Of a DNA stretch of 64,000 nucleotides, positions 1 to 64,000 are shown one piece after another. The notes under the pieces were generated by a model. It ran no database searches. It was not told where the DNA came from and was given only the letters and a program-made list of their open reading frames with translations. Both the position numbers and the translations under genes were made by a program. The DNA lies in assembly GCA_947172415.1 (NCBI GenBank), contig OX359199.1, forward strand, positions 6,525,884 through 6,589,883, written 5' to 3'. Origin of the DNA: Chondrosia reniformis. Lineage: Eukaryota; Porifera; Demospongiae; Chondrillida; Chondrillidae. The first letter of the stretch is position 1. Each line of letters begins with the position of its first letter.

Positions 1-3000
1 TTCTACCCCAAAATTGTAACACGTGTGGGTAATCCCTTAAAAATAAACTGCAAAAATTAGGGAGGAGCTTTTAAACAAAATATATACTCACTTCCCCCTA
101 TACGGTCATATCTATGTATGTGTACGTATATGCAGGTATATTGGCACACATCCACTAATAACTTACCCCTTCACCTGTTTAACTAAACTCTCCAACAATG
201 TCAGTTTTGATATTAAATGACTGGAGAAGACGACCCTTTCTCCTTCCACCCCAGTCAAAGGCTTTTTAGACTCCAAGACATCATCAAACTTGTTCTATAA
301 CAGAAATGACAATTAGCCTCAACAAATCTACATATATACACACACAGCAATATATATAAACTGTGTACATAGACAGATGTACATACGCACTTGTAATCTG
401 AGTTGAGATGAGATGAGTTCAACTTTGAAGAGAATACGAGGCAGCAACATCAGAACTAAAAGTGCATCATAGTCACCTAGGAGTAGGGAGAGGGAGGGGA
501 GGGAGGGAGAGGGAATGGGCTATGTCTAAAACTATGACATACTTCAACCTCTAAACTACATCAGTTAAACAGTGCTATATTTACACATTTATATACAGGA
601 TATGGACTTTACCTCCATTTGCCAGGAATGAATTTGGTAGGAATGACTTCAGCAGATTGATATGTTTAGCTGACTGCTGTGCCTCCAGCTTGCGCAACTC
701 AAACTCAACAGTCTAAATGAAGTTTTGGAATTATTACACATTAGGTGGGTGGTGTGGATAGTAATATACATACACGCCCACCTACCCTGGATAGTGACAT
801 ATGTACACGCCCACCTACCCTGGATAGTGACATATGTACACGCCCACCTACCCTGGATAGTGACATATGTACACGCCCACCTACCCTGGATAGTGACATA
901 TGTACACGCCCACCTACCCTGGATAGTGACATATGTACACGCCCACCTACCCTGGATAGTGACATATGTACACGCCCACCTACCCTGGATAGTGACATTC
1001 GTACACGCCCACCTACCCTGGATAGTGACATATGTACACGCCCACCTACCCTGGATAGTGACATATGTACACGCCCACCTACCCTGGATAGTGACATACA
1101 TACACGCCCACCTACCCTGGATAGTGACATATGTACACGCCCACCTACCCTGGATAGTGACATATGTACACGCCCACCTACCCTGGATAGTGACATATGT
1201 ACACGCCCACCTACCCTGGATAGTGACATACATACACGCCCACCTACCCTGGATAGTGACATATGTACACGCCCACCTACCCTGGATAATGACATATGTA
1301 CACGCCCACCTACCCTGGATAGTGCCTTGACCTCTGTAGCTTGCAGCTTCCTGTTGAGGCTCTGCAGTGCTACTGACTGTGTTACCATCTCATCTCCTAG
1401 CTTGCTCTCTCCCTTCTCCCTCAGCTCAGCAATATCAGTTTGCTGCGAACGGACCAGATCACGGAACTTCTCAATGGTCAGCTGTAGGTCAACAATGGTC
1501 TCCTGCGAGGCCTCCAAACGCATCTCCAACTAGAGCGAACCAACACAGTAAAATATAGGATCAGACTGCACCTTAAAGGGGTTCACCAATTAGAATGTTC
1601 TACTTAAAGGTCTGATTGATAAATATATATATCTGTAGCTAAATGTACTGACTCTTGGTTGGGTGTGTTAGCTCCAATATCGAATAGATATAAGCTACTT
1701 TCAGTGTACATGTTTAGAGGGATATTCTAATGGCATATCCATTGGAGTGACATGAGGATTCCCTATACATAGTGGCACTTCTCCCTTCACTGTACCTCTC
1801 TACTCTTGTTGTAAGAGAGATCCAGTTCTTCTCTCAATTCATGTTCTAATTCTGCTCTAATTTCATCTTGCTCTTCTCCCAACTCCTTCAGGGCCTCCTA
1901 ATAATGTACAAAATTAAAGAAGAATCATATAATCACTTCACACAACCTGTGTAGTTCAACTATCCTTACTTTTCACTGCAAACAAGAGGCCACTGAAATG
2001 TAAATATTTAAACTACAGAACAAATAAACTAACCAAATCATCAACCTTCTCCTGTAACTCTGTCACCTTTTCCTCCAGTTCCAGATTCCTCTCCGTCAGG
2101 GTCTCCACCATGTCTTCAGCACCCACAGCAATGTCCACCTGCTCCTTCAGCTCATCAATTATGTTCTCTGCCTCCTGGAGCTCCTCCTGCAGCTTAGCCT
2201 TTGAGTCTTGGAGGTGAGTCAGGGCGGTCGCCTGCTTCTCCATCGCCTTCACAGTCTGCTGGTGGTCAGATTTCTCTTGCGTGGACAGGTCCCGTAGTCT
2301 GGCAGACAGAAGAACGGTCAATCTCTTCTGGTTAGCTTGTACAAGCTCTCAAATGTGGTTCAGCTTACCTCACTAGGGCCTCCCTCAACCTCTGATTTTG
2401 CTGCTCAAGTTGTTTCATTTGAAAGTTACTCACTGCTCCTTCCACTCCTGACTCACTGATCTCATTGCGCAATATCTCAAGGTCAAGGGTCAATTCTTCA
2501 ATCTTCTCCTTCAAGGCTTCCACTTCAATCTGCAGAGTCTCAACCTATACATGGCAACAAGCAAGTATTACACATCCCACACCAAGTATAAAGGTCCTGT
2601 TTGCCAATAAAATGGCAGCTCATAAGGAAATAGATATTTAAACAATGGTTCAGGTGGAAATTCAACAATTAATTTCAACCCAATTGTCACTCTTACTTTC
2701 TCTTCTGCCATCTCTTTATCCAGTGTAGCCATTTCTACCCCATCAGCTAGATCCCTCAACTCTTCTTCAATCTTCTTCTTCTCTTCCACAGCTTCTTTGG
2801 CCTCCTTCCTTGTCGCCTTGAGTTGCTGCTGGAGCTCTGCCTGAGCCTCAGTCCACTTCTGCTTGTATCCTAGCAACTGACAGCACAAGTACACGCCCAC
2901 AGATAGATAGATATACAGAGAGGTACAACCCCACTAGAGAAGAAGAGTCACAGCAGTACCTACCTGTTGGCACTGCGCCTTGTATCTCTCCAGTTCCTTA

Positions 3001-3969
3001 ATCTTGGCCTTGTCATCCTGTCGCTTGTGTTGCAGGACAGAGAGCTTCTCCTCCAGGTCCCTGATTTTGGGATCCTCTGAGCTGGTCACATCAGCAGTGC
3101 TCTGCAACAGACGTAAGACAAGTACATATACACATGTGCAGGCAGACAGAAAAAATGTACACAACAGCAAGTCTTACAATTGGTGTGTGAGTCTGAGGGG
3201 GAGAATCCTGTGGTTGGGGTTTGGGCACTTCCTGTGCTGCAGGTTGCTTCCTGTTTGGCTGAACAGTAGCAGGGGTTGGTACAGCACTTCCTGAGGAAGG
3301 AGGCTTCAGTGACCTCCTCACAGGACCAGGACTGCTCCCTGGGGAGCCCTTCGAAAGAGACCCGGGGGGAGCCAGCTACAGCATACACATTTGCAGTTAG
3401 TAGAGTTAGTCAAGTCAAGTCATAAATAGTGTAGTTAGCAAACTTTCCAATTTTAGAATACTTCTATATACATATGTACATGTACATCTATGCCTGGTGT
3501 ATAATCACTATTGCTAATATTTACAGCTGGATTACAGCAAGTAGGGCCTTGGAATGGTTAGTTCAATGGTTCAACGTGCCATGTTATGTGAGGTAAAGGA
3601 AGTGCATTTGTGGGTGTATACACTCAGACAAACTTTTGATCGCTGGGGGCCGCTAGAAGTGCTTGGGCCAGCGGTGGGAATTGCTGTCTTCTTCGCAGAC
3701 GTTCCCTTCTGAGAAGGAGACGTGTTCTTTACAACGCTCACCATTCCTGACCTCAAAAACATCCCATGGTTGTCAGGACAGGTGAAGTACGCCTTACCCT
3801 GAACTGTACCATTATTCTTTCCTTTGGGTACATCTAGGGCGATACCCACCCACACGCCAGTAGGAGCAAAATCGGTCGGACCAAAGAATTTCACAGTCCC
3901 TGTCAACTCCTTTCCCTTAACGAGGACCCTATCACCAATATTCAGTGACAGCTCTTCGCCTTCCATCAT
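1..3969 (-). CDS. DCTN1: Dynactin subunit 1 (p150-Glued), N-terminal part, runs off left edge
   Basis: Large dynactin subunit, which links cytoplasmic dynein to microtubules and cargo. Spliced exons (minus strand): 3969-3634, 3375-3178, 3101-2964, 2876-2697, 2544-2369, 2298-2034, 1897-1796, 1529-1332, 712-613, 476-391, then one starting at 294 whose donor is near 166-175. All junction phases agree. Exon 1 encodes a CAP-Gly domain (residues about 8-75) with the G-KNNG-TVQG microtubule/EB-binding loop and the NHGMFLR end. Exon 2 is Ser/Pro/basic-rich, like the p150 basic linker. Exons 3-8 form a long coiled coil containing [20 protein letters not shown], which is diagnostic of p150. Exons 9-11 match the region after the coiled coil ([24 protein letters not shown], then [14 protein letters not shown]). 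The C-terminal half lies outside the window. The 619-bp intron at 713-1331 is almost filled by a 33-bp minisatellite. The gene is head-to-head with HIGD2A. Confidence 0.95.
755..1325. repeat. 33-bp minisatellite, about 17 copies, in a DCTN1 intron
   Basis: Units read approximately ctggatagtgacatatgtac followed by acgcccacctacc. They are nearly identical, with scattered substitutions in the central ATATGT. The last unit stops only a few bases from the splice donor of the preceding DCTN1 exon (exon end 1332). Because 33 is a multiple of 3, the array is open in several frames on both strands and produces spurious 11-residue repeat ORFs. High identity between units suggests recent expansion, so copy number is probably polymorphic. 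Confidence 0.95.
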
Positions 3970-4080
3970 AGAGTGGAATTCTGAATTCAGGCCACTCCTC
4001 TTTCAAGAGTGTAGGGATATCCTCTAAAAACAAGAGGACTCGTACGTGACAGACCTTACGTAAAAGGGTGCAGTGAAGCT
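3970..4080. promoter_or_regulatory. Bidirectional promoter interval DCTN1 / HIGD2A
   Basis: Only 111 bp separate the two start codons, so both 5' UTRs and core promoters must sit here or overlap the first exons. Visible elements are a perfect TTACGTAA palindrome (4056-4063, the PAR-bZIP/C-EBP type site), a TACGTGAC half-CRE just before it (4043-4050), and a small inverted repeat TCCTCT-7-AGAGGA around 4019-4037. No clear TATA box. Function is inferred from position. Confidence 0.6.
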
Positions 4081-4527
4081 ATGAGCGAAGGCAGAATGGA
4101 TAAGAAACGTGATGAACAACCGAAACAGGACAATTTTGACTTTTTAACTGTAAGACGGGAAACGCCAGGCCAAAAGCTGAAAAGAAAGTTCAAGGAGAAC
4201 CCGTTTGTTCCGGCAGGTAGCTGCTTGTTCTTCGGATAGCCTTTGGCGCATTGTATAGAATGTATGTCCTATTCATTGGCACCATCTAGCCGGGTATTCC
4301 AATAGGTTTATAGCGATATTATCACGTGACCACTGATGATCTCTTTCTGTCCATCCAATCTGTCAGGTGCTGCTTTGACCGTGTTTGCCTTGACGTGGGG
4401 TCTGGTGTCCTTCAAGCGAGGAGATGCAAAGATGTCACAGAACATGATGCGACTGCGAGTTGTAGCCCAAGGGGGCACTGTCCTAGCATTGTGTTTCGGT
4501 GTCTTGTCAGAAATGTGGAAGAAATAA
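4081..4527 (+). CDS. HIGD2A: HIG1 domain protein, HIGD2A-like
   Basis: Small inner-mitochondrial-membrane protein of the hypoxia-induced-gene-1 family; HIGD2A helps assemble respiratory complex IV and supercomplexes. Two exons, 4081-4216 and 4367-4527, join in phase 1 to give 98 residues. The HIG_1_N signature is clear: KLKRKFKENPFVPAG, then a first TM (ALTVFALTWGLVSF), the loop KRGDAKMSQNMMRLRVVAQG with the family's typical Q-x-MMR-R-R-V-AQG pattern, and a second TM ending in EMWKK. An AATAAA overlaps the stop (4522-4527). The intact reading frame across the 150-bp intron supports the model. It shares a 111-bp divergent promoter with DCTN1. Confidence 0.93.
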
Positions 4528-5354
4528 ATCTATCAGAAAGTGATATATAGATCTTATAAAATTGTTATTAATTTTAACCTGAGAACAACTTGAACCCTGT
4601 CTGTTTTATTTGCTTACATTTGCACATGGTCACAAGTAATGGTTTGCTCTCACTCTTGCACCATCAAGTACATTCAAGAATCCATTAGTGATTAGTAAAT
4701 ATGTTCACTGTATATTTTAGAGCTGAACCTAGTTAGATGAGGATAAAGGAGTTGTCTATTAATTGGGCCAGGCAGCTGTTTCTGGGAATACCATCCTTCA
4801 TCAATGACATGGATAAATAGGGTATCATAATATTCTCAAATAGATCTAGAAAAGACATACATTAAATGATTCTTCTAACTTTGCCAAACTTATCTTTGAG
4901 ATGATTCATCATAATTTTTTGAGCTAGAGACACAGTTGGTTTTCTTGAGAGTCCAGTATTACATTACTACTTTCAGATCTGTTTGAAAGGTACTATGTTA
5001 CAATTGGTAGACATACATAACTTTCTTGTAAAAACTAGTACTTAAAGCTCTGATTGTTACCTTGATATGCAAACTCGGAGGAGTGCATGTGTATAGCAGC
5101 TTATAGAATCCTGCCATTTGTTACTAATAGGCAGGTCTACACTTTGTATATAGACACTTTTATACTGCCAGCTGCTTTACAACCATTCAATGCCTCATAA
5201 GGGTTAACCTTTAGATCACACAGAAGCCTAAATCTTTTACACATTTCAAAAGCACTCATTGACAACTAGAAAAGTAACTGTTTCATGATCTTGTACTTGA
5301 TACAAAATAAATTCTATACATTTGACATATCTATTGAAGTGAGGATTAAGGAAA
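4528..5354. other. Intergenic region between convergent HIGD2A and DBNL 3' ends
   Basis: 827 bp of AT-rich DNA without a supportable gene. It holds both 3' UTRs and one short, inverted copy (about 4761-4812) of the interspersed repeat that also occurs at 48079-48230 and 55890-56085. No RNA gene was recognised. Confidence 0.7.
4761..4812 (-). repeat. Interspersed repeat family, short copy A
   Basis: Reverse complement reads tgatgaaggatggtattccc then agaaacagctgcctggccca. This matches the core of two longer copies in introns of LRRC34 and FHIP2. Only the central ~50 bp are kept. Confidence 0.75.
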
Positions 5355-8300
5355 CTAAATTAGTTCAACATAATTGGCAGGGAAGAGCCCTCGCTCTCCT
5401 CTGGGATTGTTCCCCATCCACCATCCATCATCTATCTGTTCAATATCCGTAATAATCTCGTCAGGGTCAAAGGTGAGTTCATCTTCGCCCTCTTCAAAGA
5501 AAAAAATGGCCGAACATGAGTAATCTGACACACTGTCTACATATTACAGTAAAGGCCTATAGGGGACTGATCCTAGTTAGTGCATTGGATGAGGATACAG
5601 ATTCTTCTCTTTATTATTCTGTTCCACTGGGGCAATATACATACTGTTTACAATTAATGTACGTAAATCTAGAAGCCAGTATTACTGATAAAGCAGCCAT
5701 ACATTACGCATATGGACACTAGCATATTGCAGCCACTTACCTGCTTGATAGTCGTATAGAGCTCGTGCAGTAAGTCCCTACATACAGAAGCATTGGAAAA
5801 CAGGCTCACTAAAAAGAAAGCGATGGTGGCTTAATCACTAACCTCTCCCTGAGGTTGTGCATCCTCTGACTCTTGTACTTGCTGATGTAAGAAAGAATGC
5901 TGACATGACTGATGCATAATTTGATTTCACACATGTAAATAGACAGACTTGGCAAATCTAACACTCAAACCTGTTAATAATACCTACGTATTTAGTATTT
6001 ACTTACACCACGATCAGCCTGGTCATACCCCTGCTGCTGGTCGTCGTACCCCTGCTGCTGGTCATCGTACCCCTGCTGCTGATCATCGTACCCCTGCTGC
6101 TGGTCGTCGTACCCCTGCTGCTGATCATCGTACCCCTGCTGCTGGTCGTCATACCCCTGCTGCTGGTTGTCGTACCCCTGCTGCTGGTCGTCGTACCCCT
6201 GCTGCTGGTCGTCGTACCCCTGCTGCTGGTCGTCGTACCCCTGCTGCTGGTCGTCGTACCCCTGCTGCTGGTCATCGTACCCCTGTGGTTCAGGTTCTGG
6301 CTCATGCTGAGTTACAGCGGGAGACCTTTCCTGCAGGTTCACAAAACAGGTCATTGTCCCTAGGTGCTAGGTGTACATGGGATCATGAAACAGACCTGAG
6401 ATCTCCTAGTAGCTTCCTCTCTCTGTCTGTCAGCTTCAGCCTCTTGCTCTTGCCACTTCATACGAGAGCGCTACAAGAGGTCACCAATGAATATACTTAT
6501 ATGGGAACTAAATTAATATCAAATTTCCTCACAGCAACTGCAGACTGTTCCTCTGTTGCTCTCCTTTCAGAAGTCAGTTCAGATTTTCTGTCATAAATAG
6601 TAAATAGAGTATTTGACTTGAGAAGTACTGGTCACTGATGTTATACTAGTATAATACAGGCTACAGTAGCAGTAATGAATGTACTTGAGAAGTACTGGTC
6701 ACTGATGTTATACTAGTATAATACAGGCTACAGTAGCAGTAATGAATGTACTTTTGTTCTTGCATCTTCCTGTATCTGTCTTCAGTGATCTTATCCCGCT
6801 TCTGGGCCTCCTGCACTTCTCTTTCCTTTATCCTCTTTTCAGCCTCTGTCTGAGCTCTCTTCCTCTCCTCTGTCTCCCTGGCCCTCCTCTGGCTCTCCTC
6901 CTGTTCGGACTTTGTCCAGAACTGATCTCTCTTATTGCTGTCTATCTCAGCCCTGGGGTTGGTCTTCTTATACACTGACCCAACAGGACCTTGTGGAGCA
7001 AAGTCTTTTGGCTTTTCCTTGTGAATACTGTAATTGGATCCTATTAGGAGAATCTAAATCTAAATCTGAATCTAAATCTAAATCTGAATCTAAATCTGAA
7101 TCTAAATCTAAATCTGAATCTAAATCTGAATCTAAATCTAAATCTGAATCTGAGTCTAAAACTCAAACACAGATATAGGTAGCAATGGTTAGACAACATT
7201 ATAACAACTACAAACAAGGCTACCATCACACAAATTGGAAGTACATATTTGGCAAAGAAGCCTGTGTAATGACTGGGGTTTTCAATTAGCCCTAAAAGTA
7301 ATTGGTTTATCTCACCAGAAGACTTAGCTACTTTGGCAAGGATGGTTGCTTCATCCAAATCATCTTCAGAACGAGCATTGATAGTCACATGAGTTGACTA
7401 CATTCATGCAGAGAGATAGCTAAGGTCACACACAAACTATTTCCCATCAATTGCATTAATATATTTATGATTAGCAGCAAACATTGAAAATGGTTGTGGT
7501 TTGCTTATCATCATAAGCGCATAAACACACTTACTCTAAAGAATTTGGTGATTGTTGCTACATGATTGGCACAAGCTCCTTTCACAGAAGATGGAACACC
7601 TTCACCTGACTAGCGGCCAAAGAGGAGAGAACATCAATGAAAAACAATATACTACATGCACAGAAAGTGGTTCATAACTACACTTACAATCCATTATATG
7701 CACACTTCTATTTCACTTTCATGAATATAATATGGTAGACCTTAATATTTAATTGTGAAAACCATTTCTAACCATACGTACAAACTTTCAGCTGTCCCTT
7801 ATAAGTTAAACTACCTAATTCTATTACTATACACTTCAACAATACCAAATTAGTAAAGATAAACATCTGGCCATTAGGAGAAGACATAGAGCTCATTATA
7901 AGCCTTCCTCAGATCAATCTCACCCAATTAATCCAAACAGTCTTGTGCAATTGAGTGTTCGGATCCTTTATTCGTATCACTGCATACAAGATCTTTCCCC
8001 CGTTCATTTCATCTACCAGTTCTTCTAGATCTCCATCTACGGGGATACACACACATCTACAACTGTACAACCACTCCCTCCATTATGATGTAATCAGCTA
8101 AACAAGTCAATGTATGCCTCTTGGTTCATATGGTGGACTGATTAATTAAGGGACAAATATAACAACTAATAATTATTCGTGCAACCTTTCAACAACAGCT
8201 CCACACACATTGGCAGTGGTTTGTAGACCGCATATAGATGTCCTTTATCTACATCAAAGGCTGTTTTACCTACAGATATCGGTAAGGGGCTACCAGAGCT

Positions 8301-8523
8301 TGAAGAAGGAGCACGACTCACCACTAGTCTCGACAACTTTCAGATCGTAAGACTTTCCTTCGTACCCAAAGACGGCCCTGCATTTAGACAAGCGGAAGAG
8401 AAACAATAAGAGGGACACTGATTGCAAAAAATACGCATACCAATTTGTGTCGGTGGATTCGCTGACAACATCATTAAAGGCCGCTTGCAACTTCTCTTTA
8501 TTCTTGTTCAAGTTGACAGACAT
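5355..8523 (-). CDS. DBNL: Drebrin-like protein / actin-binding protein 1 (ADF-H + SH3)
   Basis: Adaptor that binds F-actin and couples it to endocytosis through a C-terminal SH3 domain. Twelve exons: 8523-8441, 8377-8322, 8036-7924, 7609-7535, 7397-7316, 7040-6752, 6587-6533, 6470-6396, 6330-6007, 5881-5843, 5777-5741, 5491-5355; together 454 residues in one frame. N-terminal ADF-homology domain (residues about 1-135; [46 protein letters not shown]). Then [16 protein letters not shown] as in vertebrate DBNL, a charged E/R/Q-rich helix, a GYDDQQQ heptapeptide repeat, and an SH3 ([40 protein letters not shown]-stop). The heptad region is absent from mammalian DBNL. It lies 98 bp downstream of PPIH on the same strand. 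Confidence 0.95.
6019..6282 (-). repeat. In-frame 21-bp tandem repeat coding GYDDQQQ x12 in DBNL
   Basis: Twelve full 21-bp units plus a partial one lie inside DBNL exon 9, encoding GYDDQQQ with one GYDNQQQ variant. Third-position differences (gtcgtc, gatcat, gtcatc) exist but amino acids are almost invariant, so the array either expanded recently or is under selection at protein level. The tract is rich in Tyr, Gln and Asp with no hydrophobic residue and is presumably disordered. Confidence 0.95.
6616..6749. repeat. 67-bp perfect or near-perfect tandem duplication
   Basis: The sequence beginning acttgagaagtactggtcac occurs twice back to back (period 67) in the DBNL intron after exon 6. The second copy abuts the exon 6 donor, which reads GTACAT on the minus strand. 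Confidence 0.9.
7053..7160. repeat. AATCTA/AATCTG hexanucleotide array in a DBNL intron
   Basis: About 17 hexamers alternating aatcta and aatctg lie in the intron between exon 5 and exon 6. They create a spurious Arg-Phe or Ser-Lys repeat ORF. Confidence 0.9.
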
Positions 8524-8621
8524 TTTCACAAACTTCCTATTTTGGTATTAACAGGGTCATAACGAAAACGTAAACGCCATTACATAACTCAGTAAAGCTT
8601 GACATTAATATATTAAAAAAA

Positions 8622-9355
8622 CTACATCTCTCCACATTGCGTTATAACTATGGGTAGTTTGGGCTTGTTGTTCGCTCCCGTTGGAACGTTTTCAATCTTC
8701 CTCACGACCAGTAAGCCATCGATTACCTTTCCAAAAACTACATGCTTTCCGTCCAAAAAGTCACATTTGGTGCAAGTTATAAAGAATTGGCAGCCGTTTG
8801 TATTCGCCCCACTGTTGGCCATTGATAGGGTACCAGCTCCTTCGTGCTTCATTTGAAAGTTTTCGTCGTTGAATACTGGTCCATAAATACTGTGTGATCC
8901 TTTACCATCTCCACTGATGAAATCACCACCCTGATAGAAATAGTAGAAAAGAAGCTAATGCAGTCGAACTAGCCAGGTGACCTTGGCTGAACAAGCTAAC
9001 ACAGGTACTGAAGTCCTGCAGCCAGTGAACAGCCGATTGCTCGTATAAACATATAAAAATATAATTAGTCACGAATGCAGAGGCACGCTACAGTAACCTT
9101 TCGAACATTGTGTACTAATTATTACCGTACTTGTATCATGAAATCTTTAATTACTCTGTGAAATGGTGCAGCCTTGTATCCGACAGGTACCCCATCCTTC
9201 TTCGTTTCGCCTGTACATAGCTGTCGAAAGTTTTCCGCTGTCTTTGGAACTACGTCTGCAAACAATTCAATCTTTATTCTTCCTACCTCTTTACCTCCAA
9301 TGGAAATATCAAAGAATACAACTGGATTTTGAACTTTCGAGCTGCTAGCCGCCAT
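8622..9355 (-). CDS. PPIH: Peptidyl-prolyl cis-trans isomerase H (U4/U6-associated cyclophilin)
   Basis: Cyclophilin of the U4/U6.U5 tri-snRNP, where it binds PRPF4 and PRPF3. Two exons, 9355-9131 and 8930-8622, join in phase 0 to give 177 residues, the same length as human PPIH. The catalytic cyclophilin core is intact: [15 protein letters not shown] with the essential Arg, NGCQFFIT, and [15 protein letters not shown]. Diagnostic of PPIH rather than cytosolic PPIA are the start [20 protein letters not shown] and the end [24 protein letters not shown]9 ends 231 bp upstream and DBNL starts 98 bp downstream, all on the minus strand. Confidence 0.96.
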
Positions 9356-9586
9356 CTTTAAATACGCAAATTAACGTACACATGCACGCAAACAACAATA
9401 AATAACAAGCCTTTTTATGAATACATAGATAGATTTCTGGAGCTATAAATTAAAAGATACCGTTGCAGTGTACATTCAGAAGTTACAAAATGAGGCACAG
9501 AGTTGATTGAATGACACATAAAAGTAAATATTTCATCTTTACTCCTATTTATTTATCAAAAATGCAAGCCAAAAAGAAATAGTTCT

Positions 9587-13591
<4,005 letters not shown>

Positions 13592-13692
13592 CCTTCGCAA
13601 AAGTGGCACACGTGTTATTAACTATGATGCAAGAATATTCCATCATAATAACGCAACACACTAACGACAAGGAACGCAATATTCATATAAAA
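13592..13692. promoter_or_regulatory. Bidirectional promoter interval HSPA9 / TAF6L
   Basis: 101 bp between the two start codons. It contains an ACACGTGT E-box palindrome (13608-13615) and a GAATATTC inverted pair at 13633-13640, which fits the nGAAnnTTCn half of a heat-shock element. A stress response of HSPA9 through this site is inference only; two abutting GAA units fall short of a canonical three-unit HSE. Confidence 0.45.
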
Positions 13693-16600
13693 ATGGCCGC
13701 TCGGACGTTCCCAGAGGAATGCATTCACTTCCAAAGCGAGCAGCAGGAAGGACAATCGCTTTCTAATGAAGTGGCTCAGACTTTATCGCAGGATACCACA
13801 TATAGAATACAAGAGTCTGTTCATGTGAGTCTGTAATAAAGACAGAAGAGATTATTGATCGTGGATGTAGTAACCTGTTTGCGGCACCGCAATATGCTGC
13901 AACCGTTCATAATCCATTCGCATTCTCACTGTAGAATGCCCTTCATTTTATGCGACATGCAAAGAGACAAAATCTGTTGCCGAGCGACATTAATTTGGCA
14001 TTAAAGTGGAGCTCAAACGAGGTAACTGAAACAACGGGTAACATTAAAGTACATTTGTCTGCATGTATCGTTAATAAGTGCCCCATCTTTTGATCCAGTC
14101 TGTCCTAGGAAGCTCCTCGGGTACAGTTCCCCAGATGACGACAGAGGGGAGTGGCGTGTACACTGTGAAGGACAGCGAAGTACAACTGAGAGATGTTCTA
14201 CAGCAGGAGGTACCTCAGTCCAAACGACCGACACTTAAGGGTTGGTGGTGCTAGTGACTCTTAAATATTATGAAGGAGACGTCAATATGCTAACATGTAA
14301 ATATTAAATTCCTCACTGTAATGCTCCTATCTCCTTTAGGTTCTTGGTATTGCTTGGAGGGAGAAGTGTTAAATCCTTCTGGAGTATCTATGAAATATGA
14401 GCGAAACAGTAGAGAAGTTAGCACTATAGTTGCTGTATGACATAGATTTTTGAATTTTTCAACCTATCACTCCTCTAATGAAAGGGAATTGCACAAATAA
14501 CTAAATAAGCTTGACGTTCCTGTCAGACTGATGAAATGTATGAATAGAATGGACTAAAACACTATTTCCAGACTTGAGACTTTGTTCAAGCCTATAAAAG
14601 TTTGGATGAGGATATGTTTTTACCTATCTTTACTGATTTTTCCACTGGTCAAGGGCCGGGTATTATGTTATCTCTTGTCTATCTCATGTAGGCTGAAGAG
14701 AAGTATCTTTACCTCTTAACAGATGCCATCCAGGGAGAGAATGAAGACATGAGAAGAGTGAGTGAGTAATTTTGTTATTCTGTTCCCTTCTGTATGTTCT
14801 AGTACAGTTGTGCCCTGTTGCCATGCAGTTGTGCCCTGTTGCCATGCAGTTGTGCCATGCAGTTATATTGCCACTGTTCCTAATTACCAATTGCAGACCG
14901 TATTTGTGGATATAAGAAGCAATTTGGGAATAACAGCCATCTTACCACAATTGATCCAGTTTGTCTTAAATGCAGTAAGCAGGCATGTATTCTTATGATT
15001 ATAATTAACTGATATTTCTACTTGACAACAATGAAGTGAGTCTGTATGTCACTCTCTGGTATAGGTGGAAAATAGGTACAATGTGACTTCTCTTCAGATG
15101 CACAGAATATTAAGGACACTGGTAGCTATTGCAGGCAACACCAGCCTCTACCTGGAACCTTACGTAAGTCAAGCTTCTTCAGACCACATGCCACGTTCTA
15201 ACATAGTCAGCCTGTTGCCATGGTAACTGGAGATAAAGGGCTATGCCCTTCATTTGACCTACCCTCCCTCTGCAGGTACCCAAAGTTGTTGATGGTATGC
15301 TGGCCCTCTTGCTTGACCCAATGACCCTTGAACCTCAGGAGAGATGTAACCACTGGAACGTCAGAGAGCTGGTGGCAGTGTGTCTCTCTGACTTCTTGAA
15401 GTGAGTTTCCTCAGAAACTGTTGCAGTTAGGTAGGCACGAAGAGGTAGTGTGTGATTTATGTTCTCCTGAACCTTACAGGAAGTCGTTATGCAGCAGGAA
15501 GCAGTTGTATGCAGAGATCTGTAGCAGACTGGAACAGCACCTGACACCTATTCTCCTGTCCTTCCCATCAGTCTATGGCGTTGTGTTGACAGCCTGCTAC
15601 CTTGGAAGAGAAGTACGAGATTGTGCTGAAATCTCTTGATTATATATACACTTATTTGAACAATCTAAAACACCTCTACCTACATATATAGCTTTGTAGT
15701 TGACCTCAATTTGAGGCTATAAATAAAGTGAACTGTTTCCCTAGACTTCCTACATACAGTATATAGGAAAATCACTTTGGATGTGTGTACAGTGCACTTT
15801 CATTATAACCCTTCCTCCTTTTTAATATTCATTTGAGAATTCACTTTTCATCAGTGACCCATGTAGAGAGTTGTTGTTTTCTTGTCCCTTAGCATACATA
15901 CTGTCACATGCACAACCACACAAGGTTTGTAATGAATATAGTTGTAATCGCGTCGAGATTACGACTCGAGGGATCGCAATGAACTTAGATTGGATGACCA
16001 ATTAGATTATTAGAGCTATACACACTCTGTGTATAATCAAGCCTCATGGTAAAACTAGGTGAGGGTATTTATAGATGATGAGGGTGAAGTGACCTTTACA
16101 AATATCGTGGAAAAGAACGTGACTGCTTAAGTGAATAGAAATGTGTCTCTTATAAAACTGAGGGGTAAAAATGAATAAACCTAATTACAGAGAGATCATA
16201 AACTGGTGTGAGCTAAATCATAAGGAAGTGGTATAACAAACAGAATACATATAAGAGTGGTAACACACACTGACCTATTCCAAGTTGGATTATTAATCTA
16301 AATTGATAACCTAAACAATTACAGTGTCAGTAACTCTGTTACATAGTTATATTTTATGTTTATTTCTGATAAGTGAATAATCACTGGAAATTATTACATT
16401 ATTCTTATGGGGTATATGGTATTCAATACATTATACGTATGTGCATTATTGTAGGTCTTGATGGAGATCATCTTTCCTAATATGGAAAAGCTGAATGAGC
16501 ATGTCAGCTTAGCAGTTAAGAGTCAAGAGGCCCGGCAGGAGGCAATGAAGGTCCACGAGGCATTGCTGGTGGGAGCCATGCACATGTATATATATATGCC

Positions 16601-17286
16601 TGAGGCTTTTTATTTACTTATTTTTAAGTTGCTGTACTAAATGGTTATATGAGAATTAGTGTGATATTACATGTTTTTAGTTGGCTGCAAGACTTCTTAT
16701 CCTCGATGAGCCAGCAGCTGACCCTATTAGGTCATCACTGCCTGCTGTGGGTAAGTCAGTAGAAGAAAGACATGAGCAAATGGACACCACAGACTCAGTA
16801 ACTCCCAAATTAAGGAATGATTCAGAAGCCAAAATTGGAATTTATGATAGATTGATGGGAATGTATGGAGAAGAGTTATTGTGGACCCTCCTCCCAGTAA
16901 ATACTCGAACTACATCTTCAAAAGGAGGGAAAAAAGAAGATTCTAAAATGACCATTGAAGTGAAGCCCTCAGGAAGTGCAAATACACCGGAAGAAAGGCT
17001 ACAAGATTCCTTCTTCAAGACCCTGACAACTAGGGTTGAAATTCAGCCTGTTCAACCAAGTTTTGGTAGACCAGTGGTGTGTTTTGCAGTTCCCAACAGT
17101 GGTCGAGCCAGACCTATTAATGTGTTTGAGCATGCAGAAGAACCTAGGGATATTAGAAAGAGAACTGAAGTTAAACTTGCCAAAGGTAAAATGAGAGGAA
17201 CTACAAGCAAAACAGATACATCCTCACGATTTGGAAAGAAACTTTTTGACAATTTTAATGGAGAATTGAAAGGAGAATGGTTGTAG
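13693..17286 (+). CDS. TAF6L: TAF6-like protein (SAGA/PCAF subunit, histone fold + HEAT)
   Basis: Histone-fold subunit of SAGA-type acetyltransferase complexes, paralogue of TFIID TAF6. Exons: 13693-13824, 13935-14021, 14099-14240, 14340-14416, 14692-14757, 14897-14974, 15065-15163, 15276-15400, 15480-15612, 16455-16568, 16681-17286; 552 residues in one frame. Histone fold in residues about 12-72 (SNEVAQTLSQDTTYRIQESV, NALHFMRHAKRQNLLPSDIN, LALKWSSNE). LALKWSS resembles the RALRWSS of TAF6L, not the YALKLKN of TAF6. A C-terminal HEAT-like region follows (ILPQLIQFVLNA, MHRILRTLVAIAG, NHWNVRELVAVCLS). IYDRLMGMYGEELLWTL parallels the TAF6L motif IYRELYAFFGDSLATR. The 842-bp intron 9 (15613-16454) shows nothing recognisable; intron 7 carries a perfect X-box-like site at 15214-15227. 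Confidence 0.85.
14807..14863. repeat. 21-bp direct repeat, about 2.6 copies, TAF6L intron 5
   Basis: Unit gttgtgccctgttgccatgca occurs twice, followed by a shortened third copy. It embeds a GTTGCCATG X-box half. Confidence 0.85.
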
Positions 17287-17484
17287 AAATAAATTCTATT
17301 ATTGTCTTTTTAATTTGTTTCTGCATACATGTATGCAGTACCTCTGAAAAAATTGAAGTTGAAGTAATCTTATGTACATAAATTCTTGTTTCGTGACATT
17401 TTAAAGTCTAAATCATTTACTAGCAATTAATTGTTACAGTAAGTAATGCCAGTCAAGTTGATCTATTACTTATGAATGGGCATT

Positions 17485-18266
17485 TTAATTTACAACTGTA
17501 ATCACAACTGCTATTAGTGTTGCTATATATAGTAAGTAAGCTATTACAGATCCAAACAAACTAATGATTATGTATCTTCTTGATTTTCTCCTGTTTGGTG
17601 CGTTCATAGCCTACAAATTACATATAAATACATAAGGATCTATTATATATGTAACAATATACATTAGATATATGTCCAGTCTGAGCTATGCAATTAAGAG
17701 GAGTCCATGTATATAGGTGAATATTTTAACTGTATAAGATGTACACATGTACTTACACACTTAGCTGATACAATAGCAGGGATGACAAAGCACAAACTTG
17801 GCAGAAAACACTGCATAAAAAATATTGTAGCCGTAACTATGCTAAATACAAGTGCACACTTTGCCATGGGCAGGCACGTATTCTCAGGATAAGCTATTGC
17901 TTGTGAACAACTGGCTGCTACAGCAGGTTGTTGTGGACGGATCATGAGATCATTAGGATAGATATATGTATGCGTCTCTGATGTAGATGTTGTCGATGGG
18001 TTAGTCCATCTTTTCCTATTCTTTTGAACCTCATGTGAAGCAGCTGAGTTTTCTATTACATAAGCACCATCACTTTCTACCACATAGCCTTCATCATGAT
18101 CACTTGGCTGATTTGGTGAGGAGAGAGGTACATATGCTGGATTTGACTGAAGAGAGGCATTAATGCTAAGGTAAGGTTTTGATTTCGTGATTGATTTTGA
18201 AGAGATAATTGGTTGCTTAGATCCGTCCTCGTCGTCATTGCTGTAGTACCCAGGCTGATGAGACAT
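17485..18266 (-). CDS. Two-TM protein with Tyr motifs, paralogue A (possibly dispanin/CD225-like)
   Basis: Two exons, 18266-17757 and 17610-17485, join in phase 0; 211 residues. About 135 N-terminal residues are polar and probably cytosolic, with NPAY and SDGAYVIEN. A hydrophobic segment follows (ALVFSIVTATIFFMQCF, LPSLCFVIPAIV), then a basic loop APNRRKSRRY and a final hydrophobic helix (IIISLFGSVIAYLLYIA, TLIAVVITVV) ending at the stop. This long N-tail, hydrophobic pair and short basic loop resemble dispanin/IFITM (CD225) proteins, but I see no decisive CD225 signature, so that label is inference. The neighbour at 19004-19886 has the same exon structure and motifs. The 3' end is convergent with TAF6L (198 bp apart). 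Confidence 0.75.
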
Positions 18267-19003
18267 GCCCTAAACATCAACACGAAGTACACAGAGAGTG
18301 TATTTACGTGTTACCATAGATACTGACCTTAAATATTTAGATACTTAATTGAAAGCATAGATAGGTATAGATAATCCATGGTCATATATCTATGGTTTTT
18401 ATTCAGATCTGCATGTAGGCCCGAGAATTCTATCCAATTAGACGCTCTAAAAATTCAAAAGATGCTTGAATTTATCGCTCGTTTTTATTCCGTTATCTCG
18501 CATGCAGTCTGCTCTATTGATACCTAGCTGACAATATTAGCCTAACGATTGCAAAATGAAAGAGTAAAAGTGGAGCTATATAATAAGCCGTAGTTACACC
18601 TTTAATTCATAAATGTCACTCACTTTATTTAGCTCAGCACAGACTTTTCTACAAAGAAAGCGAATAATTACATCATAATATCACATGTGATGACGTCATC
18701 ACCCAAACTACGGGATTCTGTTTATGTGTATACTGTAATTGCAACACTTTCCAAAACTAAGGGTCTACTGGAATTCAGTTCCCTTGTTTGATTCATGATC
18801 AGTTAATTTTTAATGCAAATATTATACATTTTATATTTTTTCCAACACATACATGCCATTAAGGTGAATGCATGAATAATTGAAGTGATAATCAAACCTT
18901 GTACAAGTAATTATAATCAGTCAAACATCATAGAGGGAAAAACACGAAAGAAGCAATTGCTGGGAATCGAACCCAGGACATAAGTTTCACATGCTATATA
19001 CTC
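18267..19003. other. Spacer between the two paralogous two-TM genes
   Basis: Contains the presumed promoter of paralogue A, including a palindromic CRE at 18687-18702, and a tRNA-like SINE copy (about 18871-19010, minus) directly at the 3' end of paralogue B. No other coding potential seen. Confidence 0.7.
18681..18702. promoter_or_regulatory. Overlapping palindromes with consensus CRE (TGACGTCA)
   Basis: TCACATGTGA is directly followed by and overlaps the 16-bp perfect palindrome GTGATGACGTCATCAC. The latter contains the full CREB/ATF octamer; the former contains an E-box (CATGTG core). The block lies about 415 bp upstream of the paralogue A start codon. Confidence 0.55.
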
Positions 19004-19010
19004 TTAAGAT
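18871..19010 (-). mobile_element. tRNA-like SINE copy 1
   Basis: Read on the minus strand, the element has a perfect tRNA T-arm (CTGGG ttcgatt CCCAG) preceded by an anticodon-arm-like segment (gcatgtgaaacttatgtc) and followed by a unique tail (gcaattgcttctttcgtgtt, then a tttgattatca-attattcatg end). The same T-arm and tail occur at 28361-28466 on the plus strand, so this is an interspersed, presumably Pol III-derived element. Its upstream edge overlaps the stop codon region of paralogue B (19004-19006). No full cloverleaf can be folded, so it is not counted as a functional tRNA gene. Confidence 0.8.
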
Positions 19011-19886
19011 CTCGTTCTTGTTGTTGTGGCATTTATATATCCAAATACTGAGGCGACTACCACAAGTGTCACCACAATTGGGTAAGAAATGTAAAATATC
19101 AGCAATATGACTAGACTAATGATGCCATATTTCCTTGCCTCTCCTATTTTCTGCTTCTCTTTCTTAACAATTCCCTATATATATTATACCAAAAAAATTA
19201 CTTATTAAAATATATGTGTTATACATATGAGACTATACACTCACAGCAATAGCTAAACCAATAGCAGGAATGAGGCAGACGAGGCCAGGCAGCCAAAACA
19301 AGACTGTTGAAAATACAATGGTTGTCACAACACCTATAACAAGTGCATATTTAGGTAAACTTGTAGTTTCAATTGTGGAATTCATTTGTCGATCATGAGC
19401 AATGGACACTTGTGGATGTCTGACTACAGCAGGTTGTTCTCTGATACTGGGCTGGGAGTTTGCAGTTCCAGGAGGTGGCTGACCATGAGATCTAGAAAGA
19501 GGTAGAATTGGAGCACCCCTGTGTGCTGAATGAGTGTCCCCTACATGTACCCTTTCATAAAAAACGCTAGTACCATCCATGTCCAATGCAGTATAATATT
19601 CTTCATTTGGTGCATTTTCAGCATAATGTACTTGTCTGCTGTTAGCTCTTCCTTGTGGAATTGCTTCTTGTTGTCTTGTTGAGTAAGGAGGGGGAACTGT
19701 TGATGTGATATCTTCTATTACATAGGCTCCATCACTCTGACAGTATGTTTGAGACTTATTCAGAAGATTAGTAGTATTATCAGCATTATTGGATGCTGAA
19801 TATGACGGATTTGACTGCATAGCAATAGTCGCATTACTTCTATTTTGAACAGGTCTACGTTCATTGTCATATTCTTGATCAGCCAT
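19004..19886 (-). CDS. Two-TM protein with NPSY, SDGAYVIE and PPPY motifs, paralogue B
   Basis: Exons 19886-19245 and 19174-19004 join in phase 0; 270 residues. The long N-terminal tail carries NPSY (about residue 27), CQSDGAYVIED (about 50-60), and PPPYS (about 66), the last a WW-domain/NEDD4-type PPxY. The hydrophobic segment YALVIGVVTTIVFSTVLF and LPGLVCLIPAIGLAIA is followed by the loop GIVKKEKQKIGEARKYG and a final TM (IISLVILLIFYISYPIVV). Exon structure, tail motifs and topology match paralogue A, so the two are tandem duplicates. PPxY plus a two-TM tail with a G-ARKYG loop recalls IFITM/dispanins; the family assignment is tentative. The last residues (ATTTRTRS) and stop lie at the edge of a SINE, which may have supplied the terminator. 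Confidence 0.75.
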
Positions 19887-21051
19887 TGTTCTATTATTAT
19901 GTTAGTCTATATAAGACAATTGCAAGAAGGTATATTTATTTTTTCTTAATTTAATAATAATAATAATAATATTAGCAAAAATATTTAGCCTATATCCATA
20001 TATAGATTAATTATAATACCTTCTCAGTAATATTCTTGATCCACTAAGGTTTGCAAAAAAAGTTGACAAGAGTACTTCTCCACATAAAAAGGAACCACAC
20101 AGGTAGAGTGTGGTAAATCGCATAAATAGCTATTAATATATGACATATATATGACCTCATGAATACCACAAAGTACTTTCATTACAATATATGTTGAAAG
20201 TAAAAATCCCTGACGGTTCTTTAGCATTTGCTATATGGAAATTTAGTCATGCTAGAGGAACTTCTTCCAAATCAAGAAACCTTATTAGGTACATATAGAA
20301 ACTCTAGTGCATCCATATAAGATCAATATCCACAGAAACACAACTCTTGTACTTGAAACAGTGTATGGAATTTAAACAATAAATAAAATGTTCTATATAT
20401 TGTGTGCATGCTTGCCATGAAAGATACAATAGGTAATATAAGAATGTACAATTGCATGTGTGTGTGACAAGTTTCTAAATGTACCAATTTTACACCTCCA
20501 TTCCACCATCTAAGTCACTACAAAAGATAATAAACAATTTAATAAAAAGGGAGTTGATTGTACAATATACTTGTGAAAATCTCTGGAATTGTGTAGAATA
20601 GCTACAAATGGGATTAGGTAATAGGAAATTGATCATTTGTGCACACTATACACATGTACAGCATATACTACACAATATTTATGCAAAGTGCGGCCACTTT
20701 ACCAACTGCATGCATATCTTAATATACGTAATAGAATAAGGATTTCTTCTTATAAAGATTTAAGGATTTTAAGATTTTATAAACAGTTTTGTGTTAGGTG
20801 CACTAAAACTTTGTCCAGATGAATATCTAATATCTGTACATGCTACTGGCTCTTAATTCCACAAAAGTATATTTACAATATATATGGGTGGGTGTATGAC
20901 CTATATTATGGATAACTGCATGCGATCAAAGTTCCTTTTCAAAAGTAACACATTCATGGAACAAGGGAGAATGTAAGACACAAGTCTCTGCTGATTTATT
21001 AAATTAAAATGCATGTTATACATTATTAATTCAATTTCACAACAACACTCC
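19887..21051. other. Intergenic AT-rich region
   Basis: 1165 bp between the 5' end of paralogue B and the 3' end of SLBP. It contains (AAT)n near 19950-19972 and scattered TATA/ATAT runs. One short minus-strand ORF near 20030-20050 reads VDQEYY, like the start of paralogue B, but this is too short to claim a pseudogene. Nothing else recognised. Confidence 0.6.
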
Positions 21052-22361
21052 TTACATTCCAGCAAATACTGCTTCACCAAATGACAGCTCTTCTTCAGAT
21101 TTTGGCTCAAGTGGATCCCATTCATGTAGGGATCTCCTCCACTTTCTAATCTGTCCATCCCATGATCTCTTGCTGCAGATTTGGTTCTTGTTGGGTGTAT
21201 GAGGGTGAACTTTGGTTCTTAAATGTCTAAAACATGGGAATACAGACACTTGAATAATACATTTCCCATCTATGTACTGAACTACTTTATTATTAAGACA
21301 ATTTAATATTAAGCTCTGCTGTTTACTTTGGAATAAGCTTTGAGTATCTCTCATAACCAATGGTGTTCTTTCCAAAGTCTAGCTGTTTTTGCCTTTGATA
21401 TAGTTTGTGCTGGTCTTCCTCTTTGGGCTTCTTTGAGGGTCTTGGGTTGTTGACAGGAACCCTTTCTTCATCAAATGAATTATGAGAAAACTTTAATCTT
21501 CTATGAGACATTTTCTGCATTCTACATTCAAAGACATTTACACATAAAATAGCTTAAATTTTACACACAATTAGAACTCTTTTGTTATTAATGAAAACTA
21601 TTTACAAAAGCAGTGAAAATAGGCCTTTCAAGGAATAAACAGCCAAGCAGAGTTAGAATAAACATGTAGATTATTTTATACAGCCTATATAAATAAGATT
21701 ATTGAATTGAAACGAAAGATGTATACTCTCCAGATAGCATTGACAATGTGTATATAATTGTATACCCATATTGGCCATGCCCCTATTTGATTGGTTACCT
21801 GTCGTTGAGCGGTGTCCTCTCATTCAAGGGTGATAGTGCCACCGCTTGCACGCACGGTGCAGGGGATATCTGGGAGAGACGTTTGTTTGGCTGGTCCAGA
21901 GGAGAAAGGCATTGTCTGTCATCTACACCTCTCTTTGACCTCAGCCTTACTGCATCAGCGTAGGATCTTCCTGTAGCCTGGAGACTGGTAGGCGTGCTGG
22001 TGAGCTCCGGGTGATCGTTCTCATCCGTGACACTTGGCAGGGAGATCTGGTCATTAAGTGAGAGAGGTGTCATCTGAATATGCTTGGTACGTAAGTTATC
22101 CTTCAAAGCCTTGGGTGTTTTAAAACATTCATCGACTGGACTTTCTGTTAATTCCGGCTCACCAGTCTTTGAAGAATCCCTGTTTGCAAAAGATATTTTC
22201 ATATAAACAAACGTATTGCAGAAACTAGCTGTAAAAACTTACAACAACTTTCGAAGAGCATTAGGATCGTCCGATTCTTCCGCTTCCATAATGTCGCTCC
22301 AAGAAACATTCTGAAATTGCGACTCAAATTTAAATTCTTCATCGACTGTTTGTAACTCCAT
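21052..22361 (-). CDS. SLBP: Histone stem-loop binding protein
   Basis: Binds the 3' stem-loop of replication-dependent histone mRNAs and directs their processing, export and translation. Four exons, 22361-22243, 22179-21799, 21521-21327, 21226-21052; 289 residues (human 270). The RNA-binding domain near residues 200-270 is nearly canonical: [19 protein letters not shown], then [15 protein letters not shown] with the regulatory TPNK threonine, and [19 protein letters not shown]. The N-terminal half is disordered with several SP/TP sites ([25 protein letters not shown]), candidate CDK sites of the kind that control SLBP turnover in vertebrates. A short acidic tail follows the RNA-binding domain. 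It shares a 227-bp divergent promoter with iRhom. Confidence 0.96.
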
Positions 22362-22588
22362 TTGCTAAACAGATCCTTGAAAATATTACAGTAAACTGTA
22401 GCAGCAACTTTATGTTCCCGCGCTCTAAGCCGTATATCTACGCCAAAATGAGATTACTAAGCTTATATATGACGTCACAGGTTCGCGTTGGCAAACCTGT
22501 GACGTCATCAAGAAATGCTTCCATTTTGATAAGCGGTCTGGCTACGCGTGACAAAGTGACCGGTACGGTAAAGCAGACCTAAAGCAAG
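22362..22588. promoter_or_regulatory. Bidirectional promoter SLBP / iRhom with paired CREs and E2F-like sites
   Basis: The 227-bp interval contains a perfect inverted repeat: arms ATGACGTCACAGGTT (22469-22483) and AACCTGTGACGTCAT (22494-22508) around a 10-bp spacer. Each arm holds one full CRE octamer TGACGTCA (22470-22477 and 22500-22507). Toward SLBP there are TTCCCGCGC (22415-22423) and CGCCAAAA (22441-22448), both close to the E2F consensus, which would suit S-phase expression of SLBP. Factor assignment is inference from consensus matching. Confidence 0.6.
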
Positions 22589-25500
22589 ATGGCCTCTTTC
22601 ACCAGAGAGGAAATTTCATTTTTCAGGGAGCAGTATGGTAATAACCTGACCAATAATTCTAGAGGATTGAATCAAGAGGGATATTTAATTGCTATCCGTG
22701 CGTCTATTGAGAGAGCAAATCTTCGCAGGTTCCCCGATGGACAGTTGATAAAGGATTTCAATAAGGCTAGGAGAGATGACACTTTATCTTGGCCCCAGTT
22801 TTTCCAAGTAAGAATTAAATAGTAAAGATTGGTCGAAAACTGTTCATCTATTCATTGTTAGGTTGTTTAAGCAATTGTACCTGCCTTTCTACGCGTTTCG
22901 TATAATGCTCGTACGAAGCACAGTTTAGGCTAAAGGTGCACGATTTTATCTTGGCGCAGAAAGCCCATCGTTGTTTAGCTTCAGAGAACGTTTGCGAACT
23001 ATTTTAAACGCATTGTTGCCAAACATTTTATTTATTTTCGCTTGATCGAGAAATTATGGATTTTGTTTAGAGTAAGGCAACATTGTACGTCAATATTTGT
23101 GTAATGTTGTTTTTTACAACACTTCAATTGGCTTCACTTTCTAACTCCATTTGGAGCACCTGAAACTATGTCAGATTTCAAGATGATTTAACTGAGCATC
23201 CTTTTGTACCAGTTGCATTAAATAACACAGAGTGTAAAGTATGTAGGAGGAAGTATTTGACATCATTCTACTTCTGCAGTATATGTTAATTTGAGATACC
23301 TGGGTCAATTTTGAAACACAGTCTTAAGCTGGTGGTCCCTGGGGGTGGAGCATCAGCTGGAGGTGTGGCTCATACACAGTTGTTCCATAAACTCCTCAGC
23401 TGTAGGTACAGATAGGTCCCTTAGATTAATAGGCTGGTTTTGCTGATTGAGTTAGCAACAGATAATTGTTGGATGTCATTGTTATTGTTAGTGTACAATA
23501 CTTTGGTTTAGTAGTATTGAGAAGTATTAATGAAACTAGATACAATTTTGACAACTTTGACATTTCTAGTAACAGTAACTGAATACATAATTGAATCTTT
23601 GTAAATTGCTGAAGCAAAGTATCAGCTTATTAAGCCGTGTCAGCATACACCCAATTATATACAGTTTAGTTAAGACACATACTTGAAATGGTATATATCA
23701 TCACAAATGAACCACATAAGACAGGTTTACAATAGTTGGAGAGGAATTCTGAAGATGGACCTACCACCAACCTAGTAGGAAGTACTGGGATGGCTAATTG
23801 CTGGTCTGTGTGGTTGGCCTTGTACAATTTCACAATTTCTCCTGACACCTGTTAAGTGTGCTAATGTCACAGTGATAGTATTGCCTAATGGTTGTTGAGG
23901 TGGTAAATGTATCTGTTATCAGGTCACTTGTTATAGCCACCCACTTACAAGAGTGTAATTGACTAGTGGTATTAATATGCTATGAAACCTATGTACCTAC
24001 CAATATATGTATGTATGCATGAGCAGGAGAGATGAATATAGGTGATGTCAGCTGTCTTGGGTATCTGTTGTATCACTTTAATATTTGTTTTTTTTTTTGT
24101 AGATTTTGCAGAAGATTAGAAACATGGGTCCTCCCGTGGAAGGAGAAGAGGGACCTCCAGCCAGTGGAAATGAATCTCTACATCTGACCGGACTTTCTGA
24201 GGATGTGGGAACCGAGCCCAGCAGAGGTATTCACAGACAACAGACCCTCCTTCGTACCATGAGAAGGGGGATGGAACTGGTTGGCAACTTCTTTGGTGTT
24301 GCTGGTGAAGAGGATCCGTTATGGGATGATGCCAACAGAGTTGAGGTAAATGTACTTTAAGCCTCCCTTCTGAACTTACTTGACAAACACCATTTTCTGT
24401 TTCTGATACGTACAAGAATATTGAGCTGTTTTGTGGTACATTGATCCTCTTAATGTCAATTCTTTCACTTCTGTATATATGAATGTATTGTCAGGTATAG
24501 TCAGTCACGTGTCTGTAGCGGTTGCTCTAGATTTAGTTTCTAGGTCTCATGGAGCACATTGCTGTACAAACAGGCCTGCTTTAGTATAGTGATGTGTTGC
24601 CCCAGTAACACTGGTATGTTGGTATAGTAACTGCTACACATTGGCCTATTTGGTAATAGGGAGGTGTAGGAGGAACCAATGTACAAAGCTCATCCATACA
24701 GGTGTTAGTTCTGTTATTGTAAACTAAAGGTGTTAATGTAAGCTGTGCAATCATGTGACTGAGAGACCCAACCTATATAGACTTTCCAGTTTAACAACTA
24801 CTTGAAATATAACACTAACAAACATGGAAATATAAGTAAGTTGGTAATTGAAATATTAACAAAGAATGAAGTCATTGACTCTAAAATTCAAATGTTAAAA
24901 AGTTTGTAACACAGAGACTTCCTTCTGTTACAAAGTAGAGGTTTGCCCTGTAGAGAACTTATAAGCAAGCAATTTATGGGCCAATGGACACAAAAGGGCT
25001 ACATAGAGGGGAGCAGGGAGGGGCATTTGCCCCCCCTAGACTTTTGGAAGTTAATACAAACATTCTTCAACACCCTCACACCTATTTACATGTGGAATGC
25101 TTAGCATTCTTCTTATGGGTACCACGTACGGCTTGTTTTATTTGTTAGTTACCCACACTGCAATAAATTGTTGGAATACCAGAGGCTTTCAGAGTCCCAT
25201 TGACTGAGGGAAATACATATACCAAAACTGTGTCTTCTTTGATTGTGAATGCAGTATTGTTCAGCCAGCTGAGAGTTTTCCCATATTTATGCATCACCAT
25301 TGAATGATACAATGACACTTGAAGGATAATCACATGATCACATGATAACATACAACATTTGAGATGGTTCATCTGTAGACTGAAGAAGGGACCCTAAGGG
25401 TCGAAACATCTGATTCTAAAGATCTATAGATGCTCAAAAGAGAAAGATGAACCATCTCAAAGATAGGTTTGATGCAGTTGGAAGAAATCCCTATCATCTA

Positions 25501-28238
25501 ATACATAGAAGTAGTTTTGTTGTGTTTCTTCTGTGGTCTTTATCTTCTTCCTCTGTGTCCATCTTCTTTAGTCTGGAGGAGCTACTCTGACACTTGGCAG
25601 GACAGGCTCGGTGAGGAGACAGTATTCCAGAAGGGACAGGAATGTATTACCCACTGGACCAGCAGAGGTGATTGTCTCACCAATGATATCCTCCCAGGAG
25701 CACGGTGTGGAACCATCAGCTCCCCAGTCATCCTTTGGAATGATTGATTTCGGTTCCTCAAGCAGCAGTGAAACAGATTCAGATACGGAAGACTTCTTCA
25801 TTACTCCAGCTCCCCCAGCCTATGGTGATGTGATAGAGGCTCCGCCCCCAAGACCCTCTTCCGTGCCAAATGCTGAAACCTCATTTGGTGAAGATAGAGG
25901 TCCTGCTCTCACCATTCAGAGGGCTTCGGCCTACATTGTGACCCCCGAGCCGATGGGTGTCTCCAATGATGCATTTGAGATCCCACCAGAGCTCATTGAG
26001 GAGGTAACTAGACAGCCAGGTAGGATGTCAGGGGATTTCATCTATGATATTGACCTCGCCTACCGATATTATGAGGACTTTGTTAAGGTACGCTTGGAAC
26101 TGCCAAACACATTATGGTGTATGCTGTTTACTCTGTAAAACTCTTAAATTATGCAGAGTGAGAAGAGAGCTCTGAGGAGAAGGGCTCAGCAGAATGCACA
26201 AAGCTTTTTTGGGGGAGAAGAGGCCAACTCGTGTAAGTTGCTTACGGGTTTATTAAAGGGATCTCTAAAATGAACTTTTGCTAATGCAATTTGCTCTTTG
26301 TTTAGCTGCTCAAAATGGTGCAGGAGGTGCTGGCCAATCTGCAGCTGGTGGACGTAGAAAAAGAAGGAAGAGAAGAAAGCTTGCACGTCAGGGCACTCTT
26401 GTTCGGCAAGAGGTTGAGTCTCTACCTACCTTCTTTCCTTTCTTTACTCTGACCATTACAATCACTCAAATTGTGGCTTGTATTGTCCTCTTGGTCTTGA
26501 ATGGAATAGCCCCAATTAATATTCGTCCCCAGATGGTGAGTCTAACTGTGCCTTCATTAGCAGCCGAGAATGGCACTGTCACAAAGACAGTGATGCTCTC
26601 CTCAAACCTTTGGATTGGTTCAAGGCCCGTCAGTCTCATTCAATGGGGTGCAAAGTTTAAGCCTTGTATGAGAGGAGATGATGCCGTTACTGCAAGAAAT
26701 TCAAGGGATACCGATAATGAAGCTGGTCCTCTTGGGTGTTGCATAGGAGTTAACAATACTGGGACTACCGTAGAAGAGGAGTGCTTTGGACAAGTTACAG
26801 ACTGTTCCAATGTGACCAGTTGTAGTATCAATATCACACAAGCCATCTTTGTTAGAGGAGGGTCATGTATCTCACAGGGATTTGGGCCAACCTCTACAAT
26901 GGACAAGCGGTTCTTCAGGCCCTGCTGTGTGTCACTGACTGGCGCCTGTGTAGTGGTATCTGAAGAAGAGTGTACAGCCAGAAAGGGAATTTACCACCCA
27001 AAATATGATAACTGTAGGGAGATCAATTGCCTGAGGAATGTTTGTGGTTTTGATGGGTATGGCATACCAAAGCAGCGTCCTATAGCACCTGTAGCATCAA
27101 CTGATCCTCCACCTGAAAGACCCGACCAGTGGTGGAGGTGGATTATTCCCATCTTCCTCCATCTTGGAATCATCCAGCTGATAATATTTATGGCAGTGCA
27201 GCTGTATCTGGGAATCAAGATAGAGCGATTTGCAGGATGGCTTAGAATTGGTTCCATTTATATTTTAAGTGGATTTGGTGGCCTACTGGTAAGTGGCTAT
27301 GTAAAGCCTCCTAGTGCAAATGTACAACATTTAAAGGACCTGGCAAGTGAAGTGTATCCTCAATATATGTATGTATGTAGAACATTAAACTAGTGTCTAT
27401 TAATATATGTATGTATAAAATGATTTCTACAGTTTAATTCTCCAACCCTGAACCTAAATTACTGAAAAGAATTGAAATTACATATGTATGTATACATACA
27501 CTATAAACACCTCCCCTTTCCTCTTGTATCACATTGCTGATGAAGACCTTCGGGTTGAAACGTTCTATGCATGTTGCAGTTGCTCAATAATCTCAGAATC
27601 CTATGTATGTATATGTATGTATCCGTATATGGCTGTGTGTATGTATCCGTATATGGCTGTGTGTATGTATTCTGGCTTTATTGGGCCTCAGCAATAATTG
27701 TATTCACAAATTTTGAGTTGTTATAAGTCCTTTTTGCTTGTACATTCCATAGTTTAGTGCAATATTCATACCTTATGAGGTGTACTTTGGAGCTAGTGGA
27801 TGTGTGTCTGGTCTGCTGGCTGTATTTTTGATTGAAGTTCTCCAAACTTGGAAGATTAATGATTATGCTTGGCTGGAACTGATTATCTTTATTGTTGTGA
27901 TTGTCATCTTGGCCTTCCTGGGAACTCTTCCTTACATTGATAACTTTGTCAGCATTGGAGGATTTATTTTTGGCCTTTTGTCAGCCATGGTATTCCTACC
28001 CTGGGTTACTTTTACCAAGCGTACACAAAACTGCCGATGTATCATAATAATGATAGCTTTGCCAACTCTGGTTATTCTGATGATCCTGGGTCTTCTAGTG
28101 TTCTATCTCCTGCCAGACAAGCAAGCCAATTTCTGTACCTGGTGTCACTACATCAATTGTATTCCCTACTTCGAAGGCCTGTGTGATGTTACCAACCCAT
28201 CTCCAAACACTGAAAACCTTCAAACAGTTGGACTCTGA
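22589..28238 (+). CDS. RHBDF: Inactive rhomboid (iRhom, RHBDF-type pseudoprotease)
   Basis: iRhoms are ER/Golgi polytopic proteins that traffic ADAM17 and EGF-family ligands. Exons 22589-22807, 24103-24345, 25572-26087, 26157-26232, 26306-27288, 27753-28238 give 840 residues (human iRhom1 855). A long cytosolic N-tail ends in a basic cluster (GRRKRRKRRKLARQG). TM1 (about 400-424) ends LNGIAPI as in iRhoms. A large Cys-rich lumenal iRhom homology domain with N-glycosylation sequons follows, then the rhomboid core: FLHLGIIQLIIF, ERFAGWLRIGSIYILSGFGG, SAIFIPY, GASG (Ser about 694), IDNFVSIGGF (about 742-751), and a Cys-rich end WCHYINCIPY. Vertebrate iRhoms have GPAG (Ser lost) but keep His in NFAHISG. 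Here Ser is kept and the His position is Ser746, so the dyad is still broken. Introns 1 (1.3 kb), 2 and 5 contain repeat debris. Confidence 0.93.
25370..25500. repeat. Retroelement-terminus-like fragment with GAAAC hairpin, intron 2 of iRhom
   Basis: Contains ctgaagaagggaccctaagg then gtcgaaacatc, i.e. CTGAAGA followed by a GACCC-TAA-GGGTC hairpin and GAAAC. The downstream segment gtttgatgcagttggaagaa recurs almost exactly at 30582-30604 in an MGAT1 intron, so this is interspersed. A similar hairpin block lies at 27536-27562. Confidence 0.6.
27536..27562 (+). repeat. Hammerhead-core-like block CTGATGA-hairpin-GAAAC
   Basis: Reads ctgatgaagaccttcgggtt then gaaacg: CTGATGA, a GACC-TTCG-GGTT hairpin, then GAAAC, in iRhom intron 5. 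This order matches the catalytic core of hammerhead ribozymes but has an extra A before stem II, and I could not pair convincing stems I and III. Confidence 0.35.
27605..27668. repeat. Short direct repeats in iRhom intron 5
   Basis: tgtatgtatccgtatatggc occurs twice in tandem within a TATG-rich stretch. Confidence 0.8.
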
Positions 28239-28645
28239 TGCAATGTAATTAGTGCTGATAACAGTAGACTTTTTGTAATGATTTGCATGACTCCAATAAG
28301 TTATTCTGTCATTGCTGTAGTTTCCACTTGTGTACTTGTATATAGTAATCATTTATTGCATGGTACATGGTTCAATTCCCAGCAATTGCTTCTTTCGTGT
28401 TTTTCCCTCTTTATGATGTTTCATTGATTATAACTTGTGGTTTGATTATCACATCGATTATTCATGTAGATGAGGTAGCATTATATGGTGACGAATCAAG
28501 GTTACGTATAAGAACTTAGCAGATCTTGAGTTCAGGCAAGAATGTCAAATTTTTAACAAGGTTTCTCTATAGCCAGCTTTTGAATTTACCGCCTTAGCTT
28601 TAGATTGAGGGGTCCTACTCCTTGATGCTCCATTGTACGTAGTCA
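28239..28645. other. Intergenic iRhom-MGAT1 spacer with SINE
   Basis: 407 bp. Holds the iRhom 3' UTR, SINE copy 2 (28361-28466) and the presumed MGAT1 promoter. No other gene seen. Confidence 0.7.
28361..28466 (+). mobile_element. tRNA-like SINE copy 2
   Basis: Plus-strand copy with a T-arm-like ggttcaattccc and the tail cagcaattgcttctttcgtg, ttttccctct, ttgattatcac and attattcatg shared with the copy at 18871-19010. The anticodon-arm half is more diverged here and the tail has small indels, so this copy is probably older or 5'-truncated. Confidence 0.8.
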
Positions 28646-30972
28646 ATGAAACTACAGAATTATTTGCTATATGGAACAATTATTTGCGCCTTCTGGATTT
28701 TGTTGACATGGATGATCCTACATTTAAACGAAGGCCATCTTGACAAGAAGCAAGTGAGTCTTTTCCTTCTTTGTGTTTTCATTTTCGCCACAAAATGGGT
28801 TCCTTTGCGTAGTTAGAAGATTACTACGAAGAACTTTCCAAGCGATTCAGGGCCGAGTTAAACTTTAAGCTCGATAATTTGGACGCAAGGAATGTAAGAC
28901 AACTGAATGAACTTCATAGTGAAATCAACAGATTACAAAGTAAGGGGCAAACTTACAATTGTTACCTGATGCAATAAACACCTTTTTTTTTCATTTTTAA
29001 CTTGTCAGGAAAGCTAGATGCTTTAAAAATAGCAACTCATCCTTCTGAAGCAGTTCAGAGTAGAAGCACTAGTACTACTGCTTCCAAACAAAATGATGGC
29101 GGCAAGCAGTTAAAACGAGTGGGCACATCTGATACCATAGCAGTGTTACTTCTGGCTTGCAATAGAGAGTCTTACCTGAAGAAGACACTGGACCTTCTCC
29201 TGCATCTGAGACCCTCGGCTGAGGCCTTTCCAATTATAGTCAGCCATGACTGCAATCACCAAGCAACCGCCAATCAGATTGCATCATATGGCAATCAGAT
29301 TACATTCATCAAGGTAGCCATGTTATGTCCCATATGTACCTCAAACATGCAGTAGACATGCTGTATATTGTCTCTCGACTCTCAGCAACCGGATCAGAGT
29401 GTTATAGATCTACCTGCCAAAGAAAAGAAGTTTGAAGGATACTATAAAATATCAAGACATTATAAATTTGCTTTAAATCAAGTCTTCAAGACAATGGACT
29501 ACAAATATGTTATAATAGTTGAAGGTACACAATTGTATATAAGTACATTTGTCACTCTAAATGTGTTCCTAATGTGGTTGCATTTATTCCTGTTCAGATG
29601 ATCTGGAAATATCTTCTGATTTCTTTTCCTACTTTGGCTCAACAAGATGGCTACTGGACAAGGACCCATCAATTTGGTGTATATCAGCATGGAACGACAA
29701 TGGAAAAGACAGCTTTGTCTCAGGAAATGGTACACATACATTGAACATTTCTGTTTATTATTTTATCCTTTTTACTGTCTCCTAGAGATACTGTACAGGT
29801 CAGATTTCTTTCCTGGACTGGGCTGGATGTTGAAGAAAGATCTTTGGGAGGAATTGGAGCCTAAATGGCCCGCAGGGTAAGTGCTGGATTATAGGCAACT
29901 GTACAGTAGAGGTGTGCCCTCTGGAACTTGATTTCTTTCACCGAGCGGCCATCTTAATTATGTCTTAGGAATCTTATTGGATGCCTATTGTTTTAAAGTG
30001 TTTGTCTACTTCATTAGATATTGGGATGACTGGATGAGAAACTCAGAGCAGAGGAAGGACAGGTGAGTCTGGACATGCAGGTCCATCTGTGTGTTGGCTG
30101 TCAAGGTCATCTCACACGAGCTTGTTTTACTGTTTATTTGTCATATACATATGTATGTATGATTTATATAGTATTGTGTACTATGCCATCCATACAAATT
30201 ATGTATAATACTATGTATTTCCTATACCGTGGGCTATGTAGAGTAGACATGCAAGCCCTTCTTTGATAACAATAAGGGTCTCCTGCTTGCTACCTATATA
30301 TGTGTATGTGCTATTGTACGTTGTTTTGGTAGGGTTTGCATCAGACCTGAAGTGTGTAGAACAAGAACATTTGGGGAGACAGGCGTCAGCAAAGGAGAAT
30401 TTTACAAGACTCACCTCAAATTTATTAAACTAAACAGTGATCCAGTAGACTTTTCTAGGAAAGACCTTTCATATTTAATTAAAGTAAGCTTTTATTAAAG
30501 AGACATTATTTGTGAATAGAAATGTAAAAATTGTCATAAAATGGTACAACTTCTGATGGGCCTATAGAGATGTACAAAACTAAGTTTGATGCAGTTAGAA
30601 GAAATCTTTATTCTGTTATATTAGGACAGCTATGATCAATCCTTTCTAAGTCATGTATATGGTCTCCCTGAGATGGAGTACCAGCAGGCTCTTGCCAACT
30701 ACAAGCCAGAGCTCACTGAGATCAGAGTGACCTATGTTGGGTTGATTCAGTTTGCATCCTTTGCTAAGAGATTCAAGATAATGGCAGATTCCAAGGTAAG
30801 TAGACCAGACTGAAGAGCAGGTGGACATTGCTTCAGACATTATGTAGCTGCTAGAAATGCTTTTCTCTTGATCCCCCTGCAGTCTGGAGTCCCAAGAGGT
30901 GCTTACAAAGGAATTGTTCCATTTATGTACAATGGAAGAAGAATTTTTATGACACCTCCGAAACCAAGCTAA
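28646..30972 (+). CDS. MGAT1: Alpha-1,3-mannosyl-glycoprotein beta-1,2-GlcNAc transferase (GnT-I)
   Basis: Medial-Golgi GT13 enzyme adding the first GlcNAc to Man5, starting hybrid and complex N-glycans. Exons: 28646-28753, 28813-28939, 29009-29313, 29386-29524, 29598-29729, 29786-29876, 30018-30062, 30333-30483, 30625-30795, 30883-30972; 452 residues (human 445). Short N-tail, one type II signal anchor ([20 protein letters not shown], residues about 6-25), then a stem. The catalytic domain starts [19 protein letters not shown]. Diagnostic blocks follow: [35 protein letters not shown] with the EDD metal/UDP-binding motif (about 226-228), [30 protein letters not shown], and [20 protein letters not shown]. 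The start codon is chosen because it alone supplies the anchor. MCMBP begins 90 bp after the stop on the same strand. Confidence 0.97.
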
Positions 30973-31062
30973 TATTTATATTTGTGTATGTAACAGTACT
31001 ATTATAGTACATTATTTATTTTTAAATTGACGCCTAACGCACTGGGCGGTTATCTGGTAGCC

Positions 31063-34000
31063 ATGCCTATAGTTCAAGAAGATTGGATTGGAAAACCTTT
31101 GGAAGTTATCCGCACTCTCTTTGGTAGGTTGCGTTAGTATTATTTATAAATATGATGGATAGCTGCGTGCTGTGAGAGTACTGGTCAATCGGAATTAGTC
31201 TCCTTTACGGCTGCCGGGAGATATCACGTGAAACCTGCAAAGCCCGCGCATTTCTCTCTAAATTTGCTGAGGTTGAAAGTTTCAGGACTACACTATTATG
31301 TACGTGTTTAGGTCGATACGATCAAAACTCATTGGACAAGGAAATAGCAAAGTATTTCGAAGAGAAAATCAAACAAAATGGATTGAAAGAGGCAAGCATA
31401 CTTGATTAGCAGTTTCATCCATGCACCACTATTGAGCCACTAACTGTTACCATGGTTACAGCATTATGTGAACATGTCACCGTCTGTTGTCATGGTCACA
31501 GTAATGACAGTTACACATTGTTTGCAGGTTCCTTCCCTAAATGGTTCTCCTACCTACAAGCTGCAGTCCAACACGCTGGTGAGGTTCAGGTGTATGATCC
31601 AGGATGTGCTGGACCCAGAGCTCTTCCTCTCCTCTTACGAAACAGTTTGTGAAAAGGACCAAACAAGAGTGAGTGTGTATGTATATGTATCAGGATATTA
31701 TTTTAGTGTATTCTTAGAAGGTCTCTAGTTATGCAAACCTTGCAATTATTGCACAATTTCTCTTATCCAGGAAGTGCATTGTGGAATGTACACAGACTGC
31801 TCCTATCATCCGGATGGACACTATATTGACTTTGAGTCTCCCAGAAATGTCACGCAGGATAGACAGACATTTTACTGCATTTCAGTTCCTGCTGAAACAC
31901 AGTGGGGAAAACAGATATCCTCCTTTAACATGGAGGTCAACTGTTGCCAGGCAACGTAGATTAGGTATCAAAAGTAGTATATTAGGTGTCCCTTGACCAT
32001 AGCAGCTTTTTGACCTTTTTATTTCTCTCTCAAATTTATCTAAAATGACAACCTTAACTATAGACCTACATTTTATATCCTCAATCCACTCTCGTGGAGA
32101 CAGAGTCAGTTCCTATTCCAAGTTCCAAATCAAAGCGGAAGATTTCAGAATCAGAAGGATCAACTGATGTCCCAGCTAGTCCCTTCAGTGAGGCTTCCAT
32201 GGAGACAGACATTCAACCACCAAAGACTCCCTCACCTGATAAACCTGAGGTCACGGCTATTGCACCTCAAGCCAAGAAACCCAAGGAGGGGGAGTCTAAT
32301 GAGATGGAAGAGATAAAGGTCAGGAAATCTGCTCATTGCTTAGAAAAGACTAGTGAGATTTAGTCAATTTTTAATTTAGAAATTATCGCAAGGGGAGATA
32401 AAATACAATAAAGTTATTAGGGGGCAACCTACCTAGTTCACTGTTTCTTTGCTAGTAAAATTTGGTAATTTGACTTCCTCGGGGGATACTTTTAAGAGGG
32501 GGTAAATACCCCCTACCCCCTAAAGGAAGCCCTGGTAATGTTACTTTTACATGTCAATATGATAAAGGACACAATTGTAGCTTGATTTTCTCCTCTCAAG
32601 TGCAGACCTACGTATAGTCTTTATCTTTCAAAGTATTTCCATGTCTGTGCTTAGCCTCAAGGAGCTGTGGCAGTCCTTCCAACCTTCAGTCACCTCAACT
32701 TCCCGATTGTGGATCCAAATGGAGTGGCAGCCCTCGTGAAGGTGTATCACGACTTTGATACTTTCAAGGTCAACCAAGTGGTGGAGTTTATTGGTATAGT
32801 ATATGCGGAACCATTTGTACCAGCAGTTGACCAAAGAGGGGGGCAGGATGCTGGAATTGAAGGAGTTTCCATTGATCCCACAGTTGCCTTTGAGGAGACT
32901 CTAATGGAAATGAAGGCTCACTCCCCTCCTCCATCTCTAGTGCCACGCCTTCATTGCATCATGGCCAATAAGATTATGCAACCAAATCCTCTACTTCCAC
33001 AAGACTTGGTTCTTCCTGTTAAAATGGATGGTGAGCCTACAGCTATCTACTGGAGACTAGAGGGTGTATAAATGTAGACATATTTGTGTCACTCTACCTT
33101 CTAATGTGATGTAGTCTTAATAGATGAAGCTCCCTAGGTCACCATGGTAACAAAGGTTCAACCACCCCCACATTTCCAATGCACATGTACTGTGTATATG
33201 GCATGTGACCTACCTAGTCCCTCCCTTGTGAGCTAAGATGGTCGTACTGACTGTTCAGACATGCTCTCTTTCATTTGTAGTGTATTATCAACTGAGTGGA
33301 TCTATGTCAACAGCAAGATCAGAGCTGCTAGACCTGCTCAGTAGTGTGTTGTATGGGGACAGATTAGCAGCAGAATACACCTTGCTTCATCTCCTGTCAA
33401 CAGTGTAGGTTATTGGCACACTAATTTGAATGTCTATACTGAAAGACTATTAACTTTAAAGACTATTAACTTTAAATTCAAAGACTATTAACTTTAAAGA
33501 CTATATAGTCTAAGATAGACTGAAAATCATATAACTAATTGAAATTTGCAGTTTTTATTGGGAGTAATATCAACCAAGTTATATTAAGACCACCATTTGT
33601 GTAATTATTGTATTCGGTTAATAAAGGCACTACATTTCACCTACTTAGATATGCACGCACAGAGATGCTGTGTCTGGGCAGCTTTGCATTGAATATATCC
33701 GGTTTTCCCCCTTCCAAGATGGAAGGCAGTTCATGCTCCTCTAACTTGGCACAACTCATCAAGGAATTGGTCCCAAAGGTCTGTATCTCTGTTGCCATAG
33801 CAACACCAACACATGCCCATTGGTGTATCTTCTGCTCTACTTTGAGCAATCTCTTCACCTTTGCAGTGTCATGTGCTTCCGATGACCTTGGAGAACATGA
33901 ATGATTTGGATTTTGTGCCCAAAAAAGATTACACGGCAAATCGTCTTAAATCTGGAAGGCTTCAGCTTTCTGATGGTAAATAGACCAAAGCAAATAGTTG

Positions 34001-36053
34001 TGGTTGCTGGGTTTATCTTATAGATATAATGTAAAGGTGAATAGTAATGTTGGCTGACTCTATAATGTATATTTAGAAGGAATTTATTGCGTGGTTACTG
34101 GATAACTGTGAAGTAACTCCTTTCTCTTTTGTGTAGGAACTCATTTGGTTCTGGATGAAACTGCTATGAGTGAAGGACAACTGAATGAAAATGGAGTTAA
34201 GAATTTGACTGCATTGAATCAGCTTATTCTTTGGCAGAAAGTCAATTATGACTTCCAGTACCACACGTCTGAGTTTCCTTGTGATATGGTGAGTCAGCAC
34301 TCCGTCTGAGGAATGATCGGAATTATAATGATGACCTTTAGAAGTAGCCTTCCTTAAAATCAATCATTGCGTACACATGTCAGAAATTATTAATAATTAA
34401 AAAATGAGTGATAATTTTGTCTGTGTCTGCACTATTCAATAAAACCCAGGAAATGGTGATATTACGACATGGTAACCTTTCGTTCCTTTCTCCAGCCAGT
34501 GCTGGTCCTCTCTGAAGGGAAATCTTTACTGCCGGTAAGCTTGAAGGATGTGTGGAGCCTTATCTAAACAGTTGACACATTTATGGTTTAAGTGCTATAT
34601 ATTTTTATGAAATGTTAACATTGTGGATGTAAAGGTGGAACGAGTGTTTACATTGAGACTTTTTCCTACATTGTACTTCTTGTGAAATCATGAAAAATGT
34701 TGCAATTCATCATTGTATAGAAATGCAATTTAAAGTGCCAAAACCCTCAGAATGGTTCCATGGAATAACTGCTTTTTTGATAGCATTCAAGTTGTATGCG
34801 TGATACATATTTCCTAATAATTATGTCATTGTCCTAGTCATAGTAGATTAATGTAAACTATTTAACTACAAATTGATAGAAGCTCAAATGTACTTGGAAA
34901 GCGTATCACATTCATACACTTAACCGTCAGGTACTCATCACGTGTAACTTTATATACCAATAATAAGTGGGAAGTGGATCCAATGTATGAGTGCTAGTGT
35001 TTATAAGTGTACACATGTATAACCTATATTCAATATTTTTCCTCCTGTAATATTATTATTTTAATTCAAATAGTTGCCTTGAATAATAAAGTAGGATATG
35101 TCTATATAATTGTACACTTATACAGACTCAGTGCCATCTGCCCTTGGCTCCAGTTGCACCGGAGAAAATGGTTACTTCTGCCAACCAGCCCACCACATCT
35201 CCTCCTAGTGACGTACTAGTCCGCCTCCGTACATACCTCGGTCTTCACCGTGTTCTGGCCTATCAGCTTCCAGATCACATCAGAGAGACATTAGAACAGG
35301 ATTTTGTTGACATGAGGAAGGCGGCCCCAGGAAACATGAATGCAGACTTGTTTCATCTGATGCTCAACATAGCAAGGTGATATAATCAATGTGTGTTCAA
35401 TGTGCATCATGAAGTGGTCCTTGGTTATGAAGTCTGTATACTTCTTTATAAACACAGACCACATTTTAGTGCTAAGAGGAAGTTGGTCCGACATAGTCTA
35501 ATGCTTGCATAAAAAAGTTTTCCTGGAATAGGAGGTTAAAATAATGACCAGCTAATCATTCAGCCGACTTAATGTCTACACATCATCCTTGGATGAGAAA
35601 ACAGAATTCTCTTTTCTTCCTGAAAGAAGACATGTTTCTAGAATTGTTCACCCTTAATTTATGTAATAAATGGTCCTTTCTCTGTCTTCTGAATATACTT
35701 GGTGTACCAATAGATTTTATAATTATGTGAGAAGTTTTATCATCTGAAATCTGTCAAGAGAGGATTTGTTGAATACAATTGTATAGTTGTGGCAATTGTT
35801 AGGACTTTCAACACATGTCTTATAGTTAAAAGTGTTAAAGGTCCTAACAATTAATTAATCAGCATTCTAACAGTATCTTAATGGTATATACATACAATAT
35901 CTGGTAATTAGAATGGTTTCCATGTTATTAGCACGAGATGCTCTTTCATTATCCAGACTAGTAAGCCTAAGTGTGGGGCAGTCGGTATTGAGCTTGGAGA
36001 CGTGGAGACATGTCAAAAGTCTTGAAAAGGAAAGAAGTGCACGACTGAACTAA
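31063..36053 (+). CDS. MCMBP: MCM complex-binding protein (ETG1)
   Basis: Nuclear partner of MCM2-7, acting in MCM unloading/assembly and sister-chromatid cohesion. Thirteen exons: 31063-31123, 31312-31391, 31528-31668, 31771-31935, 32064-32318, 32655-33030, 33281-33404, 33649-33778, 33867-33975, 34137-34288, 34496-34534, 35126-35376, 35957-36053; 659 residues (human 642). Recognisable blocks: [111 protein letters not shown], and [11 protein letters not shown]. Exon 5 is a low-complexity Ser/Pro/Lys linker and the least certain boundary. Intron 2 (31392-31527) appears to use a GC-AG boundary (GAG|GCAAGC). Introns contain several X-box-like palindromes (for example 33791-33804). Confidence 0.95.
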
Positions 36054-36465
36054 AACTGATTCTGATGAAAATAAAGTTTATAAGTTCAGTAAATGTATAA
36101 TGTCTTTCAAATTTTGTGATGTTATGATCAGTTTCAATTGCTTACATCTGTATGTGCATACTTTAAATTTCACTTCATTGTTGAAAAATTGTTTTCGTTA
36201 TTCGCTTGTATTCACATTGTCTTTAGCTTGTGATTTTATACACTGCTTGTACATACTTCTAATCTACTGAAGTCTACATGCTGTATCATGCCATGTACGT
36301 ATGCATGCTATTTCATATGTGTAATTACACATTTTAGAAAAAAAAGATTAATAATTATGAAGCATTCCAATTGAAATTCATATAGTACATACATATTGCA
36401 CAATTAGCAGTTAATGAACAGTAGGAAATTAAAAATAACTCAACCTAATTAGTCGGACAGACAGT
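36054..36465. other. Convergent 3' spacer MCMBP / TMEM127-like
   Basis: 412 bp AT-rich region with an AATAAAG-type polyadenylation signal near 36069-36076 on the MCMBP side. No gene or repeat recognised. Confidence 0.7.
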
Positions 36466-39404
36466 TTATGGGACATATGGGGGTGGATCCATATCATCCT
36501 CTGCATCTGTTGTCTCAATATCTGTTGTTAGACTAGGTTCAGTGTCGGTAAGGGGTAATGGAGTTTCTTCTTCATTGGGTGGAGCTATATTCTCACTCAT
36601 TTCAATATTTTGAGTTACAAAACTACTAAAATTTTGTTCCCTTCTTCTTAATCTCTGTCTCTCTCTTCTTCGTCTGTCCGCAGCAGACTTGGCACAAATG
36701 ATATTTACAGATAGCGCCACTAAACAGAACACTCCACTCATAGTGGACACATAAAATCCACTGTGAAAGTAAATCACCAAGGAAGCGCCATTTTGGGGGA
36801 CATTAGTTAAACTGTCACTGCCTGCACATCTTTTCAATGCTTGCATTCGGGGAATCCCCTCCGTTACCCAGAGCCAAAATCCACATGCTGTGACAATGCA
36901 GATCACTGAAGGGAAATATGTTTTTACATGAACCACCAGCAACAGTGTGTATTATAGATATGTATGTAGGTACATATGTATATGTATACAGTACTTTTTG
37001 GGTCGGTTGTCCAGATTGCAATCGGTAATTGGCTAGCACTCGTGACTACCATTTGAACAAACATTCCCACTAGAATGATGTCACAATGCAGCAATAACCT
37101 TTTAACCGATTGCAACGTCCAGTCTGGACAACTGACCCAAAAGGTACTGTATGTACGTATGTAGGTACATATGTCGGTGTATGCACATAGGCAGGCAGGC
37201 AGGCAAAATGTAGATATATATGCTAATTTTTCAGCTTACATGATACAATGTTGAACACTGAAAAGTGTCTCAAAAATTCTAACTTCTCTCTCGGATAGCC
37301 GGCACTGATGATTGTGGATATGAGTTGCAGGATCATAGTGATGGACAACATGCAGTAGATGCAAGCAATGACAACTTGCTGTGTTTGGTCATAAAACTGG
37401 GACACTGGATAGAAGAAAGGGAGAAAAAGTTGTGTACATTTACAGACATGCATACATTCATGATGGATCATACTACCCCATTAAATCAATTTCAGTTTTA
37501 GAGACTACATCAAATATATATGTAGCATTGATCCAAATCTGCACTCCAGTCAATCATTACTAATTGATCATACCATCTTCATGTCAACCAGTCAAATTGG
37601 CTAAAGTATTGCAGTTCAAATGTCACTATTTTGTAACCGTATATATGGTCACATTGTGGGAGGTCATCTGTATGTAACTTGAAGTCAACAGTCACATTCC
37701 AAGTAGCTCGCTGCAGCACTAGTGGTTCACTTATCAGTGCTACTACTTTGCTATCACCCATGACATCACTACCACAACTACAAGTAGCTGCCTACATGTG
37801 GCAGCTGCACTAATGGTACAGTTTAACTCTTTAAATGTCCTCTGTTTCACCCACATAAAAATGAGCCAGTGTCATTGCAAGTAATAACTGCTGAGTGTGC
37901 AGTAGGAATTAAACTTCAGAGTCACCGATGCCACTGGTACACACATAGCACCACAATGCATGGATTCCTGAAATGTTTTAATAGATCAGCTGTTTCCTAA
38001 CTGGAGCATCACCTGAATCTTATAGGAAACAATCAAAAAGTGTTTACCAGGCAGTAACTCTGTACTCACCAACTAATAATATCCAGCACACCATCATTAA
38101 GTTTTAAAAATCATTTCTCCTGGAATTTCATTAAGGTTTAAAAATCTCCTGGAATTTCCTTTAGTATATCTCTAGTCTATAGACCCAACCTCACTGTACA
38201 GTGTCCTGAATGATCACATAGTAAAATATGAGGAGCAGTTTTCACTCCTATACAAATTTAACTGCAGGGAATTCCATGGGAGTGAGCCTCATTAACTAGA
38301 TCCATACCCAGGCCACACATCTCCTTTGCCTTAGAATTGAAAATGTAAAGTGTAAAAGTGAAAAGGAAATATTTGTGTTAAATAGACGAGTTTGACAAAT
38401 CATCAATTAGCAGACAAAAGTGAGAAGACTTCCCTTACCTGTAATAATATTGAGTTCTCAGCTATGTACAAATGCTCACAAACCCAGACACCCTTACTAA
38501 TAACCATAACGATCCAGAAGTGACCCTCTCAAGCATTTAAGCTAAAACACAACGATCTCACTGGCACTGGTCATAAGGTATATGTTATTCTAGTCTTTCT
38601 GACATCAAAGAGAAGTTATTTGATTATTTATACTCAGAACTACTACTAATATAAACTATTAATATAATAAACTACTAATATAATAAATAATTGTATATAC
38701 TACACTAAACACTAAACTTAGAAAGTAAACCATGAAAATGATACAAAATTATTTGGCTTTGATGACAATCATTTTAGTTCTCTCACTGGTGGTGGTACAA
38801 TTTCCTACATACCTCTACACCATACCTTCAAGGAAGGAAGGACCATTCAGATGTGATAATTTTATAATTACTTTTAATACAAAACACTCTCAGTGCCAAC
38901 CTTCAATGTCTTCAAGTGAACACTACACCAAAGTACGTTTAGAAGTTTCTGGTAGACTATCAATTTAACCCACTTAAAACATTCTTTTAAGGACTTTTGC
39001 AAATAAATCAACTGTGACAACGTCAAGACCCTATCAGTTACACCTCTAGACAACTTTAAGGTCTTGCATCTGACTGTATGGGTCATTATGCGACAATACT
39101 AGAGCTATCGAGTTTAATGTAAACTCTTCACCGTAAGCTAGTTTATCTATGATGTAGTTAACTTACGCGTGTAGCTATTAATGTCTTCTTGATTGTCTTT
39201 GGGATACGTTTTAGCTACCCCAAGACCGAATTCGTAGAAACATCTCAAATCTTCGCCGGTTGACCACCACGGCAGCCCCACGGCTACACCCAAGGACAAC
39301 ATGGTCAATATATTAAACACCAAGGCAACGTAATGACGCTCTCTTGATGGCTTGCCACGAAGTCTTTGCCAACTACCTTGATTTCTTCTCAAGCCTGGTA
39401 CCAT
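36466..39404 (-). CDS. TMEM127: TMEM127-like four-TM protein with C-terminal PPxY
   Basis: TMEM127 is an endolysosomal/plasma-membrane tetraspan that dampens mTOR signalling and recruits NEDD4-type ligases. Exons 39404-39167, 37404-37240, 36905-36466; 280 residues, phases consistent. Four hydrophobic segments: HYVALVFNILTMLSLGVAVG, the exon 2 segment around VIACIYCMLSITMILQLIST, the exon 3 segment VSLICIVTACGFWLWVTEGI, and ATM4 region around FYVSTMSGVFCLVALSVNII. Exon 2-3 text (RHFSVFNIVSLICIVTACGF) parallels the TMEM127 core. After a basic stretch the acidic tail ends DDMDPPPYVP, comparable to the PPPAYTP end of vertebrate TMEM127. The tail is longer and the first loop differs, so orthology is probable, not proven. 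An upstream in-frame ATG at 39539 was not chosen because it would lie in the promoter shared with FAM184. Intron 1 is 1.8 kb. Confidence 0.75.
36989..37149. mobile_element. 161-bp MITE, Tc1/mariner-type (TA target site)
   Basis: Imperfect terminal inverted repeats of roughly 35-40 bp: left end CAGTACTTTTTGGGTCGGTT, right end (reverse complement) CAGTACCTTTTGGGTCAGTT, both continuing through GTCCAGA and reaching ttgcaatcggt. It is flanked by TA dinucleotides (36987-36988 and 37150-37151). No coding capacity. It sits in intron 2 of the TMEM127-like gene. Confidence 0.88.
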
Positions 39405-39543
39405 ACCTCTTCCTTTGCGATTGAAGCGACGGATATAGGGAGTAACTCGACAACAGAGGGAGATATACCCACCCGTCAATATATAGACCCACTTGATAGG
39501 CACGTGAACAGCGATGCCATGGTAACATGTAGTAATCACAAAG
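39405..39543. promoter_or_regulatory. Bidirectional promoter TMEM127-like / FAM184
   Basis: 139 bp between start codons. Contains CACGTG (39501-39506) and an X-box-like GATGCCATGGTAAC (39513-39526). No TATA box visible. Confidence 0.5.
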
Positions 39544-42500
39544 ATGGCAGCCGGAAAGCAGAAAGCTACTTTTTACAATCGCGGGCAGTTTGATCAATCT
39601 CTCCCCCAAGAGTATCAACATAGGGTCATGAAAAAGATAGCGCAACTCACAAAAGTGATTTATCAGGTAAATTCGAAAAACGAGGAACACGAGAGCTTTG
39701 TTAGTCACTTGAGAACATTACACGAAACGGAGGTAAAACAGCTAACGGATGAGCATGAAGAAAGAATGAGACGAGTTAATGAAAACTATTCGAAAGATTT
39801 AGAAAGACATCAAAATCACATCGCAGCTAGTAATGATCAAATCTCAGAATTGGAGAAGGAGGTCGCAACTCTCAGGGAAGAGAACGGAGAACTTGTTGAT
39901 AAGCATTCGAAAGATATGACCAAAGCGAGAGAAGATTATTCCAATTCTATTCGAAGTATGCAGACCTGTATTCAGGTCACACAAAAGGATCTATCTGAGC
40001 AGAGAAATAGTTTGGCAACGTTGGAGAAATGGTGCAATAGAGTGTTACCAGAGAACATGAAGAAACTGAAGGATAAATGTGAGGAAGACCTGAGAGACCT
40101 CAGGAATGCTGCAGAACAGGAAAGTAAAGTCCACCAGGAGACCATTACACAGCTAAGAGAATGCCACCAGAGAGAATTGAATGAATTGACCTCCAAGTAT
40201 TTACAGGATCTAGCAGATCAGAAAAGTGCTGCTGAGGATGCACAGAATGGTATAATTGCTTCCTCTGTAAAGCAGTTGGAAGCCAAGATACAATCTTCTG
40301 TTCAGTCACATCAAACAGAGAAAGAAGATCTTCAAAACAAGTTGTCTGCTCTAACATCGTCTCTCAGGGAAGCACAAGACAGATACACTGTAGCTGAAAA
40401 GAGGCTGAGAGATGCTGAGATGGAACAAGAAGAAACTAAAGTGAGCTTATCTTCCTTACAAAACAAAGTGGCCACTTTGGTGAAGAAAAAGGATGATCTC
40501 GTCAAGAAAATCTCAGAACTTCAGTGCTGCTTGGAAATATCCCAGAAAAGTTACCAAGAGCAGTCAAAAGAAATGTCCTGTCTCTCGGGTATGCCTTTAT
40601 AATAGAACCTACATGTACGTATATATGGAACCTACATACATGCACATACATATGTACATATAATAATATGCATATGACCTTGCCTGTTTGTGGGTTTATT
40701 CCAGTATCTGCTGCACGCTTGGAAGCTGCCCACATGGACGACGGCAGGAAAATTAAGGACCTTTTAGCTGAGTTGACCCATTTGAAGAAGAACCTTGGGG
40801 AGGTAGAGAAGGAGAGATTGGCTCTTCTCAATTCTCAAAACACTGCTTCTGAGGAGCACAAGACTAGTGTGAACTCTCTCATTTCTCAAATTGATCACTT
40901 AAAGCATGAAAAGCAGCAGCTTCACTTGCAGTATGCCAGAGAGATCGAGGCAGCTCAGTCTCGACTGTCAGCAAGGGAGCAGGAGTTAGGTTCTCACCAA
41001 CTGAGGCTGCTGAAGGAGGCACAACTGAAGCATTCTCAGGAACTAGAGGCAGTTCAGGTACGTACGTGTATATACGTACATATGTTTTTAGGGCTCCCTG
41101 AAGATATTTTACCACTCCCCATGAAGGAAGTCATATTGTACAGAACTACAGTGTACATACGTACGTATGTGGGTTGCGTTCTCAATGTTTTCCTAAACCC
41201 TGATGTGTACATATGTGTGTGTACTCATGGTAATGTTGTGACGTGTTGTGTGTGTACTCATGGTAATGTTGTGACGTGTTGTGTGTGTACTCATGGTAAT
41301 GTTGTGACGTGTTGTGTGTGTACTCATGGTAATTGTGTAGGCTAAACAGAAGAGAGATGCTGAGACGCTCGCAACTGAGCTGAGTAGGAAACGATCGGAA
41401 GAGCTTGCTCTTCTGGCTGAGGAGCACAAAGGAGAGGTAGAGGACCTGAGGAGCAAGATATCCACTCTAGAGTGTTCTCTTAGAGAACAGACCTCCCAGT
41501 TGAATAAGCTTCAAGGAGTGCTCACAAAGAAAGAGACAGGACTGGGGTCAGCTGCCAATGAGAGGTCCATGTTACAGAAGGAGCTTGGTGAAAGGAGAAA
41601 GGAGGTTGAGAAGCTAGTTTCTCAGCTGGGTGCCAGAGAGACCAAGTGTGAAGCCTTGACAGTAAGCTCACAGAGATGCATGTGCACATTACTACATAAT
41701 TACATCTGGTGTACCAGTACATACATATATGTGTATATATGCCCTTGAATGCGTGCATTTAGTTACGTAAACTTTGTGTCTGTGACTCTACATATAGGGT
41801 ATGTACTTTTGTACATATATAATGTTACATTGTAGGTTATACCAAAGTATGTTAATGCTTGTGTATCTTGTGTGTCTGATGATGTTTGTACGTATATGTA
41901 TATGTACATACGTACGTACGTAGAATGATGTCATGAGGCTGGAAAAAGAACTTGTAAAATTACAAGATGAAGCTGCCAAGAGTCTGGAGTTACAGAAGAA
42001 ACGTTTGACTAAGGAATTGGAAGACCTTTGGAGCAGTAGAGTCAAGTGAGCACACACTTCTATATTTACCTACGTACGTACATGTTCTCCTTCTATATGT
42101 ACTGATAGCCACTGTTGTAGCAATAGAGTTTGGGAAGCAGTGGAGTCTTAATGTCATGCTACTCCCCATTGTCACATCCATGTACGTACGTAAATGTACG
42201 CATTCCAGTCTCTTCATTATCAGTCTTTAGATTGTTACTCGTCTCCCTCTATTTGTGTTATCTGGGAAGCCCTTTGTGTAACATTCCTTGAACATTTGTC
42301 TTCCTAAGTCCTACGATAAGATTATACGAGTAGTTGGACAAATTACATGTTTGTATCTTTATTTGTTTTATTTTTGTCAAACTAACAATAACTTAAGAAC
42401 AAATATTTGACAGTACATTTGTATTTGTTAATGTATATTTCACACTATACCTACGTATCTTATTTCTAAAATTTCTGTGAGACTTTCGTACATATATACA

Positions 42501-44763
42501 TACGTAGGTTTTCCTGATATTGATATTATCTTTATTTGTACACTATTTATACATTGTGGAATCCATATTTGTCACATAATGTTTAAGTTATGGATGGAAT
42601 TCTCTGGTTATTCTATGAATGTCCCATATATGTGGGCTACCTCCATCAGACATGTGTCCCCTTGTATCCTGTTACATCATATATGCTACACAGCTACGCA
42701 CTTGACTGGCAAATATTTAGTTGCACACCTACGTACATACATATGTGCTTATGTACGTATATCTTATACCGTATAGCGGGAAAATTTAGCAAGGACTTAA
42801 ATTTGGCGATTTGGCGAGTAGTTTGAAGCTTGCCAAATTTAATTCTTCGCCAAATGCTAAAATCAGGCATTTCGCCAAATATATTGCCCGCCAAAGTTTC
42901 CCGCTATACAGTATACAGGCATTTATGCCTGTATTTACTTATCTACAAGGCACCTACATATGTATTTATGTATCTTTCTTAGGGATGAGTGTGCTTTGTT
43001 ACGAAAAGAACTGATGGAGAGACATCAAAAGGAATCGCAGGCTGCCATGGAGGAGCTGATTACACGAAGGGAGAGCGAGTTGCATGATGAGAAGACAAGA
43101 TGGTCCGAGAGAGTGAGAGACCTGCTCAATCAGGTACGAGGTGCTCTCATGCAACATTCAGCAGCACCATCATCCTACAGACTGCATGTTGCTTGAGGTG
43201 AGGGTGGCCACTGATTTGTACGTATGTCTTCTGTAGATTCAAAGTCTTGAGAAGGAGCTTACCCTCATCCAAAACCAAGCTAAGAGTGAGCTAGAAAGGA
43301 GAGTAATGGAGGATGGATCTGTGATAGATCAGTTGAAAAATGAACTGGAGAGAGAAAAGGCTAACTTTGTTAAATCCACAGAAGATTTAGATAGCCGACA
43401 TCTTTGTGAAATCGACAAACTTAAACTGGATCATTCAAATCACTTGAAGGTACAATAGATACAATGTAGTTCCACAACTACAATAATATTCAAAATGTCT
43501 TGTTTGGTAGAATTTGGAGGACCAACTCAAAACAAATCACCAGGAGGAGTTGCAAAACATCCGAAGAGCAAACAAGATTGCAGTTGATGCTCTAAAGGAC
43601 CAGCTCTCCAAGGAGAAGGAACAGGCCCTCAAAGAGGAGACAGAGAAACATACCGAAAACCTGGGTTAGCTACCACTTTATAGTATGTGTAAATATACGT
43701 ATATGTACATATATACGTATATAGTGAGGCACACTTTACATATACGTATATTGCTATTGGGCCATACAAGTCTGACACGCATTAATATGCCTGTTATCCT
43801 GTACCTATGTATGTACGTATGTCCTATAAACAGTGCCATGTTCTCTGCAGTTCTTGTCAGAAGTGATCTGGAGATGGCTCATGAAGCGAAGATGGAGGAG
43901 TTGAGGAAGAAAGGCCTGACAGATGTGGAACATGCTAGAGCAGAACTTCAGCAAGAACTTGCTCAGAGAACATCCAAAGTATGTAATATACGTTTATACT
44001 ATCATATCTACTAATACTCACTACATACTTCAGTATACAGAGATATGTACATAATACAGTGACCCAACAATCTTGTCTCGAGATCTGTTTTATACTAATG
44101 TGTTTTCCTGCCAAGAGTAGGCATTTAAATATTATAAATAAGTACGTACATACATATGCTACCTAACTTACGTAAGATAAACATATTTGCTCACTAGCTG
44201 ACAGAAAATAGCTGCAAGCTGAAAGCTTTACAGGAAGACCTTCACAGTAAGTGTACAGAGAATCAGAGCTTGGTTCAGCAGATGTATACCCTACAAGATA
44301 AACTGGAGCAAGCTACGAAGGAGTCACATCAGAAAGATAACGAGATGAAGGTCATCAAGAGAGAAGCCAATCACCAGTTGAGGTCAGCTGCCAACAGTAT
44401 TAAACTCGCTATAGGCATTCATACAGAGTAGATACGTACGTAGTTTTGAAATGAAGGGACATAACATGTAGAATACCAGTTACGTAGTTCTAGTGAAATG
44501 GTCATCTGATGTGAAGATTTGCACACCTATTGAGTATAGTAATCTTGTATACATATGTACATATTTATATGCATATATTTACTGAATTAGGTGTATACTG
44601 TATGTATGTATGTTATGTATATGTATTTGTAATCATGACTTTCTATTGTAATGTGACTTATAAACCTAAACTGGTTGGGCCATCCTTATTAATCCTTTTT
44701 GTATGGCATGTCACAATAATAAACAATCATTATTATTATTATTAATATTATTATTATTATTAA

Positions 44764-44800
<37 letters not shown>

Positions 44801-45803
44801 CCTACTTACGTACGTATGTAGGTGTCGTGAGCAACAGTTAATAGCTGTGCATGAGGCAGAGATGGACAATGTGACTTCTCAGCATCATAAAAAGTTGCAA
44901 GATTTTCTTGCAGATTTCAACAAGGCCAAAGATATCCTTAACAGGCAAATAAAAGACCTTCACAACCAGTAAGACAGACATATCGGAGTACGCTAGTATC
45001 ACACACTTAAGAGTACCTATACGTAGTATACAGGGTCTGATTGCTTCTGGATTTATTTATACGTAATATAAGTATAGCTTTCGTCTTTGTACATCCTTTA
45101 ATGTGTGTTTGTGTACATCCTACATACATACATACCTGCATATTTATGTAGACTTCTTGTTGCTGAAGAAAATTATTCAAAAAGGCAATCAAGACCAGAG
45201 GACCTTGAAACTATTCGTGAATTGAAGAAAATCATCTCTGAACAAGAGTTTCGCTTGAAGGAAATTATAGTGAGGGATCTTTTGTTGTAATGACCACTTT
45301 TTGAATATGTTGTATTGTACATGTGATAATGATTACACATTTGTGACCTTGTTATGTTGAAATCTTGTGTTCCTGTCACATGACGTAATAAAGTAATATT
45401 CCTTAATTTAGTACTGCTTGCTGTGTTATCTTTTTAGGCTGAAAAAAGTTTCTATCAGAGAGAGCTAGTCAACAGAGAAAAGAATTACAATAAAGTCTTC
45501 AATTCCAGTCCTGTTGTGGGAGTGCTGGATCCCCTGGCTCACAAGCCTAAGGTTCAAAACAATTTATCTACCATCATACTTATAGATAAAGACAAGGTTT
45601 ATCTTCTCCTTTTCTATCTGTAGAAGAAGAAGCAAGGATCAAGTGCTACATTTGTTGGGAGCCGTTATTCCAGTGCTCCCTCCCTAGCCAGCCCAGGGCC
45701 AGATGGACCTGACTATCGAAGGAGTAGTGACTCACCATTATTGCAACACAAGTCAACTGCCAGCAAAAGCAGTGTTTTTCCATCTCAACAAATTGTACAA
45801 TAA
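39544..45803 (+). CDS. FAM184A: FAM184 coiled-coil protein
   Basis: Long coiled-coil protein of poorly known function. Thirteen exons: 39544-40588, 40705-41057, 41341-41661, 41924-42045, 42983-43133, 43237-43449, 43511-43664, 43851-43978, 44198-44382, 44822-44968, 45152-45269, 45438-45551, 45624-45803; 1076 residues (human FAM184A 1140). N-terminal block YQHRVMKKIAQLTKVIYQVN and NSKNEEHES matches the FAM184 start, ERVRDLLNQ the central part, and the C-terminus is diagnostic (RPEDLETIRELKKIISEQEF, YQRELVNREKNYNKVFNSSP, VVGVLDPLA) followed by a Ser-rich tail. Between these the protein is almost pure E/K/Q/L coiled coil. FAM184A rather than B is a guess; the gene probably predates the split. Introns carry a 33-bp minisatellite, a MITE and ATT repeats. 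TEX261 starts only 72 bp after the stop. Confidence 0.9.
41215..41340. repeat. 33-bp minisatellite, four copies, FAM184 intron 2
   Basis: Unit gtactcatggtaatgttgtg followed by acgtgttgtgtgt repeats at 41221, 41254, 41287 and 41320. The array ends at the splice acceptor of exon 3, with the last repeat altered to aattgtgtag. Confidence 0.93.
42769..42911. mobile_element. 143-bp MITE with TA target site, FAM184 intron 4
   Basis: Inverted ends CCGTATAGCGGGAAAATTTA and (reverse complement of right end) CTGTATAGCGGGAAACTTTG. The interior is rich in TTTGGCGA/TCGCCAAA motifs. Flanked by TA on both sides. Non-coding. Different family from the MITE at 36989-37149. Confidence 0.85.
44729..44802. repeat. 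(ATT)n microsatellite, FAM184 intron 9
   Basis: About 24 ATT-type triplets with occasional AAT interruptions upstream of exon 10. Confidence 0.95.
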
Positions 45804-45875
45804 TAAATTTGCACGAAAAGCATGATACCTAAAGTACAGTGATTTACGGGGAAAACCCTTTGGTACTGAAATAAA

Positions 45876-47150
45876 ATGGCGTTCACTTTTCTGTACCTCC
45901 TTAGCTGGCTAGGTTTGGTTGTAAACTTTTCTTTTGGCGTCTTGTGTGTTGGTGAGTAGCTGAGTACTCGATAGTTAAAGTATAAGTGTGATAAAAAGTC
46001 CTATAAAAAAAATGTTGAAAACTCAATGTACGTACCTTCTTTGTTCTTGTATAGCTTCAGGGCTTCAATACTTAGCAGAGTTAATAGAGGAGTATAGCGT
46101 CAAATCTAAAAGGATCCTAACCTATATGATATGGGTATGTTGTTCGCGGCTCGTCATCTGCAGTTGCACGACATCGTTGTTTGTTTGTTTACTGTTTTAT
46201 TCATTTGCAGTGCATTGTGGCGATCCACACTGTTCTCTGGTTAGTTGATGGTATTCCCTGGTACATGTCTGTCTTGGGAATAAGCGCTCACCTGTGCTTT
46301 TGTATGCTCATGAGAACATTTCCATTCTTTTCTCTTGTCTCACCTTTGTTCATCATTGGCTGTGGTAAGTAGTGCAGGTCATATGACCTCTACTGACTGC
46401 TCACTTTGCGCTGTGTTTGCATGCAGTACTGTGGGCAGTGTCTCAGGTTCTGGCTTTTCAGTTTTTCACTCAAAATTGGTTTCCTTTTACTGATGTAAGT
46501 TAAAATGACTAATTTGTCATTTTGCAATTTATCATTTTATTTTGTTTCTGTATCTACTGTAGATCCTAGCATATTACACAATCTGCTTGTGGTTGGTACC
46601 TGTGCTCCTCTTTCTGTCCCTCTCAGCAAATGACAACGCCCTACCTGTAATTGGATCAGGGGGTGTGGTCTCCATGGATGGTCAGTGTCTACTATTCATT
46701 ACCATATAGCTAGATATAGTAAATATTGCTATATTAAAGATTCTGTACAAATTGCAAAACTTTCTACCTCAAAACTGTATCACACATAACATATAGCACA
46801 CATGTGAGTAATGCTAAAAAGTAGCCATGAAAACTATGGAAGAGCTTTTTCACAAAATATACACCCAATAAATTTTCCTGCTACACAGTATGTAAGTACA
46901 CCATGTGATATGCTATGTACATATACTAATTGTATCAAATATGCTCCCTCTTTAAAACATGAAATGTTTACAACATGTGTTCTTTAAAATGCAAAATATT
47001 AAGAAACCAAACCTCACAGTAAACTTTATATGCATATCTGCTGGTGCTGCAGACTCAAACATTATACTGACTAGAAAGAGCGGCTTCCTTCAAGTAATGG
47101 ACTGGTTTAAGCAGTTGCTGTCTGCACCCAGAGGCTCTAAGTCTAGATGA
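45876..47150 (+). CDS. TEX261: TEX261 / SVP26-type ER export receptor
   Basis: Four-TM cargo receptor of the Svp26/TEX261 family, which packs Golgi glycosyltransferases into COPII vesicles. Exons 45876-45951, 46055-46134, 46211-46364, 46427-46494, 46563-46680, 47053-47150; 197 residues (human 196). Start MAFTFLYLLSWLGLVVNFSF matches the MWFMYLLSW start of TEX261. Then GLQYLAELIEEYSVKSKRIL, the TM segments WLVDGIPWYMSVLGI and FSLVSPLFIIG, QVLAFQFFTQNWFPFTD, ILAYYTICLWLVPVLLFLSL, and SANDNALP. The C-terminal cytosolic tail is basic (APRGSKSR). Its start lies 72 bp after the FAM184 stop on the same strand, and its 3' end is convergent with LRRC34 (150 bp). Confidence 0.93.
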
Positions 47151-47300
47151 CTCAGTGAAATTGTGCAAATTATATTTCATTGAATTAAGTGTTTATATAT
47201 ACGTATGTATGTACACTTATTGATGTGTTTTGAATAATTATCAACAATTTTATTGTTAAGAAATTTTGACAAATGATACAGGGAAAATAAATATTTCAAG

Positions 47301-49184
47301 TTAGTTTGATATTTCATATTTAGCAAGATGAACAACTCCATCCACTTCATAAGCCTGCACATCAATGTTATCTGCGTTCATACGACCGTCCTTTAACAAC
47401 TTTTGAAATGCCTAGTAATACCATGCAAAGAATAATGCATTCCAATAACAATAAGAAATAATATTGCAGGAATTATAATTTATATTTACTTGCAGTTTCC
47501 CTATTATTTGTTTTATAATTTATACAAGTATACATTAACTGCATATATATGAAAAATAAATAATTGTGCCAAACCGTGTGTGTTCATGTCACTGTATCCG
47601 TACCTTACTAGCTTCCCTTCCAGTATCGTTTCCCCATATGTATACATCTGTTAGAGCATAATTACGCTCTACAGCATCAGCTAGACGCTTCAGAGCTTCA
47701 TCATTGATGCTGTTGTAACACACATTCAATCTAGAGGAGAAGGACAGGTCATGAGTGTTACAAGACCACTTATAATCAGCTGCAAGCAGATGGACACATT
47801 TAGCACACCTCCTAAGGGTCATGTTGGATCTGCTTAACACTGTACTAATGTAGTCCATTCCTTCATCTTCAATTCTGTTGCAACTCAAATCCAATTCTTT
47901 GAGAGGTGGGTTTCTTGATAAGAACTTAGCCAATGCACATGCCCCATCCCTTGATATCTTATTGCTACAGACAGATACTCATACGTACATACGTACATTC
48001 TATGATACAAATATATAATATCACTAGTACTGCAGTGAACATACATACATACTAATAATACGTATGCATGCATACAGTACAAGGACTAAGGACTCACAAA
48101 AGACCAAGATCAAGAAGAAGATAAAGATTCCAGGGTCACTGATAAAGGGTGGAATTCCCAGAAACAGCTGTCTGGCCCAATTGAGAAAAGAAGAAAAGAA
48201 GCCCAACTATTCTCATCCAAAGCTCTATAGGTTCACGGGCATGATAACAACAGTTTTTGGAATGTGGTGTTTAGATTAATCGTGGAGGAATAAGCGTCAT
48301 GGATCAATGTACGTACACATACTAGCTCACCAGCTGAGGTTCAGGTTGGTGATGGTTGAGTTCTCTCTTAGTCCTCTGCATAACACTTCCAATCCACTAT
48401 CAGTCAAGCCATGCTTGGAGAGATGGAGGGTTGTCAGAGTAGAGTTGATCCGAAGCATTTCTGATAAGTGCACAATTGTTTCCTCCTGTCTGCTATGCAA
48501 CAGCGGCCGAGATAAGTCTAGACACTCTACATACTGGTTTCCATGGAGTACAGTTGCCATAGCTACCAAAACATCTGAGGAAAGGTCAGTTTCGGCTATA
48601 TCAACAGATTGTACTGTCTGGTTAACTTGAAGCATGGAAGCAACTTGTATTCCTCCCTGAGTTCCTAGTTTATTTCCTCTTAAAGACAACTTTTGTACTG
48701 TAGAGTTCAGCTGAAGTGATTGGGAGAGAGACACAGCCCCAATCTCCGACAAGTCATTGTAACTCAGATCCAGGGACACAATCGGACACAAGTCAGACTG
48801 CGTGTATAATAAGACTACATTAACACAGTGAATTTTAGGCTGCATATAACATACCTCCAAGAATTTGCTGATTAGTACGGCTCCTTCATCTGAGATGCTG
48901 TTATACCTTAGTTCAATAGACACTGTGACTGGTGTAGTTATCTCTTCAAGGGCTAGCAGAAATAACTTGACATCGTTATCATTCAACCTGTGGTTACTAA
49001 GATATTTGGAATTTCCGTTCACTTTCAAATAAAGGTGGCTCAGTCGAGGTTCATCCGACATCTTTTCTTTTAAGGACTTTTCTTTTAACAGCCTCATAAT
49101 CGCTTGGTATTTAGTGCCACTACCATAAACTGAATCCTTACAAGCTATTTTACTCCACTTTTCAATAAAATTATCCATGTCCAT
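47301..49184 (-). CDS. LRRC34: Leucine-rich repeat protein LRRC34
   Basis: Ribonuclease-inhibitor-type LRR protein; in vertebrates linked to germ cells and cilia. Exons 49184-48855, 48797-48331, 47964-47809, 47730-47604, 47411-47301; 396 residues. At least seven LRRs of about 28 residues are visible (IELRYNSISDEGAVLIS, VSLDLSYNDLSEIGAVSLSQ, KLSLRGNKLGTQGGIQVA, CLDLSRPLLHSRQEETIVHL, LHLSKHGLTDSGLEVLCRGL, NLNLSCNKISRDGACALAKF, ELDLSCNRIEDEGMDYIS). The irregular repeat SRPLLHSRQEETIVHLSEML and the ending YIWGNDTGREA are diagnostic of LRRC34. Intron 2 contains a copy of an interspersed repeat. Head-to-head with FHIP2. Confidence 0.9.
48079..48230 (+). repeat. Interspersed repeat family, copy B (LRRC34 intron)
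   Basis: Shares with copy C (55890-56085) the blocks aagatcaagataaagaaaag-like, agggtggaattcccagaaac and tcatccaaagctct, and with copy A the central block. It is open in one plus-strand frame, but the frame similarity follows from nucleotide identity. Class of element unknown. Confidence 0.8.
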
Positions 49185-49329
49185 CTTGCAAGTTATTCTT
49201 TAAACAATTTTACGCATACTATGTACTTTGCTCAGCCATTTTTCTACTGTTGCCTGGATACGCCTTGTCGATTTTTGCGTGTTATTTGCGTTGTTTTGCG
49301 TTTTACCCATCTTGCGAAATTTTGTAAAA
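49185..49329. promoter_or_regulatory. Bidirectional promoter LRRC34 / FHIP2 with X-box half
   Basis: 145 bp between start codons. GTTGCC-TG-GATACG at 49249-49262 matches one half of the RFX X-box exactly and the other half poorly. An RFX site would suit a cilium-linked gene such as LRRC34; this is inference. Several tgcgtt/ttttgcgt direct repeats lie at 49275-49305. Confidence 0.4.
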
Positions 49330-52300
49330 ATGCTTGGACGATTAACCTCCATTCTTCATCACGCAGCTGAAGTAACAACTCAAGTGGTATGTACTTGACT
49401 AACCTACTTTGCTACTTATTTGTTGGTTCTCCGTTTTCCTTGAAATGAAACTTTATCATAGCTTTTATACTTTTCATAAATAGTCGATTCACTGACTGTA
49501 GTGCGTGTAATGTTCTTTTGTGTCATACCGTTTTGCTACGTTTGTAGTTGGCTCCGTCTGTGTCTCGCGCTGACGAGTTCCTCAGTCACGTCAAGACCAT
49601 CACTCAGTTGTTTGTGGATGAGATTAGTAAGCTGGCAGGGTACATGCATCATACATAAGGAAGTAGTTAGGTGATGGAATATGTTGGGGAACTGAACACA
49701 ACACAGTGTACATAGTCTTAACAGTTTTGTTTGTTTTGCACAAATTTTGCTTTATGTTTCCATTATAAGAATGTACACAATGAGAACATGTGTGTACGTA
49801 CGTGAATGGTGTGTATGAAATGTAATAATATGGTTATAAGTCAAGGTGTGATTTGTATAATGTGTTAAATCTTCAGGTAGCAACTCATCAAGTGATGTTT
49901 CTGTGGTGGACACGACTATCCCCTCTCACTTGGACCACATGCTCTTCCTCCTGTGTGACGAGGACAGTGAGGCCGATGGAGGCATGGTGCGTACCATTGC
50001 CGCACATACTCTCTCTATGCTATGAGAGATACGCTCCACATACATAGCTGTCTATATTGTTCTAGCTTTATGTATGCCTATTGATTATTCACGCTTGCAT
50101 AAACTAGATTATATACTACTTTGTGGTACATTTTCCTGTGTGAAATGGTAATATGTTTAATCAGTTACTAATATGTTGCCATGGAAACTGCTAGGTTGTC
50201 AATATACTTTAATCATATCATTTTGTTATTTGTTCTTATGTACCTATGTGTGCATTGATAGAGCTCTTGATTATTCCTAAAGGGACCCTGTATGGAGCTG
50301 ATGTTGCATCGTAAAGTGATGACAAACCTGCAGGATATGGCAGAAGTTGATGTGAATTTGATTTAAATTACTTGTTAGAGCCATACCAGTGGTACTGTTA
50401 CCTAGATACTGTTACCTAGATACTGTCACCTAGATACTGTCACCTAGCTACTTTGCATGTCTAACCACATTGTTTTTAATCCACTGGTGTTTGGTCGCTG
50501 CTTCTTTTAAGATTCCAAATGGAGTTAGGGAAACGGTCCTCAACTTCTGTGCTGCCCTTATTGGGCAGATAAGACATCCCATTTTGGCTCAAGTCAGCAT
50601 CCACGAACCACTACAGGTATGACTGCGATTACTGATAACCCTGCACCTGGCCCAGCCCTTCCTGCATAACAGCGCCACCTGTTTCATTATGTCTCCTTTG
50701 TTGCTATGGCAACATACATGGTACTTAGTTACTTGTAGTTTGTAAAAATCTCTATGTTGCCGTAGCAACAATAACACCTGAGATTGATCTTTAATTTGTA
50801 GCAGCAATGCATTTTGGTTGCCTCCTGACCTCTAGCTCTTCCTTTTCTAACAATGATGATAATGATTTAATTTCTTCATTTTCCGACAACTGTATGTGCA
50901 GCGTCTTGTGTCCTTTTGTGGGAATTCCCCTAAAACTGCAATTGCCGAATTGCAATTATTGAAAACGTTGGTGCTGAAATTCAAGAAGGATGCATTTAAT
51001 GCCGACTTCTTTTTCATGAATCGAGGAGACAATAGAGTGTTTATAGTGTTGGAAGCATTAGTGAAGTTGGCACACAGCAAGGTGGGTGCATGGTGATGAG
51101 CCATATGACTGTCATGTGACTGTCATGTGACTGTCATGTGATGGTGTGTTTGTGTGTAGGAAAGTCTTGTCTGTTTCAAGGCACTGGAGACCATTCAGTC
51201 CTGCTGTTCCTTGCAAGACAAATCAGTTGCAGAATCTATTGCAAAGCACTCCCAACTTCTGGATTATATGGTAAATCTACTCTTAAATACACACATATCT
51301 ATATACATGATGCTGTGATGCTTGCTATATAAATATTAAGCATTACCTTATTTGGTAATCACTGTGGTTGCTAGGTGAACAGACTCCAGCTGCATTACAA
51401 GGTCATTCCAACAGGAGTGTTGTCAAAGAATGTCCTCCAGTGCCAAGCAGAGTGGGGCATAGACTACCCCATCCACTTGTTTGACAGCAAGAGCCCACCC
51501 GAGAAGCACTACCTCCCGGGAATGTTTGCCTGGTTGGACTACTATAACCATGTTGCCACGATAGCTCACTCGAGCCTGAGGGAACCGCTCTGTCAGTCCT
51601 TTAGAGACCACTTTTTGGAGACATGCATCAAAGGAAACCTGACCAATTCGTAAGTTGTGTGAATTGCAAAGTGTAATGTGTTCCACATACATATATAAGT
51701 AAGTACTTATGTACATGTAAGTATGCAGCAATGAACCTTTATAGTATCATGTAAGTTCAACTTGTACGTATTCTAAATCTATTTGGTATGTAAACATATG
51801 GTACAATATTATGAATCCATTTGGTATATAATAAACATATGGCATACGTACATATACGTACATAATTATGATCCATTTGGTATATAAGCATATGGGACTA
51901 GGTGTCTATATATAGCAGACATGCTACAATGGTATACACATAATTCCAGATGGCATATATCCATTTAAATGATAGTCCCATGTTCTGCTCCTTTTTGAGG
52001 CTGTGGTTTGTGTGGAACTGTAGATACCTGGTGTCTGGTGTCCAAAGTTCACAGTCACAGTGTCTCAGGAACTGTGTGGTATATCATCCTTTAATGGGTT
52101 CTATTGCAGCACCATTTGCCCATATAAGAAGTGACTGCTCTTCAGTTAGCTCATTCATTGCAACCTGTCAAGTCCAAGCCCTAGCTTGAGGCAGTTACTG
52201 GGCAATTAGAAGGTCTTCTCTTATGATAATTAGACTCGACCCACTTCTCACTTCCCAGTGGTGCAACTGTTGGCATCTTGAGCTGTGTATATTGAACTCT

Positions 52301-55300
52301 ACACACTTCTTACTTCCTATTCTGTCGGCATCTTGAGCTGTGTACTCTTTGTTTAATAGAATATCCAAGTATGTCATTATCATAAATCTATAACTAAATT
52401 ATGATAATTAGACTCTCCACATATCTCACTGCATACTCTGTTGGTAGGTTGAGCTGTGTACTGTTTGTTTAATAGAATTTCCAAATATGTCATTATCATA
52501 AATCTATAGCTAAGTTATGATAATTAGACTCTCCACATATCTCACTGCATACTCTGTTGGTAGGTTGAGCTGTGTACTGTTTGTTTAATAGAATATCCAA
52601 ATATGTCATTATCATAAATCAATAGCTGAAATTATCTACCACTCCATCCCGTCTATCTGTCCTGTCTGTCTGTCTGTCCCATTTTGTAATAAGGTTGGCA
52701 AGGAGAGGCTAAGTTTTAAACAGTAGCTCTTGACTACGGTTAACTTTTGACATATATCCTCCTAACAACAGAAACCACTATATACCTACATACGTATACA
52801 CGTACACACGAGCCTAAAGATTCTGGGATACAATGTTTGTTTAATTATATTAAGGTATTAAGATTAGAAAGTGGATATTAAGTACATTTGATAGTTTAAT
52901 TAAACTGTATTGCTTAAATCATGGTCTATGATTAAACAACATAAAAGTGTAAAGGAAGTGATCTCATTCGACCTCTTACCTTCTGCAGGGGCTAGGCTAT
53001 TTTTATTAATTGTATAAATTGTGCATATATACATGCATTACATTATCACTTATGTATGTACATGCATTTGTATATACGTACGTGAGGGGAACATTTGGGC
53101 CTAAGACTCGGGGTTTTTATTAATACATGTTCCATTTTGGATGTTAAAATTGATAACTTGTACCCTATGTACCAACATTTCCAGCAATTGTCCACTTTAC
53201 ATCATAGCCTTTGCAAAAGTGTTGTGAAACTGCTTTCAATTACATAACTGCACATGCATACATATATTGGACTTTATTTGTGTGGAAATTATTATTTTTC
53301 TTGCTGTGTATATACTTATATAGTACAGAAGATTGTCAGGTCAAGGCTCTTCTGATATTGGCCAAAGGTCTCCATTACATCACCTGCAAAGAACTTCAGT
53401 TAACCATTGTGGATTATCTTGTTGGTTCCCATGGGGACCATCCCATTAGGAAGGTGTTGATTGCTTTTGTGGACCATCTTTCTGAGGATATATGTTATGC
53501 AACTTTGCACCTGTTTGACGCAATCCTGTCTATCCCTGAGGCAACCATAATTGCTAAATTTACAGACATAAATATTGTGAAAAGTGCAGATCGATCGAAA
53601 AGAAGAGAGTGGGCTTTGGAGAGGGAGAAAGTGGAAGACCTTGTCACACAGTTTGTGCTTGCATAGCTATTATGTAACTCTTTCAGCATGCATACGGATT
53701 AGAGTACACCCATATTTACATATCCCGGTATAGTATCGACGTTTTTGAGATAACTTGAATTCCTTAGAATGACCCTTGAATTCAATCTTTTGAAGACTGT
53801 GATTATGTCCATATATGCCAATGCTAAGGCGTACAACTCTAGACAACATGAATGCCCCACTATTCATCACTGTCTTTTCGGCTGATATCACCCAGCTAGT
53901 CTCTCAGTCATACCTTATTACAGCATGGCTACCTGTTGAGAAAACTACAAACATACGTACATGTATAGAACATCAAGCAATCAAGCATTTCCATGACAAC
54001 CAGTCACATCTTTACTTATTTCCATGGAAACGGGTCACTTTGTACTAACTGGTTTCAGACTTACTAAAATATTTGTATGTTGCGAAGATTAAAGTTTTTG
54101 TAGAGTTGCCATTTAGTGTTTGAACAGTATTCATACATGTGAAGTACGTATACGTGGCCCTTTGCATTGTAAATGTCTATTGCAAAAAGTTAGTCTTTGA
54201 TGTGTCCTTCAGGTACATGGGTATTCCCCCAAAATGGCTGGCTACCAGTTATCAGGTACATGAAACATATTGCCACAAGTCCTACATGCAGGAGGCTTAC
54301 ACATTGGTAAGTACAGATATGTACATACATACGACCGACCTTCATATGTAGGATTAGTATAACTTGTGGTCAATAGGGTGAGGAGCTCAGAAAGTTCTTA
54401 ATTTTGTACAGGGCTGGACCCAAGTACTTATGTATGTAATTAAGCCAGCTCTCCTGAGTAATCACAATAACGAAAACCATTTATATATCTACTACTTTCT
54501 GTTGCAGTTGGCTGGCTATGGAGATTTGGTCTACCTTTGGGATGAAATGGACTGTCAAATCAAAGTGGAAGATTTCTCCAGTGCACCTTTAATTTCAGCT
54601 CTTTTGAAGAAGACAGAAAGACTGCTTGATCAGGTTTGTTGCTTAGTCTAGCTAAGACTCAGAAGGAATGAGGGAGGGGGTAGAGATAGGAGGGCAAAGA
54701 AGATAGGGAGAGAAGGAGGGAGGAGAGAGAGAAGGAGAGAAGGTGAGAAGGAGGAAAGGAAGGTGGAGGAGATAGAGGGAGAGAAGGGAGAAGGAGGGAG
54801 GAGAGAGAGAAGGTGAGAAGGAGGAAAGGAAGGAGTAGGAGATAGAGGGAGAGAAGGGAGGAGGAGGGAGGAGAGAGAGAAGGTGAGAAGGAGGAAAGGA
54901 AGGAGTAGGAGATAGAGGGAGAGAAGGGAGGAGGAGGGAGGAGAGAGAGAAGGTGAGAAGGAGGAAAGGAAGGAGTAGGAGATAGAGGGAGAGAATGGAG
55001 GAGGAGGGAGGAGAGAGAGAAGGTGAGAAGGAGGAAAGGAAGGAGTAGAAGATAGAGGGAGAGAAGGGAGGAGGAGGGAGGAGAGAGAGAAGGTGAGAAG
55101 GAGGAAAGGAAGGAGTAGGAGATAGAGGGAGAGAAGGAGACACAGCTTAGAATGTGTTTCCGCAAGGTGGTGTATCTTATCAGTACATTTGTTGTTTGTG
55201 TGGGATAGCGACCACCTGACTGAATAAACACCACCTGACTGAATAAACATCTCCTGACTGAATAATGTGTCTCCTAAGGCGGACATGCCTGATCTCCAGG

Positions 55301-57238
55301 AATGGCACAAACATATGTTTTATTTCCTTAAAATATCACACTAACCATGATAAACTCCAGTAAAGTACCCTAATTATAGGTCAGACCTAGTATGTGTATT
55401 CTAGACATTTATCTGAATTGTCTGTAATGCGTCCTGGCTAGAGTGGCTCCACTCAATGGCAATGGTGATAAAGAGTTGCTATCACTTTGATAGGATTGTT
55501 GTTCTAATAGTCAAGAGAACTGGCTATATACTAGTAGGTAGGTAGGTAGGTGGGTAGGTAGGTAGGTAGGTAGGTAGGTAGGTAGGTAGGTAGGTAGGTA
55601 GGTAGGTAGGTAATTGCAACCCTTACTGGTTCTTAATGGAATAACTACATCTGTTCAAATATTCTGACTGAACAAGAAGTCTCCTGTTCTCTATTGTCCT
55701 TCTTTTCTCTTCTTCCATAGCCATACGATATTAACCTTATCCTTTCCTCTGTGCTCATGCGAGTGGTGGCATGTCTGCCGACAAGTCTTGAAGATATGTT
55801 ATTAGGTTGTCATGACAATAAAGACAATTCCCAGACGCTGCAAACAGCATTAATAAAGGTGCAGTGAAAAGTGTCAAATAGTGTATTTACAAGTACATAC
55901 CAAGGAGCCAAGGATTCACAGAAGATCAAGATAAAGAAAAGACAAAGACTCCCAGGATCACTGATGAAGGGTGGAATTCCCAGAAACGGCTGTCTGACCC
56001 AGTGGAAAGAAGATGAAAGAAGGGAAAAGAAGGAAGAAAAGACTCCTGTATCTTCATCCAAAGCTCTCTTCAGGTTTAGTTCCCCTATAGGCTCTTTTCA
56101 GAATAGGCACAGCATGTAGGAAAATGGTATCTTAGATTTTTCATACGTATCTAGCTCCTGTGTACTCTTCAGAGGGTGCAGGCAGTGGGCAATCTGGAAT
56201 TTAGTAGTCCATTATGTGACTTATTGATGAGTAATATTAACTTGTATGTTCTTACTGATCTCCTATTCCATCTTATGTAAATCAGGTGTGTAAAGAGTTA
56301 CAATCTTATTCTGAGGCTTCCATAACTTTGAAACTAAATGTAATAGAAGCCAGGAGACGCTTAGAAGGAAAGGAAACATCTGATCTATTGAGGTATTTAT
56401 CTATCTTGTATGCCAATTCCTCGGTTGACACCACATATTGGCACTTACACAGTATGAAAAAACACTTGATATTAATCTAAACAACATAATGGGCATATAT
56501 AAATTATTGTGCTGATGTATACAACTTGCAAAGTGCCTCTAAAAGGAATATTACATTCACCTCATTCCCGTATATATTACGTAGCTCTGCTTGTATACAA
56601 AATGTATTAGCCCTTGGGTATGGCCATTGAAGTTCCACTAAAACTGCAGTAATTGAGCAGTACCCTTCCCATTATACATTAGATACATAGTGACAACCCA
56701 CTCCTTTTGAGAGTTTGTTTACCAATTTTATATTTCCAATCCTTACTATCCATGATGCTTTGTGTATACATATTCACACACGTACAGTATGTGTTTCAGC
56801 TATGTTGCATTAGCAAAATGTCACCTCTACAATTGTGTCAATCTTTAGCTTTTGGACACTTACTTTTAGATGTCTTGGAACATTGCAAAGCACAAAATCT
56901 GAATGTCACACAGGGTTTCATCCAGAAATTTTTGTAAGGGGGACAAATGCCCCACCTCCCCCTGAATGAAACCCTGATGTGTATTCAAAGACTTTTAGCC
57001 AAAACTGTCTCTCGGTGCTCAAATGTTAAACATAAGCCTCCTCAAAGATTCCTTGCTAGGACTGAAGATAGTCCTACTTGTTAGAATGTACATATGTGAG
57101 CTGTGTTTCTTTCTCTGTTTCAGCATGCCCCATAACAATCTAGTAGAAGGAGCTGTTGTGTTTGAAGAGTTTTGTAAAGAGATTGCTTGTCTATTATTTG
57201 CTAAAAGAAGCTTGATTCTTTTAACTACATGTCAGTGA
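49330..57238 (+). CDS. FHIP2A: FTS-Hook-interacting protein 2 (FAM160B family)
   Basis: FHIP proteins join Hook-FTS to cargo Rabs; FHIP2 links Rab1-positive membranes to dynein-dynactin. Fourteen exons: 49330-49386, 49548-49626, 49877-49986, 50283-50351, 50512-50616, 50902-51081, 51160-51270, 51375-51649, 53324-53650, 54213-54306, 54508-54633, 55721-55858, 56286-56392, 57124-57238; 630 residues (human 765). Blocks: MLGRLTSILHHA, TTIPSHLDHML, GPCMELMLHRKVMTNL, PLQRLVSFCG, FAWLDYYNHVA, DHPIRKVLIAFVDHLSEDIC, LLDQPYDINLILSSVLMRVV, VEGAVVFEEFCKEIACLLF. Exon 9 uses an atypical donor (CACA|GTTTGT); reading through reaches a stop at 53664. The deletion relative to human falls mainly in the poorly conserved middle linker. 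Introns 8, 11 and 12 are full of repeats. Having DCTN1 in the same window is probably coincidence. Confidence 0.92.
50392..50452. repeat. 15-bp direct repeats x4, FHIP2 intron 4
   Basis: Unit ctgttacctagatac/ctgtcacctagatac repeats four times. Confidence 0.85.
51103..51146. repeat. 10-11 bp direct repeats x4, FHIP2 intron 6
   Basis: catgtgactgt repeats four times just before the exon 7 acceptor. Confidence 0.85.
52220..52640. repeat. 116-bp tandem repeat, about 3.5 copies, FHIP2 intron 8
   Basis: Units start tatgataattagactctcca and contain ttgagctgtgtactgtttgt, then ccaaatatgtcattatcata. The last two copies (from 52403 and 52519) are nearly identical at period 116; the first (from 52225) is diverged and lengthened. 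The 1.67-kb intron holds nothing else recognisable. Confidence 0.88.
54656..55140. repeat. 70-bp purine-only minisatellite (GA-rich), FHIP2 intron 11
   Basis: About seven units, with gatagagggagagaagggag recurring at 54771, 54841, 54911, 54981, 55051 and 55121. The plus strand is nearly pure purine for almost 500 bp, so this mirror-like polypurine tract could form triplex (H-DNA). It generates spurious Ser/Leu/Pro ORFs on the minus strand. Confidence 0.95.
55212..55268. repeat. Direct repeats of cacctgactgaataaaca, three copies
   Basis: Three 18-21 bp units lie directly downstream of the purine minisatellite. Confidence 0.85.
55532..55612. repeat. (GGTA)n microsatellite
   Basis: About 20 tandem ggta tetramers with one gggt variant, FHIP2 intron 11. 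Confidence 0.97.
55890..56085 (+). repeat. Interspersed repeat family, copy C (FHIP2 intron 12)
   Basis: Longest copy of the family also seen at 48079-48230 and, inverted and shortened, at 4761-4812. Blocks shared with copy B: ggattcacagaagatcaaga-like, gggtggaattcccagaaac, gctgtctg-ccca, and tcatccaaagctct. Confidence 0.8.
56911..56976. repeat. 66-bp hairpin with CAGGGTTTCAT ends, possible hAT-type MITE
   Basis: Perfect 11-bp inverted ends CAGGGTTTCAT / ATGAAACCCTG surround an interior with a further ggggga/tccccc pairing. CAGGG-type ends are typical of hAT elements, but no clear 8-bp target duplication is visible. Confidence 0.5.
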
Positions 57239-57686
57239 TAGAAGTCATCATAAGAAATTGCATTTTTAACTCCTTTTTATGCAACCTCTAATCTATGCAT
57301 GAATTGTATGAAAGTCATTAAATTTTGTATTTATTATATTTATCTATGAACAAATATATCCGAATAAGGCAATCCTTGTATTAATGGGTATGATAGAAAA
57401 TCGCTAAATAGGTGTTACGAATTGAGCCATTTAACTATACGTCGCCAACAAATAATCAACCTCGTAATAATTATATCAATAGTAAAATGGCGTCCTCGGA
57501 TACGGCTGGCCGGCCGGATAACGGCTGAAGCCCCTGAAGACCTGTGGTATGATACTTGTATGATGCTATCTTATACTCGGTGTGAAGAGTTCAGGAATTT
57601 GAGTCGCTAATGTATGTAGGCTATGGTCTTATAAACGGAGTAGTGTACGCTATGATATACGCCTGACGGACGAGGACGGAGACACC
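57239..57686. other. Spacer and 5' leader upstream of FREM-type gene
   Basis: 448 bp. Holds the FHIP2 3' UTR and the promoter/leader of the downstream gene. Within it, a GC-richer patch at 57484-57530 contains a 13-codon upstream ORF (MASSDTAGRPDNG, 57487-57528) with a good start context (aaaATGg). If the patch is transcribed, this uORF could dampen translation; alternatively it is a separate first coding exon not resolved here. Confidence 0.5.
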
Positions 57687-60600
57687 ATGAATAGGACCGT
57701 ATTGCTATTGGCTTTACTGTTGACTATGGTGCAGACGGACGGAACAGACCAGCCTTACAGTGACGTAGTTGCGGTAGAAAGGGGAAGAAGCGTGGCCTTA
57801 TCTCCCGTTTTGAGAAAAATCCTGCCGCGCAGCGACGGCTGTCAAGTTCGATTATTAGGAGAAATTTGGAGCAGGTGTTCGAACGTCCAACCGGACGTAT
57901 TCGATTGCATGGTAGAAGAAGTTACACTCTATCATTATGGCTGTTATAGGAAGACCGAACAACTGCAATTTCAAGTTGAAACGGACATAAATTCAACAGT
58001 AACTTGGTTTCAGGTAGCAGTGCACATTCTACCCGCTAACCATCCTCTAACTGCCATCGGGAATACGATAAGAATACGACCTTTTCTTAGAGGTAATACG
58101 AGCAGTTTCCAACTTGATTTAGAATTTCCTTCAAAGGCCCTGAATGCATGCTATTATTCCCTGGCAGTATATCCGGGCATTCTTCCTCTCCCTCAGTTCG
58201 GAAACCTCAGTGGTCCCATTAATCGTCCTCTCACTTGTGGATACACACTATCTGATGATCCATTTGTTTACACTCTGGATCCATTGCATCTCAACAGTGA
58301 TCTTCAAGATTATGTTATTATCTTGCTATGGGAAAATGATTTTTCAGAGGCTCTAAGGATACTCTTGCCAATCAAAGGTATTCCAATGGAATCTCTGTCC
58401 TTCCCATTGTCTCCAATACCATTAGTGATTAGCCACACTGCTGGTACACCCTTGGAACCAAACCTTTTTCAAATACCAGCTTCACATAATCACTATCTTA
58501 CTATTCAGTTGGAGAGCACTGAAGGAACATTTGCTTCCCATCCCTGTGACTACTGTAGTGCAGTTTCAGTCTTTACTGTTGCTGACCTGTTGGACCAATC
58601 ATCTGTTGGCTATTTCCCGCACTCTCTGAATAGTAGTAGCGGGATAGTGAACTACACCATATTTGATCTCAGCGGAAAGCCACTATTAGAAAGTGTGATT
58701 CTTGTAATATCTGATTTTATGCAAGAAATCCTTCCAGTCATACTTAATGTGGTAGATAAAAGAGACAATATTCAGCTTGATTTACTAGAGTCAGTCCGAA
58801 ATGCAAATATTTCTGAATACTGCTATCACAAAGTGACCGAGAAACCAAAATATGGTTATCTGCAATGGGTGGGAAATGATAATCAAATCCATGATACACT
58901 CTCACTAGTACCCTTCATCTTATCACACTCAAGTCTCATTTCCGGACAGCTCTCCTACCACTTACTAAATGAAACTCCGCTTGAGTCTACAGACCAACTG
59001 CATTGGCAGATTAACTGTATGGACGGATTTCCACTGACCATTGTTGTCAGAATTAATTACTTTGACCAGCTGCCAACTCCATCCTTGCATTTTGTTGCTG
59101 ATTCTTTCAATGCAGTAGAAGGACAGGCTACACAGCTAACTAACTTATTCATACAATCATCAGCTCCAAAATCCAATGACTGGGATACTCTCTTTTTCCA
59201 AGCCAATCAAACAGGCTCATTATTCCTTGCACCAAAAAACTTATCATTTTTCCATTCTGGTCCAATGATTAATGCAAGCGATCTGCTTTCTCTAAGTGAT
59301 GTTTCTTCCACAATTTTCTTCAGACAAAGGGATTTAGACTTAGGACTTCTTTGGTATGTTCCACCACTCAATGCCAATAGTGATAACATCCTTTTTGAAT
59401 TTGACATGATCAGTACCAGTCCATTGAGCAGTGCAGTGTTAGTCCTATTAGGTAGGAAGAATCTTGAAGAAGCCACATTTGGTGGGCCCACTGTAACCCT
59501 GCCTAGGGACTTCAGGCTTTCATCATTTCAAACAAAAGCCACCATAACATCTGACCATCTGAGTGTTAAAATTAGTAGTGAGGTCATTGTGCATTATCTA
59601 ATCCTAAGAGGACCCTTTGGTGGCTACCTATGTATGGAAGGATCTTACTGCAATCAAACTATAACAGGTTTTACGCAAGATCATATTAACTCTGGACTGA
59701 TTTATTACCAAATGGAATCAGACAGTTTGGATTATGATGCTGTCCTACTTTCCAGTAACATCCCTGGGTCAAAGAATTTTTGGTTTCTGGTGGAAGTTTC
59801 AAAGCCGGTATTGGTGGAAGCCTTGGAAAATATTTGGAACCCATTGCCAAGTATTGTGGTAGAGGAAGGTTTTCTTGCGGTCCTTTCAGCAGATATCTTT
59901 CAATATTTATCTGACAATGACAGTCTTCTGACCCTTGTCAGAGCACCAAAGTTTGGAGACATATCCCATCATGTCATTCTAATGGAGCAACTAATATCCT
60001 CAGAGGTGATTTATATCAACACACTCTCTGGATGTGTAGACAAGATGGTCTTTCTAGTGTCATCAAATCACACCAATGAGGTGACCTTTATATCCCTGGA
60101 TATCATTATCAGAAGGAAACAGGACCCAGTTTTTGAGCCCTCAATTGTGACCATCAGTCACCCTAGCCTTACCCTGTCCATTGAACACATTAACATTTCC
60201 AATTCACCTTTTTGTAGAGAACAGACTATCCTTCAGATAACTCGGGTTCCTGAATCAGGACAGCTAATCTATGGCATCCCAGATGACTTTCTATTTCCTA
60301 TACCTCTAAGTATAGGAGCTGCATTTACTATTGGTGATATTTATCAGAAAAGGATAGGATTTGAACTTATCAATCCTATGGGAGGTGTGGACTACTTTGC
60401 ATTCCGTTTGCTACACCTTGATGAGTCACTTGTGTATAATGTCACGTTTTTCCACAAAGCACTATCTCCTGGGGAGTCAAACTACAATATATCACACCCC
60501 TCCTACCCAATTCAACACGTCAGTTTTATTACTGCAGACTTTTATGGTTTTCACCTGGAGAACGTTTTACAAGATATTAGCATATATCCCCTACCAGCCC

Positions 60601-63600
60601 CAAAGTCAACTAAAGTCATTATAGAGACAGAAATGGCATTTCCATTTACTGGACAAAGGTACGGGCTCCTGGATAATTTAACATCACCTATGAAATCAGA
60701 ATTCCCTTTGGAAGATGCATTCAGGTCTGTACTGACCTTTACAGCTAACCCTTCTCAACTGGGGGATTTCCCTTATGGAATCGTCACCGTGTATCTAAAT
60801 CTCACAATAAGTACTGCATTTTTCCAAGATGCATCAAAGGCATTTGAGTTACAGGTTAAATGGTCTGCAGTCTTTTTTGAGCAACAACATATCACAATCG
60901 AAGAAGGCTTTGAAACAGTCAGTGTGATTGTTAGGTAAGGTTATACATTGGCTCAGAATGTCTTGTTTACTTGTGTTTATATTGACTCTACCCTCCATCC
61001 CATTGTCCAGCCATTATCCCCAATATATACTTCCTGACCAATTCTAACTCCTCCTGCATAAAGCCATATATATTAAATATAAAGAATATATACAGTGATG
61101 AGCAATTTATAGATAGCTTCAGCAACTGCATCTTGGTGAATGGTAGTTGAGGCTTTTCTTATGGCTGTATGTATCTAACCGAATACCCTCAGGGCAATGA
61201 ATATGATTAGGCATAACTGTTTCTCCTAGTTACTTGTGACCATTGTGGGTTTGTGATAAAGCATTTCTGTTGTCCTTGTGAGTAATAGGGGTTTGCATTA
61301 CCCACGTATTGCATTGAGGTGAACTGTAGTGATTCTTAGTATATAAAATACACTATGCTGAAGGAACCTATAAGGAAGCCATTGCAGTGCCTCGTGGAGG
61401 ATTGTATGGTATCTCTTGCCAATGTGCCACATTCCCCTAGTTACCAAGATGAGGGGACACTTGAAGAGGATAAACAACTGGAAATGATTGAAGTCTTATG
61501 CTTAAAATGTGTGTCTTCTGTATTCCAATACACAGCTGCAGTATATGCAGAAGCCATTCATGTAGAAATGCCTGATATAAATCTCCTCAATGAATCTTTT
61601 GTTCTATTGCTCATGCTAAATGTGGAGCAGTAGTGTCAGTAATGTTTCTCTAACCAATGTATGCAAGGATGCTTCACACAGATGATGCTAAAAAACAGAT
61701 TTTCTTTTTATTGGTTTATTCACCTCCTTGCACTTTAATGATTCTATAACTATGCTTCTACATTCCTGACAAAAAGGAACTTCTTTTGAAGTCGGATGCT
61801 ATATTGTATGAGTTTTGGGGATTTCTTTGAAGTGGGTCAACACTCTTTGATTTGTATATATAATATGCTTTGTCTAGAAGCAGTTTTGGCATTTATTTTT
61901 CAAACTTATTAGTCTCTAAAACTGTAAGAATCTTAATTGAATTCAGCTCCATTGATGTTTTAAATCACTAGAATGTATTTAAGATGTCTTTAGTGATATC
62001 ACCAAGGTTACCACCACTATAGACTCTCTATAGGACATATAGAGGCTGTTCCCACCACATGCTATTGAAGAGTCAGTTCTGTATTATATTCTTAATAAGC
62101 CACACACTATACATATATACTAGACATTGGCAGATTTAGGGGGTTGGTGCTCTGGGTTCTAAAGCACCCCCTGTGAATTTGATTTTGTATTTACAGTACT
62201 CCGAATTTTATCCTTTCTGTCTCCTAGATACCTTAGCACCCTCCTTTACAAATTTCTAGATTCAACCCTTAAATGGTTAAAATATTTTCAAAATTATTTG
62301 TGAACAATGAATATGTATATTTAGTTTGTTTACAAGCTCTTTCTTCATCTTACAGACGAATGGGAGATTTAACTGTTGATGCATCCATCCACGTATCAGT
62401 GCTTGGTGGTACAATAGAGAATAACTGCTTTGAAGAAGTGGATTCATGTGTTCAGAATTCTACCCTTTATTTCAAACCAGATCAGGACCAGCTGTATTAT
62501 AATTTTACAGTTTTTGATGACACATTTATTGAAGAAGATGAATCATTGACTCTTAGTCTGTCTGAAGGACACAACGTCATTCCAATGAGCAATAAATCCA
62601 GAATAACCATTGTCATCACAGATAACGAACCACCCAGTAAGGTTGCCATAGTTTGAAATTCTACACACATATTTAGTAGAGTCAATTGTTAGATTTGTTA
62701 GCTTCTACAAATGCATGTATACAAATGTCCATGTTCCAATCTCTTATGACTATAACATGACTATCACATTAATATCACACATATAAATACATAAGTTTTA
62801 TATTAACATTTAAATTACCATAGAATTATTCTGGACTAATATTTTTTAGTTAACTGGATACGGTTTTCACCTAAAACCTCTCAGAGTTCAAAGGTTTCAC
62901 AAAAGTGTGATTTTGAGATTGATGTTCCAGAAAACATAGGGACTATTTCAATACCAGTGACCAGAACTGGTAACCTAAGAGAGGAGGTTGGTGTTATCTG
63001 CTATACTAGCTATAACGTCTCCTTAGTAACTGCAGGCAGAGATTTTGTTCACCGACCAGACAGCCCAGAATCTGTTGTTCTGTTCAGAAGTAATTTAAAC
63101 CATACCAGTTGTGAGGTTGAGATCATTGATGATAACATGCATGAACCCAGGGAGCCATTTTATGTGCTATTGGGCGTGGCCATTGGTGGAGGTGTGGTTG
63201 ACCGGACAGCAGACAGAGTTTGTGTCAATATTGTCAACAGCATTGATCAAGGTTTGTATAGAGTCTTCAAAATATATTTCTTTTTTGTATAACATTATTG
63301 GAATAAATGTATCTGGATGGAGACAATGTTGACCCATAGTCTGAGAGTGTGGTGATCTAGGAATTCACAGGATTTGCTTCAAATCACCCATATCACATGT
63401 TTCAGACTTAAGTACATTACAGGCATACCTCGTTTGCTTTATCCAAGGTGTAAACACTCAACCGAACGCTGATTGTTTGAAGTAATTTCATTTCTGTTTC
63501 CAAACAAACCACTTCCAGACTCATCAACCAATTAAAGCCAGTTTATTAAATTTTTATTGCAAATGCCTACGTATATATATAGAGTGTTTGAGCGGTGGTC

Positions 63601-64000
63601 AATCCATGTTATAACATACACAGTACTTTCTCTCTATCTCAATCCTATAGTCAACCTGTGAAGGATATACTACAACACACTGTTAGCCTAAGACTTTATT
63701 AAGTTAGTACTGTACTGGGTTTAGCAAAGATTTTGATGGAGAATCTTTGATTTAGTAGTCCACAGAGTTTACCACCTATTTATTATCTTTGGCGGTTCAT
63801 CAAATCTTGTCATTAGCAGAAATCAACAGCCAAAATAATAATCTACTAACTGCCCAAATTTGTGTTCACCACCAAGTATTATTCCTACTTATATTATTAG
63901 TTGTATATTTGTTGCTAAATTAGTGTGTATATATATTCTTCACTTATAGCATTCACTAACAAGTATAAGATAGATATAACTCCTTTTGATTTGACCTTAC
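57687..64000 (+). CDS. FREM2: FRAS1/FREM-type extracellular matrix protein, N-terminal part, runs off right edge
   Basis: FRAS1/FREM proteins are basement-membrane proteins with CSPG (NG2-type) repeats followed by Calx-beta domains. Exon 1 (57687-60934) is a single 3248-bp exon; then 62356-62636, 62850-63251 and 63950-beyond the window, phases consistent. Signal peptide MNRTVLLLALLLTMVQTDG, then VAVERGRSVALSPVLRKILP and CQVRLLGEIW, which parallel the FREM2 N-terminus (VRVPFGQSVWLDP). About six or more degenerate CSPG repeats follow (for example FNAVEGQATQLTNLFIQ and IVVEEGFLAVLSADIFQYL), with many N-glycosylation sequons. Calx-beta 1 spans exons 1-2 (ITIEEGFETVSVIVRR to FDDTFIEEDESLTLSL, ITIVITDNEPP); Calx-beta 2 is in exon 3 (CDFEIDVPENIGTISIPVTR, IIDDNMHEPREPF). 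Which FREM/FRAS member is uncertain. The 1.4-kb intron 1 shows nothing convincing. Confidence 0.85.

What the first reader, a model, noticed from the sequence alone, without database searches (positions are those of the whole stretch)
27753..28020. iRhom with the catalytic dyad broken the opposite way from vertebrate iRhoms
Sequence: the TM4 motif is GASG (Ser at 27795-27797), as in active rhomboid proteases, while the TM6 position equivalent to the catalytic His reads Ser (NFVSIGG, codon 27951-27953). Established: vertebrate iRhoms show GPAG (Ser and flexibility lost) but keep the His (NFAHISG). The rest of the protein (IRHD Cys-rich lumenal loop, GIAPI TM1, Cys-rich C-terminus, 840 aa) is iRhom-like. 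Inference: either pseudoenzyme status arose by separate dyad losses, or this lineage preserves an intermediate in which the proline substitution had not yet occurred. This would bear on when and how iRhoms lost proteolysis.
Basis: partly seen in the sequence, partly recalled or inferred. Interest (0 to 1): 0.85.

Follow-up and report, generated by a model that had tools for sequence, protein, structure and literature searches.

The report
Sponge iRhom relative lacking its proline
A sponge carries a relative of the animal regulator protein iRhom that kept the old protease serine but lost the partner histidine, and related proteins elsewhere still carry all the parts expected of a working protease site, so these proteins seem to have lost their enzyme function several separate times.

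Summary
The window is chromosome 11 of the demosponge Chondrosia reniformis. A six-exon gene (22589-28238, +) encodes 840 aa with the iRhom homology domain (IRHD). TM4 reads GASG (Ser694); the TM6 histidine position is Ser746. Two more active-site positions in TM2 are lost (Gln642, Phe646), so the protein is almost certainly proteolytically dead. It belongs to a clade apart from canonical iRhoms that lacks their 'invariant' proline; the same genome also holds a canonical GPYG+His iRhom. Of 25 proline-less rows with both motifs readable, 10 have Ser+His, 10 Ser only, 3 His only, 2 neither; of 89 proline rows, 88 keep His. The window's three nearest relatives keep His, so its His-to-Ser change is a late, local loss. 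One unnamed EukProt protein (P0134) combines an IRHD with every rhomboid active-site residue. The IRHD therefore probably predates loss of proteolysis, and iRhom-like pseudoenzymes arose repeatedly by two routes: proline with His kept, or His loss with Ser kept. Branching order is unresolved, most relatives are unnamed, and activity of P0134 and the Ser+His forms is inferred, not shown.

The parts
22589..28238 (+). iRhom-like gene, six exons: 22589-22807, 24103-24345, 25572-26087, 26157-26232, 26306-27288, 27753-28238; 840 aa
   Evidence: splice model (GT-AG throughout); the 4 distinct PDB sequences matched at E<=0.001 are all iRhom1/2; Pfam Rhomboid 7.6e-25
22589..22807 (+). exon 1: N-terminal helical domain (residues 1-73), shared with P0004 and P0145, no Pfam match
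26503..27045 (+). GIAPI end of TM1 and IRHD; 11 of its Cys (472,496,497,511,558,559,566,574,588,593,598) are Cys in 19 of 19 other rows
27160..27189 (+). TM2 motif HLGIIQLIIF: His637 kept; the next two active-site positions read Gln642 and Phe646
   Evidence: alignment with 14 bacterial rhomboids
27789..27800 (+). TM4 GASG, nucleophile-position Ser694 (27795-27797), no proline
27942..27953 (+). TM6 NFVS: catalytic His position is Ser746 (27951-27953)
   Evidence: second contig P0008
28134..28184 (+). C-terminal Cys tail (C807, C810, C815, C823) typical of iRhoms
   Evidence: first three Cys in 17 of 17 rows, the fourth in 16 of 17

Best explanation
The gene encodes a catalytically dead IRHD rhomboid of a clade that lies apart from canonical iRhoms and lacks their proline. 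Shown: IRHD, rhomboid core and C-terminal Cys tail; Ser kept; catalytic His and two TM2 active-site residues lost; place apart from canonical iRhoms; nearest relatives keep His. Inferred: an IRHD-bearing ancestor was an active protease. Canonical iRhoms were shut off by a proline before the serine, with the His left in place. In proline-less lines proteolysis was lost instead by separate His (or Ser) substitutions, with TM2 decay; in C. reniformis the last step was His-to-Ser. The protein most likely works as other iRhoms do, as a secretory-pathway cofactor that binds membrane clients such as ADAM10/17-type sheddases through TM1 and the IRHD, for which the dyad is not needed.
For: Gene model and motifs. 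iRhom1/2 are the only PDB matches at E<=0.001, 4 distinct sequences. Eleven IRHD Cys shared with 19 of 19 rows. In a 20-row tree from TM1 to the C-terminus the window, with eight relatives, and ten canonical rows lie on opposite sides of a 100/99 branch, P0134 on the window's side; the window plus seven relatives have 100/99 of their own. IRHD family apart from bacterial rhomboids and the sponge's own RHBDL4-like protein, 99/100, catalytic columns removed. Window grouped 100/100 with P0002, P0006, P0007, all NFVH; at least 3 His changes on the exon-6 tree of 51 rows. P0134: IRHD + HIGVIHLVFN + GSSG + NWAH; its model matches iRhom1/2 over 436-470 columns and GlpG over about 137. No second copy of the window's gene found in the genome. 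Proline before Ser abolished Rhomboid-1 activity and virtually abolished that of AarA (Zettl 2011, PMC3149277, passages). In human iRhom2 TMD1 forms the main membrane interface with ADAM17, and the IRHD contacts its prodomain (PMC11248996, passages).
Against: No expression or activity data. Proline-less rows are not shown to be one clade: in the rooted core tree the seven-row group needs 2 changes and is whole in 24% of bootstraps, and on the exon-6 tree P0031, P0051, P0092, P0106, P0046 and P0058 fall on the canonical side (93/83). P0132, on the window's side, carries a proline (GPCG). The order of P0134/P0116 against the rest is unresolved (AU p 0.155 for the 17 other rows, P0046 left out, as one clade). 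The exon-6 tree has 154 columns and was rooted on P0134/P0116 by choice. The bacterial outgroup was found with patterns that include the TM6 DNxAHxGG motif, so its TM6 His is there by selection. Most relatives are unnamed, many single exons; no proline-less row with readable motifs other than the window has a named host. A client is not shown: metalloprotease exons match ADAM10 best, and the ADAM17-domain search was uninformative.
Confidence: 0.8

Rival explanations
1. Proline-less members descend from a canonical GPxG iRhom, and the GASG serine (and complete sites) re-evolved.
For: P0132 (Dysidea avara) reads GPCG and groups with Ser-bearing, His-less proteins on the exon-6 tree (100/97), so proline was gained or lost at least once near these proteins; some proline-less rows fall on the canonical side there (93/83), and the deep order is unresolved.
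Against: P0134 and P0116 carry all the active-site residues seen in the 14 bacterial rhomboids aligned (the TM6 His of those was part of the search pattern, the TM2 and TM4 residues were not); regaining them together is unlikely. Canonical rows form their own clade (99/96).
Confidence: 0.1
2. The window protein is still a protease, using Ser694 with another base or with water.
For: Ser694 and the TM4 motif are intact.
Against: No His from residue 638 to 810, and TM2 positions are Gln642/Phe646.
Confidence: 0.04
3. The His-to-Ser change is an assembly error, allele or decaying copy.
For: No transcript was available here.
Against: A second contig has the same NFVS in a 99% identical piece that differs by one residue (P0008); the assembly is from HiFi reads with QV 69.8 (PMC12181767, passages); the frame is intact over six exons.
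Confidence: 0.04

Closest known systems
Canonical iRhoms (iRhom1/RHBDF1, iRhom2/RHBDF2, Drosophila rhomboid-5)
   Same: IRHD with the same Cys pattern (vertebrate, cephalopod and own canonical rows), rhomboid core, C-terminal Cys tail, long N-terminus, lost catalysis
   Different: Proline rows read GPx and keep the TM6 His in 88 of 89; the window has GASG and Ser in place of His, and no Pfam match besides Rhomboid
Active rhomboid proteases (GlpG, bacterial GASG/AH rhomboids, RHBDL secretases)
   Same: GASG motif, rhomboid domain
   Different: No catalytic His, no TM2 His/Asn pair, plus an IRHD described as unique to iRhoms (PMC8233286, passages)
C. reniformis canonical iRhom on C4:6970035-6971911 (-)
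   Same: IRHD and C-terminal tail
   Different: GPYG + QWAH and a DITEWPICT stretch like the DITKWPICT of P0005; other side of the tree

Membership tests
iRhom as defined by Zettl 2011 (PMC3149277) | IRHD between TM1 and TM2 | tested here: met
   11 IRHD Cys shared with 19 of 19 rows; iRhom1/2 PDB alignments
iRhom as defined by Zettl 2011 (PMC3149277) | long N-terminal cytoplasmic domain | tested here: met
   about 390 residues before TM1 in the gene model; TM1 start and cytoplasmic side are inferred; exon-1 domain has no Pfam match
iRhom as defined by Zettl 2011 (PMC3149277) | invariant proline before the Ser position (GPx) | tested here: not met
   GASG
iRhom as defined by Zettl 2011 (PMC3149277) | catalytic Ser and/or His missing | tested here: met
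   His replaced by Ser746
iRhom as defined by Zettl 2011 (PMC3149277) | binds ADAM17/EGF-family clients | not testable with these tools
   needs co-immunoprecipitation
Proline-less IRHD clade around the window (this report) | IRHD family member outside the canonical proline clade | tested here: met
   8-row clade 100/99, apart from canonical 100/99; 100/100 with P0002/P0006/P0007. That all proline-less rows are one clade is not shown
Active rhomboid protease | Ser-His dyad | tested here: not met
   Ser694 present, His absent
Active rhomboid protease | TM2 His/Asn active-site positions | tested here: not met
   Gln642/Phe646
EF-hand protein (exon-1 domain) | paired EF-hands with Ca ligands | tested here: inconclusive

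The most novel reading that the evidence does not exclude
IRHD-bearing rhomboids that are working intramembrane proteases ('active iRhoms') still exist: P0134 with every active-site residue and an IRHD, probably its relative P0116, possibly also the Ser+His proteins. The IRHD, described as unique to iRhoms, would then have arisen on an active enzyme, and the pseudoprotease state would have evolved several times by two chemically different routes.
Probability: 0.5. Interest if true: 0.87.

Novelty: new variant of a known kind. Interest (0 to 1): 0.7.

Why it matters
iRhoms are a leading case of a protease turned regulator, described as carrying an invariant proline and an IRHD of their own. A living series, from an IRHD protein with a complete site, through Ser+His without the TM2 Asn, to Ser only, plus a proline route with His kept, makes the order of events testable: client-binding domain first, catalysis lost later and more than once.

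Tried and rejected
One scan each of genome and viral contigs with the exon-6 profile gave no relatives; a second genome-contig scan gave bacterial rhomboids, of whose 80 kept loci I used 14 as outgroup. A search of the sponge genome with P0116 (E<=10) returned only the two iRhom genes, which does not prove that RHBDL1-3-like secretases are absent. An EF-hand reading of the N-terminal domain was tried and not established. ADAM17 proper was not shown in the genome. The named sponge hits are Geodia barretti (P0145, which ends before TM4; P0126 is 79% identical to it) and Dysidea avara (P0132, GPCG+NFAN). The table covers 133 rows and does not count most of the 120 proteins listed (many vertebrate iRhoms; the named vertebrate rows checked all read GPAG with His). 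Literature: searches (20 of 113 listed) listed, by title and start of abstract, no paper on sponge iRhoms or an active IRHD rhomboid; this is only the open-access library. Two papers cited for rhomboid evolution, Lemberg and Freeman 2007 and Kinch and Grishin 2013, are not held, so what they say about sponges is unknown to me.

Full report
Observation. The gene on the + strand has six exons with GT-AG borders and encodes 840 aa. The only PDB matches at E<=0.001 are iRhom1/2 chains (4 distinct sequences); in the three alignments printed GASG lies on GPAG and NFVS on NFAH or NIAH. P0008, a 99% identical 144-aa piece from a second contig, differs by one residue and has the same NFVS, but starts after GASG.

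Source. Nine contig lengths were compared with the table of Chondrosia reniformis odChoReni1.1 (PMC12181767, passages read; lengths): eight agree to the printed digits, including the 17,451-base last contig (17.45 kb mitochondrion); C4 is 8,954,400 b against a printed 8.96 Mb. The total is 117,379,552 b against a printed 117.37 Mb. The window is on contig 11.

State of the active site. In an alignment with 14 bacterial rhomboids, all 14 show H-x4-H-x3-N in TM2, GASG in TM4 and NxAH in TM6; they were found with a pattern that includes the TM6 motif, so only the TM2 and TM4 agreement is free of selection. The window shows H-x4-Q-x3-F, GASG, NFVS. With no His between residues 638 and 810, a Ser-His dyad is not possible. 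GlpG numbers S201 and H254 are in Zettl 2011 (PMC3149277, passages); that the TM2 His and Asn are H150 and N154 of the oxyanion hole is recalled.

Two kinds of iRhom in one sponge. The same genome has a canonical iRhom core (C4:6970035-6971911, minus) with GPYG and QWAH. In a 20-row tree from TM1 to the C-terminus it joins the vertebrate and cephalopod iRhoms, while the window joins eight metagenome or sponge proteins, separated by a 100/99 branch; P0134 lies on the window's side, and one of the eight, P0132, carries a proline. The window and seven of them have 100/99 of their own. A genome search finds no second copy of the window's gene.

Spread of states. Protein searches (the last two list the best 120 of 228 and of 479 hits) gave the 133 rows tabulated: the window, the second sponge iRhom, P0002-P0125, and seven rows added by hand. 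Of these 114 have both motifs readable. Nineteen were set aside: P0004 and P0060 by hand as misaligned, 17 because TM4 is missing or unreadable. Of 89 with proline, 88 keep His and 12 keep Ser. Of 25 without proline, 10 have Ser+His, 10 Ser only (window among them), 3 His only, 2 neither. Rows are not independent, and the 24 others have no named host. On the exon-6 tree (51 rows, motif columns dropped, rooted on P0134/P0116) His changes at least 3 times and Ser 11 times; the window's clade with P0002, P0006 and P0007 has 100/100, and only the window has lost His. On that tree the window's wider group (20 rows) has 94/79, and some proline-less rows (P0031, P0051, P0092, P0106, P0046, P0058) fall on the canonical side (93/83). 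Proline-less proteins may thus be a grade rather than a clade, which would agree with proline as a derived trait.

A complete site with an IRHD. P0134 is a 504-aa EukProt protein labelled complete, organism not given. It has the IRHD Cys pattern, TM2 HIGVIHLVFN, GSSG, NWAH and the iRhom C-tail. P0116, 48% identical, has the same complete set over TM2 to the C-terminus; whether it has an IRHD is unknown. PDB sequence hits of P0134 are iRhom1/2 at 8e-70 to 1.4e-73 and GlpG at 0.0037. Its AlphaFold2 model (mean pLDDT 65; most of the rhomboid core 86-95, but 61 and 64 in the ten-residue blocks that lead into the TM4 and TM6 motifs) matches iRhom1/2 over 436-470 columns (E down to 1.8e-18, TM-score over query 0.52-0.57) and GlpG over about 137 columns; active-site geometry was not measured. 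In the rooted core tree the IRHD family is separate from the outgroup (99/100), canonical iRhoms are a clade (99/96), P0134+P0116 pair (98/98), and the deeper order is open.

Interpretation. Proline before the serine abolished activity in Drosophila Rhomboid-1, strongly reduced it in mouse RHBDL2 and virtually abolished it in purified AarA, so canonical iRhoms can keep His, and sometimes Ser, and still be dead. In the window's own 20-row group no row with TM4 readable has that proline; there TM2 has decayed (second His and/or Asn changed in each of the six members with TM2) and His was lost in some lines. I infer an active IRHD-bearing ancestor, because regaining the active-site residues in P0134/P0116 is harder than repeated loss. 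For function, the cryo-EM paper reports that iRhom2 binds ADAM17 through an interface formed primarily by TMD1, not the rhomboid substrate site (PMC11248996, passages); so the window protein can keep a client-binding role without the dyad. Metalloprotease exons are present in the genome; the two examined match ADAM10 best, one of them also ADAM17. Binding is not shown.

Limits. No transcript, no activity, no names for most relatives, short exon-level alignments, RHBDL1-3 secretases missing from the outgroup.

Noticed in passing
22589-22807 (exon 1): N-terminal 73-residue domain shared with P0004 and P0145 (Geodia barretti), predicted as four helices; EF-hand proteins appear among weak, non-significant structural matches, and RHBDL3 is reported to have N-terminal EF-hands (PMC12476590, passage). 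Not established.
   Followed up: partly
28643-30972 (+): The next gene downstream encodes a GNT-I family (PF03071) N-acetylglucosaminyltransferase: two of its exons match.
   Followed up: partly
27542-27564: GAAGACCTTCGGGTTGAAACGTT in intron 5: the pattern was written from this stretch and has no other match with up to 3 mismatches in the window; a looser likeness is visible near 25387-25410, so it may be part of a dispersed repeat.
   Followed up: partly
P0059, P0067, P0074, P0079, P0085, P0089, P0090, P0236 among others: A number of canonical iRhoms read GPSG + His, so the serine is sometimes kept behind the proline (12 of 89).
   Followed up: partly
P0132 (Dysidea avara): A named sponge protein annotated as iRhom1-like has GPCG, NFAN and YNGVIQ in TM2: proline and His loss together, the one exception among 89 proline rows.
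   Followed up: no
L007 (C5:7617397-7617831) and L008 (C5:507705-508124): Two other rhomboids in the sponge genome; the first looks RHBDL4-like, a name given from recall.
   Followed up: no
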